Positions 1-58,973 of a stretch of 58,973 nucleotides of DNA are shown in pieces. Both the position numbers and the translations under genes were made by a program. Location: the IMG/VR virus record IMGVR_UViG_3300007735_000765, positions 1 through 58,973 of that record; one strand, 5' to 3'. The notes under the pieces were generated by a model. It searched no databases and had not been told where the DNA came from. It saw only the letters and a list, made by a program, of their open reading frames with translations. Positions within the stretch are counted from its first letter, which is position 1; every line of letters begins with the position of its first letter. This stretch comes from a virus.

Positions 1-158
1 CCTTCCACGTGCTGTTTAACAAACTTTGCCGCTTCTTTGAGACTACGATCAAAGTTGTCGGGGTTATAAATGTTCTGTACTCTGAGATAACTTTCAGGAT
101 TTTGAACCATCATTTCTAAAAATAATCTTTGTAGATCTGCGCTGTATTCTTTGCTCAT
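1..158 (-). CDS. 41: Replicative DNA helicase, T4 gp41-like (N-terminal fragment cut by window edge)
   Basis: Only the first 52 codons are inside the window. The start is the ATG at 158, overlapping the TGA of the upstream primase gene in an ATGA junction, so the two are translationally coupled. The visible protein is a helical N-terminus (EYSADLQRLFLEMMVQNPES, then VQNIYNPDNFDRSLKEAAKF) that resembles the N-terminal region of DnaB/gp41-type helicases of T4-like marine phages. The Walker motifs lie outside the window. Primase followed directly by helicase fits a T4-type primosome. The function call rests on this short resemblance and on context. Confidence 0.6.
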   Translation of the reverse strand, partial: MSKEYSADLQRLFLEMMVQNPESYLRVQNIYNPDNFDRSLKEAAKFVKQHVE

Positions 159-1207
159 ATTTTCGCTGCCAATAATTTAATTTTCAATGGATTGGATTCT
201 GCTCCAGCCAGTATACTTTTTAACACAAACAGTTTCCCGTAGAGTTCAACTGCCTTGCTGACGTCTTTGCACTCAGTGTGCCACACAGGGAAACTCACTG
301 ACCAACCATAGTCCATGGCCTGCTCTACCGCTGTGTATCCGGGCCATACTTCTCGCCCCTGCTTGTTTGTATGTTTGTCAAAATCGGGTACAAATATAAC
401 TCGCTTGCCCAAGCGTTCAATTAAGTCCGCCTGTTGCATACTTACTTCGTTGGTCTGTGTACTAACGCCGTCTATGGCCATGGCATCAAATGGTCCTTCT
501 ACCACAATAATAAACTTATTCTCGGGACGCTGATTGTCTAAGTTAAAAACAAAGTGGCCGGGATGATCACTGTGATACTTGGGTTTGATGCCGTCGTTGA
601 CTGCTCTTGCTGTATAGCCAACTATTTCTTTGTTGTATTTAAAAGGAACAATGACCCTGTAATTTAATTTGTGTTCAACTTCCGGAGTCCAAAAGAATTC
701 ATAGCGTTGTAGATCAATTTTTCTATTTGCGGCGTAAGTGACTGCGTCTACAAAATTTTTAGGATAATTCTTATCTGCTAATTCGTAAAATTCAGCCAAG
801 CCCAAAAAACTTATGGCTTCTTTAGGCAATGATCTAGGTTGGAATGTAATTTCTTCTTCTGGTTCAACGTCTCGAATCTGTTCGGGGTTGACCAGATCTT
901 TGAGTCTTAGTGATTCGATGACCAGTCGTTGTATTTCTGTAGCATCTGCGCCTAGCCATTTTAAAAATCTTCGATATTTAAAACTCAGTGCTCTCCCAGG
1001 AGTGTATCCAGTTTTAAATCCGCAGTTAAAACAATGATAACTAACTCCTCCATCGCCGTTGGTTTTAACGCCGCCGCGGCCGCGTGTGTCCACATTGTGA
1101 CCATTGTGTTGACAGCACACAGCATTAAAACTCAGCCAACCACTTTGACTAGTTTTTCTTTTAGGTGGTAAGATGCTTAGGGTATAGTCCTGTACAGAAT
1201 TGAACAT
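155..1207 (-). CDS. 61: DNA primase with zinc finger and toprim domain, T4 gp61-like
   Basis: A 350-residue primase expected to make RNA primers for lagging-strand synthesis with the helicase encoded directly downstream. Near residues 31-62 a zinc ribbon is visible (CCQHNGH, then HCFNCGF). A toprim core follows: VVEGPFDAMAIDG, with the conserved Glu, near residue 240, and FVPDFDKH, with the Asp-x-Asp, near 273. Length matches T4 gp61 (about 340). The ATG at 1207 lies five bases from a 16-base palindrome covering a TATACT box, so leader length is nearly zero. It ends in an ATGA overlap with the helicase gene. Primase identity is well supported; exact orthology to gp61 is inferred. Confidence 0.8.
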   Translation of the reverse strand: MFNSVQDYTLSILPPKRKTSQSGWLSFNAVCCQHNGHNVDTRGRGGVKTNGDGGVSYHCFNCGFKTGYTPGRALSFKYRRFLKWLGADATEIQRLVIESLRLKDLVNPEQIRDVEPEEEITFQPRSLPKEAISFLGLAEFYELADKNYPKNFVDAVTYAANRKIDLQRYEFFWTPEVEHKLNYRVIVPFKYNKEIVGYTARAVNDGIKPKYHSDHPGHFVFNLDNQRPENKFIIVVEGPFDAMAIDGVSTQTNEVSMQQADLIERLGKRVIFVPDFDKHTNKQGREVWPGYTAVEQAMDYGWSVSFPVWHTECKDVSKAVELYGKLFVLKSILAGAESNPLKIKLLAAKI

Positions 1208-1212
1208 AGTTT

Positions 1213-1228
1213 GTTAGTATACACTAAC
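1213..1228 (-). promoter_or_regulatory. Palindromic -10/operator in front of the primase gene
   Basis: Sixteen bases read on the plus strand as gttagtatacactaac: six-base inverted arms around a TATACT-type -10 for the minus strand. The identical 16-mer stands at 9929-9944, also exactly five bases before an ATG. A palindrome over a -10 box is the expected place for a repressor. Protein binding is inferred. Confidence 0.5.
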
Positions 1229-1264
1229 GTTTGGTTGAAATCAAATAGTTTGATTAAAATGATA

Positions 1265-1534
1265 TTATTCAGATTCTATTAGATAATATCCACAGCCCGG
1301 ATGTGTAGGATAAGAAATTAATGACCTAACTTCGGGATATCTGCGACATCCTTCGGGCCTGGTTTCGTAAATTTGACAACTAAGTTGTTGGTCAAAGTGC
1401 TCGCACCAGGTTTCGGAAATTAATTTGCCAGCACTATAATTTTTAAACTTACAACATGCACCGCCACATATATTAGGAGTGCATGATCCGCCGACTACTG
1501 GATTTATCCAGATAGTTTCCACGTTTATACCCAA
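1265..1534 (-). CDS. YkgJ-type cysteine-cluster protein (possible metal or Fe-S binding)
   Basis: An 89-residue protein with the spacing typical of the YkgJ/UPF0153 family (CxxCxxxCC type): CTPNICGGACCKF, then a Cys in WCEHF and two in CQIYETRPEGCRRYP, plus HPGCGYY. Such Cys clusters are thought to bind zinc or an iron-sulfur cluster; the family role is unknown. No ATG opens the frame. It begins at TTG 1534 or GTG 1522, overlapping or just after the stop of the fibre gene, so start by re-initiation is likely. It is last in the small virion-gene group before the primase. Confidence 0.6.
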   Translation of the reverse strand: MGINVETIWINPVVGGSCTPNICGGACCKFKNYSAGKLISETWCEHFDQQLSCQIYETRPEGCRRYPEVRSLISYPTHPGCGYYLIESE

Positions 1535-2736
1535 GCAAAGTATTGAATATCATTGTTACCTAAATTAACACCTCCACCAGTGGAGTTTTGAAATTCTATG
1601 CTCAAGGTATCTGCGGCACTGGCCCAGGCTGCAGAAATAACAACGCCAAATGTCAACGCAGTACCAGATGTTATTATAATCTTGTGACTAGTTGTTAGGC
1701 CTGTGAGGGTGAATGTTTGTATGCTGTCTGAATTTTTGTTAATGTTGGCCGGATCAATTGTTAGTTTGCCTGCTAATATACTAGTAGCGGCTGTAAGGCT
1801 GGTAGCTGTTGATGCAGTACCAGTTACATTACCAGTTACTGCCGCGTTAACATTTCCGGCGGTAATATTTCCATTTACAGTTAATCCTGTGCCAGTTACC
1901 CATGCTATGTCTCTGAGAGTTGTTGTTCCAGCTGGTACTGCAGATAATACTAAATTGCCACCAAATGCCGATGTGGTAAAATTTTCCGAAGCTTTGAATG
2001 TGATTCTAGTACTAGCTGTACCGGGTATGGTGTTGCCGTTATGCCCGGTCGCAGAAATACGGATTATATCTTGTCCTGACAGGACAGGAGTGGGACTGGC
2101 AATATTACCATTTAATCGTCTGCCAACAAATGATGCAAACTCGTTTATGCCATCGTTATAAAATCTAGAAGGAACAGTTTGTTGTCCAGTAATATGAAGC
2201 ATTACTCCTGAATTGATCGGGGAGAAAATATTACCAGTAGTAGATCCAACAACTTGCATTGCACCGGCTGTAGCATCTACTGTAGGAACATAAAATGTAC
2301 TTTGTCCGTCTTTGTTAAATCTCGCAAACAAATTAGCAACATTGGGTGGATAAACATCTGGTTTATAAAATCCAACGTTACCAGTTAACTGAATTTCTGC
2401 TGTCCCGTTAGTGGACAGTATCATATTTTCGTTAGCGTTGGTTATACTTAATGTATTATTATTGGCTGTGAAATTGCCAAAACTCAGTGCTAAGTTAGCA
2501 GTGTCTATACGCAACACACCCGTGTTGTCAATAACGATACCGGGACCTGCTTTAATACCACCGACTGTAACATTTGATGCAATAGTATAAGGCACAGGAA
2601 CTCCACCTGGAGTTATTCCATCAGACAATCTGATTACGCCATTGGCAAAATTATAGAATAGAATTCCTTCTTCGCCTACGTATGTTGTGGCGTTTACAGT
2701 ATTAACCCGACTGGCTTTAATTTTACCTATTGCCAT
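1525..2736 (-). CDS. Virion fibre-like protein with Mtd_N-type N-terminus
   Basis: A 403-residue, Gly/Thr/Asn-rich protein of low-complexity beta character. The N-terminus (MAIGKIKASRVN, then LFYNFANGVIRLSDGITPGG) resembles the N-terminal beta-prism-like domain found in Mtd-type and other phage fibre proteins (IRLSDGxTPGG). The middle has repeated short strands (TGNITAGNVNAAVTGNVTG), usual in trimeric fibres and spikes. It follows three small genes that also look structural. A receptor-binding or decoration role is inferred; no catalytic motif is visible. Confidence 0.55.
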   Translation of the reverse strand: MAIGKIKASRVNTVNATTYVGEEGILFYNFANGVIRLSDGITPGGVPVPYTIASNVTVGGIKAGPGIVIDNTGVLRIDTANLALSFGNFTANNNTLSITNANENMILSTNGTAEIQLTGNVGFYKPDVYPPNVANLFARFNKDGQSTFYVPTVDATAGAMQVVGSTTGNIFSPINSGVMLHITGQQTVPSRFYNDGINEFASFVGRRLNGNIASPTPVLSGQDIIRISATGHNGNTIPGTASTRITFKASENFTTSAFGGNLVLSAVPAGTTTLRDIAWVTGTGLTVNGNITAGNVNAAVTGNVTGTASTATSLTAATSILAGKLTIDPANINKNSDSIQTFTLTGLTTSHKIIITSGTALTFGVVISAAWASAADTLSIEFQNSTGGGVNLGNNDIQYFAWV

Positions 2737-2740
2737 TTAA

Positions 2741-3082
2741 TTAAGCATCCAGTACATCGTTGTCGTCACCTGCATTGTGCATGACGCCTGCCAGTCTTTT
2801 AATTTCTTCTAATTCTTCACTGGTCTTGTCGCCTTCATTAGGCCCCGGATCATACCCTGGATTGTTCTCATCAAAATAGCTGTTGACGTCAACTGCTTTT
2901 TTTAATAGTTCAAGTTTTTGTTGTAAAGGTGCTACCATTGTTTTGGTATCAGTATGATCATCTAAATCTGCATCGACTGGATGTAGTTTACCTGACACTG
3001 TAATGTCTACTGGTGCTTGTTCTTTATTGCCAAATGCGGACAAAATATCGGCTGCGGCTTGAATAAATTCGTGTGATTTCAT
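2741..3082 (-). CDS. Hypothetical phage protein (113 aa), virion-associated by context
   Basis: Not recognised as a named family. Acidic and mostly helical, opening MKSHEFIQAAADILSAFG and ending with an Asp-rich tail. The segment ELEEIKRLAGV resembles a short helix (xIKxLAGx) seen also at the very end of the 465-residue protein at 56957-58354. In related phages such C-terminal peptides occur in internal virion or prohead proteins. It sits four bases upstream of the fibre gene and two bases after the next structural-type gene. Confidence 0.5.
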   Translation of the reverse strand: MKSHEFIQAAADILSAFGNKEQAPVDITVSGKLHPVDADLDDHTDTKTMVAPLQQKLELLKKAVDVNSYFDENNPGYDPGPNEGDKTSEELEEIKRLAGVMHNAGDDNDVLDA

Positions 3083-3084
3083 AA

Positions 3085-3399
3085 TTATGTCTTCAAGTAA
3101 GTTGTACTATTTTGATTTAATGCGCTTTGGTAAACTGTACCGCATTCTGTGACTGTGATTGCTGTGCTGCCGCCTGCTACTGGTAATACGCTAATTCTGT
3201 TGCCGATACCGCCCATATTGATGTATGTGGGGAAATTCGCAGGGATCATTGCCCCCACGTTAGCTGTTAGTGTTGCTGGTGCGTTGATAGCATACACGCA
3301 GGCAGCGTTGGCCACTACCTTGACCTTTGTGCTGGCAATAGTGTTGCCGTTGCCTGCTATGTTGGCTGCGGTTGTTGTTACGACTGTATATGATGCCAT
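3085..3399 (-). CDS. Small beta-rich virion-type protein (104 aa)
   Basis: An Ala/Thr/Val-rich beta-strand protein (MASYTVVTTTAANIAG, ITVTECGTVYQSALNQ) without cysteine clusters or catalytic motifs. It resembles the small capsid-decoration or neck-type proteins that marine T4-like phages carry beside fibre genes. The leader has AGGATTTTAAGAT before the ATG, a weak Shine-Dalgarno sequence. The assignment is from composition and neighbours only. Confidence 0.45.
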   Translation of the reverse strand: MASYTVVTTTAANIAGNGNTIASTKVKVVANAACVYAINAPATLTANVGAMIPANFPTYINMGGIGNRISVLPVAGGSTAITVTECGTVYQSALNQNSTTYLKT

Positions 3400-3425
3400 A
3401 TCTTAAAATCCTGTATATTTGTTAT

Positions 3426-3881
3426 TTAGCTGTTATTGGGATAAGCTGTGCTGACTACAAACATCTGTCCTTGCGCACCCCAATTGTCATCCACATAGGC
3501 TGCATACTTTACGTTACCGCTGGTATAGTAAATGCTGTAAATGTACTGATCACGTTCAAAAGCATTTATGTTAGCTGTGGGGATAGTAACTGTCCCTATG
3601 CCTGTAGTAGCATTAGAAATAGTCACATTAGACTGAAATACGACGTTGGCATTGCTAGTTACGTAATCGTCTATTAGACTAAACACCAAGGGCTGTACGT
3701 TAGATAACGTATAGGGTTTTTGATCCTGATTTTGTACTCGGACTTTGATTACGTTGTCCACGCCCTTATAGCAGGTAATTGTTCTGGTATACACGACTCT
3801 GTTCCTTTGTTGTATATCTGGGTCCGTGGTTATTTGAACCAGAACCGTGTTATCATAGATATATGTATTAATCTGTTGCAT
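3426..3881 (-). CDS. Virion structural-type protein, late-expressed (151 aa)
   Basis: A beta-rich protein with YDNTVLVQITTDPDIQ, VKVRVQNQDQKPYTLSNVQP and VTIPTANINAFERDQYIYS. The pattern of an Ig-like or upper-baseplate-type domain is suggested but no family is certain. A CTAAATA late-promoter variant (minus strand) lies at 3887-3893, exactly five bases before the ATG, so the message should be leaderless. This fits late, structural expression together with the three genes downstream. Confidence 0.5.
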   Translation of the reverse strand: MQQINTYIYDNTVLVQITTDPDIQQRNRVVYTRTITCYKGVDNVIKVRVQNQDQKPYTLSNVQPLVFSLIDDYVTSNANVVFQSNVTISNATTGIGTVTIPTANINAFERDQYIYSIYYTSGNVKYAAYVDDNWGAQGQMFVVSTAYPNNS

Positions 3882-3886
3882 TTACA

Positions 3887-3893
3887 TATTTAG
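3887..3893 (-). promoter_or_regulatory. T4-type late promoter variant (CTAAATA)
   Basis: CTAAATA on the minus strand with a five-base gap to the ATG at 3881. With the T4 late box at -13 to -6, transcription would begin at the A of the start codon. A mirror-image copy for the plus strand lies at 3932-3938. Confidence 0.5.
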
Positions 3894-3931
3894 CGCATAT
3901 CCAAATCCAAAACTAGGATATTTTTGAATCG

Positions 3932-3938
3932 CTAAATA
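3932..3938 (+). promoter_or_regulatory. T4-type late promoter variant for the plus-strand gene
   Basis: CTAAATA on the plus strand, four bases before GTG 3943 and seven before ATG 3946. Together with the minus-strand copy at 3887-3893 it forms a divergent pair of late promoters about 40 bases apart. Confidence 0.45.
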
Positions 3939-3942
3939 TTCA

Positions 3943-4311
3943 GTGATGGACTACCAAAAACTATTAGATCAGTACCCTTTTCTCAGCTATCTTACCTACG
4001 GCGGCAACGAATACATTGGAATTATTCAGAATATTGACGATGTAATTACCAGTATCTATGATTTTGCTGTTCTCAGAACAGAACAACAAAAAGTTTTATA
4101 TTTAGAGCTTGGAGAAACGTGGTGGTGGGAAAGCAATAGGATGGTGCCCATCAATATCTTCCTCAAACAAGATTGGTTTCAGTTCAGGCCCACACTGAAA
4201 ACATTTAACAGCAAAGACGTGGAATTAAAATATGGGCCAGCGTTAAGCCTCAAAGAAAACGCACAGAAGCGCAGTAAGCGCCGTAGTATTACCCTAGTTA
4301 GAAAAGTCTAA
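3943..4311 (+). CDS. Hypothetical late protein (121-122 aa)
   Basis: Not recognised. One of the few plus-strand genes here, divergent from the virion group and converging with the DnaE-like fragment gene (18 bases of tail overlap). Start is GTG 3943 or ATG 3946. The protein begins MDYQKLLDQYPFLSYLTYGG, is rich in aromatics (GETWWWESNRM) and ends with a very basic tail (KRSKRRSITLVRKV) that could bind nucleic acid. Expression from the late box directly in front is inferred. Confidence 0.55.
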   Translation: MMDYQKLLDQYPFLSYLTYGGNEYIGIIQNIDDVITSIYDFAVLRTEQQKVLYLELGETWWWESNRMVPINIFLKQDWFQFRPTLKTFNSKDVELKYGPALSLKENAQKRSKRRSITLVRKV

Positions 4312-4872
4312 CAAATTCATATGCACCGCAACGAGGTGCGCATAAGCCACAGCGTGGCTTTTCTTAAAGTAGTAACTGTCATCCTGAGGCTTTTCCCAAA
4401 CAGATTCTGCAACTTCCTGCCAAGTTCGCCCGATTAAATGTCGTTTAGCAGGACGTATTACTGCCAAAAACATGGCTAGCCTCGGAATACTGTTCACAGG
4501 TTCGGGCATACTAATCATAGTGTCGTAGTGATTACCTATGTGAATTAACTGCGTACAGAATGATCTTTCCCTGAGTTTCGGCCAATCAGGCTCTGTGTTC
4601 ATCAATTGGTCCAGATGCTGTTCGCTGGCAACTTGATTATACAAATTTACATTCAAAAAGTCTAACTTAACATAGCCCCGAAGTTCAGCTTCGCTGTGAT
4701 CCAAACTGCACTGGCCTGTAAAAGGATCTCTGGGTACTTCTGTAAAGTAAACACCTGTGTTATGTTTTACTAGTTTACCATCTCTCATTATACTGGCAGG
4801 TGCGTGTGCTAACAAAGATAAAATCTTTTCCCTGTTGGCAAAGTCTATGTCGATGTCGCTCTTAAAAGTCAT
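4294..4872 (-). CDS. Fragment resembling bacterial DNA polymerase III alpha (DnaE) C-family
   Basis: A 192-residue protein. The opening DIDIDFANREKILSLL recalls the DIDIDF catalytic segment of C-family polymerases, and KKSHAVAYAHLVAVH near residue 175 recalls the NKSHAxxYA helix of DnaE. The regions usually between them are missing, and the protein is under a fifth of DnaE's length. It therefore cannot be a whole polymerase; it may be a decoy, clamp or polymerase binder, or a relic. It is last in a coupled operon (ATGA overlap with the gene upstream). Confidence 0.5.
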   Translation of the reverse strand: MTFKSDIDIDFANREKILSLLAHAPASIMRDGKLVKHNTGVYFTEVPRDPFTGQCSLDHSEAELRGYVKLDFLNVNLYNQVASEQHLDQLMNTEPDWPKLRERSFCTQLIHIGNHYDTMISMPEPVNSIPRLAMFLAVIRPAKRHLIGRTWQEVAESVWEKPQDDSYYFKKSHAVAYAHLVAVHMNLLDFSN

Positions 4873-5090
4873 TGTTCGTACCTCAAACTGAACCAGCTGG
4901 CCAGCTCGTCCCTGTAAAATGTAAACACAGTACGGCGATTGTACACTGCATCACCACTGAAATTATCCCAGTGAGCGGGTCTATAAGCAAAATCAAAGTC
5001 CTGTCCTTGTACAAAACCCTGTGCTCTTAGTTCCCTAACCAGTTCCATAATATAAGAAGGGTCCTTGTCTAAGATAGTAATTTCCGTCAC
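4869..5090 (-). CDS. Hypothetical phage protein (73 aa)
   Basis: Not recognised. An open frame extends upstream to 5162, but a GTG at 5090 overlaps the TGA of the preceding gene as GTGA, the same coupling used by its neighbours, so I take that start. The protein begins (V)TEITILDKDPSYIMELVREL and contains DFDFAYRPAHWDNFSGD; it is a small alpha/beta protein. It ends in an ATGA overlap with the DnaE-like fragment gene. Confidence 0.55.
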   Translation of the reverse strand: MTEITILDKDPSYIMELVRELRAQGFVQGQDFDFAYRPAHWDNFSGDAVYNRRTVFTFYRDELASWFSLRYEQ

Positions 5091-5767
5091 AGGCCGGCCT
5101 TTGCCAAGATGTCTTTGACCCATTCTGTGTCTGCTACGTAGTCTTTGAATCTTCGTTGCCAAAAGTCTGGGTCAATCCACGGCATTACTAACTCTATTTG
5201 TTCTTCGTTGAGTGTTCCCAACCAATCAATTCCGCTATCGCAATTATACACAATCCAAGGGCTAATACGCCCATTTTGAATATGATGTACGATACGATTG
5301 CCAGCACCAAGCCTAAAATAATTGTTAAAATTTGCCTGTAATTTTTTGTCATTGTCTGCGCAGTCCTGCATTTCTTTTAGTGCTCGTTCCAATGCATCCT
5401 GTACAGCTTCTTTACGTAGATACTCTGACAACCACTGCAAATAGAATTCTTCTTTGCACCAATGATCTAACTTTTTATTATTTTTTAGTAGCCAATCAGT
5501 GAAGCTAGTGAAGTTTACACAGCGAACAGCATGAGCGTGCCTTCCGTATTTTACAAAAGCAAGATAATAAGGACTGGCTGCAAAATCGTCGTAGCTTTTT
5601 AGTTTGGCACTACCTTGTGTTAGTTCATAGAATCTAATATATGCTTTAAATCCTAACTGCACAGGAAATTCATTCTGACTTTGATGTCTGCGTTTAGGCT
5701 CGCACATGTGTGCGGTCAATGTGCTTTCTTTACTATAAGATTTGTTACAGTATTTGCAGATATACAT
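5087..5767 (-). CDS. Zinc-finger phage protein (226 aa)
   Basis: The N-terminus is a C2H2-like finger, CKYCNKSYSKESTLTAHMC (C4, C7, H20, C22). The remaining 200 residues are helical and aromatic-rich with no catalytic motif I recognise. Similar finger-headed proteins of unknown role occur in T4-like marine phages near replication genes. The ATG at 5767 overlaps the TGA of the upstream gene by one base. A nucleic-acid binding role is inferred from the finger alone. Confidence 0.55.
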   Translation of the reverse strand: MYICKYCNKSYSKESTLTAHMCEPKRRHQSQNEFPVQLGFKAYIRFYELTQGSAKLKSYDDFAASPYYLAFVKYGRHAHAVRCVNFTSFTDWLLKNNKKLDHWCKEEFYLQWLSEYLRKEAVQDALERALKEMQDCADNDKKLQANFNNYFRLGAGNRIVHHIQNGRISPWIVYNCDSGIDWLGTLNEEQIELVMPWIDPDFWQRRFKDYVADTEWVKDILAKAGL

Positions 5768-6534
5768 CAGATTATTTTATTATCTTTAAGGTAATTAATC
5801 AAATATTCATTGAGCTTTTGGTGATGTCCTGGCAGTCTATGTTTCATTTCATCAGGGGTGTTCCCGTATTTTCTCACGACATTATTTGGCACGGTGCTGG
5901 GCACTCCCTGACTGTGTTGCCATTGTACAGCAGTCCAAGATAAACTATGAACAAAATTTTTAACTTCTTTTAAAAATTTAAGTTTTGGTGCTTCTAATAA
6001 AATTTGATTATTTGAAATAGGTTCTGTAGTCGATTGATCTGCTTGATTAAAAATTATGCAGTTATGATTTCTACTGCGAAGATCTGCTATCAACGATAAA
6101 AACCTATACATCAAATCTTCAGTTCTGTCTAATAGACTGTACAATTCGGCTTTATGCATTAGATCGACATAAGCGTCTGTGTCTTTTACAGTCCAATGAT
6201 CTTCCCAGAGTTTTTCGAAAAATTGATTCTGTGGGTTAGTCCACCGTCCTTCAAAGGACATATCGTCGATATAATTTTCAACGTCTGTGGGTTTTAAAAT
6301 AGGTATTTCATTTCTTGAAATAAATGTCATACCCAACACATACAAAGTAGGCTCAGTGGTAGTATAACTATCTTTGACCGTAGTTCGTATGATTCTACTG
6401 TTTGCACTGCCGCCCAGGGCCAGACTATGACTGCGTTCTATGCCTAAACGTTGGGCCAAGTCTATATGACCTTTGCCCAGTGCATACATTTCCATATAAC
6501 TACAACCGTTGACTACCAGCCTAGTATACTTCAA
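5767..6534 (-). CDS. SGNH-hydrolase-like protein (255 aa)
   Basis: The start LVVNGCSYMEMYALG matches the block I pattern of SGNH/GDSL hydrolases (nucleophile Ser in GCSx). GGSANSRII gives block II-type Gly and block III-type Asn. RLPGHHQKLNEYL near the C-terminus gives a block V-type His. Such enzymes remove acyl groups from sugars or lipids. A second SGNH-like gene lies at 7829-8626, so the pair may act on host surface glycans. Substrate unknown. Confidence 0.6.
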   Translation of the reverse strand: MKYTRLVVNGCSYMEMYALGKGHIDLAQRLGIERSHSLALGGSANSRIIRTTVKDSYTTTEPTLYVLGMTFISRNEIPILKPTDVENYIDDMSFEGRWTNPQNQFFEKLWEDHWTVKDTDAYVDLMHKAELYSLLDRTEDLMYRFLSLIADLRSRNHNCIIFNQADQSTTEPISNNQILLEAPKLKFLKEVKNFVHSLSWTAVQWQHSQGVPSTVPNNVVRKYGNTPDEMKHRLPGHHQKLNEYLINYLKDNKII

Positions 6535-6998
6535 CCCAGTTCCTTTTTGATATCTTGATCGCTCATTCCCAAGTCTTTGGCCATCGTTTTTAGATCTGCT
6601 GTGGTGTTAATGTCGGATAACAACTCAATCTCATCCTGCTTCATGTGTGGATAAAGTTTGATTAGAAATTTAATATTCTTGCTGTTGCTGGCGCCTTCAC
6701 GTTTTTTACTGGCTTGCCAATAATGACGTTGACGGCCCATGCCTGGACTTACACTGGTGCAGAGTAACCACTGAAGTTTGGGGTGTTTGTTTAAGTCAAA
6801 GAAATTCTGATTCACTTTGTCATTGGTGGCTCTAAGATACCACTCTTGTAAATCATCGCTGCCTTCTACGCTGGCTGCGTATCTCAGCATCAAATAAGTT
6901 GTGAATTTTTTCTTTTCGTCGTCGGTGAGCTCATCGTAAAATGCTCGATTTTTTATGTCGAGCTGAGCCATTTCATTGTTGATTGAAAGTTTATCCAT
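6531..6998 (-). CDS. 62: Probable clamp-loader small subunit, T4 gp62-like
   Basis: A 155-residue helical protein. Its pattern (TNDKVNQNFFDLNKHPKLQW, an aromatic-basic stretch RQRHYWQASKKREG, then IKFLIKLYPHMKQDEIELL) parallels the gp62 clamp-loader A subunits of T4-like marine phages. The order there is N-x-x-N, LQxxFL, basic-Trp, then a C-terminal helical pair. Its partners gp44 and gp45 are not in the window. Overlapping junctions tie it to the genes on both sides. The match is by remembered pattern, so orthology needs a profile search. Confidence 0.45.
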   Translation of the reverse strand: MDKLSINNEMAQLDIKNRAFYDELTDDEKKKFTTYLMLRYAASVEGSDDLQEWYLRATNDKVNQNFFDLNKHPKLQWLLCTSVSPGMGRQRHYWQASKKREGASNSKNIKFLIKLYPHMKQDEIELLSDINTTADLKTMAKDLGMSDQDIKKELG

Positions 6999-7306
6999 TA
7001 TACGTGATGATATTCTAGACCGGTGTTTTTATCTTCTTTGATAAGATGATACAGCATTATAACACGTTCTAGCTCGGCTTGTAAAGTGGGATTGGTTCTC
7101 GCTAGCCTACGAATTTGTCCCCAAAGCTGATCTTCCATCATATGGTCATGTAAGGGCCTGCCATCATCAGTTCTGGGATCATAATCTTTACCGTGTTCAT
7201 AACCTACCACAAATCTTGTGCTAGGGTCTGAGCCAAATTCTCTGGCATAAACTATGCCGTCATTGCGTTCATAAATGTACTTGATTCCAGGTTTTAGTTG
7301 TCCCAT
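6998..7306 (-). CDS. Hypothetical phage protein (102 aa)
   Basis: Not recognised. The ATG at 7306 has a strong Shine-Dalgarno (GGAGGTAATCG) lying inside the upstream LmbE-like gene, so the 38-base overlap is real. The protein begins MGQLKPGIKYIYERNDGIVY and has MEDQLWGQIRRLARTNPTLQ, a helical region; it ends in HH. It sits between the LmbE-like and gp62-like genes. No cofactor or catalytic motif is visible. Confidence 0.55.
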   Translation of the reverse strand: MGQLKPGIKYIYERNDGIVYAREFGSDPSTRFVVGYEHGKDYDPRTDDGRPLHDHMMEDQLWGQIRRLARTNPTLQAELERVIMLYHLIKEDKNTGLEYHHV

Positions 7307-7841
7307 CGATTACCTCCATTACTGAATCTGCGACCGTGTATCTTCCTTGATTAATATTTTCGAAACTTTCGATTACTTCTTTGTGCAAAGGCAAAGCTGT
7401 TAGATCTATGTCTGTGCGCACAGTGCAAGTCATATTAGCCTGTTCATGTTTGGCAAAATACACAGTAGGTTTACCCGAGGCTGTAACGCACTGACTGACG
7501 AATTGGTGATGTATATGTCCGTAGTCTCCGTCTGCGTTGTGTGTAAGTATCAAACTGTAGTCCTTGCAGATGTTAACAATTTCCCTGGCTGCTTGTTCTT
7601 GGTTAAAGCTGAGACTATTGTTTTCCATGTCTTTATAAGTATCAGTGTAACCCAGATGTATTGTTGTTATTCCCTGGGGTCTCCAATAATTAGCTATTTC
7701 ACGGCCACGCGGTTCAAAATCACAGTAAGTGAGATACAATATTCTCCAGTCGAATTTATTATAAATCTCCATAAACGGCCTGGCAAAAATAATGCAGTCG
7801 TCGGGATGTGCTACCACGCACAGTGCTTTTAATCTTGCCAT
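7269..7841 (-). CDS. LmbE/PIG-L-family deacetylase
   Basis: A 190-residue zinc-dependent N-acetylglucosaminyl deacetylase-like protein. The hallmark CVVAHPDDCIIF near residue 9 gives the His-Pro-Asp-Asp metal site; HNADGDYGHIHHQFVSQ near residue 100 supplies the second His motif. Length is normal for the compact family. These enzymes deacetylate amino sugars in glycolipids, thiols or surface polymers. With two flanking SGNH-like genes and the methyltransferase at 8623, it suggests glycan editing. Substrate unknown. Confidence 0.75.
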   Translation of the reverse strand: MARLKALCVVAHPDDCIIFARPFMEIYNKFDWRILYLTYCDFEPRGREIANYWRPQGITTIHLGYTDTYKDMENNSLSFNQEQAAREIVNICKDYSLILTHNADGDYGHIHHQFVSQCVTASGKPTVYFAKHEQANMTCTVRTDIDLTALPLHKEVIESFENINQGRYTVADSVMEVIDGTTKTWNQVHL

Positions 7842-8626
7842 TCTGTGATAATCTTGTAATAAATGTCTGCAAGATATTCTTGGCTTTCGGGTGCGCCATG
7901 GTATCCAGGATCTTCTCCTTTAAAAGGATACTTCCATGTGGCATGCTGTGGCAATAGATTGTTGTCGGTGATTAGATATCGATCAGGTACAATTTTGGGA
8001 ATGATACTTCTAACCGTACTGGCATTCCATAAGTTATCAGGCAAAACAATAAACTTGATGCCAGCCAAATAAGTCTGCACAATACCATCTCTCATGATCC
8101 AAGTATCCATTTGCAGTTTCCAATTACTGTCATACAAATGATTGATGTATTGTTTAACTGCGTTCTGTGTATTCTTATCAATTTTAGCCGCACGATAAGG
8201 ATGCACATAATTCTCCGCCAAACTAAAGATTGTTTCGCAGATCATTGTGTATGGACGGTTATTATAGTTTACATTATTGATACCTAGTTCGGGCACATAT
8301 CCATTTTTGATGTCGATGTTCTGTAAGTGCATTTGCAGATCACTGCCCGGACCTTTGTAGTCTCGGTCTGAAAATTGATAAGGGGCGGCAGTGGCTGGGA
8401 TTTCCATTCTGTCATGAAATGTTGGCGCAATGATCGCAAAGTCTGGACGCTGACGAATTACTTCTTCAATTTGAAGTCTTATTCCACCGTTGCTACAGCC
8501 TTGTCTAGCCAAATGTACTAAATCCCAATCTAATTTTCTTGCTAATACTTCTGCATAACTTGTGCCTGGCAGTGTTTCGCTGGGGCCGCTAAAACTACAG
8601 CCGCATACTATAAGTTTCTTTTTCAT
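7829..8626 (-). CDS. SGNH/GDSL-hydrolase-like protein (265 aa)
   Basis: Block I is LIVCGCSFSGPSET (Ser nucleophile), block II HLARQGCSNGGIRLQ, and a C-terminal HGAPESQEYLADIYY provides the likely Asp/His region. Related in layout to the SGNH-like protein at 5767-6534 but clearly diverged. It overlaps the LmbE-like gene by 13 bases and the methyltransferase gene by four (ATGA). An esterase acting on surface glycan or lipid is inferred. Confidence 0.6.
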   Translation of the reverse strand: MKKKLIVCGCSFSGPSETLPGTSYAEVLARKLDWDLVHLARQGCSNGGIRLQIEEVIRQRPDFAIIAPTFHDRMEIPATAAPYQFSDRDYKGPGSDLQMHLQNIDIKNGYVPELGINNVNYNNRPYTMICETIFSLAENYVHPYRAAKIDKNTQNAVKQYINHLYDSNWKLQMDTWIMRDGIVQTYLAGIKFIVLPDNLWNASTVRSIIPKIVPDRYLITDNNLLPQHATWKYPFKGEDPGYHGAPESQEYLADIYYKIITEWQD

Positions 8627-9231
8627 AACTTTATCTTTTCAATAATATTAACTAATTGATCCCTGTGCCATAATTTTAAACTTCGATCAGTTTGTTCATG
8701 ATCCGCAATACTATCTAATGCATCAGGGAAATACCACGGGGCGGCAGACCAGTTGACGTGAGCAAACGGACACAGATCTCGATAATCGGGACTTAAACTA
8801 TCTTTGCCCATGTTTCCGCTATCTGTTGTTAATAGAAATCGTATGTCACTGGATATGAAATTTTTTAAAAATCTTAATTTATCTTCATTGGACAAATGAA
8901 TCATAACGTCACTGGATAAAACTAAATCTACATGTGGGATAGGATCAGATGTGCAGTCATGGTGAAGCACAGTAATATCTGGAAAAAGAACGCTGGCTCT
9001 ACCAACATGAAATAACGATATATCTCCGCCTATATAGTTTATGTTATTACCTGCAAAATCTATGTGCCGGGTCCAGTGCCTATCTTTACAGCCACTATCG
9101 AATACACTGTTTACGTTGTATTTTCTAAATAAATCCAACAAGTCTGATAATCGTTCTAGATAACCAGACTCCAAACTAGTCGAGGGCGTTTTATTATAAG
9201 ATTCGACTTTGATTCTTAATACTTCATTCAT
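8623..9231 (-). CDS. Class I SAM-dependent methyltransferase-like protein
   Basis: A 202-residue Rossmann-type protein: motif I is VFDSGCKDRHWTRHI, motif II YIGGDIS, and motif IV/V LVLSSDVMIHLSNEDKLRFL, which is the small-molecule methyltransferase pattern (DxVxxxxVLxHL). Motif I is unusual in carrying SGCKD in place of GxGxG. Substrate unknown. It is embedded in a coupled string with SGNH and LmbE-like genes, so a sugar or lipid substrate is plausible. Confidence 0.6.
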   Translation of the reverse strand: MNEVLRIKVESYNKTPSTSLESGYLERLSDLLDLFRKYNVNSVFDSGCKDRHWTRHIDFAGNNINYIGGDISLFHVGRASVLFPDITVLHHDCTSDPIPHVDLVLSSDVMIHLSNEDKLRFLKNFISSDIRFLLTTDSGNMGKDSLSPDYRDLCPFAHVNWSAAPWYFPDALDSIADHEQTDRSLKLWHRDQLVNIIEKIKL

Positions 9232-9410
9232 TCGTGATTTTTATTTGTTAGCTCAGGCTTGCTGTAAAAGTATCCATACTCTTTGTGTAACCATTCTACA
9301 AATTTGTAAACTTCATTGGCTTGAAAGTCTCTGTGGGCACGTTGTTCGTTATATAACTTACTGGCGTTGTGTAAATTATGCAACCAGTCTTTTTCTGACA
9401 TCTGTGACAT
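9228..9410 (-). CDS. Small hypothetical protein (60 aa)
   Basis: Not recognised. A short charged helical protein (MSQMSEKDWLHNLHNASKLY, then FVEWLHKEYGYFYSKPE). Coupled to the methyltransferase gene by a four-base overlap and preceded by AAGGAAATAAAATG-type spacing, so it is probably translated. Confidence 0.5.
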   Translation of the reverse strand: MSQMSEKDWLHNLHNASKLYNEQRAHRDFQANEVYKFVEWLHKEYGYFYSKPELTNKNHE

Positions 9411-9419
9411 TTTATTTCC

Positions 9420-9923
9420 TTACCACACTTTAGTATAATTCACTACCTCACTTTGTCTAGTAATATCTTTAACAAAGTAAACACAGAGAGGTTTTTCTGT
9501 GCCAGTCTCTAGTGGAATGGCCAACATCTGCCCGGGCTTGAGTTTAGGAAAGTACCATTTGACATCTTGATAGATGTCAATGACTTCCACAGGAAAAAAC
9601 TCAGGCCTAAAACTACTCAAGGGATTAAATGCAAAAACACTGAATCCCCTATCGTTGATGCTGGTCAATGGCACTACTTCAAGGTCGCCTAAATCAGGTT
9701 CTCCTATTAGCATCTGCCAGTCCATGGGCATTTTAATAATGTGTCCGCCTATGTTTAGTACTAGTGCAGGACTGTTAAATGATTCTAAGAAAATTAAAGG
9801 TATCCAAAAATAATCAGGATCTTTTGGATCACTGTTGTCTAAGACACAAAATCTTATGTCGTTGACTTCTTCGGGAATATCATTTAATTCGTAGCTGGTA
9901 TTTTCTAATGTTAATAATCTCAT
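9420..9923 (-). CDS. Hypothetical phage protein near uvsW (167 aa)
   Basis: Not recognised as a named family. It is a beta-rich protein with LVLNIGGHIIKMPMDWQMLI and LKPGQMLAIPLETG. Expression is from a TTGACT/TATACT promoter whose -10 is covered by the same palindrome as in front of the primase, five bases before the ATG. Sharing that operator suggests timing together with the replication genes. No catalytic motif is visible. Confidence 0.5.
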   Translation of the reverse strand: MRLLTLENTSYELNDIPEEVNDIRFCVLDNSDPKDPDYFWIPLIFLESFNSPALVLNIGGHIIKMPMDWQMLIGEPDLGDLEVVPLTSINDRGFSVFAFNPLSSFRPEFFPVEVIDIYQDVKWYFPKLKPGQMLAIPLETGTEKPLCVYFVKDITRQSEVVNYTKVW

Positions 9924-9928
9924 AGTAT

Positions 9929-9959
9929 GTTAGTATACACTAACTTAGATCAAAGTCAA
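9929..9959 (-). promoter_or_regulatory. Sigma70-type promoter with palindromic operator over the -10
   Basis: On the minus strand TTGACT (9954-9959) and TATACT (9932-9937) are 16 bases apart. The palindrome gttagtatacactaac at 9929-9944 is identical to the one at 1213-1228 and equally spaced from its ATG. Confidence 0.6.
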
Positions 9960-11446
9960 GTCTTCCAGTCAACTTTTTCCAAGCTAAATGGATAATTTGC
10001 TTCCTTGTAAAATTGTTTGCGTTTAGTTAAATGTCTTTTTGCGAACTTGCAGGTGCTGGTGATGTCCCAAATTTCCACATGATCTTTGTCTTGAGCTTTT
10101 CTGATGCCCCTACCAATACTTTGGATGACTCGCACAAAGCTCTTGCCAGGCTCAAACAGCACCAAGTTAAAGATCCGAGGAATATTAATTCCAACCGCTG
10201 CCACACCGTAAGTTGCGATGATGACTTTATTTGTTGCGCTGGCGACTTCGTCATACTCTTCTTTTCTATCTTTGCTTTTTGTGTTGCCCGAAATGAAAGT
10301 AACATCGGGTTTATCTGACAGTAAACTGAATAAAGTACTTAGTTCAGTCTGCAGAATTTTACCTGTTTCAATACGATCTACTAGGATTAATGTATTGCCG
10401 CTGTCCTTGATCTTATCCACCAAACGTGCAATATGTGATACACGTTCTGTGTTAGTAGTAAGATATTTTAGTTCTGCTTGATATTCTTTGTACTCGACTA
10501 AGTCAATATACTGTAAAATGTTAACATGGCAGTTAGCTAAATGCCCGGCTTCCTGTAGTTCGCTGGCACTGAGCTTGCCTACCACTGGTCCTATGCAACA
10601 ATGCAGAGCTTGGAAAGCATAGTCCTCTTTGGGCACTGTGCCAGTTAGTCCCCAACGAATAGGTATTCTGGCAAACACCGAACTCAGCAGAGTCTTGAGT
10701 GCATCTGCTTTGGCACTGTGTGCTTCGTCAACCATAACACAGACCACATTCTCGATGAAGTCCATTATATGTACATCTGTTTCAAAGTTTTTACTGTTCT
10801 TGAGTAGTGTATTTAGACTTTGCCAAGTACAGATAGTGTGTGTTCGAGTATATTCTTTTCTGTCCCCGAACAGTACACCTACATCCAAACCCATGTTGAT
10901 ATAGTCTGCTTCTGTTTGACGCACTAGGTCTTTACTGGGCACAATTACAATACTACGACCATAATTCTGCACACTTGCAGATAATGCCGCTGTGATCAGC
11001 GTTTTACCAGCACCTGTGGCCACTTCTTGTATGCACTGTGGATTTTCTAAGAATCTATTAATGATCTCAACTTGATAATCCCGTAGCAGTATAGGTGTAC
11101 CCTCCATGGGATGACCTTTGGGCCAATTGACATGGGCGAAGCTAGTTTCGTGGACCTGTCCGAATTCGAATACTGTGCTGTATTCCCTAACGTCGTCTAC
11201 TTCAACATCATAGCCACGTTCTTCTAGATATGGTAGTATGTCTGGCAATAAGTTGATGTAAGTAGTGCCGCCCAGGTTGAAAAAAGGAATCTTTCCGTCC
11301 CACCGACCTAAACGAACCGCGGGCAAATATCTTGCCCCGGGTATCTCATACTTAAATTTGTCTACTAGACGTTTTTTATCTGTTAACTCAAGACCATCGA
11401 TCTTTACGTTTACTTCATCTTTAATTAATAGTTTAGCGATGGCCAT
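9956..11446 (-). CDS. uvsW: UvsW-type recombination DNA helicase
   Basis: A 496-residue SF2 helicase. Visible motifs: Walker A EVATGAGKTLITAAL near residue 143, DEAH-type VDEAHSAK near 240, WGLTGTVPKED (motif III), and motif VI SIGRGIRKAQDK near 440. The ~100-residue N-terminal domain and total length match T4 UvsW, which unwinds R-loops and branched DNA and turns off origin-type replication. The gene starts at 11446, on the stop of its partner gene. Confident on fold and motifs and on the T4-type context (UvsX, UvsY and gp32-like genes at 52-57 kb). Confidence 0.9.
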   Translation of the reverse strand: MAIAKLLIKDEVNVKIDGLELTDKKRLVDKFKYEIPGARYLPAVRLGRWDGKIPFFNLGGTTYINLLPDILPYLEERGYDVEVDDVREYSTVFEFGQVHETSFAHVNWPKGHPMEGTPILLRDYQVEIINRFLENPQCIQEVATGAGKTLITAALSASVQNYGRSIVIVPSKDLVRQTEADYINMGLDVGVLFGDRKEYTRTHTICTWQSLNTLLKNSKNFETDVHIMDFIENVVCVMVDEAHSAKADALKTLLSSVFARIPIRWGLTGTVPKEDYAFQALHCCIGPVVGKLSASELQEAGHLANCHVNILQYIDLVEYKEYQAELKYLTTNTERVSHIARLVDKIKDSGNTLILVDRIETGKILQTELSTLFSLLSDKPDVTFISGNTKSKDRKEEYDEVASATNKVIIATYGVAAVGINIPRIFNLVLFEPGKSFVRVIQSIGRGIRKAQDKDHVEIWDITSTCKFAKRHLTKRKQFYKEANYPFSLEKVDWKT

Positions 11447-12498
11447 TATCTTAGGTATATAATTTTTTCGGCATTGATTTGCCAGCTTTCTTTTTTACTA
11501 CCGATCATAGTCTCGGTATAACTGACCATTAACTTAGCAAACACATTATAACTTCTGCCCTTGTTTAGATGTTTTATTTCGTCAGTATCGTCTTTGGGCA
11601 AGCCTGTGGTATAAACATACACAGGCAATCTATTTACTAGTCTAGCATATTCAACTATAGAATCCAAGCTGATATCATCTCGATTAACAGTGCTGGCTCT
11701 TTTATTTACAATACTGCACAGTGTACGATTGTCGCCCAGTATAGCACAGACTTCTTCTTTGATATTATCTGCTACTTCATAGCCCAGCGTTTCGGCATTG
11801 TCTACTAGTCTTAGAATATTATCTTGATTTAATTCTCCAATGTTTTGTTGAACGTATTCAAGCAAGGCCTTGGGTGCGTTGGTAATAGTATATCCGGAGT
11901 CAGATTTTTGTAAGCAGATTTTATGATCCTGTTGTTCCACTGCTAACATTTGATTATAAAGCTGTTCTATTTCTGCAGAGACTTGAATGCCGTGTACGTC
12001 CTTCATGGCCATGACCCAGTTAAGATTACTTTCAGTCATTGACATATACCATATCTTTCGATCATGATCAAAATGTGAATGTCCCCGGCCGTCCTTGGCC
12101 TGCTTTTTAACTGCATCAATTAATTTTACATCATAGGGAAATCGAACTTCAAACATACCATCGACGATGTCCACCCGTTTAGATCTATCTATAACTCGTA
12201 GTGGTGTTCTAAATTGATCCACTACGTCAGGAACAATAACAGGCGGGGTGAGTTTACTTAATTGTCGGCGATACTTGTCTACAATTTTTTTAGCAAGTTC
12301 GCCTTGTTTGTCTGTGTAACCTTTGTTATTGATAGCAGTCTGTTCGGCCAAACTACTGACAATGGCAACATCATATCTGGCCAAACTCAGTGGACTAGGT
12401 TGATTGTCGAAAATGCCCAAGAGTTTTCCCTGGGCGTTTCGCCAGCCACCGATAAATTCTATATAGTCTTCGACGTAGGTAAACTGAAACATACTCAT
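11446..12498 (-). CDS. UvsW-associated protein, possible HARP-like domain (350 aa)
   Basis: No named family recognised with certainty. The centre (FEVRFPYDVKLIDAVKKQ, then FDHDRKIWYMSM) has the pattern of the small HARP/HIRAN-like accessory domain found next to some SF2 remodelling helicases: a strand, a helix, then a basic Lys/Arg-x-Trp. It abuts uvsW with a one-base overlap, so the two proteins probably act together on branched DNA. The C-terminal third may be a second helical domain. Partner role is inferred. Confidence 0.5.
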   Translation of the reverse strand: MSMFQFTYVEDYIEFIGGWRNAQGKLLGIFDNQPSPLSLARYDVAIVSSLAEQTAINNKGYTDKQGELAKKIVDKYRRQLSKLTPPVIVPDVVDQFRTPLRVIDRSKRVDIVDGMFEVRFPYDVKLIDAVKKQAKDGRGHSHFDHDRKIWYMSMTESNLNWVMAMKDVHGIQVSAEIEQLYNQMLAVEQQDHKICLQKSDSGYTITNAPKALLEYVQQNIGELNQDNILRLVDNAETLGYEVADNIKEEVCAILGDNRTLCSIVNKRASTVNRDDISLDSIVEYARLVNRLPVYVYTTGLPKDDTDEIKHLNKGRSYNVFAKLMVSYTETMIGSKKESWQINAEKIIYLR

Positions 12499-12530
12499 AC
12501 TTATATTTTACTAGATACAAAGAACAAAGT

Positions 12531-12558
12531 CAAAAAAATCCCTGCCGAAGCAGGGATT
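12531..12558 (-). terminator. Rho-independent terminator after the SPFH operon
   Basis: On the minus strand AATCCCTGC-TTCG-GCAGGGATT followed by a run of seven T. The perfect nine-pair stem with UUCG loop ends the operon whose last gene is 12608-13423, before the uvsW-partner gene. Confidence 0.85.
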
Positions 12559-12563
12559 AAAAT

Positions 12564-12600
12564 GGATCACCACAGGAGCTAACTGTGTTTTTGGTGATCC
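12564..12600 (-). ncRNA. Stem-closed hairpin between the SPFH gene and its terminator
   Basis: GGATCACCA and TGGTGATCC form a perfect nine-pair outer stem. A nested CACAG/CTGTG stem lies inside. It directly precedes the terminator, so it will form the 3' end region of the mRNA. Stability element or small RNA is inferred. Confidence 0.45.
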
Positions 12601-12607
12601 CAAACTT

Positions 12608-13423
12608 TTACTTGCCCACAGGTAAATTAGGTACAACACCTGCACCTAAGACCAATGTGCCACCTTTGAAGTTGCGAATACCTTCGGCAAGAATGATCTG
12701 TGCTTCCGCCTGCTTCATACGAGTCTGCGCATCCATGTATTGGATAGCACCAGCATTGCTGTTCAGTGCGGCAATACGTCGAGCTTCAGCCTGTGCGGTG
12801 GCCACTTCAACTTCTTTTTGCTTGAGTTCGTTCTTGGCTTTGACCAACTCATTGGCACTGGCCACAATAGCGTCAGCGGGCACAATGTTACGAATTAGCA
12901 CCTGGCTCACATTGATCATACCATCCAGCTTTTCGTCTGCTAGTGTGCGGACTACAATTTCACGAATATCTGCTTCCATGGCCTGCCGATTATCAGCCAT
13001 GTCCAAAGCTTCATACTTACGTGCGCTCTTGTAAATAGCGTTACGAGTAGCGTTGAAAATGTAGTTATACATCAAGTAAACGTCGCCATTGTGTGTAGCA
13101 TGAAAGCTCTTGTTTTTAGTATTATACAAATCGCTGACGTTGGCTTGATTGATGTTATAAACAACCAAAGCATCAAAGTCCTTCATTGTACTGTTGTCTC
13201 GGGCCAAAGGGGTCATGTCTTCGACTTTCACACTTACGTCTTTAATGGGGAAAGTCAGCACTTCACCTACAATAGTTTGATTGAACGACCCAGGCAATAG
13301 TTCAGTGCCGCTGACCTGTTTGTCAAAACCGCGGCGCAGACCAACCTCACCGGTTTCAATACGAGTACAGCCTGCGGCCAGCAGTGAAGCCGCAACAATA
13401 CCAAGAATAGCAAAACGTTTCAT
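12608..13423 (-). CDS. SPFH/prohibitin-domain lipoprotein
   Basis: A 271-residue protein starting with a lipoprotein signal (MKRFAILGIVAASLLAAGC; lipobox LAAGC, Cys19). An SPFH domain follows (TGEVGLRRGFDKQVSG, VKVEDMTPLARDNSTMKDFD), then an Ala/Glu-rich coiled coil (KNELKQKEVEVATAQAEARR) and a C-terminal helix. SPFH proteins form membrane-bound rings that protect or organise membranes and often restrain FtsH. Phage copies are known but uncommon; here the anchor is lipid rather than a membrane helix. It could guard the infected-cell envelope against lysis or superinfection (inference). Preceded by AAGGAACTAAAAATG. Confidence 0.8.
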   Translation of the reverse strand: MKRFAILGIVAASLLAAGCTRIETGEVGLRRGFDKQVSGTELLPGSFNQTIVGEVLTFPIKDVSVKVEDMTPLARDNSTMKDFDALVVYNINQANVSDLYNTKNKSFHATHNGDVYLMYNYIFNATRNAIYKSARKYEALDMADNRQAMEADIREIVVRTLADEKLDGMINVSQVLIRNIVPADAIVASANELVKAKNELKQKEVEVATAQAEARRIAALNSNAGAIQYMDAQTRMKQAEAQIILAEGIRNFKGGTLVLGAGVVPNLPVGK

Positions 13424-13433
13424 TTTTAGTTCC

Positions 13434-13610
13434 TTAAAAGAGAATTACGAGAGTGATTAAAATTGCAAAAGTAAGTATAGCACAGACTGCACTGTAGGTC
13501 AAGAGTCGGGCTAATGCCCATTGCTCTTTGCCAGTCATTGACCTTACGGCATTGATGCCGAAAAAGAAAAGACCGAATATAATAATAAAAGCTAGTACGA
13601 CTCTAATCAT
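13434..13610 (-). CDS. Small two-helix membrane protein (58 aa)
   Basis: MIRVVLAFIIIFGLFFFGIN is a strong membrane segment, and a second hydrophobic helix (YSAVCAILTFAILITLVILF) ends the protein. The connecting loop is charged. It overlaps the next small gene at ATGA and lies ten bases before the SPFH lipoprotein. A membrane partner of that protein is possible. Confidence 0.55.
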   Translation of the reverse strand: MIRVVLAFIIIFGLFFFGINAVRSMTGKEQWALARLLTYSAVCAILTFAILITLVILF

Positions 13611-13765
13611 TTTAGATCACACGCAGTTTTGATTTTGTCAGCATCTATGCCTGCACGAATTGCTTCAATGCGACAGTTGCTTTTGCCGTACTCCATGATA
13701 GCCAACGGAGCAAACATTGCTACAGCAATACCAACACAGAGAATCGCTATCCATTTAGTATCCAT
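13607..13765 (-). CDS. Small single-pass membrane protein (52 aa)
   Basis: MDTKWIAILCVGIAVAMFAP is a membrane or signal helix; the rest (MEYGKSNCRIEAIRAGIDAD) is soluble with two Cys. Stop and start overlaps with both neighbours (TAATG and ATGA) show it is translated as part of the operon. Function unknown; it belongs to the SPFH operon. Confidence 0.55.
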   Translation of the reverse strand: MDTKWIAILCVGIAVAMFAPLAIMEYGKSNCRIEAIRAGIDADKIKTACDLK

Positions 13766-14157
13766 TACATGATCCTTTCTACATCAGTTTCTTTTTTGTT
13801 TGCAAGAATTGCATACATTTTCTTTTTTTCTTCGCGTTCTTTGGCCAGACGCTGACGCTCAACTTCTTTGGCTTCGTATTTCTTGCGTTTCTTGTCGTCG
13901 CTTAGACGCAGTAACATGTCGTATTGTTGAGCACGGGCCCAACCAGCCATGAAGATTTCAATTTCACGAAATGTTCCAGAATAGATATCAGCGTCCCGGC
14001 TAAACACAGGTAGAGCATCACCATCGGGGTAAAGTGTTACCATGTCCGTGGCATCTTCTCGGCCCCAGCCATGCTTGGGGCTACCTAATCGAAAGCCCAG
14101 AAGTTTGGCCTGTGCTTCAATGCGTTGCCAGCGAGTGTAGGTTGTGTATCCGCTCAT
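13765..14157 (-). CDS. Hypothetical phage protein (130 aa)
   Basis: Not recognised. An N-terminal globular part (SGYTTYTRWQRIEAQAKLLG, then DMVTLYPDGDALPVFSRDAD) is followed by a long highly charged helix (KKRKKYEAKEVERQRLAKER) that may form a coiled coil or bind nucleic acid. The domain resembles small phage proteins of unknown role carried in early gene clusters. It overlaps its neighbours by one and four bases. Confidence 0.55.
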   Translation of the reverse strand: MSGYTTYTRWQRIEAQAKLLGFRLGSPKHGWGREDATDMVTLYPDGDALPVFSRDADIYSGTFREIEIFMAGWARAQQYDMLLRLSDDKKRKKYEAKEVERQRLAKEREEKKKMYAILANKKETDVERIM

Positions 14158-14468
14158 CGCTTTTTCAATCCCAATAAAATCTGTTCTTCGTTAGTAAGTT
14201 TAGACATTGCCTGCGCTCTAGCTTCTTGTTTTGCCTTTTTGCGAGCCAGTGCTTCTTGCGCTTGACGATCTGCTTCTTTATGAACTAGCCACCAATCGCG
14301 AACTTCGTCGTCTTTGAGTAGCAGGAAATCTTCTTTTTCAAGTTCTTCTAGTGCTTGCATGGCTTTACAGGCAATGCGAGCCAATCGATCATTTTGTTTT
14401 TTCAGTGCTTGAACTTCGCTGTTGGATCGATCGTAACTGCGGTCATCTTCATAGTCTCTGCAAGGCAT
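14154..14468 (-). CDS. Hypothetical phage protein, MPCRDY-type (104 aa)
   Basis: The opening MPCRDYEDD is common among small phage proteins of unknown role. The rest is a long charged coiled-coil-like helix (QALKKQNDRLARIACKAMQA, EADRQAQEALARKKAKQEAR). Preceded by a clear Shine-Dalgarno (GGAGGTCTAAC). It heads a four-gene coupled string ending in the SPFH lipoprotein. Confidence 0.55.
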   Translation of the reverse strand: MPCRDYEDDRSYDRSNSEVQALKKQNDRLARIACKAMQALEELEKEDFLLLKDDEVRDWWLVHKEADRQAQEALARKKAKQEARAQAMSKLTNEEQILLGLKKR

Positions 14469-14488
14469 GTTAGACCTCCTATGTTGAT

Positions 14489-14605
14489 TTATGCTCCGTA
14501 ATACTCTGTAGACTTTACAGTAAATCCAGATTCACGAGCTTCGTTTGCTTCTTCTATTGTATCTACACTGTACAAAAACAAGTCACCATCCCACACTTGA
14601 TACAT
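14489..14605 (-). CDS. Tiny hypothetical protein (38 aa)
   Basis: An acidic peptide, MYQVWDGDLFLYSVDTIEEA then NEARESGFTVKSTEYYGA, with the look of a one-strand-pair plus helix phage miniprotein. It starts two bases after the stop of the next small gene. Supported by coding-like composition and tight packing only. Confidence 0.45.
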   Translation of the reverse strand: MYQVWDGDLFLYSVDTIEEANEARESGFTVKSTEYYGA

Positions 14606-14607
14606 AA

Positions 14608-14721
14608 TTAACTTCCAAAAATTGAAAATAAAAATATTAGAAATGCCCAACCGGGATGCCCTGTCATTGCTACAAACAAGGCTAGTATAGTTCCAAAAAA
14701 TACTTTGTCAGAATTGTCCAT
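14608..14721 (-). CDS. Tiny membrane protein (37 aa)
   Basis: MDNSDKVFFGTILALFVAMT then a second hydrophobic stretch (GWAFLIFLFSIFGS): one or two membrane segments. Its start overlaps the end of the pilin-like gene by 14 bases. Co-expression with pilin-like and AAA+ genes is likely; function unknown. Confidence 0.45.
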   Translation of the reverse strand: MDNSDKVFFGTILALFVAMTGHPGWAFLIFLFSIFGS

Positions 14722-14956
14722 TTTGGCACCTTACACCTTTGCCAAATTCATCAAGGATCTGTCGAGCATTACCTTTTTGATCCATGACGAATTTGTAGCC
14801 TTCGATGCAACGACTTTCGGTAACACCATTGATGCCGATACTGACGTTGCTGTTACCGGATGTTCCAAATAGCAAGGGCATGGCAATTAAAATAACAGTA
14901 GCACCAATGACTACCAGTACCATGATCTCAATCAATGTCATACCCTGCTGTTTCAT
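14708..14956 (-). CDS. Type IV pilin-like / pseudopilin-like protein
   Basis: An 82-residue protein whose N-terminus (MKQQGMTLIEIMVLVVIGAT) is a textbook prepilin start: short basic leader, Gly before a Met, Thr-Leu-Ile-Glu with Glu5, then a hydrophobic helix. After it comes a short soluble part with two Cys (ESRCIEGYKF, GVRCQNGQF) that could form a disulfide, as in pilins. A host prepilin peptidase could process it. A phage gene of this kind might insert into or block host pili or secretion systems. That role is inference. Confidence 0.65.
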   Translation of the reverse strand: MKQQGMTLIEIMVLVVIGATVILIAMPLLFGTSGNSNVSIGINGVTESRCIEGYKFVMDQKGNARQILDEFGKGVRCQNGQF

Positions 14957-14957
14957 A

Positions 14958-15986
14958 TTAAACTCCTTGGGGCTTCATGCAAGTAGTTGCCGCCATGGCC
15001 TTCCAACGCATAGGAAAGCTCTTGCGCAGATCTGCAATCTTCAGTGCCATACGCAACGACATTTCACGAAGCTTGTTCTTGTTATCGTTCATAAAGTCGA
15101 TAATCTCGTCTTGAGCACACTGCTCAAAATCGTAGTCCTTAAACAATTCGCCGTCTGCGGCAATCTGCTTAATACGCAGGATCTTGTCACGCATAGTGTC
15201 CAAGGTCAAATCCAAATAGTGGCAACGACTCTGCAGAGCTTCCAAGTGGTCACGAAGCTTTTGACTCTTCATGCCGTCAAACTTAAGGTTAGTGATAAAA
15301 ATCACACTTCCGTTAAAGTTAAACTGATCTGGGATGCCTTCACGGCGCAGAGTGCTGGACTCTGACAACCAACTAATCTTACGCTTCTTACCTGAGTCCA
15401 ACGCACCTTTGAGCAAGTTCAAAGAAACGTCATCAAGCAAGATGCTGTCACAGTCGTCAAACACCACAACACAGTTGGGGTCAGAATACTTGTAAAGAGT
15501 TTGATACAAGCCGATAGGGGTAGCACTACCTTTAACAACTTCTGCACGAAGCTTCTTACCGGCAATCTGTTCAAACAGAGTAGCCTTTTCAATCTCTTGT
15601 TCAACACCAAAACTCTTACCAACACCAGGGGGACCTGACACAATCATAGCACGAATGTCGCCATTGGTAGCGGCCTTGGTCATGTCATGCAAAATGTCAA
15701 AACGCTCACGAATACGCTCCATAGCCTGCTCGTCAGTTTCGGTGACTTGAGCTTCTTGGATTTGAGCAGTGACCTGCACATCGCCGGTGACAAATTCGTA
15801 TGCGGCCACACCGTCCACTTTGATGCGGATAGTTTCAGGGCAGTCAGGGAAAGTGTTGTTATTACGAACAGTGACGTGGCCGCCGTTTGCGGTACGCTTA
15901 TACTGCTCAACCAGTTCAAAACACAGACCGTTCACAGTCTTGTTACGATAAGAACCGCTACGAATACGAATAGTTGCTTGCGACAT
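14958..15986 (-). CDS. AAA+ ATPase (342 aa)
   Basis: Walker A is VSGPPGVGKSFG near residue 122 and Walker B VVFDDCDSILLDD near 182, followed by a sensor-type Asn (IFITNLKFDG). The N-terminal ~100 residues form a separate beta-rich domain; the C-terminal part is helical and ends KPQGV. The SGPPGVGKS/FDDCD pattern is found in ATPases of unknown role in T4-like marine phages. It has its own strong promoter and an AAGGAG ribosome site. Partner and substrate unknown. Confidence 0.75.
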   Translation of the reverse strand: MSQATIRIRSGSYRNKTVNGLCFELVEQYKRTANGGHVTVRNNNTFPDCPETIRIKVDGVAAYEFVTGDVQVTAQIQEAQVTETDEQAMERIRERFDILHDMTKAATNGDIRAMIVSGPPGVGKSFGVEQEIEKATLFEQIAGKKLRAEVVKGSATPIGLYQTLYKYSDPNCVVVFDDCDSILLDDVSLNLLKGALDSGKKRKISWLSESSTLRREGIPDQFNFNGSVIFITNLKFDGMKSQKLRDHLEALQSRCHYLDLTLDTMRDKILRIKQIAADGELFKDYDFEQCAQDEIIDFMNDNKNKLREMSLRMALKIADLRKSFPMRWKAMAATTCMKPQGV

Positions 15987-16014
15987 CTGTTAGCTCCTTT
16001 GTTGCAATACAGTT

Positions 16015-16043
16015 ATTATAACAAAATACCCATTTTTGGTCAA
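16015..16043 (-). promoter_or_regulatory. Sigma70 promoter of the AAA+ gene
   Basis: TTGACC (16038-16043) and TATAAT (16015-16020) on the minus strand, exactly 17 bases apart, followed by a short leader with AAGGAG before ATG 15986. A palindrome lies about 20 bases upstream at 16065-16080. Confidence 0.8.
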
Positions 16044-16064
16044 TACCCAAGTAAACTGTAAGGT

Positions 16065-16080
16065 TAATACTTAGGTATTA
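16065..16080. promoter_or_regulatory. Palindrome TAATAC-n4-GTATTA upstream of a promoter
   Basis: Perfect six-base arms around TTAG. The same pattern recurs at 16401-16416 and, with G for A, at 31308-31323, each time 10-40 bases upstream of a sigma70 -35 box. Candidate activator or repressor site. Confidence 0.5.
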
Positions 16081-16084
16081 CTTT

Positions 16085-16309
16085 TTAATTTGTTGGGTTG
16101 CTTTTATATTCTGCGTCAAACTTTGCTTGGGCAAGTTTGGAATCATAGATCATTTTGGTAGCAAAGCATAGGGCTACAATGCTAACAATGCCGCCTAGTA
16201 CTTCCAAAGGAAGCAGGAAAATTGCGGCAGGGACTAGGGTTGCAACGACTGTGAGTCCTGCAATGGTTTTGACTGTTTCTTTGAGTGCTGTTTTTTGGAT
16301 CTGGTCCAT
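16085..16309 (-). CDS. Small two-helix membrane protein (74 aa)
   Basis: After a charged start (MDQIQKTALKETVKTIAG) come two hydrophobic helices (LTVVATLVPAAIFLLPL and GGIVSIVALCFATKMIY) and a polar tail. It is expressed from its own consensus promoter with AAGGAAC before the ATG. Holin-sized, but nothing specific supports lysis and no endolysin is nearby; role unknown. Confidence 0.6.
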   Translation of the reverse strand: MDQIQKTALKETVKTIAGLTVVATLVPAAIFLLPLEVLGGIVSIVALCFATKMIYDSKLAQAKFDAEYKSNPTN

Positions 16310-16338
16310 CTTTGTTCCTTTCTACTTACTATGCCATA

Positions 16339-16367
16339 ATTATAGCAGAAAGGCGAATTATTGTCAA
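16339..16367 (-). promoter_or_regulatory. Sigma70 promoter of the 74-aa membrane protein
   Basis: TTGACA (16362-16367) and TATAAT (16339-16344) on the minus strand, 17-base spacer. A consensus early promoter between two tiny genes. Confidence 0.85.
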
Positions 16368-16400
16368 AGACCCGACAATCTACCAGGGTATTACAAAAAG

Positions 16401-16416
16401 TAATACTCTAGTATTA
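16401..16416. promoter_or_regulatory. Palindrome TAATAC-n4-GTATTA
   Basis: Perfect arms around TCTA, overlapping the stop codon of the 53-aa gene and lying about 34 bases upstream of the promoter at 16339-16367. A further half-site (GTAATACCC on the minus strand) follows it. Confidence 0.5.
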
Positions 16417-16575
16417 GTCATGATCTGCGGCTGTAATTTTCTCGCCCAAATAGGACTTAATGGTGCGCATAAGTTTGCGCTCTGTGTCGTAGACATACTC
16501 TTTGTCTTCGTCTTCAGTATGTACTACAAGAATAAAGCCATTTGCGGCTCGTCGAATTTCAATTGATTCAAACAT
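16414..16575 (-). CDS. Small conserved-looking protein (53 aa)
   Basis: MFESIEIRRAANGFILVVHT then EDEDKEYVYDTERKLMRTIK, ending in SYLGEKITAADHD. It is a compact beta-hairpin plus helix peptide typical of early phage miniproteins. A perfectly spaced sigma70 promoter and the CCTGAGGTG ribosome site support expression. Function unknown. Confidence 0.65.
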   Translation of the reverse strand: MFESIEIRRAANGFILVVHTEDEDKEYVYDTERKLMRTIKSYLGEKITAADHD

Positions 16576-16605
16576 TAAAAACACCTCAGGGTTAATTGAA
16601 GTGTT

Positions 16606-16634
16606 ATAATAGCATATAATTGTTTAACCGTCAA
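16606..16634 (-). promoter_or_regulatory. Sigma70 promoter of the 53-aa gene
   Basis: TTGACG (16629-16634) and TATTAT (16606-16611) on the minus strand, 17 bases apart. The -35 lies at the end of gene 16631-17002. Confidence 0.75.
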
Positions 16635-17002
16635 CCTATTCGACTAAAAACTTTGTGTAGTACGCGACTAGCCTGTTCGAAATTATGCTCCATTATTTCG
16701 ATATTGGCTAACCCGTAGGCTATTTTACCCATTTCAACATAGTAAGTGTCTGATGGCCAACGACGTCGTTTTAAGGGATAGCTGTTTATCAGTAAGCACT
16801 CGTCTGCTACAGGTTGGTAGTTTGTGGTGCTGAGTATTTGAATAGCGATAGGTTGTTCGCCGATATCAAGGCGTCTAAAGTTTTTGGCAAACAAGTGTAC
16901 AATGTAAGTTTCCACTTCACTGTCTAAATATACCGCACTTTGGCCTTCACTTTCCAATATGAGGTCATAGGCGGCACGAACGTATTCCTGCCAATGATTC
17001 AT
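16631..17002 (-). CDS. Hypothetical protein (123 aa), last gene of the sugar operon
   Basis: Not recognised. Begins MNHWQEYVRAAYDLILESEG; has VETYIVHLFAKNFRRLDIGE and LKRRRWPSDTYYVEMGKIAY. Mixed alpha/beta, no catalytic motif. It starts ten bases after the ThDP-enzyme C-terminal gene and so is the distal gene of the long operon that begins at 27.4 kb. It may be unrelated to sugar synthesis. Confidence 0.5.
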   Translation of the reverse strand: MNHWQEYVRAAYDLILESEGQSAVYLDSEVETYIVHLFAKNFRRLDIGEQPIAIQILSTTNYQPVADECLLINSYPLKRRRWPSDTYYVEMGKIAYGLANIEIMEHNFEQASRVLHKVFSRIG

Positions 17003-17012
17003 ATCGTATTTA

Positions 17013-17753
17013 CTAAATTTTTGCGATCATTTCCCGGGCTAGTTCTTCGTCTGATAAAAATGGTGCCATATCGTGTAGTCCTGCCTGTTTGCCATTTTTT
17101 AATGCTTGGCTAGGCTGTATCTCTTGATCCGCTGTACACTTGCAATCAATTATTGCGGGACCTTTGCCGTCAAAGATATTTTGAAAGTTTATTAAATCAG
17201 TTTGCAATCGTGCATCAAAATAGTTCATCCCAAATGTCATGGCCACACCCTTAAAATTTGGGAACCAAAGCCCCGTTTCACTGCTAGTACCATAAACACG
17301 ACCATCAAAATATTTCTGTTGGGTATTCTTAATACTTAGGTAGCCGTTGTTATTTAAAATAATAAATTTAATGTCTAAGTTGTGCTGTCGAACCACTGCC
17401 AACTCTTGTAAGTTAGTCATAAAACTACCATCGCCCACGATACTAATAACAGGTTGACCACTGGCAATAGCTACACCAATGGCCGCTGGTACCGCCCAAC
17501 CCATGTCGGCCTGTGCAGGGCTGAATATAAAACGCTGTGTGGATTTGGCATTTAGTGCTACAGGACCTGCATAACTGATACTACCTGCATCACCCATGAG
17601 AATGTGCTCAGGCGAACTGTGTTTATTCACTGCATCTAATACTGCATAAAGATTTAAAACATAGTCATCGTTGTTTGCGGCAAATTCGGGTTGCATCACT
17701 GGCCATTGTTGTTTCCAGTGATTACATTTTTGAATCCATTCCTGTCTCGTCAT
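17013..17753 (-). CDS. ThDP-dependent enzyme, C-terminal (cofactor-binding) half
   Basis: The PP domain of an acetolactate-synthase-like enzyme. SIVGDGSFMTNLQELAVVRQ then FIILNNNGYLSIKNTQQKYF is the diphosphate-binding motif (GDG followed ~25 residues later by NN). The N-terminal Pyr and central domains are encoded by the gene directly upstream, with ATGA overlap, so the enzyme is made as two chains. The split lies between the central and PP domains. Family members decarboxylate pyruvate and ligate the two-carbon unit to a keto acid or keto sugar. Confidence 0.75.
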   Translation of the reverse strand: MTRQEWIQKCNHWKQQWPVMQPEFAANNDDYVLNLYAVLDAVNKHSSPEHILMGDAGSISYAGPVALNAKSTQRFIFSPAQADMGWAVPAAIGVAIASGQPVISIVGDGSFMTNLQELAVVRQHNLDIKFIILNNNGYLSIKNTQQKYFDGRVYGTSSETGLWFPNFKGVAMTFGMNYFDARLQTDLINFQNIFDGKGPAIIDCKCTADQEIQPSQALKNGKQAGLHDMAPFLSDEELAREMIAKI

Positions 17754-18757
17754 AGCATTGCCTCAAAAAAGTTTTCAAGATAGTCGTTGAACTTGTAGTC
17801 AACAACAACAATATCTTTGTTTAGTTCATTCCAGTCGATGTCCACAAGGACTTTTGTGCTTGCCGGACTAAATTGTTTAGGATCATAGCCCACAACACTG
17901 GCATTCAAACTACTGCCTAAAATTAATAATAAGTCTGCGTTTTGCATAGCAAAGTTGCCTGCGCGACTACCGCGTTGACCCACTGCGCCAATGCTTAGTG
18001 CGTGACTGTCTGCTGTATAGTCTCTGGCACCATATGTGCTTACATAAGGAATTTCATACCTCTCGACGAATTTAACAAAGTCGTCAACTACGTTTGCTTG
18101 CCTAATACCATAACCTGCTAGTACTACCGGACGCTCAGCCTTGCTCAATAATTCTTTGACTACTGTATAGTCCTGTGTCTTTACTGTGCTTGCAGGAGGA
18201 TGGAACTGTGCGGGATTCTCGGGCATCTGCGCCAACTGTATGTCGCCTGGGATGTCAATCCATACTGGACCAGGACGACCCATTGTGGCTCTCCATACAG
18301 CTTCTTGTAACGTATACGCAACTTCATCAACGTTGGTAATAAAGTGGGCCATTTTGGTCATTGATTTATAAGTGTCAACAACATGATGCTCTTGAATACC
18401 ATACTTGCGAATGTTAACGCCTTTGGTTTGATTAATATAACCACTGCAAGTATTCAATCGAACATTGCCTGAGATGAATAACACAGGTACACTGTCCTGC
18501 CAAGCATCTAGTACACTGGTTGCACAGTTAGTACCTGCACATCCTGTTGTAGGATTAACCACAGCCAACTTACCAGTGTACTTGCTTTCACCAATAGCCG
18601 CATGGCCTGCGCCTTGCTCATGATGATAGCAAATATATGGCATACCTTGTTTGATAAAGCCGTCGTTAAGGCCAGCGGCGCCGCCGCCCATTAGGCCGTG
18701 TACTCGTTGTACACCAATTGATTTTAAGTAATCAGCGATCCAATCACACACTCTCAT
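17750..18757 (-). CDS. ThDP-dependent enzyme, N-terminal (Pyr and central domain) half
   Basis: A 335-residue protein. The catalytic Glu is in YHHEQGAGHAAIGESKYTG; the Pyr domain has NPTTGCAGTNCATSVLDAWQ; a central domain with YGIRQANVVDDF and GAVGQRGSRAGNFA follows. Together with the C-terminal gene it makes 580 residues, the length of a single-chain IlvB/YerE-type enzyme. Near RfbH- and RmlB-like genes it more likely acts on a keto sugar, as YerE does in yersiniose, than in branched-chain amino acid synthesis. That is inference; fused homologues are the norm. Confidence 0.75.
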   Translation of the reverse strand: MRVCDWIADYLKSIGVQRVHGLMGGGAAGLNDGFIKQGMPYICYHHEQGAGHAAIGESKYTGKLAVVNPTTGCAGTNCATSVLDAWQDSVPVLFISGNVRLNTCSGYINQTKGVNIRKYGIQEHHVVDTYKSMTKMAHFITNVDEVAYTLQEAVWRATMGRPGPVWIDIPGDIQLAQMPENPAQFHPPASTVKTQDYTVVKELLSKAERPVVLAGYGIRQANVVDDFVKFVERYEIPYVSTYGARDYTADSHALSIGAVGQRGSRAGNFAMQNADLLLILGSSLNASVVGYDPKQFSPASTKVLVDIDWNELNKDIVVVDYKFNDYLENFFEAML

Positions 18758-19923
18758 AGTTTATCTGCCCATTGTTTAATTCTTTTGACTGCCGAAATTA
18801 TACTATCTCGGTCTGTGGCGTAACAAAGCCTGATATGACCAGCACCATGTTCTCCGAAACAACTACCAGGAACAGTGACTACGCCTGCTTGATCCATTAA
18901 CTGTTCACAAACTTCTACATCCGTTAGACCTGTGCCTGTGATATTTGGAAATACATAAAATGCGCCTCCAGGAGTTTGACAGTTGAAGCCCGATATTTCG
19001 TTTAGTCCAGCAACAAGAATATCTCTACGCTGTTTATATTCGTTCATCATATGGTAAACCGAATCCTGTGGACCACGTATGGCTTCAATGCCTGCACTTT
19101 GAATAAAACTACTGACACAACTGCTGGTAGTCTGTAACAATGCACTCATACGATCCATAACTTCGGAAGGTCCAATTAGTGCGCCCAAGCGCCAACCTGT
19201 CATTGCAAATGCTTTACTAAATCCGTTGCTGAGAATAACGTGTGACCGACATTGGTCATACTGTGCAGGACTACTAAAATCGTAGTCATCATAAATCATG
19301 CGACTATAAATTTCGTCACTGTACAAGTAGATGTCTTTTTCTACGCATAAGTCGTAGATGGCTTTAAGTTCTTCCCTGGTCATTACTGCGCCAGTTGGAT
19401 TATTGGGACTGTTGAGGATCAGTAAACGAGTACGATCTGTTATCAGCTCACGTACATCGCTGGCCTGCATCTTAAATCCATGCTGTTCTTTTAGTGGCAC
19501 ACGTACTGCATTGACTCCGCACATTTTGATACTACTATAATATGTGGCAAAACCTGGATCAGGTACTAGTACTTCTTCTCCGGGATCACATAAACAGAAT
19601 ACAGAATAGTAAATGCCCACGTTGGCACCGGGTACTACCAAGACTTGATTCAAATCAGGCAGGAAGCCGCGACTTCTGTAAGTAGCACTACGAATTTCTT
19701 CTCTGAATTCTAAATCACCCCAACTGCTGGTATAGTGAGTTTTACCTTCAGTCAAGGCCCGCACTGCGGCCATAGTAATATTAGCAGGTGTACCAAAGTC
19801 TGGGTCACCAATCTCCATATGGATCATTGAACGACCTTGTGCTTCCAGGCGACGTGCCCTGTCCAAATACTTGAACATAGGTTGTCCGTCAATGTTCTGC
19901 GCCGCTGTGCTTAATTTTTTCAT
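18754..19923 (-). CDS. PLP-dependent class I aminotransferase
   Basis: A 389-residue fold-type I enzyme: the PLP Lys is in SNGFSKAFAMTGWRLG near residue 235, the substrate/cofactor Asn-Pro in LILNSPNNPTGAVMTRE, SDEIYSRMIYDD supplies the conserved Asp-Tyr, and an Arg in GHIRLCYA near the end should bind the carboxylate. It belongs to the AspC/aromatic subgroup. In this operon it may make an amino-acid side group for the sugar, or use the product of the ThDP enzyme. Overlaps with both neighbours by four bases. Confidence 0.85.
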   Translation of the reverse strand: MKKLSTAAQNIDGQPMFKYLDRARRLEAQGRSMIHMEIGDPDFGTPANITMAAVRALTEGKTHYTSSWGDLEFREEIRSATYRSRGFLPDLNQVLVVPGANVGIYYSVFCLCDPGEEVLVPDPGFATYYSSIKMCGVNAVRVPLKEQHGFKMQASDVRELITDRTRLLILNSPNNPTGAVMTREELKAIYDLCVEKDIYLYSDEIYSRMIYDDYDFSSPAQYDQCRSHVILSNGFSKAFAMTGWRLGALIGPSEVMDRMSALLQTTSSCVSSFIQSAGIEAIRGPQDSVYHMMNEYKQRRDILVAGLNEISGFNCQTPGGAFYVFPNITGTGLTDVEVCEQLMDQAGVVTVPGSCFGEHGAGHIRLCYATDRDSIISAVKRIKQWADKL

Positions 19924-21239
19924 TTGAACAAGCTCATGAAACCGTTGACTTTTTCTCCGATATAAGCAATCTGTTCCGGAGTGATCACAGGACTTGTTCC
20001 GTGGAAATAAGTATGTGTCATTGCGTGTGTGGCATTGGGGTGTAGATCTTTTGCCGATTGTGGATCCATCAAGTGACTATAGGCAGGCTGTAGCATAATG
20101 TTACCAGCAAAATAAGGGCGAGTCTGAATTAAATTTTCTTCCAGATAGTCCACAATATCCGTACGACTAAAGGGTGCATCTTTGCGTATGGTGAGAGGGA
20201 AAGCAAACCAACTAGGGGCAGACTTTGCTGTGGCTCGCGGTAAGTGGAAGAATTCTTCGTACTGTTCATAGATGTTGAATAGTAAATTGTAGTTGCGTCG
20301 ACGCAGTGCGTGAATCTCAGGTAACTTTTTAAGTTGTTCTAAGCCCATAGCGCATTGTAGTTCGATGGGTTTTAAATTGTATCCGATTTCGTCGTATACA
20401 TATTTGTGATCAAATACTTCATCGGGTAGTGTGGGAATCCAATTATTAAAACGTTTACCACAGGTACCACATTTTAGTTTGTTAGCTTCTGGTCCCACAC
20501 AATAACATCCACGACCCCATTCGCGGAAGCTACGGAGAATAACATCTGTTGTGGCATCGTCGGTGGCCACGTATCCGCCTTCACCCATGGTCATATGATG
20601 CGCAGGATAAAAACTACAGGATGACATTAGTCCATAACTGCCTAAAGGTCGACCATCATAGGTACTGCCCAAGGCGTCGCAACAATCTTCTAATAGTATT
20701 AGATTATGACGTCTAACAAGATCCATTAATCGATCCATATTGGGCGGATTGCCTAGAACATGCGCAAATGTAATAACACGAATGTCTGGATGTTCTGCTA
20801 GTGCTTGTTCAACTTGATCTAAGTCTAAGTTCAGTGAATCTAATTCAATGTCAACAAACACAGGATCAAATCCAACTTGTAATGTAGGATTCAGTGTTGT
20901 AGGAAAGCCTGCAATGGGCATTAATACTTTTGTACCACGAGGTAAATTGTAACCACGTTTACTGGTCAAGGCACTCATCATTAGTAGATTACTAGAGCTA
21001 CCACTGTTAGTTACAATGCCTTTTGTTTTGCCAAACTGCCGGGGGAACTCGCGTTCAAAACGCAGACCTGCATCCCCCATGGCCAACCAACCTTTGAGTA
21101 GACTTTCTACTCCAGCCACGTATTCCGATTCATCGTAGTGTGCGCCGGCATAATTCACAAAGTCCCGGCCAGCTACCCATGTTTTGTTTTGTTGTTTTTC
21201 TTGAATGTATTCACGTACTTGTTGAAGAATATGTTCCAT
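19920..21239 (-). CDS. rfbH: RfbH-type 4-keto-6-deoxyhexose 3-dehydratase (E1, PMP and [2Fe-2S])
   Basis: A 439-residue DegT-fold enzyme of RfbH/E1 length (437). The usual PLP Lys is replaced by His in CSFYPAHHMTMGEGG, the hallmark of the 3-dehydratases. A Cys cluster follows in WGRGCYCVGPEANKLKCGTC, as expected for the [2Fe-2S] centre, then DEIGYNLKPIELQCAMGLEQ. These enzymes remove the 3-OH from a CDP-4-keto-6-deoxy sugar to make 3,6-dideoxyhexoses of O antigens. No separate E3 reductase or glucose-1-P cytidylyltransferase is in the window; the host may supply them. Confidence 0.85.
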   Translation of the reverse strand: MEHILQQVREYIQEKQQNKTWVAGRDFVNYAGAHYDESEYVAGVESLLKGWLAMGDAGLRFEREFPRQFGKTKGIVTNSGSSSNLLMMSALTSKRGYNLPRGTKVLMPIAGFPTTLNPTLQVGFDPVFVDIELDSLNLDLDQVEQALAEHPDIRVITFAHVLGNPPNMDRLMDLVRRHNLILLEDCCDALGSTYDGRPLGSYGLMSSCSFYPAHHMTMGEGGYVATDDATTDVILRSFREWGRGCYCVGPEANKLKCGTCGKRFNNWIPTLPDEVFDHKYVYDEIGYNLKPIELQCAMGLEQLKKLPEIHALRRRNYNLLFNIYEQYEEFFHLPRATAKSAPSWFAFPLTIRKDAPFSRTDIVDYLEENLIQTRPYFAGNIMLQPAYSHLMDPQSAKDLHPNATHAMTHTYFHGTSPVITPEQIAYIGEKVNGFMSLFK

Positions 21240-21242
21240 ATG

Positions 21243-22190
21243 TTACCAAATAAAATTTTCCTTGTAGTATTGTACTATACTTTCAAGCTCTTTGTCAAAT
21301 TCTGCCTGGGGTTGCCAGCCTAAATTTCTAAGTTTGGTATCGTCAATACTGTACCTAACGTCTTGGCCAATTCTAACCATGTGCTCAATGTAGTTTTCTA
21401 TAGGATCATTTAATCCCATCAATTTTACTACTTTGTTCACTACGTTAATATTTTCCGTTTCGTAGTTGCCGCTGATATTATAGATTTCGTTGACTACTCC
21501 AGATTCGATGATCTTTATCACAGCCTTTGCAGTATCTCCAGCATGTAACCATGTACGCACCGGAGTTCCATTATTATGTAGATCTACTCGTCGACCAACG
21601 CTTAAAAATTTCACAGTCTTGGGTATTAATTTTTCTACGTATTGGCCGATGCCGTAATTGTTTGTGGGTCTGACAATCACGTAGTCCAGACCATATGTTC
21701 TGCCCCAGCTGGTTACCAAATGATCCGCGGCTGCTTTGGTAGCACTGTAGGGATTGCTGGGCTTGAGCAAGTCTGTTTCAACATGACTGCCTTGCTCAAT
21801 ATCACCATAGACTTCGTCTGTGCTGAAATGTAAAAACACAGGTTTACGATATTTTTTCTTGTTGATCATTTTAAGTAAATGATGCACACCGTCTATGTTA
21901 CTGTGTACAAAAGCGTCACTGTCTTCGATACTGTTATCAACGTGAGTTTCTGCGGCTAGATTAATAATATAATCGCAGTCATAGATTCTATCTAAGTCAT
22001 TGATGTCCGTTTTAAGAAAATTAAAATGATCTCCGTAGCGCATACTCCAACTATCGATCCAACCTTCATTACTAGCGTAGGTACACTTATCTACACCTAT
22101 CACGTACCATCCTTTTTCCAAACAGGCTTCAGTGACATGACTACCAATAAAACCCAAACAGCCTGTCACATATACAATCTTTTTACTCAT
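21243..22190 (-). CDS. Nucleotide-sugar 4,6-dehydratase (RmlB-like SDR)
   Basis: A 315-residue extended SDR. NAD site is VTGCLGFIGSHV; LAAETHVDNSIED is the RmlB signature; the catalytic Thr-Asp-Glu is in LHFSTDEVYGDIEQG and Tyr-x-x-x-Lys in NPYSATKAAADHL. It would make the 4-keto-6-deoxy sugar that the RfbH-type enzyme uses. Slightly shorter than RmlB (360). Whether it takes dTDP- or CDP-glucose cannot be read from sequence. It lies three bases before the RfbH gene. Confidence 0.85.
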   Translation of the reverse strand: MSKKIVYVTGCLGFIGSHVTEACLEKGWYVIGVDKCTYASNEGWIDSWSMRYGDHFNFLKTDINDLDRIYDCDYIINLAAETHVDNSIEDSDAFVHSNIDGVHHLLKMINKKKYRKPVFLHFSTDEVYGDIEQGSHVETDLLKPSNPYSATKAAADHLVTSWGRTYGLDYVIVRPTNNYGIGQYVEKLIPKTVKFLSVGRRVDLHNNGTPVRTWLHAGDTAKAVIKIIESGVVNEIYNISGNYETENINVVNKVVKLMGLNDPIENYIEHMVRIGQDVRYSIDDTKLRNLGWQPQAEFDKELESIVQYYKENFIW

Positions 22191-22977
22191 AATTTTTAAA
22201 TCCTTGTTCTAATCCTTGCAACGGCAATTTTAATCTCGCGAGATTGTTTCCATCGCCCGTGTAGTTTGGTCCGGGTTCCAACTTTACGTCAATTACGCCG
22301 TTGGGCACTTGATATTTGGCAAACAATTTTAACTGTTCGCTTAACATTAATTTTTCTGGGTACACACAGTTTAAGTCTTTGTATAAATCAGTGGACGTAC
22401 AATAGTGTTCTGCAATAGTTGCAAAGTCTTTCGCACTGATATAGTCAAAGTATTTGTCAGTGACAGTGATTTTACCGTCACGTTTAAATTTTTTAAACAA
22501 CCTGATGTTGGGTTCGCTTGAATCAAAACATCCAAACAAACGTAATGTATAGAAACTTTGACGTTTAAGTATCATCCTGGCGATCATGTTCTTTGTAAAC
22601 CCGTAGGACTCCAGGGGCTTGGCTGTCAATATATCGCGTTCGCTGGCGTTAGAAATACTAGTGCGCTTGTCAAACTCTGCGCCCGATCCTATGTTAATGT
22701 ATCGTCTAACACCAGGATTATTGTAAAAATTTAAAAAGATGGTCAAGTCACGCTGTACATCGCTGTAGTTTATATCATCTACGTTGCGGCCGCCACCGGA
22801 GATAGCACAATTAATAATCACATCAGGTTGAGTGACGCTCAACCATTGGTCCACTGCTTGGTAGTCTGTTAAGTCCAAAGTATTTCTAACCACCGGTATA
22901 ACATAGTGATTATGAATCAGATGTTCAAGTAAGTAACCACCCAAGTAGCCGTTTGCACCAAGTATTGCTATTCTCAT
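22183..22977 (-). CDS. NAD(P)-dependent sugar epimerase/reductase (RmlD/fucose-synthase-like)
   Basis: A 264-residue SDR: Rossmann motif ILGANGYLGGYL, INCAISGGGRNVDD, a Ser-Gly-Ala segment (INIGSGAEFDKR) and the catalytic Tyr-x-x-x-Lys in ESYGFTKNMIAR. Layout is that of GDP-fucose synthase or RmlD-type reductases. It probably performs the late keto reduction or epimerisation of the deoxy sugar made by its neighbours. It overlaps the RmlB-like gene by eight bases. Confidence 0.75.
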   Translation of the reverse strand: MRIAILGANGYLGGYLLEHLIHNHYVIPVVRNTLDLTDYQAVDQWLSVTQPDVIINCAISGGGRNVDDINYSDVQRDLTIFLNFYNNPGVRRYINIGSGAEFDKRTSISNASERDILTAKPLESYGFTKNMIARMILKRQSFYTLRLFGCFDSSEPNIRLFKKFKRDGKITVTDKYFDYISAKDFATIAEHYCTSTDLYKDLNCVYPEKLMLSEQLKLFAKYQVPNGVIDVKLEPGPNYTGDGNNLARLKLPLQGLEQGFKNYE

Positions 22978-23744
22978 TTCAACTCTGTTACTGGAGGAAC
23001 GCCCAATGCTTCGTTAACTTGTCGCATACACTCAAGTTTAGTTGGACTGTGTCTGCTACTGTGCCAATGAATTACATGCGCATCTTCATATTTGCACTTG
23101 TTCCATTCGTCCTGTGTTTCAACGGGATGCCAGGGTAACCATTGTGCTTGATAAAATAGTTCTGGTCTGTGTGCTGTTTCCCATGACAGAGACTGACTCC
23201 AGAACATAGTGTTATGAATAATCTGCTGATTGTTGTAACTGCTCATGCCGTCACTGCGATCCCATTCGGCTCGCATGCCTCGCTCCAGCGTCCACAAATC
23301 GCGGTTCATGTCATGTGGATAGTATTGCAGGTCGTTGTTAAACAAGTTGTCAAAGCTCTTGTTATACTGATTGGGCTCGTGCCAGCTCTTGGGGTCTGTC
23401 CAGTTAAATAACCGAAATTCGTTGAACTCACCAAAAATCTTTGTGGGTTTCACAAACTGTACATCGGGCCCTACCCATAGTATATTGCAGGGTTCCTTGT
23501 GCCATAGTTCGTGAACTCTGTCATTATTCAAAGGCATAGCATCGTTGATGCTGTCGATTTCTTCGTCAAATAAAATATATTCCCACGTGCCTTCTAAAAA
23601 ATGTCTCGCACTGGCTAAACTATGCAAACACATCTGCTTATAGGTTTCGTAGATATCACCTTCGTCTCGAGTGTCTTTCCAAACCCATTTTGTGCTCTTA
23701 ATTCTGCGGTGAGCACAGACCACATAATTTTTTACATCGGTCAT
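22974..23744 (-). CDS. Glycosyltransferase-like protein (256 aa)
   Basis: The pattern CNILWVGPDVQFVKPTKIFG resembles the nucleotide-sugar-binding loop of GT-A glycosyltransferases (ILWxDxDxxF), with Gly in the first Asp position. Other features: VVCAHRRIKSTKWVWKDTRD at the start and a late HVIHWHSSRHSPTK. Similar proteins occur in surface-glycan clusters of T4-like phages. If it is a transferase it may attach the operon's sugar to a virion or host molecule. The altered DxD lowers confidence. Confidence 0.5.
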   Translation of the reverse strand: MTDVKNYVVCAHRRIKSTKWVWKDTRDEGDIYETYKQMCLHSLASARHFLEGTWEYILFDEEIDSINDAMPLNNDRVHELWHKEPCNILWVGPDVQFVKPTKIFGEFNEFRLFNWTDPKSWHEPNQYNKSFDNLFNNDLQYYPHDMNRDLWTLERGMRAEWDRSDGMSSYNNQQIIHNTMFWSQSLSWETAHRPELFYQAQWLPWHPVETQDEWNKCKYEDAHVIHWHSSRHSPTKLECMRQVNEALGVPPVTELK

Positions 23745-23756
23745 TGAAATTTTCAG

Positions 23757-24203
23757 TTATAGTTGTATATATTCGTAGTTAACAGTGTCTGTGTTAACTC
23801 TGAATACAGTTGCTCCATTACGTAAATGGAATTTTTTTGCCATATCCGTGGGAGGACTTAGTGTAACAAATCTTTTGACATTGGGCAAGTCTGATTGTGC
23901 CTTTTTCAACGCTTCAATGATTAAACGTTTTCCTGCGCCAGGTTTGTAACTCCAAATAGTATAAAATACCGCAGTATCTGGTTCTGGGTCTTGAGTCGAT
24001 ACTAACAGTTCATCTTCACTGCTGGGCACACCCTTGCAGAACTTAGCACAGACCATGGCTTCGATATGATTTTGGTCGTCTGTGAGTGCAAACACATGAC
24101 TGTTACTACCAAAACGTAGTTCATGCGGGATGTGAGGACGAATAGGATCGTCTTTTAAATAAGCGGCTAGTGGATCAGATAAATTTTTAACGGTGTAAAT
24201 CAT
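23757..24203 (-). CDS. GNAT-fold acyltransferase-like protein
   Basis: A 148-residue protein with an acetyl-CoA-loop-like YKPGAGKRLIIEAL, then FVTLSPPTDMAKKFHLRNGA. The TLSP followed by FHLRNGA pattern resembles the GNAT-type C-terminal domain of malonyl-CoA decarboxylase. A stand-alone version may be an acyltransferase. An AATAAATA late-type box lies 25 bases upstream (24229-24236), suggesting additional late expression within the operon. Confidence 0.5.
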   Translation of the reverse strand: MIYTVKNLSDPLAAYLKDDPIRPHIPHELRFGSNSHVFALTDDQNHIEAMVCAKFCKGVPSSEDELLVSTQDPEPDTAVFYTIWSYKPGAGKRLIIEALKKAQSDLPNVKRFVTLSPPTDMAKKFHLRNGATVFRVNTDTVNYEYIQL

Positions 24204-24240
24204 GGCAGATGACAGGGTGTATCACCTGTATTTATTCGAT

Positions 24241-25206
24241 TCACTTATTCCATAGTGTTGCGTCGGTACGTGCAAGACCCGGATACCGATTACGTTGTTG
24301 TGGGTGTAACAAGTTGTAAGGATTCTGTCGTTTAAAACTACTGTTTTTAATTCTATCCAATATTCGATTTACTGTAGGAAGATCTGAATCTGGCACAGAC
24401 ATCTCTAATAGAACTTGATCCCGTGACACCGACTCGTCCAAGGCGCAGAGATTCATTAAAACAATATCGAACTGTAGATAGCTAAATCCAAACTGTGCTT
24501 CATCTCCGTCACTGATACCCAACCCGTCAGTGGGTTTGGCAAATACCGTGCTGTCAGGTACGCCGTAGAGTTCTGCTAGTTTAGGTACTTCCCAACTTTT
24601 TAGTAAACTTTGGATAGGAGCTAAATCGCCTACATCACCGTGTAAGGTCCAAAATCCTGCGGCTAGTTCACTGAAGTTATCTGTACTGCCTACTAAGCCT
24701 CGCTCCATGCTGGCAATATTGTAAACAGTCATCATTCTAGTACGAACACGTAGATTACCTCTGCGTATTGCGCTGTCCGGGGCATCAATGGTAGCATCAT
24801 ATTCTCGTACATTTTTTAACAGTTGATCGTACTGTTTAGTTAAATCTACGTGTACGTGATTTAATCCCAATGCTTGGCAGGCTTCTACACCTCTCTCAGT
24901 TTCATTGGGATTTTGATGTATGGGCATAGTTACACCAATTACACGCCAGCCTGCCTGTTTGAACAATGCGGCTGTAAGTGCGCTGTCAACCCCGCCGCTC
25001 ATGCCCAAAGCTACAGTATGTATATTGTATTTTTTACCGTAGCCAATAAGTTCACTTACTAATTTGCGACCTGTGTCTTCCAGCGTATTAAGATCGCTGT
25101 AAGTGCCGTTATCAATTAATTGTTCTAACTGTGATTCAAACCATGGTGATAAATTGGCCATGGTTTCTTGTCGACTGTATTTCAAAATTTCTTGTTTGAG
25201 ACTCAT
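24241..25206 (-). CDS. nadE: NAD+ synthetase, ammonia-dependent (NadE)
   Basis: A 321-residue NadE. The PP-loop is ALGMSGGVDSALTAALF near residue 70. Further signature parts: VGSTDNFSELAAGFWTLHGD, DLAPIQSLLKSWEVPKLAEL and KPTDGLGISDGDEAQFGFSY. No N-terminal glutaminase domain, so it should use ammonia. It converts NaAD to NAD+, the last step of synthesis. A phage copy could sustain NAD during takeover or refill NAD emptied by host defence proteins; that is inference. Confidence 0.9.
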   Translation of the reverse strand: MSLKQEILKYSRQETMANLSPWFESQLEQLIDNGTYSDLNTLEDTGRKLVSELIGYGKKYNIHTVALGMSGGVDSALTAALFKQAGWRVIGVTMPIHQNPNETERGVEACQALGLNHVHVDLTKQYDQLLKNVREYDATIDAPDSAIRRGNLRVRTRMMTVYNIASMERGLVGSTDNFSELAAGFWTLHGDVGDLAPIQSLLKSWEVPKLAELYGVPDSTVFAKPTDGLGISDGDEAQFGFSYLQFDIVLMNLCALDESVSRDQVLLEMSVPDSDLPTVNRILDRIKNSSFKRQNPYNLLHPQQRNRYPGLARTDATLWNK

Positions 25207-25214
25207 AGCTGTAT

Positions 25215-25979
25215 TTAAACTGTCAGCGATTCCACTAAACTTTCTTGGTCCAAACTCACTAAGTTAGCTAGTTCATCTTGACCATGAACATCAATGATCA
25301 AGTGTACTCTATCCAAATCGCTGTCGTTGATTACCCAATGTTTAATACCGGTGTTAAAGAAATATACTCGACCATCTGCGGGTAAGTGTCGTGCATACTT
25401 TTGCCCACCGCGATCCATGTACATAGTAACTCCAGGATTGGTAATTACAGGAATATGATAACGCACAATATAGCTAGGATCATAGTCAATGTGCGGTTTC
25501 AAATCATGATTGCCGGCTATATAAGCCAAACGTACACGAGTAATCTTGCTAGTAAACATATCTAAGATTTTCTCAATTTCGCCGGTGACTAGCTCTGTTC
25601 TTACTCCGTAATTCAGTTCATCAGCTTCGGGCATGTAATTTGGATTGTTGGGGTCTAATCTACGTTGACGTTCATATGCACTAGTAAATTTAAACTCGAC
25701 GCCCTCCCTGCGCTTAGATTCGTCAAATTTAGTCAGCATCAAGTGTCTGAACTTGTCACTGTTCATTACTTCGTGTTCATCTTCTTTGAAAAAACTACTG
25801 TGGCAGTATTCGTTGGCTACCACAAAGTCACGCATAGTGCTTTGACTCTTTAGGTTAATATCGTTGTACCTGTCGTAGTCCAACAGTCCATTAGTTTCTA
25901 AATGCTGTAACAGTGCAGGCATGTCTACGGTCATGTTGTCTAGATAACCAAAGCAGGGTAGTTGTCTTCTTGTTTTCAT
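25215..25979 (-). CDS. Aspartyl/asparaginyl beta-hydroxylase-like 2OG dioxygenase
   Basis: A 254-residue protein. The core from about residue 160 has LKPHIDYDPSYIVRYHIPVI (iron ligand His and Asp, then R-x-H-I-P), a substrate loop, HLPADGRVYFFNTG, and the second His in KHWVINDSDLDRVHLIIDV with the 2OG-binding Arg. This is the Asp/Asn-hydroxylase cupin pattern. Substrate unknown: a protein side chain or a lipid-linked group. It lies between NadE and a desaturase gene. Confidence 0.75.
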   Translation of the reverse strand: MKTRRQLPCFGYLDNMTVDMPALLQHLETNGLLDYDRYNDINLKSQSTMRDFVVANEYCHSSFFKEDEHEVMNSDKFRHLMLTKFDESKRREGVEFKFTSAYERQRRLDPNNPNYMPEADELNYGVRTELVTGEIEKILDMFTSKITRVRLAYIAGNHDLKPHIDYDPSYIVRYHIPVITNPGVTMYMDRGGQKYARHLPADGRVYFFNTGIKHWVINDSDLDRVHLIIDVHGQDELANLVSLDQESLVESLTV

Positions 25980-26701
25980 TTTTTAACTCCTTTAATTATT
26001 AATGCGCCCAGGTCCAGTTGCCACCAACGTTCACTGAAGTTCCAGGCCGCGGGGTTAGCGTGGTGATTGTTATGCCAACCTTCGCCAAATACCAAATAAC
26101 CCAATATTGGATTATTTCTACTAGTGTCTTTGCCAGTGTGATCCTGCCATCCCCAAGTGTGTCCCCAGTTGTTAATCAATCCACCTGCATGAAAAATTAA
26201 AAAGCTGGGCACAAGGTATGCATAGATCACTGCAAAAGGATCAATCATGTACAATAACACCGCGTATACTGCATGAACTGCATAATACCAGCTATGCATG
26301 AACACGTGAAATCGACTACGCAGTAAATCTGGAACCAATCTTACACTGGGTTTATTAAACATAATTAAAAACTGCACACGAAACCAACCTTTATGATAAG
26401 GACTGTGAGGATCTTGATCTGTGTCTACATGTCTATGATGCGCCCTATGAATCGCTGTCCATACTATGCTAGATCCGTAGCCGCCTAATGTACCGCAGAC
26501 TGTGCCAAAATATTCAAACCACTTGGGTGCTACAAAACTTTTGTGTGTAAGTAGTCTATGATAGATTACCGTAGCTCCCATGGCCATAAATGAATACACC
26601 ACTGCTGTCCATAACCAATCGGTCCATGTACTGTACATGAACATAGGAATCAGTGCCAGGGCACAAACTATTTGAAATAAAAATAACCAATTGATTTTCA
26701 T
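25976..26701 (-). CDS. Fatty acid desaturase, acyl-CoA delta-9 type
   Basis: A 241-residue integral membrane di-iron enzyme. Three His boxes: HRLLTHKSF, HRAHHRHVD and EGWHNNHHA, with four to five membrane segments between (FLFQIVCALALIPMF, WTAVVYSFMAMGATVIY). This is the OLE1/DesC-type layout. It would introduce a cis double bond into host acyl chains and fluidise membranes. It is one of three desaturase loci in the window (others at 44885-45630 and 48441-49235). Confidence 0.85.
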   Translation of the reverse strand: MKINWLFLFQIVCALALIPMFMYSTWTDWLWTAVVYSFMAMGATVIYHRLLTHKSFVAPKWFEYFGTVCGTLGGYGSSIVWTAIHRAHHRHVDTDQDPHSPYHKGWFRVQFLIMFNKPSVRLVPDLLRSRFHVFMHSWYYAVHAVYAVLLYMIDPFAVIYAYLVPSFLIFHAGGLINNWGHTWGWQDHTGKDTSRNNPILGYLVFGEGWHNNHHANPAAWNFSERWWQLDLGALIIKGVKK

Positions 26702-27378
26702 GTTCTTACTACCTCACCATAAATTCTTCTACGATTGTCTCCGGCTAAGCTGACGATTTCATTTTCATCTACATCTCTTAACACCATGATTCTAGGATGC
26801 ACTACTGCATTAGCACCTACTCTAGGTCCTTCGGCTTTGACCAACGCGGCTCCGAATCCGATGTGAACGTTTTCCTCTATAATTGTACGACCAATTACGT
26901 GCGCATCTCTTTCAATGACACTGTTTTTACCTAACACACAGTCATGCGGTAAAGCCGCACTGCCATGAAGTTGACTGTGTGGCATCATTACTGCATTGGC
27001 ACCCACACAGGCAGTATATCCAATGAATGCACCGGGATGTATTACTGCGCTTTTACTGATAAAAGTATTCGTACTTTTTAGTGTTGCCAATGGTAAATTG
27101 TGTTTTTCCACGAGTGCGATCATTTTCAGTCGCTTGGCTCGGTCTAGGGTATTGATCGGTATGACACTAGGGCTAACAAAGAACAGGTAGTCGTTGCGCA
27201 GTTGTTCGAAATTCGTAGTTTCTTCACTGCCCACAAAAGGAACACCGTTAACAGAGTCTGTGTTACCATAGTAGTTGTCATCGATGATGCCATGCACAGT
27301 CATGCCCATTTCTTCAGCAGTGTCTACAAATAAGCCGATGTTGGAATTAGATCCAAGAAAGATTAAAGGTTTGTACAT
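26698..27378 (-). CDS. NeuD/PglD-type left-handed beta-helix acyltransferase
   Basis: A 226-residue protein with a Rossmann-like N-terminal part (PLIFLGSNSNIGLFVDTAEE) and hexapeptide repeats from residue 110 on (AVIHPGAFIGYTACVGANAV, VIGRTIIEENVHIGFGAALV, VGANAVVHPRIMVLRDV). That is the NeuD/PglD layout, which O- or N-acetylates UDP- or CMP-linked sugars. It is the promoter-proximal gene of the long sugar operon. Fits with acylation of the sugar built downstream. Confidence 0.75.
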   Translation of the reverse strand: MYKPLIFLGSNSNIGLFVDTAEEMGMTVHGIIDDNYYGNTDSVNGVPFVGSEETTNFEQLRNDYLFFVSPSVIPINTLDRAKRLKMIALVEKHNLPLATLKSTNTFISKSAVIHPGAFIGYTACVGANAVMMPHSQLHGSAALPHDCVLGKNSVIERDAHVIGRTIIEENVHIGFGAALVKAEGPRVGANAVVHPRIMVLRDVDENEIVSLAGDNRRRIYGEVVRT

Positions 27379-27395
27379 ATAATTAAAAAACTACT

Positions 27396-27425
27396 ATTAT
27401 AGAGAATAGCTTATAGAAATGTCAA
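27396..27425 (-). promoter_or_regulatory. Sigma70 promoter of the sugar/lipid operon
   Basis: TTGACA (27420-27425) and TATAAT (27396-27401) on the minus strand, 18-base spacer, 18 bases before ATG 27378. Tight packing of all following genes down to 16631 suggests one 10.8-kb transcript. Confidence 0.8.
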
Positions 27426-27537
27426 CAATTCTATGTACGGGCGGCGTTCTAAGCATAGTTATGTTAGTAAAAGAGTCACTACTCTAGGCGTCACTGACAG
27501 TCCGACGTCGATTGCTCGGCGTTGCTAAGAATATTTA
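27426..27537. other. Structured non-coding stretch between operons
   Basis: About 110 bases without an open frame. An imperfect direct repeat (CTTAGCAACGCCG and CTTAGAACGCCGC on the minus strand) flanks a region with short self-complementary pieces. It could be an operator, an RNA leader or a degenerate gene; nothing more can be said. Confidence 0.3.
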
Positions 27538-27566
27538 GTCAAAAAAATAGGACCCGAAGGTCCTAT
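27538..27566 (-). terminator. Rho-independent terminator after the Ro60 gene
   Basis: On the minus strand ATAGGACC-TTCG-GGTCCTAT followed by seven T. It ends the transcript that contains the TROVE gene and the non-coding stretch 27567-27678. Confidence 0.85.
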
Positions 27567-27678
27567 TGGTAGTTTTTTGTGTCAGGATTACCAAACCCCG
27601 GATACACAGCCCATCCCCTATTTCGTGTATCACGGACGCAGTATTTCATTCCTTGCGGATATCAGGGGCCTGCGAATC
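27567..27678 (-). ncRNA. Structured 3' region of the Ro60 transcript, possible small RNA
   Basis: Between the TROVE stop codon and the terminator. On the minus strand CGCAG/CTGCG and a perfect GATACAC/GTGTATC stem can form, with GGTTTGGTAATCC before the terminator. Stem-rich RNA beside a Ro60 gene is suggestive of a Y-type RNA, but no conserved Y-RNA motif is certain. Confidence 0.4.
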
Positions 27679-29100
27679 TTAGACCGCGTAGCGATCGACC
27701 ATTACAGTCTTTAACATGATTGCTTCTGGTGTGAAGTCATCCATGTCGTTGCTTAAAATGCCTTTGGCCACAGCTGGGCTGAAACCAGACACTAAAGCAG
27801 TGCCGCGCTTGTCGAACTTGACGGGGGTGTTGCCGTAAGCGGCGTTCAAGTTCCAGAATACAACCTTTGGAAGTTCATATCCTGCGGCTTGGTACTTACG
27901 TTCAATCATTTCGATTGCACTGTCATCGTGTTCAACACAAGTGTCAAACTGCATGTCGCTGAAGATAACCAATGTTTCAGGCATTTCTTCTTGCGGTACC
28001 TTGTTTTCCAAGGCAGTCTTAAGTACCAAATCAAATGCCTTGTGCAAATTGGTGTTAGCCACTTCGCCAGTACACATTTGATCAATCTTTTGATTGATAT
28101 TGCCCTTAAGGTTCACTAACTTAGGAGTGTTGCTAAAAGTCAAGAAAGTATCCTTGAATTTACCCTTGTTCTTGTCTGCAAAGTACAGGCCCAAAGACAC
28201 TGCAACTTCCAAACAAGTCAAGCCACTCTTGCTGTTGTAACCACCTGCGGCACAGGTCATTGACCCAGAGCTGTCAACCATTGGCAACACGCTGGCGTCA
28301 CCAATAAAGTTGGGCAATGCATCCCATTGTGCTTGGATAGCATCAAGCTCGGTGTTAGTCCAAGATTGACGGCCCCATGCACCAATACGACCCTTAAGGA
28401 CATCGTATGGGAACACTGCACCAGCGTTAATCTTAACGCCAGCTTCGCCCTTGACCAATTTAGTCACATATTCAGCGTAGGTTGTGCCATGACGACCAAA
28501 CGCTTTCTTGTAACGTGCATGGGCCACACTGGGCACATGGCTATAGTTGATGCTATCCCAGTTGTTGGCACACATCTGTGTTTCAACAACATTGGTCATA
28601 CCAACCAAGGTCTTGCGATATTGCTTTGGGGTCATACCAAAGAATTCACGGATTTCACGTGCAAGATTACCCTTGCGCGGAGTCCACTTTGCGGCAAGAC
28701 CGTTGCCTTCACGAAGATGGTTACCCAACAGGTTGAAGGCTTCCCACTTTAGCTTGGCGTCGGTAAAGACAAACAAGTCGTCAAAACGGCCTAGCTCAGG
28801 GATTTTATGGATCAGCAAAGCCGCATCAGCGGGGTTTGCCTTTTCCATGTATGCCAGGATGTCACGGAAAACTTGACGTTCACCGCTACCACCGCGGGCA
28901 TCTCGAGCCCACAATGCAATACGCAATGCCAAATCTCGATTTTCTACATAGGCCGCAGTAAATGCGGGCACAATGTCTTTACCACGGCTTGCGCCGATGT
29001 TGTAAAACAAGTCAACACAGGCACTGGCCGAGCCGACTCGAGCTTTCATACCGTTAGCGGTACGAGCTGATTGATTCTTAACTGCTTCTGCGAATTGCAT
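27679..29100 (-). CDS. TROVE-domain RNA-binding protein (Ro60 / Rsr homologue)
   Basis: A 473-residue Ro60-like ring protein. The TROVE part fills residues 1-260 (RTANGMKARVGSASACVDLF, LALRIALWARDARGGSGERQ, FGMTPKQYRKTLVGMTNVVE). A vWA domain follows with a MIDAS-type DSSGSM motif in PMVDSSGSMTC and LVIFSDMQFD. Ro60 binds misfolded RNAs and Y RNAs and works with exoribonucleases. Its transcript starts at 29608-29636 and carries three structured RNA elements before the ATG. A role in tRNA/RNA quality control for the phage's odd RNAs is inferred. Confidence 0.9.
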   Translation of the reverse strand: MQFAEAVKNQSARTANGMKARVGSASACVDLFYNIGASRGKDIVPAFTAAYVENRDLALRIALWARDARGGSGERQVFRDILAYMEKANPADAALLIHKIPELGRFDDLFVFTDAKLKWEAFNLLGNHLREGNGLAAKWTPRKGNLAREIREFFGMTPKQYRKTLVGMTNVVETQMCANNWDSINYSHVPSVAHARYKKAFGRHGTTYAEYVTKLVKGEAGVKINAGAVFPYDVLKGRIGAWGRQSWTNTELDAIQAQWDALPNFIGDASVLPMVDSSGSMTCAAGGYNSKSGLTCLEVAVSLGLYFADKNKGKFKDTFLTFSNTPKLVNLKGNINQKIDQMCTGEVANTNLHKAFDLVLKTALENKVPQEEMPETLVIFSDMQFDTCVEHDDSAIEMIERKYQAAGYELPKVVFWNLNAAYGNTPVKFDKRGTALVSGFSPAVAKGILSNDMDDFTPEAIMLKTVMVDRYAV

Positions 29101-29129
29101 AGGTGCTCCTTTCTAATTGATTATGCAAC

Positions 29130-29183
29130 AGGATGCGCTTTTTTACTATTTGGAAAAGTAGTTAAAGTTGCTGAATGCATCCT
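29130..29183 (-). ncRNA. CAGCAA-family element a: stem-closed mini-RNA with TCC anticodon-like arm
   Basis: On the minus strand AGGATGC pairs with GCATCCT (seven pairs); ATTCAGCAAC follows the 5' side. Inside, CTACT-TTTCCAA-AATAG resembles an anticodon arm for Gly (TCC) with one C-A mismatch. No D or T arm. Third of three family members in tandem upstream of the Ro60 gene. Confidence 0.55.
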
Positions 29184-29200
29184 AAAAAATTTTACTAACT

Positions 29201-29428
29201 GGATGATCGAAACGGTGATTTATTTTCTGCTCTGCCCCATCCCCAGTATATCGGTTCAGTTCCCAGAGCCTAACCTAACTTGTGTCTGCGTTAGATAACA
29301 TATATGTCTTTCCATAAGTCGTCAGTTCTTTCGGAGCATTTCTGCTGAGTAGCGAACTACTCACCTTTCCACGGGTCCTTCTACTGCTGTAGAGGCTTTA
29401 GTATTGTTTTAAATTGCTGAACTCATCC
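29201..29428 (-). ncRNA. CAGCAA-family element f: large structured RNA (228 nt)
   Basis: On the minus strand the ends GGATGA/TCATCC pair, with GTTCAGCAA just inside the 5' side and AGTTA after the 3' side, as in the shorter members. The interior has a strong GAGTAG-TTCG-CTACTC hairpin and a GCTCTG/CAGAGC stem. No open frame. Family unknown. Confidence 0.5.
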
Positions 29429-29440
29429 AAAAAATACAAC

Positions 29441-29587
29441 AGGCTAGTTTCCTACTTTTTGATTTAAAAGAGAAATCGAAACTCTTCTCGTCCAGACTGT
29501 CGAAATACACCTTCAAAGGTTGCCCTCCAGCGCATAACGCAGTATACCCAGACACGACAAGTTTTGTTGATTTGCTGTAACTAACCT
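29441..29587 (-). ncRNA. CAGCAA-family element g: structured RNA (147 nt)
   Basis: On the minus strand AGGTTAGT pairs with ACTAGCCT (one G-T); TACAGCAAAT lies inside the 5' side and GTTGTATT after the 3' side. A T-arm-like hairpin (TTTCGATT loop) is visible inside. It is the first element downstream of the promoter at 29608-29636. Confidence 0.5.
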
Positions 29588-29607
29588 TTTAACTTTACAA
29601 TGTATCT

Positions 29608-29636
29608 ATTATAATACACTTTCTCGATGTTGTCTA
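29608..29636 (-). promoter_or_regulatory. Sigma70 promoter of elements g, f, a and the Ro60 gene
   Basis: TAGACA (29631-29636) and TATAAT (29608-29613) on the minus strand, 17-base spacer. The first open frame is 500 bases downstream, so the transcript starts with the three structured elements. Confidence 0.7.
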
Positions 29637-29665
29637 CTATTTTTTATAGTAGGTTTACCAAATTC

Positions 29666-29741
29666 TGGTGCGCGATGACAGATTCGAACTGCCGACATCC
29701 AACGAGTCAAATTGGCACTCTACCAACTGAGTTAATCGCGC
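29666..29741 (-). tRNA. tRNA-Val (anticodon GAC)
   Basis: Complete cloverleaf with encoded CCA. The anticodon loop is TTGACTC: Val by anticodon, but position 37 is T where a purine is almost universal, and stem pair 31-39 is T-G. D loop has GG and T loop is TTCGAAT. Identity is therefore slightly uncertain. Confidence 0.75.
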
Positions 29742-29745
29742 ATTG

Positions 29746-29820
29746 TGGTCCGGCCACCAGGAATCGAACCTGGATTTACTGCTTAGAAGGCAGATGTTCT
29801 ATCCATTGAACTATGGCCAG
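29746..29820 (-). tRNA. tRNA-Arg (anticodon TCT)
   Basis: CCA encoded; acceptor CTGGCCA/TGGCCGG; loop CTTCTAA; T loop TTCGATT. Reads AGA/AGG, codons rare in many Gram-negative hosts. Four bases separate it from the Val tRNA. Confidence 0.9.
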
Positions 29821-29824
29821 AAAT

Positions 29825-30199
29825 TTATCTAACTACTCTAGCCCTTGCGGTAACCATTTCGTCTATGTTTCCTTTAATTATAACATTTGTGTAAGTATCT
29901 GTCAAGCCAGAAGCGTGATCCACTACCCTATTGTCGGGCTCGTGATATGTTCTAATACGCTCAGTGCCTGCTTGGAAACGTTCGGTGTCTTTATGAAAAT
30001 GCGCCATTACCCTTGCTAAACATACTGCATGGGCACTTCGCTTATTGTCTTCGCGACTGCGACTGCCTGTGCCATTGGCTTGAATGCCAGTGGGCTCATG
30101 TATGCATCGGCAACAGTTTTGATGCTTGTTACGGTGTTGGCCTCCTTTACCGGTGCCACTGTACCATTCATATTTAAATTGTTCGTCCGTAATTTTCAT
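29825..30199 (-). CDS. Stand-alone GGQ-domain peptide chain release factor
   Basis: A 124-residue protein consisting of the peptidyl-hydrolysis domain of class I release factors: SGTGKGGQHRNKHQNC carries the GGQ motif near residue 20, and ERIRTYHEPDNRVVDHASGL is the RF-type C-terminal part. The codon-recognition domains are absent, so it resembles ArfB/ICT1 or PrfH, which release peptides from stalled or damaged ribosomes. Placement among tRNA genes suggests a translation-rescue job. An internal promoter near its 3' end serves the tRNAs downstream. Confidence 0.8.
   Translation of the reverse strand: MKITDEQFKYEWYSGTGKGGQHRNKHQNCCRCIHEPTGIQANGTGSRSREDNKRSAHAVCLARVMAHFHKDTERFQAGTERIRTYHEPDNRVVDHASGLTDTYTNVIIKGNIDEMVTARARVVR
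29877..29905 (-). promoter_or_regulatory. Sigma70 promoter for tRNA-Arg(TCT) and tRNA-Val
   Basis: TTGACA (29900-29905) and TATAAT (29877-29882) on the minus strand, 17-base spacer, inside the release-factor gene and about 55 bases before the first tRNA. Confidence 0.8.
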
Positions 30200-30209
30200 A
30201 TAAACTCCT

Positions 30210-30286
30210 TGGTGCCCTGGGTGGGACTCGAACCCACAAAACCTACGACCTCAACATAGTGCGTATGCCAATTCCGCCACCGGGGC
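30210..30286 (-). tRNA. tRNA-Leu (anticodon GAG) with short variable loop
   Basis: CCA encoded; loop TTGAGGT; D arm of Leu type (GCGGAATTGGCATACGC). The variable loop is only five bases (GTTTT), although bacterial Leu tRNAs are class II. One C-A mismatch in the acceptor stem. Good T arm (GTGGG-TTCGAGT-CCCAC). Confidence 0.75.
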
Positions 30287-30361
30287 TGGTCTCGCCAGTA
30301 GGAATCGAACCTACATTTATTCTTTAGGAGAGAATCGTTCTATCCATTGAACTATAGCGAG
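30287..30361 (-). tRNA. tRNA-Arg (anticodon CCT)
   Basis: CCA encoded; acceptor CTCGCTA/TGGCGAG; anticodon arm ATTCT-CTCCTAA-AGAAT; T loop TTCGATT. The first ten bases also encode the end of gene 30352-30657. Confidence 0.9.
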
Positions 30362-30657
30362 TTATCGTTTAAAGTTTGTTGAACACGCTTAACAGTATTT
30401 AAACACACATGGTCAAAGCCATGACCCTCTTCTGTGTCAACAATAACACCTTCTAGTTCATAGAACTGGTCTCGGTTTACCTTTTTCAAACGTTGAATTT
30501 CATCTGCGGCTTCTTCCAATAAATCTGCAATACGATCAGGTGCGCCTTCTTCAACACTTTTGCGTCCGGGAATTTGCCTACGAATCTCTGCTCGCTTGCG
30601 CAAACGAAAAACTAGGCTCTGTTCACTGACAGGTAAATTGCTTTCATCTTTCATCAT
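30352..30657 (-). CDS. Hypothetical phage protein (101 aa)
   Basis: Not recognised. A charged helical protein with RLRKRAEIRRQIPGRKSVEE and RIADLLEEAADEIQRLKKVN, the latter a motif common in small phage proteins of unknown role. Its stop codon TAG lies ten bases inside tRNA-Arg(CCT), so messenger and tRNA share sequence on the same strand, and RNase P cutting would trim the message at its very end. Confidence 0.5.
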   Translation of the reverse strand: MMKDESNLPVSEQSLVFRLRKRAEIRRQIPGRKSVEEGAPDRIADLLEEAADEIQRLKKVNRDQFYELEGVIVDTEEGHGFDHVCLNTVKRVQQTLNDNSL

Positions 30658-30745
30658 ACTTTCCTATTAAGCACGAAGCCTTTAAAATAAATGAAGAAGG
30701 CTTTTGTGACCCTCTTCATTTCTCGCCAATAGAATTGACGGTATG
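30658..30745 (-). other. Intergenic stretch with competing hairpins
   Basis: On the minus strand AATGAAGA...TCTTCATT and AAGCCTT...AAAGGCTT can form mutually exclusive stems, as in an attenuator. No open frame. Confidence 0.35.
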
Positions 30746-31246
30746 TCACCCGATGTTCTTTCGAGCTATTGTCATTAACATTGGATCGCCTTTGGTCATA
30801 ACTTCTAACAACAATCTCTTTTCTTCTAAGTAAGTCTTGGCAAACTTTTCATCGTGTGCCATAATACTTTTAGTATTAGAGATCAAATCCGCCAACTTGA
30901 CTGTTTGGGCCGGGGCAGGTGCCATTGCAGTGTGCGCTCTGTCGATTGCTTTACGTGTGGCACGATTACCTTGTTCTGGACGACTGACGTCTGTAAGCCA
31001 TCCCACCAACTCCGCGACCGTCTCGCCAAATTCTTCTCGAATAACTTCAATTGTAACTCCCGTGTCTTCTACAACATCATGCAACCATGCCGCGGCCAAC
31101 ATTTCATCAGTGTGTGCCACAGTGCTAACAATGCTAACAACTTCGGCGGGATGGACAATGTAAGGCTCGTTGGTATACTTACGAAGTTGAGCCACTGCCG
31201 CATGTGCCGCAGTAGCAAATACTCTGGCTTTTTCTACTATTGTCAT
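30746..31246 (-). CDS. HD-domain hydrolase of the Mesh1/SpoT type
   Basis: A 166-residue compact HD protein: YIVHPAEVVSIV, the His-Asp pair in AAWLHDVVEDTGVTIEVIRE with the SpoT-type Glu-Asp, and an Asp in TVKLADLISNTKSI. This is the small Mesh1 layout (hydrolase domain only, no synthetase or TGS). Mesh1 removes pyrophosphate from (p)ppGpp, or phosphate from NADPH in animals. In a phage it could cancel the stringent response. Own consensus promoter and AAGGAG site. Confidence 0.8.
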   Translation of the reverse strand: MTIVEKARVFATAAHAAVAQLRKYTNEPYIVHPAEVVSIVSTVAHTDEMLAAAWLHDVVEDTGVTIEVIREEFGETVAELVGWLTDVSRPEQGNRATRKAIDRAHTAMAPAPAQTVKLADLISNTKSIMAHDEKFAKTYLEEKRLLLEVMTKGDPMLMTIARKNIG

Positions 31247-31269
31247 AGTCCACTCCTTCTTATATGTAT

Positions 31270-31298
31270 ATTATACAGTAATAATGAATTTTGGGCAA
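31270..31298 (-). promoter_or_regulatory. Sigma70 promoter of the Mesh1-like gene
   Basis: TTGCCC (31293-31298) and TATAAT (31270-31275), 17-base spacer on the minus strand. A palindrome lies ten bases upstream. Confidence 0.75.
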
Positions 31299-31307
31299 AC
31301 AAAAAAA

Positions 31308-31323
31308 TAGTACCTTAGTACTA
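31308..31323. promoter_or_regulatory. Palindrome TAGTAC-n4-GTACTA
   Basis: Perfect six-base arms around CTTA, same layout as the TAATAC palindromes at 16065 and 16401. Candidate site for one phage regulator. Confidence 0.5.
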
Positions 31324-31327
31324 CTTG

Positions 31328-31792
31328 TTAAACATAGATAATTTCTATGAATCCTTCGTCTGTAGTTGGTTCTTCCCAGCCAGCAATCATACTGGCAATA
31401 ACTTGCTCAGGTATTTCTTTGCCCGGACGACTCCACAATCGACGCATAAGTTCTTTATGCTCCGGAGTCTTAAACACCACAGCAATGTGCTCGTAGTCGG
31501 GTAACATATTAAACTTACGAGCACGACTGTTAACGGTTGTGCTAGTTTGATCCCAAATAATATCTACACCATCGTTGCGACATTTAATCACGTGATCTGC
31601 CATTAGTTTAACCGCAATGGGCATGTATTCTGTAAAAACTTCGCTATAAGTTTTACCTGTACGGCTAGCGTAGTCTTCAACCCACGCATCAGTAGATACA
31701 ACATTAGTACCCAAAGCCCATACTTGATTTTTTATCCAAGTACTTTTGCCCGAACCGGGCACTCCGATCAATTGATAACACTTAGGCATCAT
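31328..31792 (-). CDS. P-loop kinase, polynucleotide-kinase-like (AAA_33 type)
   Basis: A 154-residue protein with Walker A YQLIGVPGSGKSTWIKNQ at residue 6, a second-site DIIWDQTSTTVNSRARK (lid Asp and Arg) and LMRRLWSRPGKEIPEQV near the end. This is the T4 Pnk-type kinase domain without the phosphatase. It may phosphorylate 5'-OH ends of RNA or a nucleoside. The neighbouring metallophosphatase and PTP could supply the missing end-processing activity. Confidence 0.7.
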   Translation of the reverse strand: MMPKCYQLIGVPGSGKSTWIKNQVWALGTNVVSTDAWVEDYASRTGKTYSEVFTEYMPIAVKLMADHVIKCRNDGVDIIWDQTSTTVNSRARKFNMLPDYEHIAVVFKTPEHKELMRRLWSRPGKEIPEQVIASMIAGWEEPTTDEGFIEIIYV

Positions 31793-31798
31793 CGCTCC

Positions 31799-32341
31799 TT
31801 AGTGATGACTGCGAATTTGGCTATTTAAGGCTTCGGCAATCATACGATCTAAATTACTAACTACTCGACCTGTGGCATCGAATGCCACATCACGAGCACG
31901 ATAAGGCTCCAGGCCTGTTCTGCCACCATGTACATGTCCATAGAAATGAACAGCGCCGCGGTGCATTTGATCCCATTCGTGAATAGGATAGTGGAACATG
32001 ATTACCAGCTGACCGTTATGGTTATAACGCAAATACTGATGTACTTCCTTGAAGCAACTGCGGAACACAGGATCGTTCAACAGTTTACGGTCGTGGTTGC
32101 CTTCGACTAAAATCTTTGCACCGTTCAGACGATGCAAAATTTGTACTGCTTTGTCTGCGGGCAAGAACGCAAAGTCTCCCAAGATAAATGTTTCATCTTC
32201 GGGCTGTACGCTGGCGTTCCAGTCAGCAATCATTTGTTCACGCATGTCATCTGTGTCCTTGAACCGTGCTCTAGTCACAGGGCAGAACTTCAAAATGTTA
32301 GCATGACCAAAATGTAAATCACTGGTAATCCACTTAGTCAT
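31799..32341 (-). CDS. Metallophosphoesterase (calcineurin-like)
   Basis: A 180-residue protein starting at ATG 32341 in a TAATG overlap with the PTP gene; a longer frame is ignored. Metal ligands are plain: WITSDLHFGHANI, FILGDFAF, VEGNHDRKL, IMFHYPIHEWD and YGHVHGG. It belongs to the single-domain phosphatase type often found in phages. Substrate may be a nucleic acid end or a nucleotide. Ordered in one operon with the PTP and the P-loop kinase. Confidence 0.85.
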   Translation of the reverse strand: MTKWITSDLHFGHANILKFCPVTRARFKDTDDMREQMIADWNASVQPEDETFILGDFAFLPADKAVQILHRLNGAKILVEGNHDRKLLNDPVFRSCFKEVHQYLRYNHNGQLVIMFHYPIHEWDQMHRGAVHFYGHVHGGRTGLEPYRARDVAFDATGRVVSNLDRMIAEALNSQIRSHH

Positions 32342-32829
32342 TAAATATCTCCTTCGCGGGACTTTGGAATTACAAAGCCCCAATCTGTTACTTCACCGTT
32401 GATCGTATGCTTTTCGTTTTCGTCATACGTCCAACCCAATACTTTCATCATTTTATGCTTGACCAGCAAGTTGGGACTACGAAAAGATTCGCTGTCGTCA
32501 AACCCCAACATGATGCCAACTTCTGCCACTGCACCACTACGACACACACCAGCATGACAATGAACTACGACATTCATGCGTTGCTCCAGTGCATGTTGCA
32601 ACAGTCGAACCAGCTCTTGGGCTTGCTCGTCTGTACACTTGCACTCGTCAGGAAAGTTGTCTGTCTTTTCTGCATCCAGAAATTCAAATTGATGAACTTC
32701 ACGAAACTGGTACTTGGGTGTAGGAAACTCGTATGCAGGATCCACAATTTGAATCAGCATAGAATTAATACCCGGATTGATATGAAACCCTTGCCGAATG
32801 TCGCTCATGCTTACGTTTTGAATCCACAT
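32341..32829 (-). CDS. Dual-specificity/tyrosine-type protein phosphatase
   Basis: A 162-residue protein with the PTP signature VVVHCHAGVCRSGAVAEVG (Cys-x5-Arg) near residue 94 and a general-acid Asp region upstream (DECKCTDEQAQELV). Expressed from a consensus promoter with AAAGGAAA before ATG 32829. PTP-like proteins of this size in phages may act on RNA ends or on proteins; coupling to a P-loop kinase and a metallophosphatase hints at RNA end processing. Confidence 0.75.
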   Translation of the reverse strand: MWIQNVSMSDIRQGFHINPGINSMLIQIVDPAYEFPTPKYQFREVHQFEFLDAEKTDNFPDECKCTDEQAQELVRLLQHALEQRMNVVVHCHAGVCRSGAVAEVGIMLGFDDSESFRSPNLLVKHKMMKVLGWTYDENEKHTINGEVTDWGFVIPKSREGDI

Positions 32830-32850
32830 AAAAATTTCCTTTAATGCTGT

Positions 32851-32879
32851 ATTATAGCACTAAACGGCTATTTTGTCAA
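32851..32879 (-). promoter_or_regulatory. Sigma70 promoter of the PTP-phosphatase-kinase operon
   Basis: TTGACA (32874-32879) and TATAAT (32851-32856), 17-base spacer, minus strand, directly after the tRNA-Thr(GGT) 3' end. Confidence 0.85.
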
Positions 32880-32881
32880 TT

Positions 32882-32955
32882 TGGTGCTCCTAGCTGGTAA
32901 CGCTCCAGCGTTTCTACATTACCAATGTAGTGTAATACTTTTATACTATAAGAGC
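32882..32955 (-). tRNA. tRNA-Thr (anticodon GGT) with non-canonical elbow
   Basis: CCA encoded; acceptor GCTCTTA/TAGGAGC; anticodon arm CTACA-TTGGTAA-TGTAG. The T stem GCTGG/CCAGC closes the loop AGCGTTA in place of TTCRANY. The D loop (TAAAAGTAT) lacks GG. Identical T loop in the Ile(GAT) and Tyr(GTA) tRNAs. Confidence 0.8.
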
Positions 32956-33135
32956 TTAACGGGTTTTCACGGGCTGTAAACTATCCTTGCGCATCATAAC
33001 CATACGACGACTGTCTGGTCGATGCACTGTGAGATAAGTTACCCCGTCAATGGTTTTAGTTTTTTTTGGATCATCACAGATCCAAACTTCATGATTTACA
33101 TAATTTTTAAATGTAACAGGTTTTGTAGTCTGCAT
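32956..33135 (-). CDS. Small hypothetical protein (59 aa)
   Basis: MQTTKPVTFKNYVNHEVWIC, then VTYLTVHRPDSRRMVMMRKD: a small basic beta protein typical of phages. Shine-Dalgarno AGGAG lies seven bases before the ATG. The stop codon touches the 5' end of tRNA-Thr(GGT). Function unknown. Confidence 0.6.
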   Translation of the reverse strand: MQTTKPVTFKNYVNHEVWICDDPKKTKTIDGVTYLTVHRPDSRRMVMMRKDSLQPVKTR

Positions 33136-33149
33136 TGCGATCTCCTAAC

Positions 33150-33224
33150 TGGTGCGCCTGGAAGGAATCGAACCTCCATCCCCTCGTTCGTAGCGAAGTA
33201 TCCTATCCATTGAACGACAGGCGC
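33150..33224 (-). tRNA. tRNA-Arg (anticodon ACG)
   Basis: CCA encoded; acceptor GCGCCTG/CAGGCGC; anticodon arm CTTCG-CTACGAA-CGAGG; canonical D and T loops. A34 would need host TadA to become inosine. Confidence 0.9.
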
Positions 33225-33230
33225 ATAACT

Positions 33231-33306
33231 TGGTGCCGTAAGCTGGACTCGAACCAGCAACACATGAATTTTCAGTCCACTGCTCTACCATTGGAGCTAC
33301 TACGGC
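33231..33306 (-). tRNA. tRNA-Phe (anticodon GAA)
   Basis: CCA encoded; acceptor GCCGTAG/TTACGGC; anticodon loop CTGAAAA; T loop TTCGAGT. Complete cloverleaf. Confidence 0.92.
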
Positions 33307-33320
33307 ATAAACTGCTTAGG

Positions 33321-33391
33321 GGTGACCATCGGGGCTCGAACCCGAACTACCAGAGTCACAGTCTAGGTTGCTACCATTACAACATGGTCAC
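33321..33391 (-). tRNA. tRNA-His (anticodon GTG), CCA not encoded
   Basis: Acceptor GTGACCA/TGGTCAC; anticodon arm CTAGA-CTGTGAC-TCTGG; discriminator C73 as required for His. The base before G1 is T, so no genomic G-1. Unlike most tRNAs here the 3' CCA is not encoded. Confidence 0.88.
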
Positions 33392-33402
33392 AGCTAAGCG
33401 GT

Positions 33403-33410
33403 CTATAAAT
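33403..33410 (+). promoter_or_regulatory. T4-type late promoter (TATAAATA) facing the radical SAM genes
   Basis: TATAAATA on the plus strand about 125 bases before ATG 33535. The predicted leader would be antisense to tRNA-Leu(CAA). Confidence 0.45.
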
Positions 33411-33413
33411 ATG

Positions 33414-33442
33414 ATTATAACATCAAATCGAATATTTGTAAA
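33414..33442 (-). promoter_or_regulatory. Sigma70 promoter for tRNA-His/Phe/Arg(ACG)
   Basis: TTTACA (33437-33442) and TATAAT (33414-33419), 17-base spacer, minus strand. Confidence 0.7.
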
Positions 33443-33450
33443 GCGAAAAT

Positions 33451-33528
33451 TGGTACCCCTGGTCAGATTCGAACTGACAGAACTACTCCTTTTGAGAGAG
33501 CCGACTTTACCAATTTGTCCACAGGGGC
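33451..33528 (-). tRNA. tRNA-Leu (anticodon CAA) with short variable loop
   Basis: CCA encoded; acceptor GCCCCTG/CAGGGGT with a G-T first pair; anticodon arm GCTCT-CTCAAAA-GGAGT; T loop TTCGAAT. Leu by anticodon, yet the variable region is only about six bases instead of a class II arm. Confidence 0.75.
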
Positions 33529-33534
33529 ACATGA

Positions 33535-34848
33535 ATGCAACAAAAAATATTTCCTATAAAAACTGCAACTGCTTGCCAACTTAAATGGAGCCACAGCACA
33601 GTATTTTTGCCTAGCCTCAAAACTGCTAGCTGTCACAGAGTAGAACAAAATTACTTTGATATCAACACATTTGATTTTCATAATACCAAAGAAAAACTAC
33701 AAGCCAGAACAGAAATGTTAGCAGGGCGTTGGCCAGGACATGGCTGTGAGCATTGTAAAAATATCGAGGATTCTGGGGGCGTCAGTGACAGAATTGTACA
33801 CTTAGATTTTCCTGGATTTAGGGCGCCACCGGAACTGGATCACGATTTACAGGCAGTGAATGTTACTCCGCGTGTATTAGAAATCTATTTTAGTAACACC
33901 TGCAACCTTAAATGCGTTTATTGTGTTCCGCAGTTCAGTAGCCAAATTAACCAAGAAAATAAAAAATTTGGTGTATTTCACAACAACGGTGTATTCATTA
34001 AAAGTGTGAACATACCCGACGAATTCAGCGCGGCCACAGAAAAAATGTTTACATGGCTGGATCAAAATTTACAAAATTTAGATAAACTTATTGTATTAGG
34101 CGGGGAACCTTTTATTCAAAAAGAAACAGCCCGCTTACTCTCGCTGATTAATACAAAAAAACTGCCCAACTTATCGCTAACTGTTTTTAGTAATTTAACT
34201 ATTGATCACAATAAATTTAAAAAATATGTAAAAACTCTCAAAGACGTCAAGCACCAAGCTAATCTAAATCAAATTAACATTGTTGCTAGTCTAGATTGCT
34301 GGGGCGATGCCGCGGAGTATGTAAGACAAGGGCTGGACTTAAAATTATTTGAACAAAACTTTTTATATTTGCTCAACGAAACAGATTTCGTCTTAAACAT
34401 AAACTCTGCACTTAGTCCTCTTACTGCGGCAGATCTCCCGGCACTGATTGAAAAGATCAATCATTGGAGTACATCAAGAACAGTATACTGGACCACGATG
34501 AAGACTGCGGGCAGGCCCTATCTTCATCCTACTATTTTTGGCAGTGAGCTATTAGATGCGGGTTTAAATCAAGCCTACGAAACATTTAACAGTCATGGAG
34601 ATCCTGAAAAAATAAAATACAAAGAATATTTTGCAGGAATCATCAGCGAAATAAAACTTAGCAAACCTAATCCCATACATCAACTTCAATTACGAACATA
34701 TTTAGAAGAATTAGATAGGCGTAGAAGCACCAAATACACTACAACATTTCCATGGATTTACCAAAGACTAAAAGTAGTGGTCGATCCTGAGGGATTCGAA
34801 CCCCCAACCGCCGATTTCGAAGACCGGAACTCTATCCAGTTGAGCTAA
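33535..34848 (+). CDS. Radical SAM enzyme with auxiliary Cys region (437 aa)
   Basis: The [4Fe-4S] motif is YFSNTCNLKCVYCVPQFSSQ (Cx3Cx2C) near residue 122, followed by the SAM-binding LIVLGGEPFIQKE (GGE) near 194. The N-terminal 90 residues hold further Cys (ATACQLKW, TASCHRV, HGCEHCKN). This is the layout of twitch/SPASM-type radical SAM proteins found in phages. The last 24 codons run through the antisense strand of tRNA-Arg(TCG), so the tail composition is dictated by the tRNA. A similar gene follows. Substrate unknown: peptide, tRNA or lipid. Confidence 0.75.
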   Translation: MQQKIFPIKTATACQLKWSHSTVFLPSLKTASCHRVEQNYFDINTFDFHNTKEKLQARTEMLAGRWPGHGCEHCKNIEDSGGVSDRIVHLDFPGFRAPPELDHDLQAVNVTPRVLEIYFSNTCNLKCVYCVPQFSSQINQENKKFGVFHNNGVFIKSVNIPDEFSAATEKMFTWLDQNLQNLDKLIVLGGEPFIQKETARLLSLINTKKLPNLSLTVFSNLTIDHNKFKKYVKTLKDVKHQANLNQINIVASLDCWGDAAEYVRQGLDLKLFEQNFLYLLNETDFVLNINSALSPLTAADLPALIEKINHWSTSRTVYWTTMKTAGRPYLHPTIFGSELLDAGLNQAYETFNSHGDPEKIKYKEYFAGIISEIKLSKPNPIHQLQLRTYLEELDRRRSTKYTTTFPWIYQRLKVVVDPEGFEPPTADFEDRNSIQLS

Positions 34849-34854
34849 GGACCG
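34778..34854 (-). tRNA. tRNA-Arg (anticodon TCG)
   Basis: CCA encoded; acceptor CGGTCCT/AGGATCG; anticodon arm CCGGT-CTTCGAA-ATCGG; T loop TTCGAAT. It lies antisense to the 3' end of the radical SAM gene 33535-34848. Confidence 0.9.
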
Positions 34855-34859
34855 TTAAA

Positions 34860-35948
34860 ATGTTTCACTGTGCCGCTATACAAAAAAATATCAGAGTAGA
34901 AGGATCTGCTGTCACAGGACTGAAAATTTTGCCTTGCTGTGTTTATCAAGCAGATCAAAATTATCGCACACTCGCAGAGTACTACAGTAGCACAGAATAT
35001 CAAGAATTACAATCTACTAGCACATGGCCACGGGGATGTGGTGCATGTCGCCAGCAAGAAAATCAAAATCAAACCAGTTACAGACAGTTAGTCAATCAGT
35101 CACTGGATAATATACAGGGACGACGATTTGAAATATTCCCTAGCAATATCTGTAATCTAAAATGTGTTATGTGCAACCCTGCTAATAGCAGTGCATTTGC
35201 ACAAGAACAACAAACTATCGGAATAATCAATAACCAATACGCAAAAGAATTTGATCTCAGCAAAGAAGCGTTGGACTTAATTGACAGCAACGACGACATT
35301 GAAAGTATTAGCTTGATAGGAGGAGAATTCTTTTTATCCAAGGGTAACTTAGAAATATTAGATCTCGCTATTCAACGACAAATACCAATACGTGTTGTCA
35401 CCAATGCCACGGTAATTTTACCCGACCACTTAGCTAAATTAAAACAGTTACAGGATCTTGAATTACAGATCAGCTGTGACGGTGTTCACGAACACTATGA
35501 GTTTATGCGATATCCTGCTCGCTGGGATCGTTTCATTGCAAACAGCGAAACGTTGATACAAGAACTACCACAAGCAAAAATTAACTTTCATTTTGTTGTA
35601 CAGCCACTGAACGCAGAAAATCTTGTTCCCAGTTTAGCATTTTTAAACACACTAAAACGTCCTACACGATTTACTAATCTTGTAACACCAGAATATCTCA
35701 ATTGGTCCATACTCACTGACAGCGAGCGCCTGCGCATCGCAGACACTATGACTAAGCAACTTGCAGAGTTTAGATTAACTGAACGTCAAAAACTTCAAGT
35801 ACAAAGTCTAATAGAAACTATCAGTGGTTCCGCATATTCTGCAGAGAATCGCCAAACATTCAATCGCATAGTAGGCAAGACTATGCAACATCGCGGTGTT
35901 GATTTGGTAGTAGCGGTGGGACTCGAACCCACGATAAACACCGTATGA
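34860..35948 (+). CDS. Radical SAM enzyme, paralogue of the preceding one (362 aa)
   Basis: Same layout as its neighbour: Cys-rich N-terminus (MFHCAAIQ, LPCCVYQ, RGCGACRQQ), [4Fe-4S] motif IFPSNICNLKCVMCNPANSS near residue 97, GGE-type SLIGGEFFLSKGN near 155, and a TIM-barrel strand LQISCDG. Radical SAM pairs often act on one peptide or one nucleic-acid product. The ATG lies six bases after tRNA-Arg(TCG), and the end is antisense to tRNA-Met(35905). Substrate unknown. Confidence 0.75.
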   Translation: MFHCAAIQKNIRVEGSAVTGLKILPCCVYQADQNYRTLAEYYSSTEYQELQSTSTWPRGCGACRQQENQNQTSYRQLVNQSLDNIQGRRFEIFPSNICNLKCVMCNPANSSAFAQEQQTIGIINNQYAKEFDLSKEALDLIDSNDDIESISLIGGEFFLSKGNLEILDLAIQRQIPIRVVTNATVILPDHLAKLKQLQDLELQISCDGVHEHYEFMRYPARWDRFIANSETLIQELPQAKINFHFVVQPLNAENLVPSLAFLNTLKRPTRFTNLVTPEYLNWSILTDSERLRIADTMTKQLAEFRLTERQKLQVQSLIETISGSAYSAENRQTFNRIVGKTMQHRGVDLVVAVGLEPTINTV

Positions 35949-35980
35949 AGGTGGTGCATTAGCCGCTATGCTACGCTACC
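35905..35980 (-). tRNA. tRNA-Met, elongator (anticodon CAT)
   Basis: CCA encoded; acceptor GGTAGCG/CGCTACT; anticodon loop TTCATAC; T loop TTCGAGT. Fully paired first base pair (G-T), so not an initiator. Ile2 (lysidine) cannot be excluded, but the copy at 49437 fits Ile2 better. Confidence 0.8.
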
Positions 35981-36105
35981 ATATAGAAACACACTGTGGC
36001 GCTTGAATCCGCGATAGCCCTTCTCTTCACGGCTGGTCCTTGCTCTGTCTAGAATTGGCAAGTATTTCAGTTGTTCCGCTGTAGCTATTCAATGTGTTTT
36101 TATAT
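35981..36105 (-). ncRNA. Structured RNA enclosed by a 13-bp inverted repeat (E1)
   Basis: ATATAGAAACACA and TGTGTTTTTATAT (one G-T) close a 125-base element filling exactly the space between tRNA-Met and the TTT tRNA. Inside, TTGAATAGC pairs with GCTAT...TTCAA and a T-loop-like ATTCAAG is visible. Arms resemble those of E2 and E3. Confidence 0.5.
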
Positions 36106-36191
36106 GGTGAGTCAGGTGGGAATCGAACCCACAAGGGCAATTTGCCGCCAGATTAAAAGTCTGGTACCGCAACCTATTCGGTGTCTGACCC
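36105..36191 (-). tRNA. Class II tRNA with TTT anticodon (Lys by anticodon)
   Basis: CCA encoded; acceptor GGGTCAG/CTGACTC; D stem ACCG/CGGT; anticodon arm CCAGA-CTTTTAA-TCTGG; T arm GTGGG-TTCGATT-CCCAC. A long variable arm (GGCA-AAT-TGCC) makes it class II, which is normally Leu, Ser or Tyr, not Lys. True charging identity is uncertain. Confidence 0.75.
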
Positions 36192-36194
36192 AAT

Positions 36195-36269
36195 TGGTCC
36201 TTGCTCAGAGAATCGAACTCTGTTTTTCCGGGTAAGAGCCGGATACTTCGCCAGCAAAGTTTAGCAAGG
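36195..36269 (-). tRNA. tRNA-Lys (anticodon CTT)
   Basis: CCA encoded; acceptor CCTTGCT/AGCAAGG; anticodon arm TCCGG-CTCTTAC-CCGGA; T arm CAGAG-TTCGATT-CTCTG; variable loop of four. Confidence 0.88.
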
Positions 36270-36305
36270 GGATGGCGTATCTAAATTTGATTTAGAGTGC
36301 CATCC
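36270..36305 (-). ncRNA. Small stem-in-stem hairpin (36 nt)
   Basis: GGATGGC/GCCATCC outer stem and TCTAAAT/ATTTAGA inner stem, starting at the base after tRNA-Lys. Small enough to be a processing signal. Confidence 0.4.
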
Positions 36306-36345
36306 CAGACTTGATACAGAAGCCTAGAATGACACTTAACGTTTA

Positions 36346-36501
36346 CTACGTTTCATGTCGTTCACCTTTAAAATAAAATTTTTGATTCTCTTGTCTACGT
36401 AGAGCTTTGTTGCTTTTACGATGACTTCCCGCTTTTCGGAACAATGCCAGAGCCACAAACTGGTTGCGCTCACGCGGCAGTTCCTGTTTCTGCTTTTGCA
36501 T
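36346..36501 (-). CDS. Small conserved phage protein (51 aa)
   Basis: MQKQKQELPRERNQFVALAL, then FRKAGSHRKSNKALRRQENQ: a basic peptide of a kind common in large phages (RERNxFVALAxFRKAGxHxK). It starts after AGGAGCAGTAAAATG, ten bases past a consensus promoter. A longer frame on the same strand (to 36557) starts upstream of that promoter and is not the gene. Likely nucleic-acid binding; function unknown. Confidence 0.7.
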   Translation of the reverse strand: MQKQKQELPRERNQFVALALFRKAGSHRKSNKALRRQENQKFYFKGERHET

Positions 36502-36521
36502 TTTACTGCTCCTAAAAATGT

Positions 36522-36550
36522 ATTATAACAAATATTGGAATATTTGTCAA
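36522..36550 (-). promoter_or_regulatory. Sigma70 promoter of the 51-aa gene and downstream tRNAs
   Basis: TTGACA (36545-36550) and TATAAT (36522-36527), 17-base spacer, minus strand. An imperfect palindrome (CTACT-n5-AGTAG, 36574-36588) lies upstream, as at other early promoters here. Confidence 0.85.
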
Positions 36551-36573
36551 TGACCAACTAAAACAGTTGGGTA

Positions 36574-37767
36574 CTACTCTTTAAGTAGCCCAAGTTCTAC
36601 AGTTTTTTCGATAACCTTACTCGATTCACAAAAGTGAACTACATTATTACTATCGATCCACAAAGGTATGGTAGTATTGTTTACGTTCCGTATTTTGTTT
36701 ACCGCCGTTGCCATACTTAAACTTTTAACTTTATTTTTAAAATTAAAGTAAAATTCATTGCCATCCACTTCGTATATTACACGTTTGTGTTGTAAATGAC
36801 TTTTTCCTGTGCTATAATCAGCAAATTTACTTGACTGATACTCTTGAAGAGCCCATTGTTGATATTCTTTAGTTTGAAACCACCCGAATGAGCCGTTAGT
36901 TAATTCTGTAATGTTTTTATATGGTGTGCAATATCGCACCGACTCATATGAATCAAAAGTCCAAAAATTAAAATCCCACCACCAGAAAAAATCCCCAACA
37001 GTGGCAATCTCTAATTTATATTCTTGTGCTGTGGATAATACCGCATTATAAATTAGTTCGCCGGCTCTAGTGTTTGTGTCGTCATTGGCCATCGACATAA
37101 ACTCCAGTATCTTGTCTTTATTATTAGCAAACGCAATATCTTTAGTACCGTACATCAGTAACCAACGCATACCAATTTCGCTGGCAGAGACTCTATCGCC
37201 ATTTTGGCCAGTTACTCTAAGCATATCATTATTGGGTTCGAATATTCGTTTCAATGCATGGTCAGTTGAGTTATAACGATTGGGAAAGTATTTTACAATT
37301 ATGTCCCTAGCAAAGTATGGATTTTCATCCACGCTATATTCGTTATAATAAATTTTAGTGTTGTTCCAAATATCTTTGTTACCATACTTAATCAAAATCG
37401 CAACAATAAAGGTACTGTCTAACCCCCCGGACCATTCGACTAGCAAACCGTTATGCGTTTGCAATCGATCCATCATTTGTGTATATCTATCATATGTTAC
37501 ATCGTCCCAGTCTAATGCTACCAAGGACTTTTGGGGTACGATATACTTGTCTAATAATCTGACAGGATGGAAAAATTCCGAACTAGTAGAAATCCTACTT
37601 TGGTGCATCCTATTGTCTAAATATGTTATTGTGTCTGATAAAAATGTTCTTCTTGAACGTTTGTATAATTGCAACCATTCATTTAGTTTTGAGTAATGCT
37701 GATATTGTTCGGGTGACATACTCATCACCACGGTAAGAGCATCAAACCAACTGATATTTTTTGTCAT
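36574..37767 (-). CDS. Asparagine-synthase-like PP-loop ATP pyrophosphatase (397 aa)
   Basis: The PP-loop is LVEWSGGLDSTFIVAILIKY near residue 112; later LRVTGQNGDRVSASEIG corresponds to the second AsnB loop (SGxGxDE), with Asp-Arg in place of Asp-Glu. The N-terminal glutaminase domain of AsnB is absent. Such stand-alone domains adenylate a carboxylate to form amides, as in lasso-peptide cyclases and beta-lactam synthetases, or modify tRNA. A relative is at 47257. Overlaps gene 37742 by 26 bases. Substrate unknown. Confidence 0.7.
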   Translation of the reverse strand: MTKNISWFDALTVVMSMSPEQYQHYSKLNEWLQLYKRSRRTFLSDTITYLDNRMHQSRISTSSEFFHPVRLLDKYIVPQKSLVALDWDDVTYDRYTQMMDRLQTHNGLLVEWSGGLDSTFIVAILIKYGNKDIWNNTKIYYNEYSVDENPYFARDIIVKYFPNRYNSTDHALKRIFEPNNDMLRVTGQNGDRVSASEIGMRWLLMYGTKDIAFANNKDKILEFMSMANDDTNTRAGELIYNAVLSTAQEYKLEIATVGDFFWWWDFNFWTFDSYESVRYCTPYKNITELTNGSFGWFQTKEYQQWALQEYQSSKFADYSTGKSHLQHKRVIYEVDGNEFYFNFKNKVKSLSMATAVNKIRNVNNTTIPLWIDSNNVVHFCESSKVIEKTVELGLLKE

Positions 37768-38305
37768 TTATATCTCTAATAAAGTTACTTTGCAACTGCC
37801 CGACAAACTTATTTTCAAAAAGTTTATCTTTAAAAGACATAATACACGTATCTGCTTCTATAGGAGTTTTCTCCCAGTAAAGAATTTCGTGTATTTGTTT
37901 ACTAAATTCTTGCACTGCCGTATTCATTTCAGAAAAGTACTCATCAAATATACCATCGCCTTGTGGGCATAATTCCAAAATTGGTTCAGTGTACGCAGGC
38001 TCAATTTGATCGATTAACCATTGGATTTGGTATTCAGTTTTGTTTAATATCCACAAGCAATAATCTGCATAATTTTTAATATCAACTAAGTAGCCAGGAT
38101 CGCATTCATATTGTGCTAATTCTGTGCGTTTAGCTATATTTGTAAAACCATATCGATTACCATCCCTGGTGTAAATGTCTTCTGGTATTTCTACTATGTC
38201 CGTGAGAATTTTACTTTTTAGGATTAATCTAAGTTGCTTGATTAATTTTTCAGATTTGTCTGCAACTATTATAGAATTGTAATTTATATTATATAGAGCA
38301 TACAT
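37742..38305 (-). CDS. Hypothetical protein coupled to the PP-loop enzyme (187 aa)
   Basis: Not recognised. Begins MYALYNINYNSIIVADKSEK and has CDPGYLVDIKNYADYCLWIL and QIQWLIDQIEPAYTEPILEL. Helical and acidic with single cysteines; no metal site. Its end overlaps the PP-loop gene by 26 bases, suggesting it is the substrate-binding partner or the peptide-like substrate's carrier (inference). A TATACT box with AGTGTATACT lies 16 bases before ATG. Confidence 0.5.
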   Translation of the reverse strand: MYALYNINYNSIIVADKSEKLIKQLRLILKSKILTDIVEIPEDIYTRDGNRYGFTNIAKRTELAQYECDPGYLVDIKNYADYCLWILNKTEYQIQWLIDQIEPAYTEPILELCPQGDGIFDEYFSEMNTAVQEFSKQIHEILYWEKTPIEADTCIMSFKDKLFENKFVGQLQSNFIRDINDKKYQLV

Positions 38306-38371
38306 CTTAATTTTGATTCACAGTATACACTATTTAATAACAAATAGTACACTATCTACAAATACTTGACT

Positions 38372-38470
38372 TGGTGCCGCCAGCAGGACTCGAACCTGCA
38401 CACTCAGGCTTATCTGGCCTGTGCTTTGGCGAGGTATAAGCTCGCTTCTTTACCATTAAGCTATGGCGGC
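38372..38470 (-). tRNA. tRNA with TAT anticodon (Ile) and a 29-base variable arm
   Basis: CCA encoded; acceptor GCCGCCA/TGGCGGC; anticodon arm GCGAG-CTTATAC-CTCGC; T arm GCAGG-TTCGAGT-CCTGC. Total 99 nt, longer than most tRNAs. The variable region forms a second anticodon-like hairpin, AGGC-CAGATAA-GCCT. Ile by anticodon, but Ile tRNAs are class I, so charging is uncertain. Confidence 0.75.
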
Positions 38471-38479
38471 AAAAATAAC

Positions 38480-38590
38480 AGGATACCTTCGTTTGACGAA
38501 TGCTCTACCTAATGAGCTAATCTTCCATGCGGAAAATGTTGGAATCGAACCAACTACCTATCGTTTGATAGAATTTGCTGTATGTATCCT
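38480..38590 (-). ncRNA. CAGCAA-family element d containing a circularly permuted tRNA
   Basis: On the minus strand AGGATAC/GTATCCT closes the element and ATACAGCAAATT follows the 5' side. Then comes a tRNA 3' half (T arm GTTGG-TTCGATT-CCAAC, acceptor ATTTTCC), a GCAT linker, and a tRNA 5' half (GGAAGAT, D arm GCTC-ATTAGGTA-GAGC, start of an anticodon stem TTCGT). The halves pair as a normal acceptor helix and ACGA/TCGT can form the anticodon stem. The stop codon of the upstream radical SAM gene lies in the 5' flank TTTTAGGAT. Confidence 0.7.
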
Positions 38591-40187
38591 AAAACTTGAC
38601 TATCGGCACTATGCGCTTAATAGGCTGTGTTCTGTGCCGATAAAATTCTGTGTAATCGTATGTGAGCTTTTTAATTTTATACTCATTGATTCTTTGATCT
38701 GAGCGAGATTTCATCTCAGTCAGTGGTGGCACAGATTTACCTGAAATCCACGTTTTAATATCATTTAAACTATAACCCAAACTCACATAGTCAAACTGAG
38801 TCCATGCGCTGACTCGTTGGTCTGTAACGGATTGATTTAGTTCACAGCTTGTTTTAAGCGCCGTGAAATAATTTTCGCCGTTGTTTAAATCTTTCCAGTA
38901 GCCTACTTTGCTTCTAAAGTTTTCGTCGATAAAAGGTCTGTAAGTATACTGATGCTGGCGATTCTTATACAAATATTCTAACCGCCAAAGTTTACGCACT
39001 TCTGCATTAACTTCTGAGTCAGACATTATACTCAATCCATATCTATCAAACTCTTTGCTGAATTCGCTGGTATGAATTGTTTTTTCTTGTTTGGTAATGT
39101 ACAAAGGTTGCCAATACCAATATTCAACACCACTGGTCTGTAACCATTGGTTTTCACTGTGATAATCACTGTCATCTCCAGGTAATCCAACAATCATTGA
39201 ACAGTTTGTAGTAACATTGGGCATCTGTTCTTTCCACCACAGAATAGCATCTTTAGCACGTTGTCCAGTAAATCCTTTGCCTACTAAACGACCAGCTTCT
39301 TTGCTAAAAGTTTCTATTCCAAAGTGAATACCTTGCAGTCCCATGTTTCGTAATAATTCTGCACTGTGCGGCCGGGCCGCAATTAAATCAAGTCTGCCAT
39401 AGGCAGTAAAATTAATTTTAAATGGTAAGCTAGTAATAGCTCGCTCCAGTGTCTCTAATTTTTCAATGCTGTCATTGAATGTATCTTCATTGATAAGGTA
39501 ATTTGTTATGCCCCACTGATCGTAGTTTGTTTTTAATTCTGTGACAATAGTGTTGGGGTCACGTATGTAATCCAATTTACTTTTACCAATCAATGGGTAT
39601 GTGCAAAATTTACACTTAAAAATACAACCCCTGGCAGTTTCCATACCAAGAGTTTGCTCTGGGCGAAGAAAATCTGTGCTAAGATATTCTATGGTCAAGT
39701 CATTGGTATCCACAGGACCGTAATCGGTCAATGCGTCTATTAGATTGTCTGCCAATGGACTCCAGTGAATATCATTGCGATCAATTTTACCACGAAGATA
39801 ATCCAGTAAATGCAGTATAGCATTTTCTGCGTAACCTTCTACATAGTAGTCCACGCAAGGAATACTACGTGTTAATGTTTGATTGCCGCCTAATACTATA
39901 GGAAGATTGGGATAGCGTTGCTTAATTAGTCGTATGGTGTCGTCAAACCGCGACCTATCTAAAAATAGATTGCTACCTATACCTAAAAACAATGTTGAAT
40001 TAGATATTAACTTTGACAATAACTCAAGAAGCTCTGATTCAGACCAACTCAGGCAATAGTCAATGACTTCTATGTTATATCCGTGTTGTCTAAGGTGTGT
40101 GGCAATTTTGTGTGCGCCTGCACCTCTGTGACAAGTTATATCTAAATTGTTAAAGGTGTTGTCTGTGAGTATTACACCATGTATCAT
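38589..40187 (-). CDS. B12-binding-type radical SAM enzyme (532 aa)
   Basis: The N-terminal ~150 residues look like a cobalamin-binding Rossmann domain (HKIATHLRQHGYNIEVIDYC, LPIVLGGNQTLT). The radical SAM motif TARGCIFKCKFCTYP (Cx3Cx2C) lies near residue 190, with later strands ITNYLINEDTFND and SMIVGLPGDD. This is the class B methylthio/methyltransferase layout. It may methylate an unactivated carbon in a lipid, peptide or sugar. Coupled by a four-base overlap to the oxygenase gene upstream. Confidence 0.75.
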   Translation of the reverse strand: MIHGVILTDNTFNNLDITCHRGAGAHKIATHLRQHGYNIEVIDYCLSWSESELLELLSKLISNSTLFLGIGSNLFLDRSRFDDTIRLIKQRYPNLPIVLGGNQTLTRSIPCVDYYVEGYAENAILHLLDYLRGKIDRNDIHWSPLADNLIDALTDYGPVDTNDLTIEYLSTDFLRPEQTLGMETARGCIFKCKFCTYPLIGKSKLDYIRDPNTIVTELKTNYDQWGITNYLINEDTFNDSIEKLETLERAITSLPFKINFTAYGRLDLIAARPHSAELLRNMGLQGIHFGIETFSKEAGRLVGKGFTGQRAKDAILWWKEQMPNVTTNCSMIVGLPGDDSDYHSENQWLQTSGVEYWYWQPLYITKQEKTIHTSEFSKEFDRYGLSIMSDSEVNAEVRKLWRLEYLYKNRQHQYTYRPFIDENFRSKVGYWKDLNNGENYFTALKTSCELNQSVTDQRVSAWTQFDYVSLGYSLNDIKTWISGKSVPPLTEMKSRSDQRINEYKIKKLTYDYTEFYRHRTQPIKRIVPIVKF

Positions 40188-40816
40188 TTAGTAAAATAAG
40201 GCTCGAAAATTTCCAGTGCTCGTTCCCACGTGGGCACTTGCTCTACGGGAAATCTTACACTTATGCCTATTCTGTGTTTGTAGTCTGTAGTATATTCTAC
40301 GCTGTGCGGCCGATCGGCTCGCACCAAATACGGAGTCATAAACTCCATTTTTAATTGTTCAACTAACGTACAGCCTTCAGCGGAATTGTTTTCCCTGTGG
40401 CCATAGTGTATGCCTTGTTGACCAAACTCAAACCCATCCGTCTGACACCACTCGGTGTTTGTAGTAGACTCTGGATAGCATTCTGCTAGTGTACCAGTGT
40501 CCCACCAACTAAAATAAGTTTCGCTGGGTATCAGTTCCCAGTTTATACCAAAAGGCAGTTTAATCCAACGATTGTCTTGCCATAGTATATCACTGTGAAT
40601 CCATATGCCGGACTGTTGTTTATATTGTTCACCGAACAATGTACAAAAGCTAGGAGTTAACCCTAGCTGTTTAAAAAAATCTAACAATCGTGTATTCAAT
40701 ACAGTTTCATAGTCACGTACCATTTGCACATAACTTTGTTTTTCGCCAATGCGAATGTTTACTGCATTGCCCACAACAGGCTTTGGTAGTCCTGTTAATT
40801 GCCTATAATAGATCAT
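40184..40816 (-). CDS. 2OG-Fe(II) oxygenase-like protein, leaderless late gene (210 aa)
   Basis: The start is ATG 40816, five bases after a TATAAATA late box; a longer frame from 40867 would overlap the promoter and tRNA-Trp. Iron-site features: WIHSDILWQDNRWIKLPFGI (His-x-Asp), then RADRPHSVEY (second His) and HRIGISVRF (2OG Arg), as in Asp/Asn-hydroxylase-like proteins. Probably works with the downstream B12-radical SAM enzyme. Substrate unknown. Confidence 0.65.
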   Translation of the reverse strand: MIYYRQLTGLPKPVVGNAVNIRIGEKQSYVQMVRDYETVLNTRLLDFFKQLGLTPSFCTLFGEQYKQQSGIWIHSDILWQDNRWIKLPFGINWELIPSETYFSWWDTGTLAECYPESTTNTEWCQTDGFEFGQQGIHYGHRENNSAEGCTLVEQLKMEFMTPYLVRADRPHSVEYTTDYKHRIGISVRFPVEQVPTWERALEIFEPYFTK

Positions 40817-40821
40817 AAAGA

Positions 40822-40829
40822 TATTTATA
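40822..40829 (-). promoter_or_regulatory. T4-type late promoter (TATAAATA)
   Basis: Five bases between the box and ATG 40816, predicting transcription from the A of the start codon. Confidence 0.7.
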
Positions 40830-40837
40830 GGGCTGTT

Positions 40838-40912
40838 TGGCGTACCCTGCGGGATTCGAACCCCCACCAGCGGTTTTGGAGACCGTCATGCTGCCGTTGA
40901 CACCAAGGATAC
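40838..40912 (-). tRNA. tRNA-Trp (anticodon CCA)
   Basis: CCA end encoded; discriminator G73 as in Trp; acceptor GTATCCT/AGGGTAC; loop CTCCAAA; T loop TTCGAAT with one G-G mismatch in the T stem. Confidence 0.88.
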
Positions 40913-40932
40913 ATTGAATAACAGGATGGGCG

Positions 40933-41003
40933 GTCATGGGCGGGACTCGAACCCGTCTAGCCACCTTGAAAGGGTAGTGACCTAACCCAGAAGTCCAACG
41001 CGA
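40933..41003 (-). pseudogene. Degenerate tRNA-Glu-like sequence (anticodon TTC)
   Basis: D arm GAC/GTC, anticodon arm CTACC-CTTTCAA-GGTGG and T loop TTCGAGT are intact. The acceptor strands (CCATGAC against ATCGCGT) do not pair. A complete tRNA-Glu(TTC) is at 42681. The 3' flank CCCATCCTGTTATT is that of the CAGCAA-family elements. Confidence 0.6.
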
Positions 41004-41010
41004 TGTTTAT

Positions 41011-41102
41011 TGGTGGAAGTGGTGAGATTCGAACTCACGGACCCATTTCTGAGCCGTCGGTTTTCAAGACCGGTGCGATAAGCCAGGCTCTGCCACACTT
41101 CC
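41011..41102 (-). tRNA. tRNA-Ser (anticodon TGA)
   Basis: CCA encoded; acceptor GGAAGTG/CACTTCC; loop CTTGAAA; class II variable arm of about 18 bases; T loop TTCGAAT. Confidence 0.92.
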
Positions 41103-41113
41103 GAAAAAGAGAA

Positions 41114-41149
41114 CCACAGCGTAGAATATTGCTATTCCAGTGGCTGTGG
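41114..41149 (-). ncRNA. Stem-closed mini-RNA with GNRA hairpin (36 nt)
   Basis: CCACAG/CTGTGG outer stem; inside GAATA-GCAA-TATTC, a perfect hairpin with GCAA tetraloop. Lies between tRNA-Ser(TGA) and tRNA-Gly(GCC). Confidence 0.4.
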
Positions 41150-41161
41150 CCGTGTTTATAT

Positions 41162-41237
41162 TGGAGCGGGTGATCGGGTTCGAACCGACGACATTCACGT
41201 TGGCAACGTGATGCTCTACCAACTGAGCTACACCCGC
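41162..41237 (-). tRNA. tRNA-Gly (anticodon GCC)
   Basis: CCA encoded; T73 as in Gly; acceptor GCGGGTG/CACCCGC; anticodon arm TCACG-TTGCCAA-CGTGA. Confidence 0.93.
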
Positions 41238-41244
41238 ATTAAAA

Positions 41245-41319
41245 TGGTGCTGGTTGTCGGATTCGAACTGACGACCTACTGCTTACAAGGCAGTTGCACT
41301 ACCACTGTGCTAAACCAGC
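41245..41319 (-). tRNA. tRNA-Thr (anticodon TGT)
   Basis: CCA encoded; acceptor GCTGGTT/AACCAGC; anticodon arm ACTGC-CTTGTAA-GCAGT; canonical D and T loops, in contrast to Thr(GGT). Confidence 0.92.
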
Positions 41320-41334
41320 ATAAAATTACTTATC

Positions 41335-41342
41335 TATAAATA
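41335..41342 (+). promoter_or_regulatory. T4-type late promoter (TATAAATA)
   Basis: Five bases before ATG 41348, the spacing that puts the transcription start on the initiation codon. Confidence 0.65.
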
Positions 41343-41347
41343 TTTGT

Positions 41348-41548
41348 ATGATCAACAATATGAACGAAAGAGACCAAGAAGCCTTACAACTTCTATACAA
41401 TTTGGGCGGAGGCCGCGCTTATCGTAGTCTTCCTAGTTACACTTGCATCAAAGAATTCATACCATTGTTTGTGAGAGACAGTCAGCCCAAATTTATTGCT
41501 GACGGACTACCTCCGCAAATTGGCACCGGTGCTAGGGATCGAACCTAG
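41348..41548 (+). CDS. Small late protein running into antisense tRNA-Gln (66 aa)
   Basis: Not recognised. Begins MINNMNERDQEALQLLYNLG, then GGRAYRSLPSYTCIKEFIPL. The late promoter five bases upstream supports it. The last nine codons lie on the antisense strand of tRNA-Gln(TTG), the same arrangement as both radical SAM genes at 33.5-35.9 kb. Confidence 0.5.
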   Translation: MINNMNERDQEALQLLYNLGGGRAYRSLPSYTCIKEFIPLFVRDSQPKFIADGLPPQIGTGARDRT

Positions 41549-41595
41549 AACGACAGAGTCAAAGTCTGTTGTGTTGCCAGTTACACCACACCGGA
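41521..41595 (-). tRNA. tRNA-Gln (anticodon TTG)
   Basis: CCA encoded; G73 as in Gln; weak first pair (T1/T72), as usual for Gln; anticodon arm ACAGA-CTTTGAC-TCTGT. Confidence 0.88.
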
Positions 41596-41606
41596 TCAAA
41601 AATAAC

Positions 41607-41667
41607 AGGATCGTTTTTTACGGTTTAGATTAAAAGTCTAATGTATTTGATTTGCTGAACCGATCCT
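41607..41667 (-). ncRNA. CAGCAA-family element b: mini-RNA with TTT anticodon-like arm
   Basis: On the minus strand AGGATCG/CGATCCT (seven pairs), GTTCAGCAAATC inside, and an anticodon-like arm TTAGA-CTTTTAA-TCTAA that matches the arm of the class II TTT tRNA closely. No D or T arm. Flanks TTTTAGGAT and ATCCTGTTATT are shared with other members. Confidence 0.6.
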
Positions 41668-41674
41668 AAAAATT

Positions 41675-41758
41675 GCCATATAAAAACACACTAGAACGAC
41701 CATAGCATACAAAAAGACCTGGTAGTCAAAATGCTATGCTAGTGTGTTTTTATATGGC
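41675..41758 (-). ncRNA. RNA enclosed by a perfect 19-bp inverted repeat (E2)
   Basis: GCCATATAAAAACACACTA and its exact complement close an 84-base element; an inner CATAGCAT/ATGCTATG stem and GAC-TACCAG-GTC hairpin continue the helix. One arm includes the last four bases of tRNA-Asn, so folding and tRNA 3' maturation must compete. Confidence 0.6.
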
Positions 41759-41833
41759 TCCGCGTGTGAGGATCGAACTCACCTAACCACTGATTAACAG
41801 TCAGGTCCCTGCACCTTGCTTGGATTTCGCGGA
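41755..41833 (-). tRNA. tRNA-Asn (anticodon GTT), copy 1
   Basis: CCA encoded; G73 as in Asn; acceptor TCCGCGA/ACGCGGA with A-A in pair 7-66; loop CTGTTAA. Long D loop. A second, cleaner Asn tRNA is at 45748. Confidence 0.85.
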
Positions 41834-41929
41834 ATAGAATTTGTCCCGTACTACGACTTTTACGCACCTGGGTCTGTGTATGCCCCGGACAGGAGTAGGG
41901 CAAAGGTGTCGTCTTCTTGCGCTAGAATT
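41834..41929 (-). ncRNA. Structured spacer between tRNA-Asn and tRNA-Ser(GCT)
   Basis: About 96 bases; ACGAC/GTCGT and CACCT/AGGTG pair around an inner GC-rich part, and tagaattt is repeated at both ends. No open frame. Possibly another stem-closed RNA of the tRNA array. Confidence 0.35.
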
Positions 41930-42020
41930 TGGTGGAAGACGTGGGAATCGAACCCACTGACCTGCTCATCACAAGTCTACACCTTAGCAGGGTGCTGCAT
42001 TACCGGCCTGCCCGCCTTCC
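41930..42020 (-). tRNA. tRNA-Ser (anticodon GCT)
   Basis: CCA encoded; acceptor GGAAGGC/GTCTTCC; loop CTGCTAA; class II variable arm; T loop TTCGATT. Confidence 0.92.
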
Positions 42021-42022
42021 AA

Positions 42023-42241
42023 TTATGATCGAATAATTTCTGTGGGATTCCAAGGGGAGATCAATGCTACATATTCATCTGCGCCTGCGGCGTCATTGAA
42101 GGTATAGACAGGACTTCCATCCTCTTCAAATTCCATTTTTCTTAATTTTCCTTGATTTTGGGCCCGGGCGCAAAAATCAACAAGTGCTTGACTTTGCTCG
42201 GCAGTGTGATCTTCTGCCCAAATTACTTTAACTGTTACCAT
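42023..42241 (-). CDS. Small hypothetical protein (72 aa)
   Basis: MVTVKVIWAEDHTAEQSQAL, then RKMEFEEDGSPVYTFNDAAG: a small alpha/beta fold of beta-alpha-beta look. AAGGAAATTTATATG provides a ribosome site. It lies between tRNA-Ile(GAT) and tRNA-Ser(GCT). Function unknown. Confidence 0.6.
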   Translation of the reverse strand: MVTVKVIWAEDHTAEQSQALVDFCARAQNQGKLRKMEFEEDGSPVYTFNDAAGADEYVALISPWNPTEIIRS

Positions 42242-42274
42242 ATAAATTTCCTTAAAGGTTATATAGTATATTTA

Positions 42275-42348
42275 TGGTACCCCCGGGAGGTAACGCTCCT
42301 CCGACTGCCGGTTATCAGCCGACTGTTATACTTTTTAACTAAAGGGGC
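42275..42348 (-). tRNA. tRNA-Ile (anticodon GAT) with non-canonical elbow
   Basis: CCA encoded; anticodon arm GTCGG-CTGATAA-CCGGC; acceptor GCCCCTT/CGGGGGT with weak inner pairs. T stem GGAGG/CCTCC closes AGCGTTA, and the D loop AAAAGTA has no GG: the same paired loss as in Thr(GGT). Confidence 0.8.
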
Positions 42349-42355
42349 AATAAAG

Positions 42356-42416
42356 GAAGCCACGGTTGCAGGACCTAGTGGCTGTTGCCAGCGAAGTATC
42401 CAAGCGATGTGGCTTC
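42356..42416 (-). ncRNA. Stem-closed mini-RNA (61 nt)
   Basis: GAAGCCAC/GTGGCTTC eight-pair outer stem; inside GCTG-GCAA-CAGC (GNRA hairpin) and GGT-CCTGCA-ACC. Acceptor-like size, but no D, anticodon or T arm. Lies between tRNA-Ile(GAT) and tRNA-Asp. Confidence 0.45.
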
Positions 42417-42422
42417 AAAATT

Positions 42423-42501
42423 TGGCGACCCGTACCGGATTCGAACCGGTGTCCTCCGCCGTGACAGGGCGGCGCAATAGGCCAGACTATGCTAACGAGC
42501 C
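42423..42501 (-). tRNA. tRNA-Asp (anticodon GTC)
   Basis: CCA encoded; G73 as in Asp; anticodon arm CCGCC-CTGTCAC-GGCGG; T arm ACCGG-TTCGAAT-CCGGT. Confidence 0.93.
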
Positions 42502-42505
42502 AAAT

Positions 42506-42592
42506 TGGTGGGTGTTGATGGTAACGCTCCACGTGCCTTGACTTCACTACCTTCAGGAACGGATTTACAGTCCGCCGTAGTGGGCAACACCC
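42506..42592 (-). tRNA. tRNA-Tyr (anticodon GTA), reduced D arm and non-canonical T loop
   Basis: CCA encoded; acceptor GGGTGTT/AACACCC; anticodon arm CGGA-CTGTAAA-TCCG; long class II variable arm as in bacterial Tyr. T loop AGCGTTA; the D region has shrunk to about CC-ACTAC-GG without a GG loop. Confidence 0.8.
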
Positions 42593-42598
42593 TTAAAT

Positions 42599-42673
42599 TG
42601 GAGGCCAGGGTAGGAGTTAAACCTACCTATACCGGGTTTGCAATCCAGCGCATAATCGCTCTGCCACCTGGCC
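42599..42673 (-). tRNA. tRNA-Cys (anticodon GCA), copy 1
   Basis: CCA encoded; T73 as in Cys; acceptor GGCCAGG/CCTGGCC; loop TTGCAAA with an A-C closing mismatch; T loop TTTAACT is slightly atypical. Second copy at 44292. Confidence 0.85.
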
Positions 42674-42680
42674 AAATATT

Positions 42681-42756
42681 TGGTACTCCGTGGGGGAATC
42701 GAACCCCTCCTTACCGACGTGAAAGGCCGGTGTCCTAACCGATAGACGAACGGAGC
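42681..42756 (-). tRNA. tRNA-Glu (anticodon TTC)
   Basis: CCA encoded; acceptor GCTCCGT/ACGGAGT; D arm GTC/GAC of Glu type; anticodon arm CCGGC-CTTTCAC-GTCGG; T loop TTCGATT. Confidence 0.92.
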
Positions 42757-42765
42757 AGAATAGTG

Positions 42766-42815
42766 TGATACACAAACGAGGTAGACTAGTACCCCTTGTT
42801 CAAGTCTGTGTATCA
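42766..42815 (-). ncRNA. Stem-closed mini-RNA (50 nt)
   Basis: TGATACACA/TGTGTATCA, nine perfect pairs; inside AGACT/AGTCT and GGTA/TACC. Lies between tRNA-Glu and tRNA-Leu(TAA). Confidence 0.45.
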
Positions 42816-42818
42816 ATT

Positions 42819-42902
42819 TGGTGCGAGTGGCCGGAGTCGAACCGGCACGCCCTAAGACGGGAGATTTTAAGTCTCCTGTGGCTACCATTACACCACACTC
42901 GC
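42819..42902 (-). tRNA. tRNA-Leu (anticodon TAA)
   Basis: CCA encoded; acceptor GCGAGTG/CACTCGC; anticodon arm GGAGA-CTTAAAA-TCTCC; a proper class II variable arm (CGTCTTAGGGCGT); T loop TTCGACT. Confidence 0.92.
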
Positions 42903-42907
42903 ATATT

Positions 42908-43140
42908 CTCTATATGTAAACACTTTACGGGAACTCCAACACGATATAGCAAGTCTGCTATCCCCCAGTACCGTCTACTGGTTCGGTGTTTTCATCATTA
43001 CTGCCTAACTGCCCGTCACGCTCAGTCACTTACGTACTCATGCGCTTCTTGTACTACTAGTAGAGCCAACCCGTCGGTTGGTGATCCTCTCTAGTAGATA
43101 CCTAACGGATCAGGTAACCCTAATGTGTTTACATATAGAG
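42908..43140 (-). ncRNA. 233-nt structured RNA enclosed by a perfect 16-bp inverted repeat (E3)
   Basis: CTCTATATGTAAACAC and its complement close the element; the inner part forms ATAGCA/TGCTAT, CCAGTA/TACTGG and CTACTAG...CTAGTAG with CCAACC/GGGTTGG hairpins. No open frame longer than background. Promoter at 43224-43252 reads into it and on to tRNA-Leu(TAA). Arms share AAACAC with E1 and E2. Confidence 0.6.
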
Positions 43141-43223
43141 CCTGTAACTTGTACAGGTCTACATGACAAATTAAATTTTTAAAGAACTTGTTCATCAGTT
43201 AGTTTCCTAACTGTCTAAGTTGT
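43141..43223 (-). other. Leader between the tRNA promoter and RNA E3
   Basis: Short, AT-rich, with CCTGT/ACAGG and CAGTTAG/CTAACTG hairpins. No gene seen. Confidence 0.35.
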
Positions 43224-43252
43224 ATTGTAGCAGAAGTCCAATTTATTGTCTA
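43224..43252 (-). promoter_or_regulatory. Sigma70 promoter for E3 and the tRNA block 41.0-42.9 kb
   Basis: TAGACA (43247-43252) and TACAAT (43224-43229), 17-base spacer, minus strand. Confidence 0.7.
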
Positions 43253-43305
43253 TACCCCGCCAATTTGAACGGATATCTAATACTTAGGTTTGCAAAACGG
43301 GCACC

Positions 43306-43313
43306 AATAAATA
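43306..43313 (+). promoter_or_regulatory. T4-type late promoter (AATAAATA) of the ketosynthase gene
   Basis: Five-base gap to ATG 43319, the recurring leaderless spacing. Confidence 0.65.
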
Positions 43314-43318
43314 TCTGC

Positions 43319-44290
43319 ATGCAATTAGAACTACTTGACTATCAATACCTTCCAAACTGGAATTTAGGCGAATTAACTACGGCGTTCAAACAACGCCACG
43401 ACATCAATCCTAAATGGCCTTTGGTCTGCACCACACTTAGCAGTTTCAGCAGTGAAGCTATTCACTCAGTTTGGGCAGACTTTACACATGGTAAACGTCG
43501 TGGTCGGCCACGTGAAATACGTAGCAGTACCATTGATAGTGCATTCACTTATATTGCCGAACAACTAGGTCTCACAGGCTTTGTGCAAAACGTGCAAGGT
43601 GCCTGTGCTGGCAGTTTATATGCATTTTACAATGCCGCATTGATCAGTCAAGCCACCCAACAACCAGTGGTTGTATGGTGCGATGACAATTACATTCATC
43701 CGTACGGTGCATGGCACTTCAACAGCTTCGGCGCACTGGACCAGGATACAGGCTTGCCTTTTGATAGTACATCTAAAGGATTCAAATTGGGCGATGGTGC
43801 CGCGCTGTACTTGGTCAAGCATCCTAGTGTAAAGTACACCTCAGATGTTCGCGCATTCATTCAAAACTTTCATTTCTACACCAATCCCGAATTAGTAACT
43901 AATCCTGGCTCAGCAGAAGATATCATTCGAAACCTTAGTTCTATTGATTTTAAAAGTGTTGAACTATGGAATGCACATGCCACAGGAACCCCTGTGGGCG
44001 ATCCTGTAGAATACGAATTCTTTAGCAAAACTATTAAACAAGACTGTCCAATCATTGGCTACAAGGGCTATGTTGGACATACACTCAGTGCCTGCGGTGC
44101 TGTAGAAATAGCATTGGCTCTACAAGACAAAGCACGTAACGAACTTCGTCCTAATGTATTAGCAGGCCCCGCTATCGCCAACGACGACAGGATTATCACC
44201 GAGCCCACTGCATTTCCATACACTCGTATGTTAAAAGCCAGCATGGGCTTTGGCGGTAAAATTGCTGTAGTTGAAATAGACTTGTATTAA
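43319..44290 (+). CDS. Beta-ketoacyl-ACP synthase-like condensing enzyme (323 aa)
   Basis: Start ATG 43319 is chosen from the late box five bases before it; the frame is open from 43220. All three catalytic residues of a KAS are present: Cys in VQGACAGSLYAFYNAA, His in WNAHATGTPVGDPVEYEFF, His in YKGYVGHTLSACGAVEIALA, and KASMGFGGKIAVVEI at the end. It is shorter than FabF/FabB (about 410) and lacks part of the N-terminal half. It could elongate or build a special acyl chain for the desaturases encoded nearby. Substrate unknown. Confidence 0.8.
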   Translation: MQLELLDYQYLPNWNLGELTTAFKQRHDINPKWPLVCTTLSSFSSEAIHSVWADFTHGKRRGRPREIRSSTIDSAFTYIAEQLGLTGFVQNVQGACAGSLYAFYNAALISQATQQPVVVWCDDNYIHPYGAWHFNSFGALDQDTGLPFDSTSKGFKLGDGAALYLVKHPSVKYTSDVRAFIQNFHFYTNPELVTNPGSAEDIIRNLSSIDFKSVELWNAHATGTPVGDPVEYEFFSKTIKQDCPIIGYKGYVGHTLSACGAVEIALALQDKARNELRPNVLAGPAIANDDRIITEPTAFPYTRMLKASMGFGGKIAVVEIDLY

Positions 44291-44291
44291 C

Positions 44292-44369
44292 TGGAGCACC
44301 GAGTAGGATTCGAACCTACGGTTTTACGGATTTGCAATCCGTTGCATTGGGCCACTCTGCCACCGGTGC
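44292..44369 (-). tRNA. tRNA-Cys (anticodon GCA), copy 2
   Basis: CCA encoded; T73 as in Cys; acceptor GCACCGG/TCGGTGC; anticodon arm ACGGA-TTGCAAA-TCCGT; T loop TTCGAAT. Confidence 0.88.
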
Positions 44370-44376
44370 ATATAAC

Positions 44377-44427
44377 AGGATACGCTTTTTCTTTATACCA
44401 AAAAGATTTAAGTGCTGAAAGTATCCT
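44377..44427 (-). ncRNA. CAGCAA-family element c: 51-nt mini-RNA with GGT anticodon-like arm
   Basis: On the minus strand AGGATAC/GTATCCT (seven pairs), TTTCAGCAC inside, then TCTTT-TTGGTAT-AAAGA, an anticodon-like arm for Thr (GGT), then AAAAGC. No D or T arm. Squeezed between tRNA-Ala and tRNA-Cys with shared family flanks. Confidence 0.6.
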
Positions 44428-44433
44428 AAAACT

Positions 44434-44509
44434 TGGTGGAACCAGTCGGACTCGAACCGACCGCCTCCTGCTTGCAAAACAGGCGCTCTCCCAGATGAGC
44501 TATGGCCCC
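44434..44509 (-). tRNA. tRNA-Ala (anticodon TGC)
   Basis: CCA encoded; acceptor GGGGCCA/TGGTTCC; the usual Ala G3-U70 pair is present; anticodon arm CCTGT-TTTGCAA-GCAGG; T loop TTCGAGT. Confidence 0.92.
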
Positions 44510-44517
44510 ATTAAAAT

Positions 44518-44596
44518 TGGTCCGGGAAGTGGGATTCGAACTCACGATCTCCTGCTCCCAAAGCAGGCGCTTTAAGCCAGACTAAGCTACACCCGG
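44518..44596 (-). tRNA. tRNA-Pro (anticodon TGG)
   Basis: CCA encoded; acceptor CCGGGTG/TTCCCGG with one T-T; anticodon arm CCTGC-TTTGGGA-GCAGG; T loop TTCGAAT. Confidence 0.9.
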
Positions 44597-44601
44597 AAAA
44601 C

Positions 44602-44677
44602 TGGTACCTGGGACTGGACTCGAACCAGTATCGCTCTCCGTGTAAAGGAGACGTATCACCTCTCTACGCACCCAGGC
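44602..44677 (-). tRNA. tRNA-Val (anticodon TAC)
   Basis: CCA encoded; acceptor GCCTGGG/CCCAGGT; anticodon arm TCTCC-TTTACAC-GGAGA; T arm ACTGG-TTCGAGT-CCAGT. Confidence 0.92.
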
Positions 44678-44682
44678 AAATT

Positions 44683-44758
44683 TGGTTGCAGAGGAGGGAA
44701 TCGAACCCCCGACCTCCAGGTTATGAGCCTGGCCAGATACCGCTTCTAACACTCTGCG
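44683..44758 (-). tRNA. Initiator tRNA-fMet (anticodon CAT)
   Basis: CCA encoded. The acceptor CGCAGAG/CTCTGCA has an unpaired C1-A72, the hallmark of bacterial initiator tRNA. Anticodon arm CCAGG-CTCATAA-CCTGG and following GGTCG resemble host fMet, though the three G-C pairs are reduced to two plus A-T. Confidence 0.85.
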
Positions 44759-44770
44759 TCAATATTTAGT

Positions 44771-44799
44771 ATTGTAGCACAGGTCTACAATAATGTCAA
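44771..44799 (-). promoter_or_regulatory. Sigma70 promoter for tRNA-fMet, Val, Pro, Ala and element c
   Basis: TTGACA (44794-44799) and TACAAT (44771-44776), 17-base spacer, minus strand. Confidence 0.8.
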
Positions 44800-44803
44800 C
44801 TCT

Positions 44804-44879
44804 TGGAGCGGGAGGCGAGGTTCGAACTCGTCTATTTCAGTTTGGAAGACTGACGTGTAACCGTAAACACTTCACCCGC
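44804..44879 (-). tRNA. tRNA-Gly (anticodon TCC)
   Basis: CCA encoded; T73; acceptor GCGGGTG/CTCCCGC; anticodon arm TCAGT-CTTCCAA-ACTGA; T loop TTCGAAC. The -35 of the next promoter lies just downstream. Confidence 0.92.
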
Positions 44880-44884
44880 AAATT

Positions 44885-45316
44885 TTATCTAGGCCTTACA
44901 ATTTCGACTTGGCCAAAATACTCTAATATCTTTATCAAGGGCCACGCTGGATCAAATTCAAACCAGCGTCGGCTAAATTTAGCATCCCAAGGATAGTCAT
45001 GATGGTTAGCGCCGAATTCCTCACCGCCCCATAATGCACCTATAGGAAAAATATTTACACTATGATCGCCTACCATCTTAGCAGGTTCACAGCGATAACC
45101 ATAGTTATGTGAAAGAATGTTATGTAATCTTCCACTGATTCTAGTAAAAGTCATCCATATGACTTCAACAATCAATCCCTGCCAACCAAATAAGATCAAA
45201 GCAGGTATTAACCAAACTAGTCTACCATAATGCCTGTACTGCATTAAAAATGCATCTAGTCGATCGTCCATTAAAGGAACATCCCCGGCCAGCTGATCTC
45301 TAAGTTCGGCGGTCAT
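44885..45316 (-). CDS. Fatty acid desaturase, C-terminal half (split gene)
   Basis: A 143-residue protein with membrane helices (LVWLIPALILFGWQGLIVEV) and the third His box GGEEFGANHHDYP. The first two boxes are in the gene directly upstream, joined by an ATGA overlap. Both chains together match a short OLE1-type desaturase. Whether two chains assemble an active di-iron centre is unknown. Confidence 0.7.
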   Translation of the reverse strand: MTAELRDQLAGDVPLMDDRLDAFLMQYRHYGRLVWLIPALILFGWQGLIVEVIWMTFTRISGRLHNILSHNYGYRCEPAKMVGDHSVNIFPIGALWGGEEFGANHHDYPWDAKFSRRWFEFDPAWPLIKILEYFGQVEIVRPR

Positions 45317-45630
45317 GTATATGCTTTGCCTGGCGTACTGAATGTCTTGGGAAATAGTAGCTCACTAAAACTATAGACCCAAGGACTGTGTGGATCTTCT
45401 GCTGTGTCGGGATTGTTATGATGTTTTCTGTGTACTGCACTCCACGTTCTTGCAAACGCAGGCCAATAAATTCCCACAGACCAAAGCAACACTCTGCCAA
45501 CATTATCCACAAGAGGTGTACCATTCAACTGTCTGTGTGCATGGACTCTATGCAAAAACACAGAGCCCCAAGTAACAACAAACACATGAATTATAAAACC
45601 ATATAGTATGGCCCAGTACCAATCAAACAT
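45313..45630 (-). CDS. Fatty acid desaturase, N-terminal half (split gene)
   Basis: A 105-residue protein with one to two membrane helices (WAILYGFIIHVFVVTWGSVF) and His boxes LHRVHAHRQL and AVHRKHHNNPD. It ends in GKAYT at the ATGA junction with the C-terminal half. The break falls in a loop between membrane pairs, so it looks like stable gene fission rather than a random frameshift. Confidence 0.7.
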   Translation of the reverse strand: MFDWYWAILYGFIIHVFVVTWGSVFLHRVHAHRQLNGTPLVDNVGRVLLWSVGIYWPAFARTWSAVHRKHHNNPDTAEDPHSPWVYSFSELLFPKTFSTPGKAYT

Positions 45631-45658
45631 AATTCAGCAAACTAGCTCCATTTTATTC

Positions 45659-45741
45659 TGGTGCGGACGGTGAGACTCGAACTCACACGCACGAGGCACT
45701 GGCTTCTAAGACCAGCGTGGCTACCATTACACCACGTCCGC
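45659..45741 (-). tRNA. tRNA-Leu (anticodon TAG)
   Basis: CCA encoded; acceptor GCGGACG/CGTCCGC; anticodon arm CTGGT-CTTAGAA-GCCAG; class II variable arm; T loop TTCGAGT. Confidence 0.92.
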
Positions 45742-45747
45742 ATTATT

Positions 45748-45824
45748 TGGCTCCCCGAGCTGGGCTCGAACCAGCGACACCTTGATTAACAGTCAAGTGC
45801 TTCTACCAACTGAGCTATCAGGGA
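45748..45824 (-). tRNA. tRNA-Asn (anticodon GTT), copy 2
   Basis: CCA encoded; G73; acceptor TCCCTGA/TCGGGGA; anticodon arm CTTGA-CTGTTAA-TCAAG; T loop TTCGAGC. Confidence 0.92.
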
Positions 45825-45842
45825 ATATTTTTTACTTTATCT

Positions 45843-45871
45843 ATTATATATGCCTAAACATACACTGTCAA
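45843..45871 (-). promoter_or_regulatory. Sigma70 promoter for tRNA-Asn(2), tRNA-Leu(TAG) and the split desaturase
   Basis: TTGACA (45866-45871) and TATAAT (45843-45848), 17-base spacer, minus strand. Confidence 0.85.
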
Positions 45872-46184
45872 CACCTTTAGGTTGTTGGCGTCGAAGCCAA
45901 CCCGGGCCCGTCAGGAGGAACACCGTATCTTCATCCATTGGGTAGTCTAAAATGTATTAGTTTCGGGAGATGCACCGTCCTGTCCAAACGACCCGATCAA
46001 GGGGCCCGGAAATTTTCATCTGATACATTTTAGAATACCCAGCATTACTGCTGGATATGACAGGGTCGATACCCTGACCAGGAGTCTTACTAGTGCGTTA
46101 TCTCCACACGTTCATGTATCCTGTCCGCCCATTTCACACATTTATACGCTGTGTTGCGGCTCTCGTTGCCTATTCACGTTGAAA
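45872..46184 (-). ncRNA. Large structured RNA region with an 18-base inverted repeat (E4)
   Basis: No open frame in about 310 bases. GGGTAGTCTAAAATGTAT (45940-45957) pairs with ATACATTTTAGAATACCC (46023-46040). Outside and between lie GTTGGC-GTCGAA-GCCAAC, CCAGCA-TTAC-TGCTGG and AGGGT-CGAT-ACCCT hairpins. Density of perfect stems indicates a folded RNA. I checked for RNase P RNA and tmRNA signatures and saw none. Confidence 0.5.
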
Positions 46185-46349
46185 TTATTTTCTAGAACTT
46201 TGAGCTAACTGTTTGAGCAGTTCAGATTGCTTACTAGCACGTTCAAACTTACTTAAAATCATCTTTCGATAATCCGTTTCGGTCATAGTGTACTCGGTAG
46301 TCCACTTAACTTCTCGCATTTTTCTAGCTATATCAACTTTCTTTTTCAT
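46185..46349 (-). CDS. Small basic protein (54 aa)
   Basis: MKKKVDIARKMREVKWTTEY, then TETDYRKMILSKFERASKQS: a helical, highly charged peptide. Ribosome site AAAAGGAATT precedes the ATG. It lies directly after the terminator of RNA E5. Function unknown. Confidence 0.55.
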   Translation of the reverse strand: MKKKVDIARKMREVKWTTEYTMTETDYRKMILSKFERASKQSELLKQLAQSSRK

Positions 46350-46363
46350 AATTCCTTTTAATA

Positions 46364-46395
46364 AACAAAAACCCCAGGGTTTTTAATCCTGGGGT
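46364..46395 (-). terminator. Rho-independent terminator of RNA E5
   Basis: On the minus strand ACCCCAGG/CCTGGGGT followed by TTTTTG. No gene lies between it and the promoter at 46577-46605. Confidence 0.75.
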
Positions 46396-46570
46396 CCTTA
46401 GAGTTTGTAGAGTTAGTTTAAGTTAACTGTACAGGCCTCCTGGACCCCGGGTACCCTCTGGTGTGCGATCATTACTAATCAATGTGATCGCAGACCAATA
46501 GGTGGGCATAAAGCCTCCCTGTTGGGCTATGCATTTCACTGATGATAAATGTTTCGCGTTTTTCATATAA
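46396..46570 (-). ncRNA. Stand-alone small RNA gene, about 200 nt with terminator (E5)
   Basis: A consensus promoter (46577-46605) and terminator (46364-46395) delimit a transcript with no open frame. It can form GCATAGCC/GGCTTTATGC and GCGATCA/TGATCGC hairpins. Family not recognised; a regulatory RNA or RNA decoy is possible. Confidence 0.6.
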
Positions 46571-46576
46571 GTGTCT

Positions 46577-46605
46577 ATTGTAATTTATTTAGTCTTTGTT
46601 GTCAA
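46577..46605 (-). promoter_or_regulatory. Sigma70 promoter of RNA E5
   Basis: TTGACA (46600-46605) and TACAAT (46577-46582), 17-base spacer, minus strand. Confidence 0.8.
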
Positions 46606-46650
46606 AGACTTTTGGCTATCTTGAAAATATTTATACTTTCGTTTTAAACA

Positions 46651-46923
46651 TTAGTAATTTCTGGTCAGAGCCATGTGGCTCATCCATTGCAAAAACGCAT
46701 TATACACAGTTTCTGCTTCCTTGTCATCCTGTGGGACTTTGACTCCCCGTACCCAAAAACCATCCTTGCTGACTCTCAGCATTTCGGTGCTGTTGTCTGG
46801 GCCAGTGTACATCGAAATGGAGTTGGGTTCTTCATGCTCCCTAATCTTAAATACTGTGCCTGCGTTCACGGGCGGTAGCGCACCGTACAAACTGTGCAAT
46901 GGATTTGGTGTTATTACATTCAT
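46651..46923 (-). CDS. Small early protein, leaderless message (90 aa)
   Basis: MNVITPNPLHSLYGALPPVN, then FKIREHEEPNSISMYTGPDN and DGFWVRGVKVPQDDKEAETV: a compact beta-rich phage protein of unknown role. The start is ATG 46923, since a consensus promoter ends six bases before it; the frame open further upstream would include the promoter. Predicted mRNA begins at the A of ATG. Confidence 0.65.
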   Translation of the reverse strand: MNVITPNPLHSLYGALPPVNAGTVFKIREHEEPNSISMYTGPDNSTEMLRVSKDGFWVRGVKVPQDDKEAETVYNAFLQWMSHMALTRNY

Positions 46924-46929
46924 AAAGTC

Positions 46930-46958
46930 AGTATAACTTAAAAATAAATAGTTGTCAA
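46930..46958 (-). promoter_or_regulatory. Sigma70 promoter, leaderless
   Basis: TTGACA (46953-46958) and TATACT (46930-46935), 17-base spacer, then six bases to ATG 46923. Divergent from the late promoter at 46966-46973. Confidence 0.85.
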
Positions 46959-46965
46959 GCGGGTC

Positions 46966-46973
46966 TATAAATA
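46966..46973 (+). promoter_or_regulatory. T4-type late promoter (TATAAATA)
   Basis: Five bases before ATG 46979. Together with the early promoter at 46930-46958 it makes a compact early/late divergent switch region. Confidence 0.75.
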
Positions 46974-46978
46974 TTATT

Positions 46979-47260
46979 ATGAATTCAATTGATTTTGCAA
47001 AAACCAAACTAGTCGTTGATGTCTGTAATTACATTGCAGATAAAAGACAACATCTACTCGAGGATCTGGTAGCATACACCGAAGATCCAGTTCGTTATAA
47101 ACGTAGGCTAAGACTACTGCGACAGCTAGCACAATACGAAAGTTCTATAATACAGAAAATCGAAGAATTTAATGCCGACGGTAACAGTGACGTCTATTCT
47201 TTTGATACCATGGGCAATTTCAAAGACGAAATCGACTTAGTTGCATCAACAAACACATGA
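46979..47260 (+). CDS. Small helical protein before the PP-loop enzyme (93 aa)
   Basis: Start ATG 46979 follows from the late box five bases upstream. Sequence MNSIDFAKTKLVVDVCNYIA, then RYKRRLRLLRQLAQYESSII; ends VASTNT. Helical, with an Arg-rich middle. ATGA overlap with the PP-loop gene suggests a partner or substrate peptide, as for 37742-38305 beside the other PP-loop gene. Confidence 0.55.
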   Translation: MNSIDFAKTKLVVDVCNYIADKRQHLLEDLVAYTEDPVRYKRRLRLLRQLAQYESSIIQKIEEFNADGNSDVYSFDTMGNFKDEIDLVASTNT

Positions 47261-48432
47261 ACGACCGCCCACTATTAACACTGACTAATCCTCAGTATTT
47301 TAGAAAATTGATTAAGTATCATGGCTTTCATATTATAAATGATCGTCCGGGTCAGCATCAGTTTTTTATAGAATATTTTCAAGACCACAACTTTCTAGTA
47401 GATTTAAATCATTTCTTTTCTGAGAATCCACTAGGAGATCTAATGGATCGATCAGACACTTTGGTATTGCCTTTCTCTTATCAAAAGACCAAACCCTGGG
47501 TAGTTCCAGATTTAAACAAGGAAATTTTACTAGAAGATATCGTTGCTCGGCGTATAAAACAGTTAACCGATTTAGCCAACGGGCAAAAAATTAATCTGTT
47601 TTGGAGCGGGGGTATAGACAGCACTTTGGTTATCACAGCATTTTTAAAATACAGTGATGATCTAAGTCAATTACGTATAGTTTATAGTCCCATGTCAATG
47701 AAGGAAAACCCTAACTTTTTCCTACTAATGACCACTATCAAAAATCTGGAACTCTACGATTACAGTGGTGAAAATTATTTTCACGACGTAGAAGGTTTTT
47801 CAGTGACCGGCGATGTTTCAGATGAAATAACGGCTAGTTTTGACGAAACATTCTATGCAAAGCACTCCACAGAGTTACAGGATTCCTGGGAATCAGTATT
47901 TTCAAAACATGGGTTAACCGACGATCTAATAGAGTTTTCAAAACAATGGTTTGCACACAGTGGCATGGAAATCAAAACATTGGTTGAAGCAAGATGGTGG
48001 TTTTATATTTGTGCAAAATATCATTTATTTCAAGCCAAAGCGAATATTGCCGCAGACAGTGTTGCATTCTTTGATATGACAGAAATGGAACATTTTATTG
48101 CTGGCAATTTGAATAGACTTGTAACAGATCAAGGCTACAATACTTACAAACAATTTTTTAAAGATTTTATTTTTGAATACGATAAAAACAAAAACTATAA
48201 TCTTTATAAAACTAAAACAAATAGCCGACAAATTGTAGATTATAGACAAAAACGATTATATCTTCAGGACAATAGATACATTGCTATTCTCAGCGATGGT
48301 ACTCGCGTCGCGACACCCAATATGCCTTTGTTAAGCGAGTCTGAATATCGTGACAAATATGGAAACAGTCTGGACTATTTGTTTAACAAACGTGCTGTTG
48401 CCAAACAGCTATTCCAGAAAAAACGCCAATAA
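47257..48432 (+). CDS. Asparagine-synthase-like PP-loop ATP pyrophosphatase (391 aa)
   Basis: Relative of 36574-37767: PP-loop NLFWSGGIDSTLVITAFLKY near residue 113, then FSVTGDVSDEITASFDETF with an intact Asp-Glu, where the other copy has Asp-Arg. The N-terminal ~95 residues replace the AsnB glutaminase domain. Late-expressed and followed at once by a desaturase. It should adenylate a carboxylate; amide or lactam formation on a peptide, or tRNA modification, are possibilities. Confidence 0.7.
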   Translation: MNDRPLLTLTNPQYFRKLIKYHGFHIINDRPGQHQFFIEYFQDHNFLVDLNHFFSENPLGDLMDRSDTLVLPFSYQKTKPWVVPDLNKEILLEDIVARRIKQLTDLANGQKINLFWSGGIDSTLVITAFLKYSDDLSQLRIVYSPMSMKENPNFFLLMTTIKNLELYDYSGENYFHDVEGFSVTGDVSDEITASFDETFYAKHSTELQDSWESVFSKHGLTDDLIEFSKQWFAHSGMEIKTLVEARWWFYICAKYHLFQAKANIAADSVAFFDMTEMEHFIAGNLNRLVTDQGYNTYKQFFKDFIFEYDKNKNYNLYKTKTNSRQIVDYRQKRLYLQDNRYIAILSDGTRVATPNMPLLSESEYRDKYGNSLDYLFNKRAVAKQLFQKKRQ

Positions 48433-48435
48433 ATA
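48428..48435 (+). promoter_or_regulatory. T4-type late promoter (AATAAATA) of the desaturase
   Basis: Overlaps the stop codon of the PP-loop gene and lies five bases before ATG 48441. Confidence 0.65.
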
Positions 48436-48440
48436 ATTTT

Positions 48441-49235
48441 ATGGGTACAGACTACAGTTTAATAAAATCAAAATTTCTTTGGTTCGTTGGCATGGGCGCA
48501 CTAGTTGCCAGTCTTGTATGGACTGTGTATACACAGGAATGGCTATACTGGTTTGTTAGCTATCTTTATTTCAGATGCATCAGTGTTATATCCAATAACA
48601 TTAGCCTACATCGATACTTTGCACATAAGAGCTTTAAAACTGGTCCAAAGAGACACCAACTATTAGCGTGGATCACACTGCTATCCGGAGTTGGTAGCCC
48701 TTTTATCTATGCCATACATCACAGACACCATCACAAGTACAGCGATCAACCACAAGACCTGCACAGTCCCCGGGAAAGTTTTTGGCGTAGCTTTTTAGGA
48801 ACGTGGGTTCTCAAAGACACAAAGTGGTGGATAGAAGAAAAGAAAGTTACACTGTTTCCTAGAGACTTAATTAGAGACCCTAGTGTAAAATTTATTACAG
48901 AACACTATCACAAGATGTGGCTAGCCCTGGTCTTAATGGCTTGGCTTGTTGGAGGTTTTAAATTCTGCTTGTTCTATATGCTAGCACCAGTAGGATGGAA
49001 TCTATTTCAAGGTGCAATGGTCAACTGCATAGACCATTTGAAATTGCCGGGAAGTTATAGAAACTACGATACCAACGACTATAGTTATAACAACAAAGTT
49101 CTAAATTGGTTCTTACTGGGCGAAGGCCTGCATAACAATCATCACTATGATCAAGCCAATTATAGACAAGCACATAAACCCGACGAATATGATCCTGCAG
49201 GTTGGATTATAGAAAAATTCTTTAAAGTTAATTGA
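48441..49235 (+). CDS. Fatty acid desaturase (264 aa)
   Basis: Intact di-iron membrane desaturase: His boxes LHRYFAHKSF, HHRHHHKYSD and GEGLHNNHHYD, with four membrane helices (FLWFVGMGALVASLVWTVY, LALVLMAWLVGGFKF). It differs clearly from the desaturases at 25976 and 44885-45630, so the phage holds three kinds. Late and leaderless expression suggests a role near the end of infection, perhaps in membrane fluidity or release. Confidence 0.85.
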   Translation: MGTDYSLIKSKFLWFVGMGALVASLVWTVYTQEWLYWFVSYLYFRCISVISNNISLHRYFAHKSFKTGPKRHQLLAWITLLSGVGSPFIYAIHHRHHHKYSDQPQDLHSPRESFWRSFLGTWVLKDTKWWIEEKKVTLFPRDLIRDPSVKFITEHYHKMWLALVLMAWLVGGFKFCLFYMLAPVGWNLFQGAMVNCIDHLKLPGSYRNYDTNDYSYNNKVLNWFLLGEGLHNNHHYDQANYRQAHKPDEYDPAGWIIEKFFKVN

Positions 49236-49428
49236 AAAGACTGCCGAGATTTTCTACCGCAGATTTGTCTAATATAATTTGAAATTTTATTTGCTCTGCG
49301 TCGGGATCTTTGGCATTGTCATAGACTGTACTAAATTTCAATACATATTCGCGATTAGCCAATGCTTCAATAGGTTTTAGTTCGGCGAATAACTGATAAC
49401 CGCCAGTATTTTGAATTAATTTTTTCAT
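49228..49428 (-). CDS. Small hypothetical protein (66 aa)
   Basis: The start is ATG 49428; the frame runs on upstream through tRNA-Ile2 and cannot be coding there. MKKLIQNTGGYQLFAELKPI, then FQIILDKSAVENLGSLFN: a small alpha/beta peptide. Converges with the desaturase gene (eight-base overlap). Function unknown. Confidence 0.5.
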   Translation of the reverse strand: MKKLIQNTGGYQLFAELKPIEALANREYVLKFSTVYDNAKDPDAEQIKFQIILDKSAVENLGSLFN

Positions 49429-49436
49429 ATTATATT

Positions 49437-49513
49437 TGGTGCGCCGAACAGGACTCGAACCTGTGACCAATCGATTATGAGTCGACTGCTCTAACCAACT
49501 GAGCTATCAGCGC
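49437..49513 (-). tRNA. tRNA-Ile2-like (anticodon CAT)
   Basis: CCA encoded; acceptor GCGCTGA/TCGGCGC; anticodon arm GTCGA-CTCATAA-TCGAT followed by TGGTC. The arm resembles bacterial Ile2, whose C34 becomes lysidine; host TilS would be needed. Elongator Met is the alternative. Confidence 0.8.
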
Positions 49514-49522
49514 AATAGAGTT

Positions 49523-49551
49523 ATTATATAGTGTCAGTGATTTGTTGTCAA
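49523..49551 (-). promoter_or_regulatory. Sigma70 promoter of the Ile2-like tRNA
   Basis: TTGACA (49546-49551) and TATAAT (49523-49528), 17-base spacer, minus strand, ten bases before the tRNA. Confidence 0.85.
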
Positions 49552-49554
49552 CTG

Positions 49555-50769
49555 TTATCTGCGACTTCTTGGTGCGCTGGGCTCTTTGGCTACTTTTGCA
49601 GATGCTTTTGGTTTTAGTCCTTTGACTGCGTGGGTGTCAGTGGACACAGTATCGGGTTCTTTGACTTTCTTACCGGTTTTCTTTGGCGCAACAAGGCCAG
49701 CGGCTGATGCGGCGCTCTTCATAGCAGTTCCAGAGATAGTAACTTTCATAGCGTTACTCTGTGTGTCTGTCCAACTTGGAAAACTAACCCCCAACTGATT
49801 TGCTACTGCCGCAAGGTCGTCACTGCTGTTTACATAGAGAAAAGAAGTAACGCCTGCGTCCATAATTATAATGCCATCAAATTCTTTTGCGCCTTGATAG
49901 ACTTCATAACTGGCTTTTAGCATTTGTTTTTTAAGTTCCTGCCCGTTGATTTCGCCGTTGGCGCCGACTACTGCATTGACCATCGTTGCAGTGTCAACAG
50001 TGGGGTAATGCATTTTTAACATGATTTGCAGAGCTTTTTTTACTTTAGCTTTATCATTATCAAAAAACTCAGTGAATGCAGACATGTTTAGTTTGGGGTT
50101 AAAAATATCAGCTATTTGACTTTGATCAGTAGGAATTTCTCGATCCGGTACTAGCTTTTGAATTAAAGGTGCGTATTCCCTTGCAAATCTACCTACTAGA
50201 GCTTGACTGCCAGCTGGTCCTAAACGCCCGTTCTGACCTGCTTTTAATTCGATTTTTGTTCCATCAATATCTAAGTCACCAGGTGCGCCCCTGCGCTGTA
50301 CGTTGGGACTAATAATATCCAACATATACTCGCCCTTGCCAACGTCGCCCTTTTCTCCAATTTTTCCAGAAATCTTTGAAAACAAGTCCCCTTTAATTGC
50401 ATCAAAAGTCTTTTGGAAATCTTTGTCTATTAGTTCTGCATAGCTGTGCAATTTTCTTGGCGTTAAAAGTTTTGAAGCATTAAGAATTCCGTCAGTGCTC
50501 AGCTTTTTAAGAAACTTTTTAACTTCTGCGGGTGGTAAAGAAGCGTCAGCCAGCGCCTGCAGGAAAATATTACTAACCAGACCTTTATAAGATCTAAGTT
50601 CGGCAAATTTTTCTACGTCTTTTTTAATGCCGTATCGATTAGTAAATTTAAGAATATCTACTAGATCATCTTCGGCGGGAATTTTTTCCACTCGTTTAGT
50701 AATTTCAGCCCGTACATCTTCCGGAGCCTCATCCACTATGCTTAGAAATTTACGAATATCATTGGTCAT
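49555..50769 (-). CDS. PD-(D/E)XK-like putative nuclease, late gene (404 aa)
   Basis: Start taken at ATG 50769 because an AATAAATA box lies four bases upstream; the ATG at 50793 lies beyond it. In the middle, GKGEYMLDIISPNVQRRGAP, GDLDIDGTKIELKAGQNGRL gives the Glu...Gly-Asp-Leu...Glu-x-Lys pattern of PD-(D/E)XK nucleases. The C-terminal 80 residues are Ala/Lys/Pro-rich (KKTGKKVKEPDTV) and disordered. Related proteins of unknown role occur in T4-like marine phages. DNA cleavage is inferred. Confidence 0.6.
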   Translation of the reverse strand: MTNDIRKFLSIVDEAPEDVRAEITKRVEKIPAEDDLVDILKFTNRYGIKKDVEKFAELRSYKGLVSNIFLQALADASLPPAEVKKFLKKLSTDGILNASKLLTPRKLHSYAELIDKDFQKTFDAIKGDLFSKISGKIGEKGDVGKGEYMLDIISPNVQRRGAPGDLDIDGTKIELKAGQNGRLGPAGSQALVGRFAREYAPLIQKLVPDREIPTDQSQIADIFNPKLNMSAFTEFFDNDKAKVKKALQIMLKMHYPTVDTATMVNAVVGANGEINGQELKKQMLKASYEVYQGAKEFDGIIIMDAGVTSFLYVNSSDDLAAVANQLGVSFPSWTDTQSNAMKVTISGTAMKSAASAAGLVAPKKTGKKVKEPDTVSTDTHAVKGLKPKASAKVAKEPSAPRSRR

Positions 50770-50773
50770 AAAG

Positions 50774-50781
50774 TATTTATT
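50774..50781 (-). promoter_or_regulatory. T4-type late promoter (AATAAATA)
   Basis: Four bases before ATG 50769 on the minus strand; near-leaderless. Confidence 0.55.
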
Positions 50782-51547
50782 ACTTTCGCTCAATGTCCTC
50801 TTCTACACAATTTTCGCCGTATTGAATTTCAATTAGCTTTAGGGGTCGATCTGTTTCGTTGCAGAGCTGATGCCATTCGTTGAGTTTAATCCAAGTTGCT
50901 TGATGGCGAGCCGGGCTAGCTAGTAGCTCATATTCTGTACTATGCGGATCCACTGTATATACCGTGGCTTCGCCTTCTGCAACAAACCAAAATTCTGCAC
51001 GACTTTCGTGCCGTTGCATACTGAGACAGGTCTTGGGATTTACTGTTAGTTCTTTAAGTTTTACATGATTGCCTACTTCGTGTAGTACACGATAGTAGCC
51101 CCATGCTCGTTCTGTTTTGGGCTTTTTCCAATCTTCAAGTATCCAGCTACTGCTGTTCTTTTTATCTTCGCCGCCCACGCCGAACACAAACTCCACACGC
51201 TCTAGACCTTCCATTTCCATTTCAGGAATATTGTTGCTGGTTCTATCTCCGCCGTTAGCAAATACTATGTTTGCTTCTGGATATGTGTTCAATGCCTTTT
51301 GTATAGCATCACAGGCTGTACCGTCATCATCAGAAAAAGCAAATACAGAGTCTACCATTTTAAGGCTTTTAATAATAGACATACGTTCAGTGATCCGCAT
51401 AAAAGGCCTGCCTTTTTTACGTGCTAACCACAGATCACTGTTAACTCCTACAATCAATCTATCGCCTAATTTTTTTGCGGCTTCGAAATAAGCTAAATGG
51501 CCGCTGTGCATGGGATCAAATCCCCCGGTGACTAATACTATTTTCAT
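50780..51547 (-). CDS. Nucleotidyltransferase-cupin fusion (TagD/RfaE-C type plus ManC-type cupin)
   Basis: Residues 1-130 are a cytidylyltransferase-like domain: VTGGFDPMHSGHLAYFEAAK (H-x-G-H) and RLIVGVNSDLWLARKKGRPF. Residues 150-255 are a type II phosphomannose-isomerase cupin: AWGYYRVLHEVGNHVKLKEL, LSMQRHESRAEFWFVAEGEA, IKLNEWHQLCNETDRPLKLI and EIQYGENCVEEDIERK. I do not know this fusion as a standard protein. It may activate a sugar phosphate or polyol for surface-glycan synthesis. Confidence 0.75.
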   Translation of the reverse strand: MKIVLVTGGFDPMHSGHLAYFEAAKKLGDRLIVGVNSDLWLARKKGRPFMRITERMSIIKSLKMVDSVFAFSDDDGTACDAIQKALNTYPEANIVFANGGDRTSNNIPEMEMEGLERVEFVFGVGGEDKKNSSSWILEDWKKPKTERAWGYYRVLHEVGNHVKLKELTVNPKTCLSMQRHESRAEFWFVAEGEATVYTVDPHSTEYELLASPARHQATWIKLNEWHQLCNETDRPLKLIEIQYGENCVEEDIERK

Positions 51548-52305
51548 ACTTTACTCCAATCACAGTATTGGCCATTAAGCCAATGTGTTTGTAATTGATC
51601 TTGTTTTATAAATCCATATGTGTTAATCATATCTTGTGCTGTCTGCGGAAGTAAATCTAATGCTTGTAAATTATACAAATTAGTCTTGGCAGGGTTCATA
51701 GGTGCGTGTGGGCTTTTATAAGCCACACAATGAATCCACGGATCATTGGCTTCTTTGTAAAAATGACCGCCACGACAATCAAAACCATTGACTGCTAACA
51801 TGTATAATAGATTACAGATGTTATAACTGAAATAAGAATAACTAAGTCCTGTGACCACTGGACGATTATAAACAATATTAACAGTCTGCGGTACAATCAA
51901 AACCAGCATACCGTCGGGATTTAACATTGAATTCCATCGACGTAGTGTTTGCAAAGGATTAGTACTGAATCTAAAACTGTCATGACTCCAAATTAAGTCG
52001 GCTTTTAGATTTTCATTCAAGTTATCAAAGTCTTCGGTAACCCATCTAATATTTTCACTTTGATATAACGATGGCGCCGATCCTAGATCAAGGTCTACAC
52101 CATAACAGGTATAATTATAAGGCATGGGTATTTGATTATCGGATAGATAAGTTTTTGTGGCCCACCAGTTAATATCTGCGCCCGAACCACAGCCCATGTC
52201 TACAATTACTTTAATGCTATCTAAAAAATCATCGTAGTTGGCAATTAAATTTAGAGTTTGCAGACTATGATTATGACTGTCTTGATCAGATTTAAAAATG
52301 TTCAT
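51544..52305 (-). CDS. Class I SAM-dependent methyltransferase (253 aa)
   Basis: Motif I is VIVDMGCGSGADINWWA near residue 36; CYGVDLDLGSAP is motif II; LIWSHDSFRFSTNP and MLVLIVPQT follow. It is the small-molecule type (UbiE/Coq5-like core), with a C-terminal extension of about 80 residues. Coupled by ATGA overlaps with the sugar nucleotidyltransferase-cupin and the UvsY-like genes. Sugar or lipid substrate is plausible. Confidence 0.75.
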   Translation of the reverse strand: MNIFKSDQDSHNHSLQTLNLIANYDDFLDSIKVIVDMGCGSGADINWWATKTYLSDNQIPMPYNYTCYGVDLDLGSAPSLYQSENIRWVTEDFDNLNENLKADLIWSHDSFRFSTNPLQTLRRWNSMLNPDGMLVLIVPQTVNIVYNRPVVTGLSYSYFSYNICNLLYMLAVNGFDCRGGHFYKEANDPWIHCVAYKSPHAPMNPAKTNLYNLQALDLLPQTAQDMINTYGFIKQDQLQTHWLNGQYCDWSKV

Positions 52306-52754
52306 AGAGTAATGTCTTCCATGCCAGCTGTACGTAAACGAGCAACGTGTCCTAGCATGAAGTTTTTACTTTCGATACCTTTCATTAGACCTAACCATTT
52401 ATTTCGTATCAGTGCTACTTCATTGATAATAGTTTCGAAATCAATGACTTCGTCTTCACCATCCACATACTTTTCCGCGTCCCTGCTGGTCAATGCACGA
52501 TTATAATTTTCTAAATACTTTTGAAAATGCTTTTTACGTATTTTTCTTAGTTGTATATTAAGAAAGTTAAGCACAGCTTCGATCTCTTGAAGCTGATTAA
52601 ATCTGTGTTCAGTAATACCAGGTAAAGAGGCAATATTTTTTTCCAAATGGCCTTTAACACCGCAGTCCGATTTTGCGACTATTAGCTCGTGTTCATAGTA
52701 ATCGATGAACGCGGGTATATTACCTAGATCCTGTACTACTCTGTTATACCACAC
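52302..52754 (-). CDS. uvsY: UvsY-like recombination mediator
   Basis: A 150-residue all-helical protein: NIASLPGITEHRFNQLQEIE, KYLENYNRALTSRDAEKYVD and GLMKGIESKNFMLGHVARLR. The pattern Y-x-x-x-R-x-LT...A-x-KY...KG...KNF, ending with AGMED, and its length (T4 UvsY 137) fit UvsY, which loads UvsX onto gp32-coated DNA. UvsX and a gp32-like protein lie 1-4 kb upstream on the same strand. Pattern recall only; a profile search would decide. Confidence 0.6.
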   Translation of the reverse strand: MWYNRVVQDLGNIPAFIDYYEHELIVAKSDCGVKGHLEKNIASLPGITEHRFNQLQEIEAVLNFLNIQLRKIRKKHFQKYLENYNRALTSRDAEKYVDGEDEVIDFETIINEVALIRNKWLGLMKGIESKNFMLGHVARLRTAGMEDITL

Positions 52755-52762
52755 AGTTGGCC

Positions 52763-52978
52763 TTACTCGTCATATTCATCGTCATCATATTCTTCCACGT
52801 CGCCTGCATATTCGTTATAGCTACGCTGAGTATATAAGTCCGATGATGCAAATTCTTTTAACTCGTCGTCATTCATCATATCCACTAATATCGACATCAG
52901 TGTGTCAGACGCTTCCTGTCTATCTTTTGCAGGAATATAATTTTTAAGAGTTTGATAAACTTCAATTACTAGATCCAT
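52763..52978 (-). CDS. Small acidic protein (71 aa)
   Basis: MDLVIEVYQTLKNYIPAKDR then an acidic tail (DVEEYDDDEYDE). The polyacidic end resembles the C-terminal tails of DNA-mimic or SSB-interacting proteins. It lies between UvsY-like and radical SAM-associated genes. Function unknown. Confidence 0.5.
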   Translation of the reverse strand: MDLVIEVYQTLKNYIPAKDRQEASDTLMSILVDMMNDDELKEFASSDLYTQRSYNEYAGDVEEYDDDEYDE

Positions 52979-52979
52979 A

Positions 52980-53294
52980 TCATTCCTTGTTTATTTGTTG
53001 TTTAAATGTTAATAAGTCGTCAGTGTTTGGAAAACATGTATCGCGTTTGCAGATAGTCGTTGTATTAGGTATGTCCCAACCTGTCCGCATAGTACCCAAA
53101 TAATCATGTTCACATACTGCACTGTATACTTCTTCGTTTGCTGTAACGTAGAGACGATTTATACCTGCGTTACATTCCCAGCCCTTCCAATTGAATAGTT
53201 TTTCATTACTTAGCCACTGCGAGTATACATTAAATGATTCTCCAGAATCAAGAGTTATTTTGCAGTTGTAATTTGGGTGATTTTGATAAGTCAA
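52980..53294 (-). CDS. C-terminal SPASM-like part of a split radical SAM protein (104 aa)
   Basis: Cys-containing strands (YNCKITLDSGESF, KGWECNAGINRLYVTANEEV, VCEHDYLGTMR, TTTICKRDTCFPN) have the look of an auxiliary [4Fe-4S] SPASM/twitch domain. The probable start is TTG 53294, nine bases after AGGAG, inside the end of the radical SAM core gene and in another frame. Either a separate subunit or the result of a frameshift between the two domains. Confidence 0.6.
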   Translation of the reverse strand: MTYQNHPNYNCKITLDSGESFNVYSQWLSNEKLFNWKGWECNAGINRLYVTANEEVYSAVCEHDYLGTMRTGWDIPNTTTICKRDTCFPNTDDLLTFKQQINKE

Positions 53295-53940
53295 AGTTTA
53301 AGTCTCCTCTAAAGATAGGAATTAACTTTCTGTCCTCGGGATAAAGAATAGTATTTACGGTATAATAGATATCGAATTCTTTTAACACTTGCTCGTAGTA
53401 GGCTATGCGTACCTGATTCCAAGGTTCGTTCATAATATTAACGTGTAAAAATTTATCCCGGGGCAATCTATTTTTAAGATCGATTAATTTACTAAAGAAC
53501 TTTTTCTCGTCGATGTACTCTGAATGTACACTAATAGACAGGTTATCTATTAGCGCCAATGCCTTTATGTAATAGTTGGCGCTAGCCGTGCCATTTGAAG
53601 TTAACACTAATTTAGCTATTTGATCTTTATACTCTGTTCTTAACCATTCTAAGAAAGGTAGAAAATTCTTTTGTGTAGTAGCTTCGCCGCCAGAAAAACA
53701 AATTTTATACCTAAGCCCAAGATGTTTGGTTTTTGTGTATATGTCTACCCAAAAATTTTGCAGTTCTTCTAATGCGTATATTTTACCAGTGGGGGAATGT
53801 AACTTGGGATGACAATAGGCGCAACTTTGATTGCACCTATTACCTAATTCCCAGGTTATCACGAACCAGTTATCAATTGGTTCTACACGAATTATTTTTT
53901 TATCATTCGACATCTTGGTCGACTGCTGTGTCCAAGTCAA
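53248..53940 (-). CDS. Radical SAM core protein (230 aa)
   Basis: The [4Fe-4S] motif is WELGNRCNQSCAYCHPKLHS (Cx3Cx2C) near residue 33, then KICFSGGEATTQKN (GGE) near 83 and LVLTSNGTAS near 113. The usual C-terminal auxiliary domain is encoded by the next, overlapping frame (47 bases). Its start overlaps the end of uvsX by 38 bases. Substrate unknown; fourth radical SAM locus in the window. Confidence 0.75.
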   Translation of the reverse strand: MTWTQQSTKMSNDKKIIRVEPIDNWFVITWELGNRCNQSCAYCHPKLHSPTGKIYALEELQNFWVDIYTKTKHLGLRYKICFSGGEATTQKNFLPFLEWLRTEYKDQIAKLVLTSNGTASANYYIKALALIDNLSISVHSEYIDEKKFFSKLIDLKNRLPRDKFLHVNIMNEPWNQVRIAYYEQVLKEFDIYYTVNTILYPEDRKLIPIFRGDLNFDLSKSPKLQLQNNS

Positions 53941-54982
53941 TTTTTTTATCTAGTTTATGCGGATATTTAGTAATATCTGCCATGACTGTGTCCAAACAAC
54001 CATCGTCGTTACGTTCCCAACCTTTGCGGAACTTCTTAATAATTTCGCCTTCGGCTGTAGTGTATACCAGGCTGTTGCCTTCTTTCTTCAGCATTTCTTT
54101 GCCTTCGATCAAATCAACTAAACCACTGTAAGGATTCATACCTGTTTCGTAAGGAATCTTAACTTGCACACTTTCAAAAGGCTTGGCATAACGTGTTTTC
54201 ATAATCTTACAGGCAGCACGGATACCTTTGACTTCAGAGATCTTGTTGCCGTCTTCGTCTTCTTTCAACTTCAACTTACGCATAGCAACAACAATAGAGC
54301 TTGCGTAGATAAAGCCTTGACCGCCACTAATTTTATCGTCAGGATCAAACATGTCCTGACTAGCGTATGTATGATTGGTACAGACTAGGCCGAGATTCAA
54401 GTCACCGAACATGTTAACGCAATTACGCACCAACGCAGTCAGGGCCTTGGGCTTACGTCCCATATCCCCTTTTAAGTCACCAGCTTCAAACTGGTTAACG
54501 TCCGTTGGCGTTAAAAGCATACCCAGCGAGTCTAGTACGAACAAGACCTTAGGACGCTGATCTTCTGGCAGTGTTTTGTATTCTTTTACAAATTCCGAAA
54601 TCATTTTAGCTACGTCATCAATCATAGCCATGTTAAGTTTAAGTAGCTTGTCCTCAGACGTATCAACTCCGAGGGCGTGTAGCCATGCTTCATCAAGAGC
54701 GTTTTCAGTGTCGATAAGAATAACATAAATGCCTTGTTCTTGAGCATTTTTAACAAGGTTGCCCGAGCAGATAAAGGATTTGCCTGCACCAGATTCCCCA
54801 GCAAACACCGTAACCTTACCCATCGGTATACCGCGGTTAAAATCGCCACTAATAAGATAGTTAAGAGCGTAGTTGTTTGTGGAGATCCAGTCTGTGGGGT
54901 CGTTAAATCCAACGGAAATACCGTCGATGCTTTTAGTAATTGTTTTGCGAAATTTGCTTACGTCGAATGGTTTTGTTGCCAT
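53903..54982 (-). CDS. uvsX: UvsX RecA-like recombinase
   Basis: A 359-residue strand-exchange ATPase: Walker A VFAGESGAGKSFICSGNLV near residue 55, Walker B KVLFVLDSLGMLL near 150, CTNHTYASQDMFDPDDKISG (DNA-binding loop 1 region) and GGQGFIYASSIVV. Length close to T4 UvsX (391). It forms filaments on gp32-coated DNA for recombination-dependent replication. Clear Shine-Dalgarno (AAAGGACAAT) before ATG 54982. Confidence 0.92.
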   Translation of the reverse strand: MATKPFDVSKFRKTITKSIDGISVGFNDPTDWISTNNYALNYLISGDFNRGIPMGKVTVFAGESGAGKSFICSGNLVKNAQEQGIYVILIDTENALDEAWLHALGVDTSEDKLLKLNMAMIDDVAKMISEFVKEYKTLPEDQRPKVLFVLDSLGMLLTPTDVNQFEAGDLKGDMGRKPKALTALVRNCVNMFGDLNLGLVCTNHTYASQDMFDPDDKISGGQGFIYASSIVVAMRKLKLKEDEDGNKISEVKGIRAACKIMKTRYAKPFESVQVKIPYETGMNPYSGLVDLIEGKEMLKKEGNSLVYTTAEGEIIKKFRKGWERNDDGCLDTVMADITKYPHKLDKKIDLDTAVDQDVE

Positions 54983-54994
54983 GATTATTGTCCT

Positions 54995-55762
54995 TTAATG
55001 TAATTCAATGAAATTAGATTCTAATCTAAAATTTTTGTAAACTAATTGTCTGTAGTTTAGCAGATTGTCCTCGAGCCTGTCAAAATTTGCCAATCCAATT
55101 CTGTCGCCTTGCAATCGCTGTTGTCCAAATTCTTTGGGTACACCATAAACTCTGGGTCTAGCTAAACTCATTGTTAGTTCTGTATATATCTCTTTAAAAT
55201 TGTTTGTGTCACTGTCAGTGATCGCTGTATCAAAATTTATCCACTTGTTAAATGTACTGCGGCCAAGATTATTATAGTTTATAGACAGACCTGCTACACC
55301 TTGCATAGTAAGATCTTTGTCGAAAATGTTTTCAAAGCTCGCTATATCGTTGATTAATGTAAAAGAATCAAACTGCTGTTCAGCAGAATGAATCAATTTG
55401 TTTAACTGATAAAAATGAAATGAAGAGCCAGATTCTATAGATTCGCAGATTGTAGAAATTTGTGGATGCGTTTGATACAAAGTTACCCATTCCCTGTGTA
55501 GTTGATTTAACAATCGTTGATCATGCCAATTCGGATCAGGGATATCAAAGCAAAAAATTTTAAATTTTTCTTTGAGTAATCGATTAACTACAGACAAACT
55601 TTCGTTGAGCTGTGCAAATAAGTCAGTATGATCTATGTGCATAGAAATATATCTATTTCGATCAAACAAATTTAATTGCTCAACAAAATACTGATATAAA
55701 TCAATGTTGCAGGGAATAAGAGATATCTCGTCCCCAGTAGAAGACCATACTAACTTATGCAT
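54995..55762 (-). CDS. Hypothetical protein between gp32-like and uvsX genes (255 aa)
   Basis: Not recognised. Begins MHKLVWSSTGDEISLIPCNI; contains KIFCFDIPDPNWHDQRLLNQ and LTMSLARPRVYGVPKEFGQQ. Alpha/beta without cofactor motif. It interrupts the replication genes and is preceded by a hairpin (55769-55786) that may attenuate read-through from the gp32-like gene. Possibly a late acquisition. Confidence 0.5.
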   Translation of the reverse strand: MHKLVWSSTGDEISLIPCNIDLYQYFVEQLNLFDRNRYISMHIDHTDLFAQLNESLSVVNRLLKEKFKIFCFDIPDPNWHDQRLLNQLHREWVTLYQTHPQISTICESIESGSSFHFYQLNKLIHSAEQQFDSFTLINDIASFENIFDKDLTMQGVAGLSINYNNLGRSTFNKWINFDTAITDSDTNNFKEIYTELTMSLARPRVYGVPKEFGQQRLQGDRIGLANFDRLEDNLLNYRQLVYKNFRLESNFIELH

Positions 55763-55763
55763 A

Positions 55764-55788
55764 GAAATAAGGGCCCTAAGGCCCTTTG
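55764..55788 (-). terminator. Hairpin after the gp32-like gene (attenuator or weak terminator)
   Basis: On the minus strand AAGGGCC-TTAG-GGCCCTT then ATTTCT. Lies between the stop of the SSB gene and the next ATG. The T-run is poor, so partial read-through is expected; it may also stabilise the SSB mRNA. Confidence 0.5.
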
Positions 55789-55789
55789 A

Positions 55790-56797
55790 TTACTTGCTTT
55801 GACGGCTACGAATCATTGCCAGAATGTCTTCTGCACGTTGGCTACTGGGTTTAGCAGCCTCCACAGGTGCAGTCACTGGTGTGTCGTCAGTGTCAAATGG
55901 AGCGTCATCGTCTTGTGCCACCGGAGTAGGTGCTGCCTTGGCCACTGGCGCAGGAGTAGGTGCTGCCTTAGGAACAGATGCGGAAGATCCGCTGTCGTCG
56001 TTGCCTGCATTATAACCGGCAGGTTTGTAGAATTGACCCCAACGTTCTGGATCATAAGGTTCGCCGTCCACAGACGCTTCGAACATTTCTTTGATAATAG
56101 CAAGTTCTTGCTCAGTGGGTTTCTTTGGCAAGAAGTCTGCTAGGTTATACAGACCGAACTGCTCCACTGCGGCAAGTTCGTCTGAGGTCAATGCGCTGGG
56201 TTTACGTGCCCATGTGCTGGTGCTATAGTCAGCATAACCGCCTTTGCTGGTTTTCTTAACGCTGAAATCCACACCATTTTCATAGTCTGTGGGCATGTTA
56301 TCGAACTCTGGATCCATCAGTGCGTTCTTGATCAAGTTAAAGATCTGGGGACTGATGATGAAACGACGGATTGGATTTTCTGGAGTCTTGTCGTCGCTTA
56401 ATGGGTTGTCTCGAACAAAACCTTGGAACAGATATGATTTCTTTTTCCAATACTTGTTTGCTGTTTCTTTAAGACTTTCGTCTTTGTACCAAGGACGAAC
56501 TTCTGCTAGCACAGGGCAAGCTTCGCCATACATTTCCATGCAAGGAACTTGTACGATAACAGGCTTGCTGTCTACTTGGCCTTTGATGCCTGCAAAAGGA
56601 AGTTTGATGATTAAACGCTCAACCCAAAAGTAAGTGTTTTTAGTGTTTGCGTCGGGGAGGAATCGGATACGGCTTGTGGAGCCTTCTGCAATGTTCCAGT
56701 GTGGATAGATAGCGTTGTCGCCACCAGTTGAGTTACCGCCTTGACGGTTTTCTTGTGCTTTAAGTTTTGCACGAATTTCTGCTAAAGATGTTGCCAT
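55790..56797 (-). CDS. 32: Single-stranded DNA-binding protein, T4 gp32-like
   Basis: A 335-residue protein with the gp32 order: basic N-terminus (SLAEIRAKLKAQENRQGG, cooperativity), OB core with CMEMYGEACPVLAEVRPWYK and WKKKSYLFQGFVRDNPL, then a Pro/Ala linker and acidic C-tail (QDDDAPFDTDDTPV) for partner binding. The zinc site of T4 gp32 is not obvious; only two Cys are seen in the core. It coats ssDNA for UvsX/UvsY and the replisome. AAAGGAAATACATC precedes the ATG. Confidence 0.85.
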   Translation of the reverse strand: MATSLAEIRAKLKAQENRQGGNSTGGDNAIYPHWNIAEGSTSRIRFLPDANTKNTYFWVERLIIKLPFAGIKGQVDSKPVIVQVPCMEMYGEACPVLAEVRPWYKDESLKETANKYWKKKSYLFQGFVRDNPLSDDKTPENPIRRFIISPQIFNLIKNALMDPEFDNMPTDYENGVDFSVKKTSKGGYADYSTSTWARKPSALTSDELAAVEQFGLYNLADFLPKKPTEQELAIIKEMFEASVDGEPYDPERWGQFYKPAGYNAGNDDSGSSASVPKAAPTPAPVAKAAPTPVAQDDDAPFDTDDTPVTAPVEAAKPSSQRAEDILAMIRSRQSK

Positions 56798-56862
56798 GAT
56801 GTATTTCCTTTATAAATTAAGATGGTCTTTGTTGTGCCTAGATATACTACACACCCTTGCAT

Positions 56863-56890
56863 AGTATAACATTAGTATTTAGTCTGTCAA
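56863..56890 (-). promoter_or_regulatory. Sigma70 promoter of the gp32-like gene
   Basis: TTGACA (56885-56890) and TATACT (56863-56868), 16-base spacer, minus strand; about 55-base leader before ATG 56797. Confidence 0.75.
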
Positions 56891-56956
56891 GACAAAAAGT
56901 GAAAATTTTGTTTAGCACAGTTGATTAGTGTAACTGTGTTTTTGACTTAAATCAAA

Positions 56957-58354
56957 TTATTTGGTGATACCCGCCAACTGTTTGATAAAGCTGATATCTT
57001 CGTGAACACCGTGATTGGTCAGTTCTCTATCAAATGTTGTGCTACCATAAGTGCCATGACCATAGTCAAATACCCTGAACTCAGGAAACTCCATGTCGGG
57101 ATCTGCGGCGGCAATGATGTCTTTGGCTCGCTCGATTTCTTCTTTGCTTTCCAAATAATATTTGCCATTGTCGAATCGATACTCGAATCCGTTTTCATCC
57201 AATAGCTTAGATATACGTTGATCGCTGTCTCCGTCGTCTAAGATGTCCCCGGCGTCGTTGGTAGGAATATTGTTAGCAAAAGGACTAAACTCGCCTATGT
57301 CGTCATCTTCTTCAATATACTCTGCTACAACACCGTTGGCCCAAGATTCAAATTCTTCTGCTGTTTTAGTTTTTCTTTCGGTATAGGCACGCTGTACTAT
57401 TGGCAACGCATCGGCAATACGTTCATCGAATACTCTGCGAGTGAAACGTTCTTTGATTTCATTTATATCAATGTCTGTTTCATCTAGTAGTTCGGGTTGC
57501 CAAAGTGACTTATATTGTTGATAACCGCGCTGGCTTCTTAGTGTAAACAAGTCTCTGTGCAGTCGGCCGTAATGGTCGATAGCACTTTCAATCATGGCAG
57601 ATGTTTCTGCATCTTCAAATGTTTTACCTCTAACATTACGCACAAAATTTTTCAATGAGTTCATCTCGCTGATAATTTTTGTAATATGCCGTCCAAAATC
57701 GTCGTGCAGTGCGCCGCCATTTTTAACATGCCTTGCATAGACTCTTGCCCCATTAAAAGTAGTGCCGTCTGGACAGCGTACACGCTCTCCTAAGGAATTC
57801 TCGATGTAGAATGCATGGACATTTCTGCTTCTTGCACCAGGGATAGTTTCGTCTACTATGGGCTTACTGTGTCTAGCAATAATTCTTACGTCTTCTAATT
57901 TTTGATAGCTACTACGTCGAGTACCATAGAGTTTAGATTCTGTGACCGAACCTTCTACATCGTTTTTACTAATGTTGTTAGTATTATTTGTAGCTGTACG
58001 TAGATCTTTGAGTTCAAGGCCGCTTTTAGCAATATCTCTGACGTCAAAGTTTAACATATTACGCTTGGCAAACAATCTGATATTCTTTAAAAAATCATAC
58101 CAGGTATGACGTTCACTGTCATCCATGTCACTGTCTATTTCTTTGTCGAAATAAACTTTTAGACTATCATTGTCTGCCAAACTAATAGTAATGTTGCCGT
58201 AGTTTTTATCTGCTACTGTAAAGTCAAAATTGAAAAATCTTGCCTGCTCAGGGTCTACGGTTGCTTTAGCGTTTTCATCTCCGATACTAACACTGGAAAA
58301 TCTACTACGGATTTTGTCAAAAAGATTTTCAGCGGTTTTTTCAATATTGATCAT
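56957..58354 (-). CDS. Large late, probably virion-associated protein (465 aa)
   Basis: No named family recognised. N-terminal half is alpha/beta with a helical core (RHTWYDFLKNIRLFAKRNML); the middle has IDHYGRLHRDLFTLRSQRGY; the C-terminus ends HEDISFIKQLAGITK, a short tail type often found in internal or prohead-related proteins of T4-like marine phages. A TATAAATA late box lies seven bases before ATG 58354. Structural role is inferred from timing, size and that tail. Confidence 0.55.
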   Translation of the reverse strand: MINIEKTAENLFDKIRSRFSSVSIGDENAKATVDPEQARFFNFDFTVADKNYGNITISLADNDSLKVYFDKEIDSDMDDSERHTWYDFLKNIRLFAKRNMLNFDVRDIAKSGLELKDLRTATNNTNNISKNDVEGSVTESKLYGTRRSSYQKLEDVRIIARHSKPIVDETIPGARSRNVHAFYIENSLGERVRCPDGTTFNGARVYARHVKNGGALHDDFGRHITKIISEMNSLKNFVRNVRGKTFEDAETSAMIESAIDHYGRLHRDLFTLRSQRGYQQYKSLWQPELLDETDIDINEIKERFTRRVFDERIADALPIVQRAYTERKTKTAEEFESWANGVVAEYIEEDDDIGEFSPFANNIPTNDAGDILDDGDSDQRISKLLDENGFEYRFDNGKYYLESKEEIERAKDIIAAADPDMEFPEFRVFDYGHGTYGSTTFDRELTNHGVHEDISFIKQLAGITK

Positions 58355-58361
58355 AATAATA

Positions 58362-58369
58362 TATTTATA
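58362..58369 (-). promoter_or_regulatory. T4-type late promoter (TATAAATA)
   Basis: Seven bases before ATG 58354 on the minus strand. Confidence 0.7.
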
Positions 58370-58889
58370 CTTTAGGGTAAAACCAGGTGTAGCTACAAAG
58401 TCTGTACTGATTAGCGGGAACGCTGGCTGTCATTCCATGAAATTGCTGGCTGTTATTGATCATGAAATACCCCGTGTTCTTTTTATATTGGAATTCTTTT
58501 CTAATTTTGTCTTGACTATAGAATGCAGTGCCTGGTAACTGTTGATTATCCCAGAGATAAATCTGCATGCTAGCAGTTACTCTATCATTGTCTAAATGCT
58601 TGTTCACAGTAAAACCGGGCTCATCTAACCAAAAACCGGTATCGCAGGATACGCTAGCATATCCAGTGGCTTGTTCAAACTCGTCCAACAATGTTTTTGT
58701 ATAGCTGTCAAATTCTCTAGTAATATCGTTGTCTGACAGTCTTCTACGTAACCAATCTGACTGTTGATCTTCTCTACTCCATTTTGCAGACAACGCATAA
58801 TCCACAGACATTTTATTCAATAAGTGTTCGGGATATATATCCTCAACTAAAAATAAATCGGGTATCGTATCTACTACTGTAATTTTCAT
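58365..58889 (-). CDS. 2OG-Fe(II) oxygenase, prolyl-4-hydroxylase-like (174 aa)
   Basis: Iron site His-x-Asp in FTVNKHLDNDRVTASMQIYL near residue 112, second His in NNSQQFHGMTASVP near 152, and the 2OG Arg in ANQYRLCSYTWFY. Family members hydroxylate proteins, nucleobases or antibiotics. Phage versions are common in T4-like marine viruses and their substrates are mostly unknown. Starts in an ATGA overlap with the gene upstream. Confidence 0.75.
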   Translation of the reverse strand: MKITVVDTIPDLFLVEDIYPEHLLNKMSVDYALSAKWSREDQQSDWLRRRLSDNDITREFDSYTKTLLDEFEQATGYASVSCDTGFWLDEPGFTVNKHLDNDRVTASMQIYLWDNQQLPGTAFYSQDKIRKEFQYKKNTGYFMINNSQQFHGMTASVPANQYRLCSYTWFYPKV

Positions 58890-58973
58890 ATCATTATAAA
58901 AGGCATAGGCATTAAAACTTCCTCGTTAGAGTCTTTGAGTTTTTCATCTAAGTTAGGATCAAATTCTCTGAGC
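58886..58973 (-). CDS. C-terminal end of an upstream gene (cut by window edge)
   Basis: Only the last 28 codons are visible: REFDPNLDEKLKDSNEEVLM then PMPFIMI. The ATGA overlap with the oxygenase gene shows coupling. Too short to assign. Confidence 0.45.
   Translation of the reverse strand, partial: LREFDPNLDEKLKDSNEEVLMPMPFIMI

Follow-up and report, generated by a model that had tools for sequence, protein, structure and literature searches.

A probable YrlA-type Y RNA with a permuted tRNA-like body, and further RNAs with the same ends, linked to a Ro60-like gene in a phage genome

The minus-strand element at positions 38590–38480 of the window (the whole 58,973-nucleotide stretch of DNA from an uncultured virus analysed here, IMG/VR record IMGVR_UViG_3300007735_000765) is very probably a YrlA-type phage Y RNA, that is, a mimic of tRNA. 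An earlier note, made from the sequence alone, had described it as a circularly permuted tRNA gene, a claim that I find partly supported: the order of the tRNA pieces was right, but the reading as a gene with rejoined halves is not supported. The structure of the element is conserved by paired changes among its homologues, its ends form a handle that it shares with multiple other RNAs, and this handle is linked to a gene encoding a Ro60-like protein.

All of the tRNA pieces listed in the earlier note are present on the minus strand, in the permuted order. In the predicted fold of the element alone, the closing helix is followed by a small hairpin, the T arm, the acceptor stem with its GCAT cap, the D arm and a second small hairpin. 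This fold has a minimum free energy of −34.3 kcal/mol, against −18.5 ± 3.0 for 200 shuffled sequences, none of which is as low (z −5.3). The closing helix pairs AGGATAC (38590–38584) with GTATCCT (38486–38480, followed by GTT) and encloses all other parts, as had been claimed; four of its seven pairs show two-sided changes among relatives, and its 3′ arm agrees with the ends found family-wide. The TAG stop codon of an upstream ORF of 532 amino acids overlaps the first bases of the element. A CAGCAA motif (38580–38575) begins 9 nt past the first G of the GG, a spacing found in all elements of this kind. It is followed by the hairpin CTATC-AAAC-GATAG (38571–38558), seen in the fold and in relatives, which occupies the place of the anticodon arm but has a 4-nt loop and no anticodon. 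The T arm GTTGG-TTCGATT-CCAAC (38554–38538) is supported by sequence, fold and covariation. The acceptor stem and its cap (38537–38520) consist of ATTTTCC (38537–38531), GCAT (38530–38527) and GGAAGAT (38526–38520), and the seven pairs announced across GCAT do form a 7-bp stem in the fold. Fold and covariation likewise support the D arm GCTC-ATTAGGTA-GAGC (38517–38502), and the last hairpin, TTCGT-CAA-ACGAA (38500–38488), is seen in the fold.

Other parts of the earlier description did not hold. GCAT, taken there as a linker between two halves, is a hairpin cap. The proposed ACGA/TCGT anticodon stem is not in the fold, which has the two separate local hairpins instead, and the candidate loops measure 3–4 nt, with no 7-nt anticodon loop. 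The element contains neither CCA nor a fixed discriminator, and its closing helix is uninterrupted in the predicted fold, with no bulge-helix-bulge at the ends. The TCAAACGA direct repeat, suggested as the mark of a junction, is not conserved (locus L139 has CATAAACGA at the first site, and L254 and L310 have TCAAGAA at the second), and therefore marks no junction; by inspection, joining the halves at this repeat yields no 5-bp/7-nt arm. ARAGORN does not call the element as a tRNA, and the Rfam tRNA model does not report it. The short loops, the lack of CCA and the lack of a splice-like junction argue for a tRNA mimic and not a permuted tRNA gene.

A tRNA-mimic RNA was the alternative offered in the earlier note, and it agrees with a match, over the full length of the element, to the bacterial Y RNA YrlA (Rfam RF02553). 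The local search gave 34.8 bits and an E-value of 2.3e-6 (model positions 1–114), and the same match has an E-value of 2.6e-4 in a 21-kb search, with the T arm, acceptor and D arm in register. This score is below the Rfam gathering score of 69, a threshold set by curators rather than a feature of the biology; "YrlA-type" is used here for the same architecture, without a claim to Rfam membership, and because of the low score the case is rested on conservation and not on the YrlA label. No further YrlA match was found at E ≤ 1 in the cluster of 30-odd tRNA genes. The homologue at L003 (10530–10645) is also matched by YrlA, while its acceptor stem is AGTTGGC/GCCAATT, as opposed to ATTTTCC/GGAAGAT in the window.

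YrlA combines a basal stem for Rsr with a tRNA-like domain, and is modified by DusA and TruB (PMC8394870). Like YrlA of the Salmonella rsr-yrlBA-rtcBA operon, the element has a basal stem made of its paired 5′ and 3′ ends, a permuted series of T arm, capped acceptor and D arm, and a linked Ro60/Rsr-type gene, which lies on the same strand, has three sister elements directly upstream and is linked to such elements in many phages. It differs from YrlA in its handle, which is GG-N7-CAGCAA where YrlA has its own stem consensus; in the added hairpins beside the T and D arms, one of which is a canonical anticodon arm in L089 and L219; in having six members in the window; and in its partner, a DUF2828/DUF7788 protein and not one recognised by the TROVE profile. 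A permuted two-piece tmRNA also has a tRNA-like domain with loop-joined acceptor strands, but this identity was rejected, as tmRNA models gave no match to the element at E ≤ 10.

The evidence that the structure is maintained comes from its relatives. Among 12 homologues (from uncultured phages and mycobacteriophage Faith1), gathered by a parser that requires pairing, 252 of 252 cells are paired over the 21 pairs tested, a percentage that is partly selected, while two-sided changes occur at 13 of the 21 pairs, a count that is not. Covariation in this alignment is 0.468, compared to 0.107 ± 0.023 after shuffling (0/500) and at most 0.102 when the pairing is slid. The earlier note had named the absence of compensatory changes in relatives as the sign of a dead rearrangement; such changes are abundant. 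Furthermore, 33 distinct acceptor stems chosen without a pairing rule form 6.1 of 7 pairs, versus 3.1 ± 0.25 with swapped partners. In relatives the cap is 3–13 nt long and differs in sequence (GCAT, TTCAT, ACAT, CGAAAG, GGTAAC and others), and this combination of kept acceptor pairs and a freely varying cap indicates that what is maintained is a tRNA mimic with a capped acceptor. Of the two small hairpins, CTATC/GATAG is preserved through paired changes (CTAAC/GTTAG in L128 and L290), and TTCGT-CAA-ACGAA is not kept in L254 and L310. A DNA search with the element found no match among named phages, because conservation is limited to the structure and the handle.

The handle consists of ends of the form GG-N7-CAGCA ... 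CC-U-GUU or similar, and five more RNAs on the same strand of the window possess it, with lengths of 49–228 nt and differing inner parts; the closing-helix module is also present on RNAs without tRNA halves. A short one (29183–29130) is located just before the Ro-like start codon, preceded by one of 145 nt (29587–29442) and one of 228 nt (29429–29201) whose inner modules were not recognised and for which Rfam gave no match. Counterparts of these two long elements are found upstream of the Ro-like gene elsewhere, for example at L089 (5507, 5629) and L139 (3016, 3140). A short element at 41667–41608 carries the anticodon stem-loop TTAGA-CTTTTAA-TCTAA (41641–41625; UUU, Lys), and another, at 44427–44378, lies between tRNA-Ala and tRNA-Cys. 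Over all fetched loci, a hand-made motif detected 313 unique handle elements, and almost none in shuffled sequence. The closing helices covary, with 28 distinct stems forming 3.5 of 4 variable pairs compared to 2.1. From its linkage to the gene described below, the handle (closing helix plus CAGCAA) is presumed to be the Ro-binding module.

This gene (27679–29100, minus strand) is 9.4 kb downstream of the element on the same strand, directly after the three handle elements. It encodes a protein of 473 amino acids with DUF2828 and DUF7788 domains and the MIDAS motif DSSGSM, in which D276, S278, G279 and S280 are invariant across 30 sequences. The protein falls in phrog_850, "RNA-binding protein" (E 1.9e-138), and 673 phage records encode homologues, those of mycobacteriophages being named "Ro-like RNA binding protein". 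I generated an AF2 model from 30 diverse sequences (pLDDT 78); a previous model, based on 13 close sequences, had a low pLDDT of 57 and was set aside. The predicted model shows the Ro60 arrangement of helical repeats and a vWA domain with a MIDAS motif, and its top four Foldseek matches in the PDB, which include 9kop, 9l5y and 9nf8 and among which is the Ro60 of Thermus phage phiLo, are all Ro60/TROVE proteins (E 7e-8 to 6e-6, TM-scores 0.35–0.57). The TROVE profile PF05731 matches neither this protein nor any other part of the window. Given these TM-scores and the absent profile match, the protein is, according to the predicted model, a distant relative of Ro60 by fold.

The linkage between handle and Ro-like gene is strong in both directions. 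All 12 loci selected by their Ro-like protein have handle elements, 40 in 126 kb with 0 in shuffles, and conversely a Ro-like gene is present in 50 of 118 loci selected by the handle motif (about 9 kb each), versus 2/75 and 3/120 other loci. Named phages with both include mycobacteriophage Faith1, Listeria AG20, Synechococcus BUCT-ZZ01, Cronobacter S13, Pseudomonas Milchi and Campylobacter CP30A; for Felixounavirus SP116 the pairing was read by eye. Earlier work has reported or proposed both Ro-like proteins and Y RNAs in phages (PMC12282133, PMC7824862, PMC7765460), and putative Y RNAs accompany the Listeria phage protein CKA15_055 (PMC12282133). The window protein shares family or fold with these (phrog_850, the mycobacteriophage proteins, CKA15_055, phiLo 9l5y), and the Listeria and mycobacteriophage loci have the same small-RNA neighbourhood. 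The difference is that the RNAs of the window are resolved into a common handle and exchangeable inserts, anticodon arms among them.

These arms are frequent. A 5-bp/7-nt hairpin with Y32, U33 and R37 is found in 70 of 143 short elements, versus 2.6 ± 1.6 in shuffles, although the short elements are related in sequence (35 distinct arms are left after removal of identical ones), so that these counts are not independent events. Several distinct arms carry one loop on different paired stems. The anticodons read from the loops include UUU (Lys), UGU, UCU (Arg), GUU (Asn), GUA (Tyr), GCA, GGA and UGA; position 36 is U or A in 22 of 23 loop types and A37 follows in nearly all, as in t6A/i6A tRNAs. 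The element at 41667–41608 and the tRNA-Lys(UUU) of the window (36105–36191) have AGACTTTTAATCT in common, 13 bases within the anticodon arm, and a Campylobacter phage has an element with CATTA-CTGCTAA-TAATG before its Ro-like gene. The larger members at L089 and L219 possess, in their parsed segments, all four arms: an anticodon arm (CTTCTAA), a T arm, a capped acceptor and a D arm. In Faith1 the loop CTGTTAA stands where the anticodon arm would be, but the minimum-energy fold of that RNA does not favour a tRNA shape. Taken singly, the short elements have weak predicted folds (z between about −0.5 and −1.3).

A related arrangement is seen in tRNA genes of ordinary order, in Cronobacter S13, Synechococcus BUCT-ZZ01, L129, L282, L288 and L290, where a hairpin between the D arm and the anticodon arm ends in NNN-CAGCA (or CTGCA) with handle-like spacing. 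Some of these genes are annotated as tRNA-Ser or tRNA-OTHER. The scan for them gave 15 matches, of which a few look like chance (in L066 and L069 the hairpin is the anticodon arm itself), and a broad tRNA pattern scan returned mostly ordinary tandem tRNAs. Handle-like inserts at this place are recorded at L343 (5872–6114) and L344 (5574–5815). An insert-bearing tRNA gene has the layout of the permuted Y RNA, except that its ends lie at the acceptor and not at the handle; the insert may bind the Ro-like protein. Neither anticodon arms on Y RNAs nor handle-bearing tRNA genes are reported in the searchable literature, which does not extend to the main Y RNA papers; these two features, and the larger members with all four tRNA arms, look new, whereas the pairing of Ro proteins and Y RNAs in phages is already known in broad terms.

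Other elements were noted as well. A further class of Y RNAs with a permuted tRNA-like form (L085 2301, L091 3088, L139 2346, L041 9505, L241 6359, L314 3969) has the ends AGGTTC...GAGAACCT, a TTGGTC cap and the D arm GTGTAGTGGTAGCAC. In the tRNA arrays there is also a second hairpin-ended family, whose members have long and nearly identical ends, CCATATAAAAACACATT ... AGTGTGTTTCTATATGG, while the ~50–130 nt between these are unrelated; it is found in the window at 41757–41676 and 36107–35979 (minus strand), at L001 7081, L002 6995, L003 6322, L041 7308 and L213 6407, and at ~30 more places. A T-arm-like sequence is present in a few of its members, and judged by their ends these are not Y RNAs. 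Next to the element lies a 96-nt tRNA-Ile(UAU) whose variable arm is extended (38375–38470, minus strand); it is found by Rfam and missed by ARAGORN, which does call its counterparts in L001–L003. Genes for three radical SAM proteins, of which one has a B12-binding domain, lie between the tRNA genes, and a ketoacyl synthase gene and a gene for a fatty acid desaturase were noted too; the coordinates given for these genes are 33535–35948, 38589–40187, 43220–44290 and 48441–49235.

Could the element nonetheless be a genuine permuted tRNA gene, whose precursor RNase P and 3′ processing would open at the acceptor cap and whose halves a phage RNA ligase would join into a working tRNA? The order of the halves, the complete acceptor, T and D arms, the canonical anticodon arm of L089 and L219, and a "tRNA splicing ligase" gene near the Ro-like gene of a Listeria phage all speak for it. 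However, a cap whose length and sequence vary freely, 3–4 nt loops, and a closing helix that is common to elements without tRNA halves and offers no bulge-helix-bulge make this very improbable, as does the missing CCA. As in the permuted tRNA genes known from red algae, green algae and an archaeon, the 3′ half of the element precedes the 5′ half; unlike those genes, the element has no splice junction or anticodon, its acceptor is capped and its closing helix is permanent. A self-splicing or bulge-helix-bulge-spliced tRNA was rejected for the same reason, since the fold has neither junction nor loop. Still further from likely, with hardly any probability left to it, is a dead tRNA gene rearranged by recombination: an array of more than 30 tRNA genes makes rearrangements likely, but none of the 252 cells is unpaired, paired changes occur throughout, and the same architecture recurs in many phages. 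A tRNA split by a mobile element, with its 5′ half elsewhere, was also rejected, as in L001–L003 the same ORF is followed directly by tRNA-Ile, without halves.

For the YrlA-type Y RNA, I propose that the handle is held by the phage Ro60-like protein, a putative ring, while the rest would fold as a tRNA body, with the T and D loops at the elbow and a tetraloop-closed acceptor. An acceptor closed in this way would allow neither charging nor use in translation. Lying inside the tRNA array, the element is probably expressed and processed as part of the array's transcript. On the Ro-like protein it may act as a tRNA-shaped adaptor, bringing a tRNA-binding enzyme to the ring (PNPase for known Y RNAs), or as a decoy that draws off tRNA-cutting enzymes.

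Both roles are compatible with a YrlA-type Y RNA. As a tether, the tRNA-like module would anchor an RNA-degrading or RNA-repair enzyme on the Ro-like ring, either PNPase, by analogy with RYPER, or a ligase, so that damaged RNAs could be broken down or mended there. A role of a Y RNA with PNPase has been shown in Deinococcus (PMC7790460, PMC8394870), and tethering has been proposed for phage CKA15 (PMC12282133); these precedents make the idea plausible, if somewhat short of an even chance, and bare arms with many different anticodons are not readily explained by it. As decoys, the handle RNAs would offer a tRNA body and bare anticodon arms, on a protective Ro-like RNP, to host anticodon nucleases or other tRNA-targeting defences, with the phage also bringing its own set of tRNAs. 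The excess of anticodon arms over shuffles, the U36 or A36 followed by A37, and the arm that matches the phage tRNA-Lys are in favour, as is the proposal that Salmonella YrlA is a competitive inhibitor of an anticodon nuclease (PMC7790460). On the other hand, no defence gene or nuclease was identified, the element at 38590–38480 has no anticodon, and the inner modules of 145–240 nt are not recognisably tRNA-like. I put the decoy role forward tentatively, at about one chance in three. In my judgement the bare anticodon arms by themselves lean towards the decoy over the tether.

Taken more broadly, a modular Ro60-like RNP can be envisaged, as a possibility that I hold a little below evens: one protein with many common-handle RNAs, each displaying a tRNA part, be it the body, a bare arm bearing any of roughly a dozen anticodons, or an entire tRNA that has the handle between its D and anticodon arms. 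Permuted and unpermuted genes would then encode the same shape with the ends moved, and the set would serve as decoys or adaptors against tRNA-cutting defences. The occurrence of handle-inserted tRNA genes beside permuted Y RNAs suggests a route by which a permuted tRNA mimic may arise from a tRNA gene. The extraordinary claim of a spliced permuted tRNA gene in a phage is removed, and a testable Ro/Y RNA system takes its place. Several hundred sequenced phages encode the Ro-like protein, the handle makes its RNAs findable by sequence, and together with inserts recognisable as anticodon arms and tRNA bodies it offers a concrete hypothesis on the function of phage Y RNAs.
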